11,667 nt of DNA from a bacterium (GTDB taxonomy: Bacteria > Patescibacteriota > Minisyncoccia > Phycocordibacterales > 2-02-FULL-43-11): the NCBI GenBank assembly GCA_021814895.1, contig JAKAHN010000011.1, forward strand, positions 1-11,667. Direction: 5' to 3'. Positions 1-11,667 of the stretch are shown here, in pieces. Each line of letters opens with the position of its first letter. Position 1 is the stretch's first letter. The notes beneath the pieces were generated by a model. That model was not told where the DNA came from. It saw only the letters and a list, made by a program, of their open reading frames with translations, and did not search any database. The position numbers and the translations under genes are program-made.

Positions 1-1175
1 GAAGGCCGTTCGTAATTTAAGAATCTCTCAAAAGGCAGACCGTATTCCATCGGATTGACCGTTGTAATGTAGGAGAGATAAGAAACCATTGACCCTCCGG
101 CCGAACCTCTGGTTGTGCTCAAAATTCCTACCTCTTTAGCATGACGCAATAAATCCGACACGACAAGAAAGTATGGCGCGTAACCTTTTTTCTTTATGAC
201 ATCAAGCTCATAATCAACCCTTTGTTTTATTTCCGGGGAATTTTTAAGATTTCTTTTTTCAATTCCCGCGTAAGCCAGCGCGCGGAGCGCTTCGTCAGCT
301 TTTTCACCATTTGGTAATTTGAAATCGGGGAAAACCCACTTACCAAGGTCCAAATCAAAGTTGCATCGGCCGGCGATTTTTTTAGTATTGGTTATCGCTT
401 CGGGAATATCTTTAAACCACTTTTTAATTTCTTTTTCACCAACAAAAGAAAAATCAGCCTCGTTGTTTTCCCGGTCGGAAAAATCACTGTGACTCTGCAC
501 TGCTACAAGAGTTTCGCGCGCTTTGCGGTCGTCGGGAGCCAAGTAGTAGACATCGTGGGCGGCGACAAGCGGGGTTTTGTTTTCTTTGGCGAATTTTATA
601 ATGTTTTCCATCAATTCTTCATGACCGTTTATTTCAGGATGGTGAGTGATTTCCATAAACAAATTATCCGCGCCGAATATTTCCCGATACATCTTTAATT
701 TTTCCAGAGCTTTTTCTTTGTCGCTGTATCGGAGAGCCATTGCGATATCGCCCGAAAATGACGGCAAAATAGCAATCAATCCGTTTTTGTATTTTTCCAA
801 TAATTCCCGGTCAACTCTCGGTTTGTAATAAAATCCTTCCAAATTTGAATCGGTGGAAAGTTTTATTAGATTTTTATAACCATTTAAATTTTCAGCCAGC
901 AAAATCAATCGGGTGCGACGATTGTCAATGCCAGCTTGTTTATCAAAACGGTTTCGCGCTGAAACATAAGCGTCAATGCCGATTATCGGTTTTATTCCGG
1001 CTTTTTTACAAGCTTTATAAAATTCAATGGCGCCATATAGATTGGCATTATCGGTAAGAGCAAGGGCGTCCATATTGTTGTCCTTTGCCGCTTTTACCAA
1101 TTCGTCTATTTTGGGCAAGGCTGAAAGCAGGGAATAGTGGGAATGGGTATGAAGATGTATAAAATCAGAAGCCAT
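1..1175 (-). CDS. dnaE: DNA polymerase III subunit alpha, N-terminal part (runs off the window)
   Basis: Catalytic subunit of the replicative polymerase; about 391 residues are visible, while family members usually exceed 1,000, so the rest lies beyond position 1. The start ATG at 1175-1173 gives MASDFIHLHTHSHYSLL, the usual opening of the N-terminal PHP domain. Other landmarks are TDNANLYGAIEFY, KPIIGIDAYV, LILLAENLNGYKNL and the TTRGSAGGS segment (R356-S362), which corresponds to the GRGSAAGS motif at the start of the polymerase palm. Several PHP metal-ligand positions differ from active PHP domains: TDN instead of TDH, GID instead of GxE, R instead of H before LILLAEN, and HDVYYL instead of NDVHYL. 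The PHP domain is therefore probably structural, as in E. coli DnaE, and proofreading would need a separate exonuclease. It is transcribed divergently from the small gene at 1271. No Shine-Dalgarno is visible; a TAAGAT box lies 6 nt before the ATG. Confidence 0.95.
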   Translation of the reverse strand, partial: MASDFIHLHTHSHYSLLSALPKIDELVKAAKDNNMDALALTDNANLYGAIEFYKACKKAGIKPIIGIDAYVSARNRFDKQAGIDNRRTRLILLAENLNGYKNLIKLSTDSNLEGFYYKPRVDRELLEKYKNGLIAILPSFSGDIAMALRYSDKEKALEKLKMYREIFGADNLFMEITHHPEINGHEELMENIIKFAKENKTPLVAAHDVYYLAPDDRKARETLVAVQSHSDFSDRENNEADFSFVGEKEIKKWFKDIPEAITNTKKIAGRCNFDLDLGKWVFPDFKLPNGEKADEALRALAYAGIEKRNLKNSPEIKQRVDYELDVIKKKGYAPYFLVVSDLLRHAKEVGILSTTRGSAGGSMVSYLSYITTVNPMEYGLPFERFLNYERP

Positions 1176-1181
1176 TGCTAT

Positions 1182-1187
1182 ATCTTA
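1182..1187 (-). promoter_or_regulatory. Putative -10 box of dnaE, leaderless arrangement
   Basis: On the minus strand TAAGAT is followed by exactly six bases (ATAGCA) and then the dnaE ATG. This would place the transcription start on the start codon. It matches TATAAT at 4 of 6 positions; no convincing -35 was found. Confidence 0.45.
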
Positions 1188-1221
1188 GCAATTAAATTGA
1201 TGTTTTGGCATAGTAGCTTTC

Positions 1222-1230
1222 TTATCCACA
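1222..1230 (+). promoter_or_regulatory. Perfect consensus DnaA box (TTATCCACA)
   Basis: TTATCCACA is the high-affinity DnaA 9-mer known from E. coli. It lies in the 95-bp gap between divergent dnaE and the small membrane gene, about 47 bp upstream of the dnaE start. I see no cluster of boxes around it, so it does not mark an origin on its own. It could mediate DnaA control of dnaE or be a chance match. Confidence 0.4.
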
Positions 1231-1258
1231 GGATCAACTCTTTTTTGTCAAAGTGATA

Positions 1259-1264
1259 TATAAT
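1259..1264 (+). promoter_or_regulatory. -10 box TATAAT for the 1271 gene, leaderless arrangement
   Basis: A perfect TATAAT is followed by six bases (TATTAT) and then ATG at 1271, so the expected transcription start coincides with the start codon. No good -35 is present at 16-18 bp. This placement favours ATG 1271 over the upstream in-frame GTG at 1253, which would precede the promoter. Confidence 0.55.
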
Positions 1265-1270
1265 TATTAT

Positions 1271-1588
1271 ATGAACGATGATACGCAAAAACAGGATACC
1301 GTTGCCCCAAAAAATAAAAACGTTTTTTTGCGTTTGGCTTACAGTCAAATCACTCCAAGCGATGAAATCCCGCCATTTTCCAGTTTTATGATTAAGCACA
1401 AAATCGCCAGAAATGAATTCCAGGCGCTTTTTGCGATTTTCGTTTTAATTATTGTTTTTGTCTTATTAACAATCAATGTGTTGACTATCAGTTCAAGATT
1501 TTATTCAGCAAATACGGCGGTAATTTCTAATGACAGTGACATGATTTACGATGATCTAAATACTTCTAAATATCCGGCCACCCCTTAA
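1271..1588 (+). CDS. Small single-pass membrane protein of unknown function
   Basis: Predicted protein of 105 residues. I do not recognise a family. An N-terminal polar stretch of about 50 residues, containing NVFLRLAYSQITPSDEIPPF, is followed by one strongly hydrophobic segment (about residues 52-73, FAIFVLIIVFVLLTINVL). A short polar tail ends in SKYPATP. The segment could be a plain transmembrane anchor with the N-terminus in the cytoplasm. An in-frame GTG at 1253 would add six residues, but a TATAAT box overlaps that extension, so I chose ATG 1271. The gene is divergent from dnaE and lies 153 bp before the DUF3160 gene, which has its own promoter candidate. The coding call rests on the open frame, the clean membrane segment and the promoter; function is unknown. 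Confidence 0.65.
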   Translation: MNDDTQKQDTVAPKNKNVFLRLAYSQITPSDEIPPFSSFMIKHKIARNEFQALFAIFVLIIVFVLLTINVLTISSRFYSANTAVISNDSDMIYDDLNTSKYPATP

Positions 1589-1693
1589 ATTTTTTATGAG
1601 AGCTATGTTCTAATAAAAATTGAAGAGCTGTTGAGAAATCAAATTATAGATTTTCTGCCAGGAAATTATTCCTTACTGATTACGTGTCCCAGG

Positions 1694-1710
1694 TTATAAT
1701 GTCATTATAA
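1694..1710 (+). promoter_or_regulatory. Palindrome overlapping the putative -10 of the DUF3160-capA unit
   Basis: TTATAATG-T-CATTATAA is a perfect inverted repeat with 8-bp arms and a one-base centre. Its left arm contains TATAAT (1695-1700), about 41 nt before the ATG at 1742. At 17 bp upstream (1672-1677) is CTTACT, a poor -35. A palindrome covering a -10 box could be an operator, but AT-rich DNA produces such symmetry by chance. The rest of the 153-bp gap (1589-1741) shows no gene. Confidence 0.35.
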
Positions 1711-1741
1711 ACAGTGGTCCATTTTTAATAACTTAAATAAT

Positions 1742-3970
1742 ATGGACAATCAAAATTTAGATCAACCTATTGCGGATAATTCAGCGCCAACAATACCAGA
1801 ACCAAAAATAAAGAAGACCGGGCTTTTGATCCCGATTATTTTTGGGGCAATGGTTATTGTCGTAGTCGTCGTTTATTTTTTTATTCCTAAATCAGGTCAA
1901 GACTTTATCAAAAAAACCGCCGAAGATATATATAAGCCGGCGGTTGCGTTTGCTTCTAGATTTGCGACATATGAAGAAATTCCCGTGAGCGTAACGCCAA
2001 AAGTCCCGGTTTATACCGTGAGAAAGGATTTAAGCAATGTTGCCAATGCAGATGATTTTACTTTTTCCACAGATGCAAAAAATTTGCTAATAAAAAATGC
2101 TTTCGTAGTAAGTCCCGGTTACAATGCCGAATTCTACCCGCTTTATGAATCAAATCGATATCGTTATATACCAAGCTTTATCACTACCGATTCAATACTT
2201 CATAATTACCATCTAGTGTTTGATTTTCTGCTTAAACAATTGGAAGAGCAAAAACTTGCGGTAGAATTAAAAAATCTTAATGCCAGTATGCTTTCTGAAG
2301 CCCAAAGTCAGTATAATAGTCTGAAAGGAACTGAATGGGAAAATGCCGCTAAAAGAAATGAGGGATTTTTTGCAGTAGGTAGCAAGCTATTAGACCCGTC
2401 GGTAAATATACCGTCCGTGGTTCAAAATGAAGTCAATCAAGAATTGGCGTTAATTGATGCGCATCAGGGTATAACTGTTTCTCCGATTATGAATATCGGT
2501 AGCGACGCCAATATTCTTGATGCTCTAAAGGAAGATTACTCTCAATACATTCCAAGAGGACATTATGACAAAACTGACCAAATGAAAGCTTATTTCAAGT
2601 CAATGATGTGGTATGGCAGATTGACTTTTCGTTTGAAAAACGATGATGAAATAAGATCTGGAATTCTGATTACATTGGCTTTGAACAAGGATGCCAATAA
2701 AACCAGTTGGAATAAAATTTATGAACCAATAAATTTCTTTGTTGGCAAAAGTGACGACATAACTTACTACCAATTCAAAGATTTGGTTCAGCAAGTTTAT
2801 GGCGACAATGCTACGTCCCAAACAGTTTCTTCTGACAAGAGCAAATTTACCGCTTTTGTTGAAGCTACAAAAACACTTGAGCCACCACAGTTGAATTCAA
2901 TACCGATTTTTAATGCGTCAATCCAACAAGATAGAGAAAAAGAAATAAAAGGTTTTAGATTTATGGGGCAACGATTCACAATAGACGCTTCTGTGTTCCA
3001 AAGACTCGTTGATAGAGAAATTCCCTATAGAATGTTGCCGAAAGGTTTGGATATTCCAGCGGCCTTAGGCTCAAAGGAGGCACTAAATATTTTGACCGAG
3101 ATGGGGGAAACAAAATACGATAAGTATTCAGAAAATATGTCTAAGATGCAGACATACTTGGCTGGTTTGCCGACTGAAATTTGGACTCAAAATTTGTATT
3201 GGGGTTGGTTGTATCAACTTCGTCCGCTTATTGATTTGAAGACGATCGGTTATCCGACATTTATGCAGAATAATGCTTGGGTCAGGAAAGATCTCAATAC
3301 CTTTTTGGGAAGCTGGAGTGAGTTGAAGCACGATACAATTCTTTACGCTAAACAGGTTTATGCTGAAATGGGAGGGGGAGGCCCTGATGAAAAAGATGAT
3401 CGCGGGTATGTTGAACCAAATGTGTATGTGTATGCTCGGCTTGCTTCTCTCCTTAAAATGACAAGTGACGGTTTAGATGAACGCGGGTTGTTAACAGCAA
3501 CAATGAAGAATAACCTTAGTCAGATGGAACAATTGGCTGTATCGCTCAAAACCATATCAGAGAAAGAACTCAATAATGAAAGTTTGACCGACGGAGATTA
3601 TGAGCTAATTCGTTCCTACGGTGGACAATTGGAGCATTTTTGGCTTGAAGTTAACAAAGGCGATCAGGCATTCAAAGATTCAACAGACCAAAGAACTTAT
3701 CTGGATGAAAATCCGGCCGCTATCGTCTCCGATGTTGCCACTGATCCCAATGGTCAGGTACTGGAGGAAGGCACAGGAAAAATTTACGAGATTTATGTTG
3801 TGGTTCCGGTTGATGGGAAATTGAAGGTTGCCAAAGGCGGAGTTTATTCTTACTACGAATTTCCTTGGCCATTGTCAGACAGGTTAACTGATAAAAAATG
3901 GCGAGATATGCTTAATGAGAGCCCGGCTCCTCAATTGCCAAGCTGGACGAGCGCGTTCGTGTCGCAATAA
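1742..3970 (+). CDS. Membrane-anchored DUF3160 family protein
   Basis: A 742-residue protein. A short cytoplasmic N-terminus precedes one transmembrane segment (about residues 26-48, rich in I and V), so nearly all of it should be outside the membrane. The large domain matches the DUF3160 pattern as I know it: FITTDSILHNYH with D150, H154 and H157, RGHYDKTDQMKAYFKSMMWY starting at R272, NLYWGWLYQLRPLI around 484, and WSELKHDTILYAKQ starting at W525. The biochemical role of DUF3160 is unknown. The charged and histidine-rich conserved positions could suggest an enzyme or metal binding, but that is inference. The gene ends 5 bp before the CapA-type gene, so the two are almost certainly co-transcribed. 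There is no obvious Shine-Dalgarno before the ATG. The length and motif order suggest an intact gene. Confidence 0.85.
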   Translation: MDNQNLDQPIADNSAPTIPEPKIKKTGLLIPIIFGAMVIVVVVVYFFIPKSGQDFIKKTAEDIYKPAVAFASRFATYEEIPVSVTPKVPVYTVRKDLSNVANADDFTFSTDAKNLLIKNAFVVSPGYNAEFYPLYESNRYRYIPSFITTDSILHNYHLVFDFLLKQLEEQKLAVELKNLNASMLSEAQSQYNSLKGTEWENAAKRNEGFFAVGSKLLDPSVNIPSVVQNEVNQELALIDAHQGITVSPIMNIGSDANILDALKEDYSQYIPRGHYDKTDQMKAYFKSMMWYGRLTFRLKNDDEIRSGILITLALNKDANKTSWNKIYEPINFFVGKSDDITYYQFKDLVQQVYGDNATSQTVSSDKSKFTAFVEATKTLEPPQLNSIPIFNASIQQDREKEIKGFRFMGQRFTIDASVFQRLVDREIPYRMLPKGLDIPAALGSKEALNILTEMGETKYDKYSENMSKMQTYLAGLPTEIWTQNLYWGWLYQLRPLIDLKTIGYPTFMQNNAWVRKDLNTFLGSWSELKHDTILYAKQVYAEMGGGGPDEKDDRGYVEPNVYVYARLASLLKMTSDGLDERGLLTATMKNNLSQMEQLAVSLKTISEKELNNESLTDGDYELIRSYGGQLEHFWLEVNKGDQAFKDSTDQRTYLDENPAAIVSDVATDPNGQVLEEGTGKIYEIYVVVPVDGKLKVAKGGVYSYYEFPWPLSDRLTDKKWRDMLNESPAPQLPSWTSAFVSQ

Positions 3971-3975
3971 ACTGA

Positions 3976-5727
3976 ATGCGAAAAAAAATCAAATGGACAG
4001 CTTTACTTTTTGTTACTAGCCTCACCGTTACTGGTTTAGTCGGTTTTTATTATTTCCGTTACGATGTCGATGTTAATAAAGCAATTCAGGACAGTCAGCA
4101 ATATATAAAAAAAGATTTTTTAGATTTCTCTATCCAGAAAAAGAAAATTCCTTACTTGTCGGAGGAAGTTTCTTTTGTTGCTGTCGGCGACATTTCTTAT
4201 TCACGAGCAGTGGGAAGAATAGTGGCAAAACAGAAAGACATCAACTACCCATTTCTGAAAATATCTGATTATTTTAAAGGAGCAGATTTGGTCTTTGGTA
4301 ATTTAGAGACGCCGATTACGGAAGGACGAGAGATTTTTGATTTTGAGATGGTTTTTAGATCAGATCTGGGAACTGAGCAAGCCTTAAAACAGGCCGGTTT
4401 TTCTATTTTATCATTAGCCAATAATCATACGCCAAATTTTGGAGAGCAAGGATTAAAAGACACTTTCAGGTATCTTGATATGGCCGGCATCAAACACATC
4501 GGAGCTGGAATCAATGAAGAAGAAGCGAATCAGCCTGTTTATATTGAAAAAAAAGGAATAAAGTTCGCCTTTCTCGCTTACAATGATTCTGATGTTGTTC
4601 CCGCTTCATACGAAGCGGACAACAATCACGCGGGCACTGCTTTTATGAGGATTGATAAGATGACTGAAGCGGTAAAAATGGCAAAGCAAAAGGCTGATTT
4701 TGTAATTGTTTCCATGCATTCCGGAATTGAATATACGGGCAAGCCGGATAATTCACAGGTGAATTTTGCTCACGCGGCAGTTGATGCCGGAGCGGATTTG
4801 ATTATCGGACACCACCCTCATGTTGTGCAAATGGCGGAGCAATACAAAGGAAAGTATATATTTTATAGCTTGGGAAATTTTGTGTTTGATCAACCGCAAT
4901 CACAAAAAACAAAAGAAGGTTTGATAGTAAAAGTATTTTTCACAAAAGATGGAGTTAATAAGATTTCTTTATTGCCGGTAGTGATGGAAAATTTGGCTCA
5001 GCCGACAATGGCAAGTGGCGATGAAGCTAAAAGTATTTTGCAAGGATTAAAATTTCCTCTGGAAAATGAAGTCGCATATTTTTGGAATGGCGATACTAGT
5101 AGTTTCGAGCAGACTTCTCTACCTGTAATTTATAACGAACTCCCTATGGCCGAGACTTTAATTGCTAAAAATGAGCAGGCTGATTTGGATGGCAATTTGA
5201 TTGAAGAAACTTATTCTTTGGAGGGCGGTCAATTAACTATTGCCGAAAATTTAAAAATGATTTGGCAGTCTCCATCTGATTGGTGGATAGATAATTTTAT
5301 TCTTGTCGATTCCAATAACGATGGCGTTGGCGATATAAATTTGTCGGTTTGGAAGCCGGGTGATTTTGGTTCCTCAAAACCATTTTGGATAAAAGAAAAC
5401 GATATGAGCATAAAAAACCATTTTGTTGTTTTTGATCTTGTGAATGGCGTAATGAAACCGGTTTGGCAATCATCAAATCTTGGTGCGCCTAATTGCCAGT
5501 TTGCTTTTGCAGATCTGGATAACGATGGAAAAAATGATTTAGTTGCGATTGAGGGAAATTATTCCGATAAGCATGAATGCAAGGGAAATTATGTTGCCGT
5601 TTGGAAATGGAATGGCTGGGGATTTTCAAATGAATGGCGAAGTGAAAAAGGAAATTTTTCCAATCTTGAGATTGGAAAAATTAATGGAAAAAGTTACATA
5701 TCAGTCGATAATTCTTTTAACAAGTAA
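3976..5727 (+). CDS. CapA-type (PGA_cap) metallophosphatase with C-terminal FG-GAP-like region
   Basis: A 583-residue protein. One transmembrane anchor (about residues 8-26) is followed by an extracytoplasmic domain of the CapA/poly-gamma-glutamate synthesis family, which has a calcineurin-like phosphoesterase fold. Visible metal-site motifs in order are GD (71-72), GNLETP (108-113), NNH (149-151), HSG (248-250), GHHPH (278-282) and SLGNF (about 299-303). The C-terminal part has two DxDxDG-type calcium-loop motifs: DSNNDGVGD (445-453) and DLDNDGKND (513-521). These are typical of FG-GAP/VCBS beta-propeller repeats. CapA relatives are linked to poly-gamma-glutamate capsule export or surface polymers, but without capB/capC genes nearby the substrate here cannot be named. 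The gene follows the DUF3160 gene by 5 bp, suggesting a shared surface function. Its stop is doubled (TAATAA), and GC-rich vanX-like DNA begins at once. Confidence 0.88.
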   Translation: MRKKIKWTALLFVTSLTVTGLVGFYYFRYDVDVNKAIQDSQQYIKKDFLDFSIQKKKIPYLSEEVSFVAVGDISYSRAVGRIVAKQKDINYPFLKISDYFKGADLVFGNLETPITEGREIFDFEMVFRSDLGTEQALKQAGFSILSLANNHTPNFGEQGLKDTFRYLDMAGIKHIGAGINEEEANQPVYIEKKGIKFAFLAYNDSDVVPASYEADNNHAGTAFMRIDKMTEAVKMAKQKADFVIVSMHSGIEYTGKPDNSQVNFAHAAVDAGADLIIGHHPHVVQMAEQYKGKYIFYSLGNFVFDQPQSQKTKEGLIVKVFFTKDGVNKISLLPVVMENLAQPTMASGDEAKSILQGLKFPLENEVAYFWNGDTSSFEQTSLPVIYNELPMAETLIAKNEQADLDGNLIEETYSLEGGQLTIAENLKMIWQSPSDWWIDNFILVDSNNDGVGDINLSVWKPGDFGSSKPFWIKENDMSIKNHFVVFDLVNGVMKPVWQSSNLGAPNCQFAFADLDNDGKNDLVAIEGNYSDKHECKGNYVAVWKWNGWGFSNEWRSEKGNFSNLEIGKINGKSYISVDNSFNK

Positions 5728-5736
5728 TAAATCAGG

Positions 5737-6108
5737 TTGCCCGCCCCCATCCCCGTAGCTGTTCCATTGTCCGCCAACTGGCCTTCGGCTGATCTTAGGT
5801 GTCCAAGTCCACATACAACCGGTGGTTCAATTGATGTTTGGCTCTTACGCAATGGGCAACCAGTTGATCTGGGAATTTCTTTCGACTGGATGGAGGATAA
5901 TGCTGGGGCGTTTTATCATCTCAGGGCCGAAAGACAAGCGTTCGCGAACGACGCGGATGTCTGCAAAAACCGGGAACTACTTCTCCGCGCCATGGTATCC
6001 GCCGGTTTCTCTTGCTATCCGGCGGAGATCTGGCACTTCAACTACGGCAATCAGATGGACTCGCTCGTCACTGGCAAGACCGCTCTTTATTCATACATGG
6101 AACCGTGA
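5737..6108 (+). pseudogene. 5'-truncated VanX-type D-Ala-D-Ala dipeptidase (peptidase M15D) remnant
   Basis: VanX enzymes are zinc dipeptidases that hydrolyse D-Ala-D-Ala. The 123-residue frame carries the C-terminal catalytic half. SPHTTGGSIDV supplies zinc ligands H26 and D33 with the family's H-x6-D spacing. NRELLLRAMVSAGF follows, then EIWHF with catalytic E97 and zinc ligand H100. About 90 residues that normally precede the first ligand are absent, including the region of the conserved arginine. A TAA at 5728-5730 closes the frame upstream and the preceding DNA is capA. The only available start is TTG at 5737, with no ribosome-binding site. I counted about 53% GC for 5741-6100, against about 25-42% in neighbouring lines, so the DNA probably has a foreign origin. 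The zinc and catalytic residues are intact, so a short active protein cannot be excluded, but a decaying remnant is more likely. It sits just upstream of ddl, which makes the dipeptide that VanX cleaves. Confidence 0.75.
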
Positions 6109-6188
6109 GTCAAAAAGTGGTAATGTGAGGAGTGTTTCACTCAAAATGTAATACCCTCTTTTTTTAATGTTATTTATTTGTGATGAGT

Positions 6189-6194
6189 TATAAT
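6189..6194 (+). promoter_or_regulatory. -10 box TATAAT of ddl, near-leaderless arrangement
   Basis: A perfect TATAAT ends 9 nt before ATG 6204, so transcription should start 0-3 nt before the start codon. The box lies inside the possible N-terminal extension from GTG 6180, arguing against that earlier start. No clear -35 is visible. Confidence 0.5.
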
Positions 6195-6203
6195 AAACCA
6201 CAT

Positions 6204-7292
6204 ATGAGTAAAAAAATCCGAGTTGCCGTACTGTTTGGAGGAAAATCAGCTGAGCATGAAGTTTCTCTAAGATCAGCAAAAAATATTATTGATGCGATGG
6301 ATAAGGAAAAATATGATTCAGTGTTAATTGGTATTGATAAAACTGGTCGCTGGTTGCCATCTGCAGAGTCAAGCTTACTATTGAGTGGTTCGAAAATTGA
6401 TAGCCGAGAAGCTGGAAATGTTGTAGCAATGATACCGCAAGAAAGCGGCAAGATTATTGAAACATCATCTAAAGAGAAGCAAGATTACGTTGATGTTGTA
6501 TTCCCGATTCTGCACGGTCCTTTTGGCGAGGATGGAACAGTTCAAGGGCTATTAAAATTAGCGAATGTCCCATTTGTCGGCGCCGGGGTTGTCGGATCTG
6601 CAGTTGGAATGGATAAGGATGTAATGAAAAGATTGCTAAGAGATGCCGGTATATTGGTCGCAAAGTTTCTTGTATTTAAAAAACACCAAATAAACACTAT
6701 AAAATTTAACCACATTAAGAAAGAACTCGGCATTCCTTTTTTTGTGAAGCCAGCAAATCTTGGGTCTTCCGTGGGTATTTTCAAAGTTCATAATCAAAAG
6801 GAATTTAAAATAGCCATTGAAGATGCATTTAAATACGATAATAAGGTTTTACTTGAAGAATTTATCGAAGGCAGAGAAATTGAGTGTTCAGTTCTTGGAA
6901 ATGAGAAGCCTGTTGCCTCTGTGCCTGGTGAGATAATTCTCCAGCACGAATTTTACTCATATGACGCTAAGTATCTTGATGAAAATGGAGCAGTCTTGAA
7001 GATACCTGCTAATTTGCCAAAATCAATAATAAAGAATATTCAAAAGGTAGCAGTCGAAGCGTTTGAGGTGCTTTGTTGTGAAGGGATGGCTAGAGTCGAT
7101 TTTTTTCTATCAAAAGATAACAGGGTTTATATTAACGAGATAAATACTATTCCCGGTTTCACCTCAGTAAGTATGTATCCAAAGTTATGGGAAGAAACCG
7201 GTATAACGTATACAGAGCTCATTGATAAATTAATTCAATTGGCGATTGAAAGATTTGAAAGTGAATCAAAATTAAAGACCTCTTTATACTGA
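6204..7292 (+). CDS. ddl: D-alanine--D-alanine ligase
   Basis: ATP-grasp enzyme of the cytoplasm that joins two D-alanines for the peptidoglycan precursor. The 362 residues fit the usual length. The start at 6204 gives MSKKIRVAVLFGGKSAEHEVS, the standard opening. Landmarks are E17 in SAEHEVS, HGPFGEDGTVQGLL, VGAGVVGSAVGMDKDVMK, KPANLGSSVGI (S188-S189), LLEEFIEGREIECSV, the omega-loop YDAKY (Y257) and the magnesium ligands D299 (RVDFF), E312 and N314 (NEINTIPGFT). The YDAKY loop has the Lys-Tyr of D-Ala-D-Ala ligases; VanA/VanB-type D-Ala-D-Lac ligases lack it, so this should be an ordinary Ddl. The C-terminal pattern (NEINTIPGFTSVSMYPKLWE) is of DdlA type. It has its own -10 box and is flanked by gene debris on both sides (vanX remnant; SHMT and second Ddl fragments), yet is itself intact. 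Confidence 0.95.
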   Translation: MSKKIRVAVLFGGKSAEHEVSLRSAKNIIDAMDKEKYDSVLIGIDKTGRWLPSAESSLLLSGSKIDSREAGNVVAMIPQESGKIIETSSKEKQDYVDVVFPILHGPFGEDGTVQGLLKLANVPFVGAGVVGSAVGMDKDVMKRLLRDAGILVAKFLVFKKHQINTIKFNHIKKELGIPFFVKPANLGSSVGIFKVHNQKEFKIAIEDAFKYDNKVLLEEFIEGREIECSVLGNEKPVASVPGEIILQHEFYSYDAKYLDENGAVLKIPANLPKSIIKNIQKVAVEAFEVLCCEGMARVDFFLSKDNRVYINEINTIPGFTSVSMYPKLWEETGITYTELIDKLIQLAIERFESESKLKTSLY

Positions 7293-7297
7293 GTAAA

Positions 7298-7477
7298 ATG
7301 GATATTAGTCAAAATAATTTCCCGGAGATTTTAAAACTCGTAAAGCTTCATGAGGAGTGGATGGATGAGACTGTTAACTTAATTGCCAGCGAAAACAGAT
7401 TAAGTCCTGCAGTTAACGAAGTATTAAAATCCGATTTTGGAAATCGAGTTGCAGAAGGATGGTTCATAAAATACTAA
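7298..7477 (+). pseudogene. N-terminal fragment of a serine hydroxymethyltransferase-like gene
   Basis: A 59-codon frame starts with ATG 5 bp after the ddl stop. It reads as the N-terminus of the SHMT/GlyA family of PLP enzymes: KLHEEWMDETVNLIASEN, then RLSPAVNEVL and RVAEG. In intact SHMT the sequence would continue with the YPGKRYYGG-type segment. Here similarity ends at about 7460 and the frame stops after WFIKY. About 85% of the gene is missing, including the PLP lysine. The break coincides with the start of the DdlB-like fragment in another frame. This looks like a deletion junction between two formerly complete genes. A short product could be made by read-through from ddl, but I would not expect function. 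Confidence 0.65.
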
Positions 7478-7680
7478 GCTGTGATGGGTTGTCTCGTTGT
7501 GATTTTAGATATGATGCAGACAGTGACACTATTTACTTTTTAGAAGTGAATACTTCACCAGGACATACTGAAAATAGTATTTGTCCTCAAGAAGCACGGT
7601 CGCTCGGTATGTCGTTCAACGATTTCATTATGAAGCAGATTAATCTGGCTTTAGAGAAGAAACGTTTGGCACAAATGTAG
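7459..7680 (+). pseudogene. C-terminal fragment of a second D-Ala-D-Ala ligase (DdlB-like)
   Basis: A 73-residue frame matches the last part of the Ddl ATP-grasp domain: HKILSCDGLSRCDFRYD, then YFLEVNTSPGHTENSICPQE, then GMSFNDFI. The magnesium ligands are still present (D15, E29 and N31 of this frame), but the N-terminal and central domains are absent, so it cannot be a working ligase alone. The LEVNTSPG and SICPQEAR pattern is of DdlB type and differs from the DdlA-type intact gene upstream. It is therefore not a recent partial duplication of that gene. It overlaps the SHMT-like fragment in a different frame at the junction near 7455-7477. It ends 36 bp before ychF. Confidence 0.8.
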
Positions 7681-7702
7681 GATTGAATTTATTAATTTTT
7701 CT

Positions 7703-7708
7703 GATAAT
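7703..7708 (+). promoter_or_regulatory. Putative -10 box of ychF
   Basis: GATAAT (5 of 6 to TATAAT) ends 8 nt before ATG 7717, the same near-leaderless layout as ddl. TTGAAT at 7683-7688 is a possible -35, but the spacing is short (14 bp). Confidence 0.35.
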
Positions 7709-7716
7709 GTATCAAG

Positions 7717-8715
7717 ATGGCTCTTAGTATCGGTATTGTCGGGTTGCCAAATGTGGGAAAGTCCACTTTGTTTAACACGCTTACAAAAAAAAGCGTGCCG
7801 GCTGAGAATTATCCATTTTGCACCATTGATCCGTCTGTCGGTGTTGTTGCTGTGCCTGACGAGAGACTCGGGAAACTTTCTGAGTTTTCAAAATCGGCAA
7901 AAACAATTCCGGCCGTGGTGGAGTTTGTTGACATTGCCGGTTTGGTAAAAGGCGCGTCTATTGGCGAAGGGCTCGGCAATAAATTTTTGGCGAATATCAG
8001 GGAAGTTGACGCAATTGCCGAAGTAGTCAGGATTTTCAAAGACGATAAGATTATTCACGTTGATAAAGAAATAAGCCCCCTTCGCGACATCGGCGTTATT
8101 AATCTTGAGTTGGTCTTGGCTGATTTTGAAACGGTGACAAAAAGACTTGCTTCAATCAATAAAGATATTAAGGCGCAAAAGAAAGAGGCGATAGCCGAAG
8201 CGGTTATTTTGGAAAAAGTCAAAAAAGTTTTAGATGAAGGAAAATTGGCGAACATCGCGGAAATTCACGAAGAAGAAAAACCGATTTTGAAACAGCTTAA
8301 CCTTCTTACGACCAAACCGATTTTATATGTTTTGAATTTTTCAGAAGCGTCTGAAAATGATGAGGCAGTTTTATCGCAAATTCCAGGACCTTACGTTAAG
8401 ATTGACCCGGTTTTTGAAAAAGGTTTGGATGATTTGATAAAAAAGAGTTACGAGATTTTGAATTTGATGACCTATTTTACGACCGGTGAGGACGAAACCA
8501 GAGCTTGGACGATTAAAAAAAATTCAACGGCGCCTGTCGCAGGTATGGCGATTCATACCGATTTCAGAGACAAATTTATCCGCGCTGAAGTAATTTCTTA
8601 CGACAAATTGTTGGAAGCCGGTTCATACGCTTCTGCTCGCGAGAAGGGCTGGGTTCGAACGGAAGGTAAGGAATATGTCGTTAAAGACGGAGATGTCGTG
8701 GAGTTTAAAATCTAA
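7717..8715 (+). CDS. ychF: Ribosome-associated P-loop NTPase YchF (OLA1 family)
   Basis: Obg-related, translation-associated ATPase/GTPase of the cytoplasm. The protein has 332 residues, slightly shorter than E. coli YchF (363), with the middle coiled-coil region a likely place for the difference. Motifs: Walker A GLPNVGKST (9-17), YPFCTIDPSVGVV (32-44), DIAGLVKGAS (72-81), the YchF-specific replacement of NKxD as NFSE (207-210), and a C-terminal TGS-like domain from about 248. That domain holds FTTGEDETRAWTI, IHTDFRDKFIRAEVISYD and YVVKDGDVVEF. YchF proteins with a non-canonical NxxE motif prefer ATP over GTP, so ATPase activity is likely here as well. ATG 7717 gives MALSIGIVGLPNVGKST, the typical start. 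There is no Shine-Dalgarno; a GATAAT box lies just upstream and a hairpin terminator follows the stop. Confidence 0.96.
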   Translation: MALSIGIVGLPNVGKSTLFNTLTKKSVPAENYPFCTIDPSVGVVAVPDERLGKLSEFSKSAKTIPAVVEFVDIAGLVKGASIGEGLGNKFLANIREVDAIAEVVRIFKDDKIIHVDKEISPLRDIGVINLELVLADFETVTKRLASINKDIKAQKKEAIAEAVILEKVKKVLDEGKLANIAEIHEEEKPILKQLNLLTTKPILYVLNFSEASENDEAVLSQIPGPYVKIDPVFEKGLDDLIKKSYEILNLMTYFTTGEDETRAWTIKKNSTAPVAGMAIHTDFRDKFIRAEVISYDKLLEAGSYASAREKGWVRTEGKEYVVKDGDVVEFKI

Positions 8716-8718
8716 CTT

Positions 8719-8740
8719 ACAGCTTTCAGCTGTCATTTTT
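8719..8740 (+). terminator. Hairpin plus T-run after ychF
   Basis: ACAGCT-TTC-AGCTGT forms a 6-bp stem with a three-base loop (8719-8733), followed after CA by TTTTT at 8736-8740. It begins 4 nt after the ychF stop. The stem is short, so termination strength is uncertain. Confidence 0.55.
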
Positions 8741-8774
8741 AAAATAGAAAGAAAGGGTAATTTAAGTCACAGCC

Positions 8775-8815
8775 TTGAAATTTTCCTTGAAGTCTGACTT
8801 CAAGGAAAATTTCAA
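8775..8815. repeat. 41-nt perfect palindrome between ychF and the DUF5671 gene
   Basis: The left arm 8775-8794 (TTGAAATTTTCCTTGAAGTC) and the right arm 8796-8815 are exact reverse complements around one central T. In RNA it would fold into a very stable hairpin on either strand. It could be a second, bidirectional terminator (TTT after the right arm on plus), a regulatory stem or a dispersed element. It ends 24 bp before the next gene's -10 box. The rest of 8716-8851 contains no gene. Confidence 0.7.
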
Positions 8816-8816
8816 T

Positions 8817-8845
8817 TTCTCAAATATCGCGCAATTTGGTATCAT
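8817..8845 (+). promoter_or_regulatory. Putative promoter of the DUF5671 gene, leaderless
   Basis: TTCTCA (8817-8822, 4 of 6 to TTGACA), a 17-bp spacer, then TATCAT (8840-8845, 5 of 6 to TATAAT). Six bases later comes GTG 8852, so transcription is expected to begin on the start codon. This supports GTG as the true start. Confidence 0.5.
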
Positions 8846-8851
8846 TCAGTT

Positions 8852-9874
8852 GTGACTATTTTAGCATTAGTAATAGCACTACTGGTGATTATTTTTGTAA
8901 TTGCCGTTAGTGTTCATAATAATATGGATATTGAAAATGTTTCGCTTAAGACCAGGACGACACCAAAAGATTTTTTTATAAATCTTGGCGCGATTGTGGC
9001 GCTTTACACGGTTGTTGTCAGCTTGCTTAATCTTTTGTTTACAGTCATAAATGTCGCTTATCCGAAAGTTTCAAGCTATCCGGATTATTATGTCGGGAGT
9101 TCGTCCATTAGTTTTCCTGTAGCCACTTTAATGATTTTCTTTCCAATTTATTTTTTTCTTATGTGGCTTTTGGAAAGAGAATATTCTTCCATGCCCGAAA
9201 AGAAAAATTTGCCTATTCGCCGATGGCTTACATACATCACATTATTTATTGCCGGACTTACTTTGGCAATTGATTTGGTAACGGTTATCTATTATTTCAT
9301 TGACGGTCAAGAATTGACGATAGGTTTTCTTTTGAAAGTTCTTTCGTTATTTGCGGTTATATTTGTTGTGTTTATGTATTATATATCGGACATTCGTGGC
9401 AAACTAACCGCATCGTCTCGCAAGGTTTGGTCCGTGGTGGCTTTGGTAATCATTCTCGCTTCTATTATTTGGGGTTTTTCCGTTCTAGGTTCTCCGCGCA
9501 CCCAAAGACTTATGAGATATGATTCTCAAAAAGTAAGCGACCTTCAAAGTATTCAATATGAAGTTATTAATTATTGGCAAATGAAAGGTAAATTGCCGGC
9601 TAATTTATCAGCAATCAATGACAGTATTTCCGGTTACGTTACCCCGATTGACCCAGATACAAAAGAGGCGTATGTCTATAAAGTGATCGGTGAAAAAACC
9701 TTTCAATTATGCGCCGATTTTAATTTACCGACTGCGGTGAATAAAATAACCGTGAAAATTATGCCTGGAGAAAATTGGATTCATGATAAAGGTCAAGAAT
9801 GTTTTAACAGAACTATTGACGAACAGCTTTACCCACTTAGACCGGACCCAAAAATTTTAACGCCGGTTAGATAA
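8852..9874 (+). CDS. Polytopic membrane protein with DUF5671 core and C-terminal soluble domain
   Basis: A 340-residue protein starting at GTG. Six hydrophobic segments are visible at about residues 2-22, 42-68, 86-107, 125-150, 155-180 and 193-214. Segments 2-5 with their loops fit the DUF5671 family, for example TTPKDFFINLGAIVALYTVV, the RRWLTYITLFIAGL helix and FLLKVLSLFAV. Its function is unknown. After the last helix comes a soluble region of about 125 residues (216-340). DLQSIQYEVINYWQMKGKLP, then TPIDPDTKEAYVYK and FQLCADF, recall the C-terminal domain of type II secretion/pilin-like proteins. That comparison is by eye and tentative. It probably faces the outside if the N-terminus is cytoplasmic and there are six helices, although six helices would return the chain to the starting side, so the first segment might be a cleaved or re-entrant signal. 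No operon partner is evident. Confidence 0.8.
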   Translation: MTILALVIALLVIIFVIAVSVHNNMDIENVSLKTRTTPKDFFINLGAIVALYTVVVSLLNLLFTVINVAYPKVSSYPDYYVGSSSISFPVATLMIFFPIYFFLMWLLEREYSSMPEKKNLPIRRWLTYITLFIAGLTLAIDLVTVIYYFIDGQELTIGFLLKVLSLFAVIFVVFMYYISDIRGKLTASSRKVWSVVALVIILASIIWGFSVLGSPRTQRLMRYDSQKVSDLQSIQYEVINYWQMKGKLPANLSAINDSISGYVTPIDPDTKEAYVYKVIGEKTFQLCADFNLPTAVNKITVKIMPGENWIHDKGQECFNRTIDEQLYPLRPDPKILTPVR

Positions 9875-9896
9875 CTTACAACAAATAACTTACAAC
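9873..9896. repeat. Two AACTTACAAC copies, 14 nt apart, after the DUF5671 gene
   Basis: AACTTACAAC occurs at 9873-9882 and 9887-9896, the first overlapping the stop codon TAA. A shortened form (TAACTTACAGC) also overlaps the ychF stop at 8713, and a tandem version lies inside leuS at 11403-11433. This looks like a small dispersed heptamer-based repeat. Confidence 0.5.
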
Positions 9897-9902
9897 CACG
9901 AA

Positions 9903-10004
9903 ATGAACGAATACGATCATTATAAAATTGAAAAAAGTGGCCCGAACAAATTTTGGTTACAAAACTTGAACGGGCAAGCAGAAAATAGTTATGAAGGATT
10001 ATAA
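9903..10004 (+). CDS. Possible 33-residue ORF overlapping the leuS start
   Basis: ATG 9903 opens a 33-codon frame (MNEYDHYKIEKSGPNKFWLQ, then NLNGQAENSYEGL) that ends at TAA 10002-10004 and overlaps the leuS start by 14 nt in another frame. The composition is protein-like, with several aromatic and charged residues, and it could be a small conserved protein or a truncated remnant of one. It lacks a recognisable domain and a ribosome-binding site. It also contains the hairpin at 9940-9975, so it may instead be untranslated leader of leuS. I cannot decide between these options from sequence alone. Confidence 0.3.
   Translation: MNEYDHYKIEKSGPNKFWLQNLNGQAENSYEGL
9940..9975 (+). other. Imperfect hairpin in the leuS leader
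   Basis: GCCCG (9940-9944) pairs with CGGGC (9971-9975). Inside, CAAATTTTG pairs with CAAAACTTG with one mismatch around a GTTA loop. The structure ends 15 nt before leuS ATG 9991. TATAAA at 9921-9926 could be a -10 that starts the transcript just ahead of it. It may influence leuS translation or be incidental to the small ORF. Confidence 0.35.
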
Positions 10005-11667
10005 CCATAAACAAATCGAAAAGAAGTGGCAAGATATATGGGCAAAAAAGAAGATTTTCTTGGCTGACGATAAATCAAAAAAACCAAAATTTTACGGCCT
10101 AATTGAATTTCCGTATCCTTCGGGCGAAGGTCTTCATGTCGGGCATATTCGTTCTAATACAGCGATGGACGTGATTTCGCGCAAAAGGCGGATGGAAGGC
10201 TTCAATGTTCTTTATCCGATTGGTTGGGACGCTTTTGGCTTGCCTACCGAAAATTATGCTATAAAAACCGGTATTCATCCGACTATTGTCACCAAGAAAA
10301 ACACGGATACCTTCCGCAAACAATTAAAAGAACTCGGTTTTTCTTTTGATTGGTCGCGGGAAATAAATACCACTGACCCGAAATATTATAAATGGACACA
10401 ATGGATTTTTCTGCAATTTCTGAAACATGGACTGGCGTACAAAAAGAAGATGCCAATAAACTGGTGCCCGAAAGACAAAATCGGTCTGGCGAACGAAGAG
10501 GTGGTGGATGGTAAATGCGAGCGTTGTGGTACTCCGGTGGAGAAGAAAGACAAAGAGCAATGGATGCTTGCTATAACGAAATACGCCGATCGGTTGGATA
10601 AAGATTTGGACAGCGTAGATTTTTTGGAAAAAATAAAAATCCAGCAGAGAAATTGGATAGGAAAATCCGATGGAGCTGAGATTGAATTCAAACTGAACAT
10701 ATCAACAAGAGTCTTGCCAAAAAAGATTTTAATTGGCACTAAAAACCCGGCAAAAATAAAAATGGTCAAGGATGCTTTTCCAAAAGCTCTCAATATAGAA
10801 TTTGTTTCACTTGATAATTTTCCGAATATTGACGATTCAAATCTTGTTGAGGGTGATGATTTTCGGGAAAATGCTCGCCGAAAATCCGAGTTTTATTTTA
10901 AAAAAACCGGTTTACCGACGATATCAACCGACCATATTTTGTGGGTTGAAAAATACCAAGAAAATAATGGTTTTATCGTTCACATTAGAAAATTAGCCAA
11001 TCCGAATTCTCCGAGAGCGACAGACCAAGAAGTCGGCGAGTGGGTTGAAAATTTTGTTAAGCAGAACGGCGAGTCAAAATCAGCTTTTCATTATGCCGTG
11101 TCTTTTACCGATAAAGGGGGCACAATTGATTTTGTTACCAAACAAAATGAATATATTTTACAAAGCGAAAAGTCTCCTAAAAAAAATGAGGGGTATGTTT
11201 TTGACAGGTATCTGAAAGATATTGAAACGGGTGAATTAAGAGTTGAACAGCAATTCCAAAAAGGGTTTGGGCGTTTCAACGAATTTGTAAACAATGAATT
11301 TTTACGTCTATTTTCTGAACAAAAAATCAAAGTTTTTACGACTAGGCCGGACACACTCTTCGGAGCGACTTATCTCGTGCTAGCGCCGGAACATCCTTTT
11401 ATAACTCACAACTCACAACTTACAACTAATAACGAAGAAATTACAAAATATATAAAGCAAGCAAAGGAGAAAACAGAAATGGAGCGGACAGAAGAGGAAA
11501 AAGAAAAAACCGGCGTGGAGTTGAAAGGAATAAAAGCTATAAATCCGGCTAACAACGAAGAAATTCCGGTTTGGATTGCCGATTATGTCTTGGCAGATTA
11601 TGGCACGGGTGCCATTATGGCTGTGCCGGCGCACGATGAACGCGATTTTCAATTTGCCAAGAAATAT
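9991..11667 (+). CDS. leuS: Leucyl-tRNA synthetase with a large insertion in the CP1 editing domain (C-terminus beyond the window)
   Basis: Class I synthetase that charges tRNA-Leu. 559 codons are visible and the frame is open to the window end. Order: KQIEKKWQDIWAKKK; the HIGH-type motif HVGH (49-52) in FPYPSGEGLHVGH; GWDAFGLPTENYA (W79 onward); the zinc-ribbon-like NWCPKD and CERCGTPVE; and QQRNWIGKSDGAEIEFKL, ending near residue 235. Ordinary LeuRS then crosses a loop of only a few residues to the threonine-rich editing motif. Here that motif (KIKVFTTRPDTLFGATY) resumes at residue 445, about 200 residues late. CP1 then continues normally: IPVWIADYVLADYGTGAIMAV and the HDERD motif with its editing aspartate. 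Editing residues are therefore present. KMSKS and the anticodon domain lie outside the window. ATG 9991 overlaps the 33-residue ORF by 14 nt. No frameshift or stop interrupts the insertion. Confidence 0.97.
   Translation, partial: MKDYNHKQIEKKWQDIWAKKKIFLADDKSKKPKFYGLIEFPYPSGEGLHVGHIRSNTAMDVISRKRRMEGFNVLYPIGWDAFGLPTENYAIKTGIHPTIVTKKNTDTFRKQLKELGFSFDWSREINTTDPKYYKWTQWIFLQFLKHGLAYKKKMPINWCPKDKIGLANEEVVDGKCERCGTPVEKKDKEQWMLAITKYADRLDKDLDSVDFLEKIKIQQRNWIGKSDGAEIEFKLNISTRVLPKKILIGTKNPAKIKMVKDAFPKALNIEFVSLDNFPNIDDSNLVEGDDFRENARRKSEFYFKKTGLPTISTDHILWVEKYQENNGFIVHIRKLANPNSPRATDQEVGEWVENFVKQNGESKSAFHYAVSFTDKGGTIDFVTKQNEYILQSEKSPKKNEGYVFDRYLKDIETGELRVEQQFQKGFGRFNEFVNNEFLRLFSEQKIKVFTTRPDTLFGATYLVLAPEHPFITHNSQLTTNNEEITKYIKQAKEKTEMERTEEEKEKTGVELKGIKAINPANNEEIPVWIADYVLADYGTGAIMAVPAHDERDFQFAKKY
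10696..11322 (+). other. Ham1/RdgB-like domain inserted in LeuRS CP1 (residues about 236-444)
   Basis: About 209 residues separate the two halves of the CP1 entry in place of a short loop. The insert aligns by eye with the Ham1/RdgB family of non-canonical purine NTP pyrophosphatases (house-cleaning of ITP/XTP). KILIGTKNPAKIK carries T250, N252 and K255, like TGNxxK. IEFVSLDNFP follows, then FRENARRK (E293, N294), like FxENAxxKA. KTGLPTISTDHILWV carries D314 at the second position of DDSG. SAFHYAVSF resembles RFHCVLVYL, and EGYVFDRYL (D405) stands where GGFGYDPIF is expected. Departures are the loss of the first Asp of DDSG (T313), the loss of its Gly, and no clear SHR motif near the end. The fold looks Ham1-like, but whether it hydrolyses nucleotides is uncertain. 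Confidence 0.7.
11403..11433 (+). repeat. Heptamer tandem repeat inside leuS (AACTCAC x2, AACTTAC, AACTAAT)
   Basis: Four consecutive 7-nt units run AACTCAC, AACTCAC, AACTTAC, AACTAAT and end with AAC. They encode a polar linker (THNSQLTTNN) after the editing motif, in a loop region of CP1. The same AACTTACAAC word occurs after the DUF5671 gene, so the linker probably arose from the dispersed repeat. Confidence 0.6.

Follow-up and report, generated by a model that had tools for sequence, protein, structure and literature searches.

A predicted Ham1-fold domain nested in the editing domain of a leucyl-tRNA synthetase and its recurrence among Patescibacteria

In the window, by which we mean the whole stretch of 11,667 nucleotides that was analysed, the gene for leucyl-tRNA synthetase (LeuRS, leuS) carries a 209-residue insert at the root of its CP1 editing domain. 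As judged from its predicted structure, this insert forms an entire Ham1-fold domain and represents a separate subfamily, here named Ham1a. In total, 11 Patescibacteria were found to carry Ham1a, 10 of them inside LeuRS and one directly upstream of leuS. As related bacteria repeat the insertion with several other hydrolases, these findings suggest that the essential LeuRS serves as a docking platform. The reading that we favour, with a confidence slightly better than even, is that Ham1a is a specificity-shifted nucleotide pyrophosphatase module, one of a limited number of hydrolases that were docked on LeuRS time and again. The features of the window are the following.

8852..9874, + strand: upstream neighbour with DUF5671 (PF18920, 3.5e-21).
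9991..11667, + strand: leuS, N-terminal 559 aa of LeuRS, a single open reading frame that is open at the contig end and breaks off shortly before insertion site C.
9991..10695, + strand: N-terminal catalytic part of LeuRS, up to GKSDGAEIEFKL, with PF00133 and TIGR00396 matches.
10135-10146, + strand: HVGH, the HIGH-type motif of LeuRS.
10660-10695, + strand: GKSDGAEIEFKL of LeuRS (aa 224-235).
10696..11322, + strand: insert of 209 aa (aa 236-444), in the same open frame as LeuRS.
About 10720-11316, + strand: Ham1-like domain within the insert (PF01725, AlphaFold2, Foldseek; position of the profile match).
10738..10755, + strand: TKNPAK, the TxNxxK motif, kept in 11/11 Ham1a homologues.
10858..10884, + strand: DFRENARRK, the xENAxxK helix, with the Glu of ENA in 8/11 Ham1a.
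10906..10932, + strand: TGLPTISTD, with its last Asp kept in 11/11 Ham1a.
11323..11667, + strand: the CP1 editing domain resumes with KIKVFTTRPDT (aa 445, from 11323) and includes YGTGAIMAVPAHD.

The preliminary description had reported an insert of about 209 residues in one frame with LeuRS, and its coordinates proved exact, the reading frame being uninterrupted. In an insert-free relative (L010), the same two LeuRS motifs are separated by few residues. The LeuRS editing-domain family PF13603 matched in two stretches, the best of which begins at profile position 19 (aa 442); this split match places the insert within the family. The truncated LeuRS part in the window scored 506 bits against TIGR00396, whose cut-off is 548.4 bits. 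Of the motifs of bacterial LeuRS, HVGH and TTRPDT occur in the window, while KMSKS is found on a second contig, C15, that probably belongs to the same gene, as set out below. The G+C content of the insert (35.2% versus 40.2% before and 41.7% after it) is too weak a contrast to use. Homologues of the upstream DUF5671 gene adjoin leuS, or Ham1 together with leuS, at six of 20 loci from relatives, many of which end before that gene.

The insert alone, cut at two alternative pairs of ends, matched PF01725 (Ham1p_like) with E-values of 1.1e-7 and 9.6e-8; the latter version scored 32.6 bits, above the curated cut-off of 22.5. The profile search returned the Ham1 similarity that had previously been read from motifs. 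The Ham1 domain was not visible in a Pfam scan of the whole LeuRS protein, and annotation pipelines should be aware that such a scan can miss a nested Ham1. Unlike that scan, the NCBIfam library made the domain visible as an XTP/dITP diphosphatase match (2.2e-9). The equivalog cut-offs of NCBIfam were missed by the insert, with 36.9 versus 234 bits for PRK14822 and 27.8 versus 145.35 for TIGR00042. An AlphaFold2 model of the insert, based on eight sequences, showed a Ham1 fold (pLDDT 89.9, pTM 0.83); the model of the LeuRS part itself was poor. With the predicted fold as Foldseek query, 46 PDB structures matched at E<=1e-3, every one of them a Ham1/ITPase, KomBC or Maf structure. They include S. 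aureus Ham1 (4bnq_A, TM 0.74/0.78), E. coli RdgB with ITP (2q16_B, 0.71/0.75), a further Ham1/ITPase (3tqu), the KomBC chains 9v0g_A, 8zsg_E and 9xvc_A, and the Maf protein YhdE. Pfam, NCBIfam, fold prediction, Foldseek and homologues elsewhere thus bear out the earlier proposal that a Ham1/RdgB-like domain sits where the LeuRS editing domain begins.

All four signatures listed in the preliminary description (TxNxxK, FxENAxxK, TGLPxxxxD and FHYAVSF) are present in the insert. In an alignment of the Ham1a homologues, TxNxxK was kept in 11/11 sequences, and so was an Asp whose counterpart in E. coli RdgB (1k7k) is the second Asp of ADDSG. The Glu of ENA was kept in eight of the 11 rows and lost in three. 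The SHR signature was absent from all 11 Ham1a sequences, as well as from six embedded and three stand-alone members of a second subfamily, Ham1b; an NHR stands at the equivalent place in the stand-alone L008 and L067. The DDSG and SHR motifs had both been described as incomplete, which holds for DDSG, of which the second Asp only is kept; SHR is absent altogether. As the stand-alone Ham1b genes also lack SHR, its loss is not caused by embedding as such. According to the cited papers, E. coli RdgB no longer hydrolyses ITP when K13 is mutated and retains 30% with N10A (PMC8893687), SHR is part of the ITPase specificity pocket, and ITPase is a homodimer (both PMC5075207). With TxNxxK and the Asp kept and SHR absent, the chemistry end of Ham1a looks preserved and the base pocket changed. 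In a nine-row Ham1a alignment, 46 of 205 columns were invariant. For six pairs of sequences (five Ham1a, one Ham1b; stretches taking in a few flanking LeuRS residues), pN was 0.20-0.31 and pS 0.69-0.84, the synonymous change being saturated. At the level of sequence, this conservation argues against a merely degenerate insert, and the absence of SHR likewise argues against an ordinary ITP/XTP cleaner.

To map the distribution of Ham1a, we used a profile of nine Ham1a sequences (A1). At E<=4.4e-100, Ham1a occurred in nine of the 397 genomes of the window's order, eight times inside LeuRS and once as a separate frame, and was missing from the other 388. Apart from the window's own LeuRS, whose frame of 566 aa in this survey is cut by the contig end, the LeuRS frames with embedded Ham1a in the order are 1005-1339 aa long. 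The separate frame (genome G094) comprises 219 aa and ends about 30 bases before leuS, which indicates that the Ham1a domain can exist alone. In a draw of 341 genomes from the phylum, Ham1a at E<1e-70 was restricted to the window's own genome and G399, again in LeuRS. A scan of a further genome collection yielded six known carriers, one new carrier (L065) and three weaker matches (L067-L069). The search for the same insertion in LeuRS of the candidate phyla radiation (CPR) thus returned the same architecture in other genomes. These genomes refute an assembly artefact as the origin of the architecture, and the frame is uninterrupted; although contamination of the window's genome is given as 7.63% and its contig ends inside leuS, we assign an artefact or contamination a negligible probability. 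A phage origin was rejected, as the viral contigs searched contained no relative of the insert and no PHROG was found for it. The G094 homologue had one weak PHROG match (E 0.05).

A search with PF01725 found no Ham1 besides the embedded copies in 10 carrier genomes (those with G handles), while the same type of search detected canonical Ham1 in 14/14 control genomes. As this search overlooks most Ham1a themselves, a divergent extra Ham1 could be missed. Together with the G094 gene, which lies separately beside leuS and is the sister of an embedded copy (L064), this would fit a scenario in which the genome's sole ITP/XTP house-cleaning enzyme was moved into LeuRS and works there independently. 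However, SHR is absent, the insert is far off the NCBIfam ITPase cut-offs (36.9 versus 234 bits), and any Ham1 at all was found with A1 at E<=0.001 in just 22/397 genomes of the order, a count in which canonical copies may have been missed by the profile. ITP cleaning by Ham1 thus seems mostly dispensable in the order, and we regard a relocated house-cleaning enzyme as improbable.

Embedded Ham1a occupies three different sites of LeuRS: site B in the window, L060, L061, L062, L064 and L065, site A in L044, L047 and L063, and site D in L152. In the Ham1 tree, the copies of L061 (site B) and L047 (site A), both from genus g32, are sisters (99/99), as are the separate G094 gene (L066) and the embedded L064 copy (98/97). 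The LeuRS tree (FastTree; calculated without L042 and L046, which stem from the same genomes as L063 and L061) placed L047 with L045, L048, L106 and L107, and L061 far apart from it with L060. The LeuRS of L047 is a mosaic, with a body nearer to L045/L048 and the last ~60 columns 90% like those of its genus mate L060; the gene downstream of its leuS is 99% identical to that of L060. Judged from these sequences, the pattern fits a module that stayed, or returned, when the LeuRS backbone changed. Ham1b was found at site B in L057, L083, L087, L152, L153 and L191 and as separate genes in L009, L082 and L085. The Ham1b host L057 and the hosts L083/L087 are not sisters in the LeuRS tree.

The missing C-terminal half of the window's LeuRS has its best match in the same genome on contig C15 (G000:C15, L197). 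The first frame of C15, 965 aa long and open at the contig start, encodes a LeuRS C-terminus with KMSKS and also holds a Nudix domain (5.9e-12) and a serine hydrolase (8.3e-16). A further, NTase-like stretch had no Pfam match; when seven sequences were compared, it scored 33 bits against the module of L164. The gene after this frame is a homologue of the gene following leuS at nine of 10 relatives' loci, with 52-75% identity, and the tenth locus compared, L040, gave no match. L040, a genus mate of the window's genome, was best-scoring for both the N-terminal part in the window (83%) and the C-terminus on C15 (69%), whereas L010 was the top hit for the CP1 end in the window and L061 for the short stretch preceding site D. 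Although the two contigs do not overlap, the sequence comparisons suggest that the window's frame and C15 probably form a single four-module LeuRS some 1530 aa long.

Of 108 LeuRS that we inspected, the majority selected because their frames were long or broken, 89 contained at least one module. The set counts the window and C15 separately; L042 and L046 were dropped and L191 was read apart. Counted as HMM hits (with L041 contributing three for one tandem), the modules comprised 71 Nudix, 20 serine hydrolase, 10 Ham1a and five Ham1b, and more rarely three DUF559 and three HAD. Representative modules matched PF00293 (Nudix), PF06821 (serine hydrolase), HAD_2 and PF04480, and two NTase-like modules matched PF10706/PF14907; no Pfam family was found for the inserts of L050, L112 and L163. 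Nudix modules sit mostly at site C and serine hydrolases at B or D. A strict Nudix box was present in 53/71 Nudix hits. A GxSxG-like string occurred in 18/20 serine-hydrolase hits, the string of L162 not being the motif and the motif of L161 being missed. The LeuRS L152 (G399) bears five modules in 1795 aa, with HAD and Ham1b at B, Nudix at C, Ham1a at D and an NTase-like module near 531-542.

A less biased census took the length of the frame as its proxy: in the order, 63 of 138 LeuRS were at least 900 aa long, 65 had 700-899 aa and 10 were shorter (genomes G000-G147; 10/148 gave no frame, and G000 was entered as 1524, C1 plus C15). In the rest of the phylum, 35/139 reached at least 900 aa (153 genomes, 11 without match and three matched ones belonging to the order). 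As a control, ValRS was matched in 57/60 genomes (in one as two neighbouring pieces) and had no module-size break in the matched part. The IleRS of the window's genome does carry a module, at a break common to 52/59 matched genomes, and LeuRS is consequently not the sole synthetase with a nested enzyme. LeuRS stands out by the variety of its modules. Nested modules as a general feature of class Ia synthetases were thus rejected, as ValRS is without a break and IleRS differs in having a single fixed place.

Modules also vary between close relatives. In genus g9, site C of L097 holds a Nudix that is lacking in L026 and L038, with backbones 81-100% identical in most 50-column windows. In L040, which shares its genus with the window's genome, a serine hydrolase occupies site D and Ham1 is absent. 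As modules are gained or lost within a genus, and as 388 of the 397 genomes of the order are without Ham1a at the level used, none is essential. The idea of CP1 as a hypervariable cassette held only in part among 37 same-genus pairs, compared with inserts cut out and approximate ends. Identities of the N-terminal part versus CP1 were 96/61% for L060/L061, 92/39% for L044/L063 and 93-95/58-59% for the three pairs of L033, whereas four close pairs (N-part 92-99%) had a CP1 identity of 91-92%, and in several far pairs CP1 was at least as similar as the N-part. In pairs with an N-part identity of 75-85%, the median was 57-58% for CP1 versus 61-63% for the C-part; across the whole set of pairs, the conservation of CP1 falls just slightly short of that of the C-part.

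Gain and loss with differing modules within one genus could also mean that compact domains with neighbouring termini recombined into permissive LeuRS loops and are tolerated there without benefit to LeuRS. That 65 of the 138 LeuRS frames of the order have just 700-899 aa, and that the inserts of L050 and L112 lack a Pfam family, would agree with such passengers. Against them speak the conserved active-site residues and a pN well below pS, the recurrence of the same few enzyme families, the confinement of Ham1a to positions in or beside leuS, its presence on two LeuRS backbones that differ within a single genus and the absence of a module-size break from ValRS. Passengers of this kind are accordingly an account we hold to be quite unlikely.

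Under the favoured reading of Ham1a as a docked, specificity-shifted pyrophosphatase, each module is most likely an enzyme tethered to LeuRS. Ham1a would keep the triphosphate/metal end of the active site and do without the SHR part of the base-specificity pocket, and for this reason it most likely cleaves a nucleotide-like phosphoanhydride that is not specifically ITP or XTP. Repeated insertions in Patescibacteria would have placed Nudix, PF06821-kind serine hydrolase, HAD, Ham1 and NTase-like modules at a handful of LeuRS positions, most of them within the CP1 editing region. There, the docked module would probably remove a small nucleotide-type molecule, such as a by-product, a damaged nucleotide or an inhibitor. 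The predicted fold, the embedding, its recurrence, the three Ham1a sites, the conservation and the lack of another Ham1 in searches of the carriers are what we observe, and the catalysis of Ham1a, its substrate and the benefit to LeuRS are what we infer; the three DUF559 endonuclease-like modules fit the nucleotide-hydrolase theme poorly. LeuRS inhibitors may provide the selective pressure; PMC4307249 describes that TM84, the toxic part of agrocin 84, mimics leucyl-AMP and that a plasmid-borne self-immunity LeuRS exists. A bolder version, possible although we rather doubt it, treats the CP1 region as an interchangeable docking platform. As selection changes, LeuRS would acquire hydrolase cassettes, exchange them and accumulate as many as five in one protein, be it to destroy inhibitors of the agrocin 84 type or to sense infection. 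If so, LeuRS would be a self-protecting enzyme.

The main rival to a docked pyrophosphatase is a sensor, in which the Ham1 domain would bind a nucleotide with little or no hydrolysis and switch LeuRS, comparable to KomB, which binds dITP. KomBC structures are among the Foldseek matches, the specificity pocket is altered and the domain is located in the editing domain, all of which would suit a sensor. The same sites, however, take up Nudix, serine hydrolase and HAD modules, which are not obvious nucleotide sensors, and PADLOC (library of 2023) found nothing in the insert. Overall, we consider a sensor unlikely. A known defence protein was rejected on the PADLOC result, and two other modules had weak PADLOC matches (AbiEii, 0.0032, in L164; DpdF, 4.6e-5, in L049).

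Among the titles that our literature searches listed, which took in few subscription papers and no bioRxiv preprints, none describes a LeuRS with a Ham1 or Nudix insert: the single parts are known, and we could not find a description of their nesting and repeated modular use in LeuRS. An essential enzyme in genomes of ~0.3-1.4 Mb (order) here carries whole extra enzymes in its proofreading domain, and close relatives differ in them. This provides a handle on why streamlined bacteria extend a translation enzyme, be it for fidelity, nucleotide hygiene or under inhibitor or phage pressure, and research on domain insertion gains a naturally occurring series of nested enzymes.

Compared with the non-canonical purine NTP pyrophosphatases RdgB, Ham1 and ITPA (PF01725), the insert shares the fold, TxNxxK and acidic residues and differs in lacking SHR, in falling below the NCBIfam equivalog cut-offs and in being embedded in LeuRS. 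The host resembles bacterial LeuRS (TIGR00396, PF13603) in HVGH, TTRPDT and YGTGAIMAVPAHD in the window, and in KMSKS on the probable second half; the difference is that its editing domain hosts an inserted enzyme. A recent ECOD survey lists PF13603 as insertion-exclusive and counts zero cases in which it hosts another domain (PMC13114784), whereas in the window it acts as host. A Ham1 linked to a macromolecular-synthesis enzyme is also found in the polymerase-associated HAM1 of cassava brown streak viruses, which lies beside the polymerase at a polyprotein junction and is not nested (PMC8893687). KomB of the Kongming antiphage system is similar in that KomBC chains match the fold and KomB recognises a nucleotide (PMC12948488); it acts with KomA and KomC, and no tRNA synthetase is involved. 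Finally, NF040702, an NCBIfam IleRS with N-acetyltransferase that we compared by model name only, is likewise a class I synthetase with an extra enzyme domain, in this case another synthetase and another domain.

The LeuRS gene cut by the contig end in the window probably continues in L197, a locus on another contig of the same genome, which would encode the C-terminal half of the protein and carries further modules.

Contig G000:C15, 1-2895: L197, with NTase-like, Nudix and serine-hydrolase modules

At site B, the LeuRS proteins L049, L110 and L126 hold a nested DUF559 endonuclease-like domain (L049 module against PF04480, 3.9e-35, Pfam), which is at odds with a nucleotide-hydrolase theme for the LeuRS inserts and could hint at a mobile origin. 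The modules of about 100-130 aa in L050 (site B), L112 and L191 (both site C) matched no Pfam family above the cut-off; those of L050 and L191 weakly resemble each other (16 bits). A separate place near LeuRS position ~163 carries an insert of about 58 aa in L141, L145 and L147, for which no Pfam family was found in L141.

Within the editing domain itself, a LeuRS clade comprising L045, L047, L048 (and L106) lacks the TTRPDT motif and has a TFSAHFEAF-type or other sequence in its place. The clade is possibly editing-defective or altered in editing.

Two further genes lie in the window, that for the DUF3160 protein being followed by the PGA_cap gene.

Window, 1742-3970: DUF3160 protein (PF11369, 3.6e-236)
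Window, 3976-5727: PGA_cap (capsule synthesis) protein (PF09587, 3.9e-76)

An insert is also present in L171, the IleRS of the window's own genome, where a histidine phosphatase domain (1e-34, Pfam) separates both halves of the enzyme.

Contig G000:C45, 1712-2269: histidine phosphatase domain (PF00300) of L171

IleRS is unbroken in 3 of the 59 matched genomes and broken at the place of this insert in 52 (frames of 1130-1280 aa), a count of breaks, the domain identity having been determined for the L171 insert; the remaining matches are partial.
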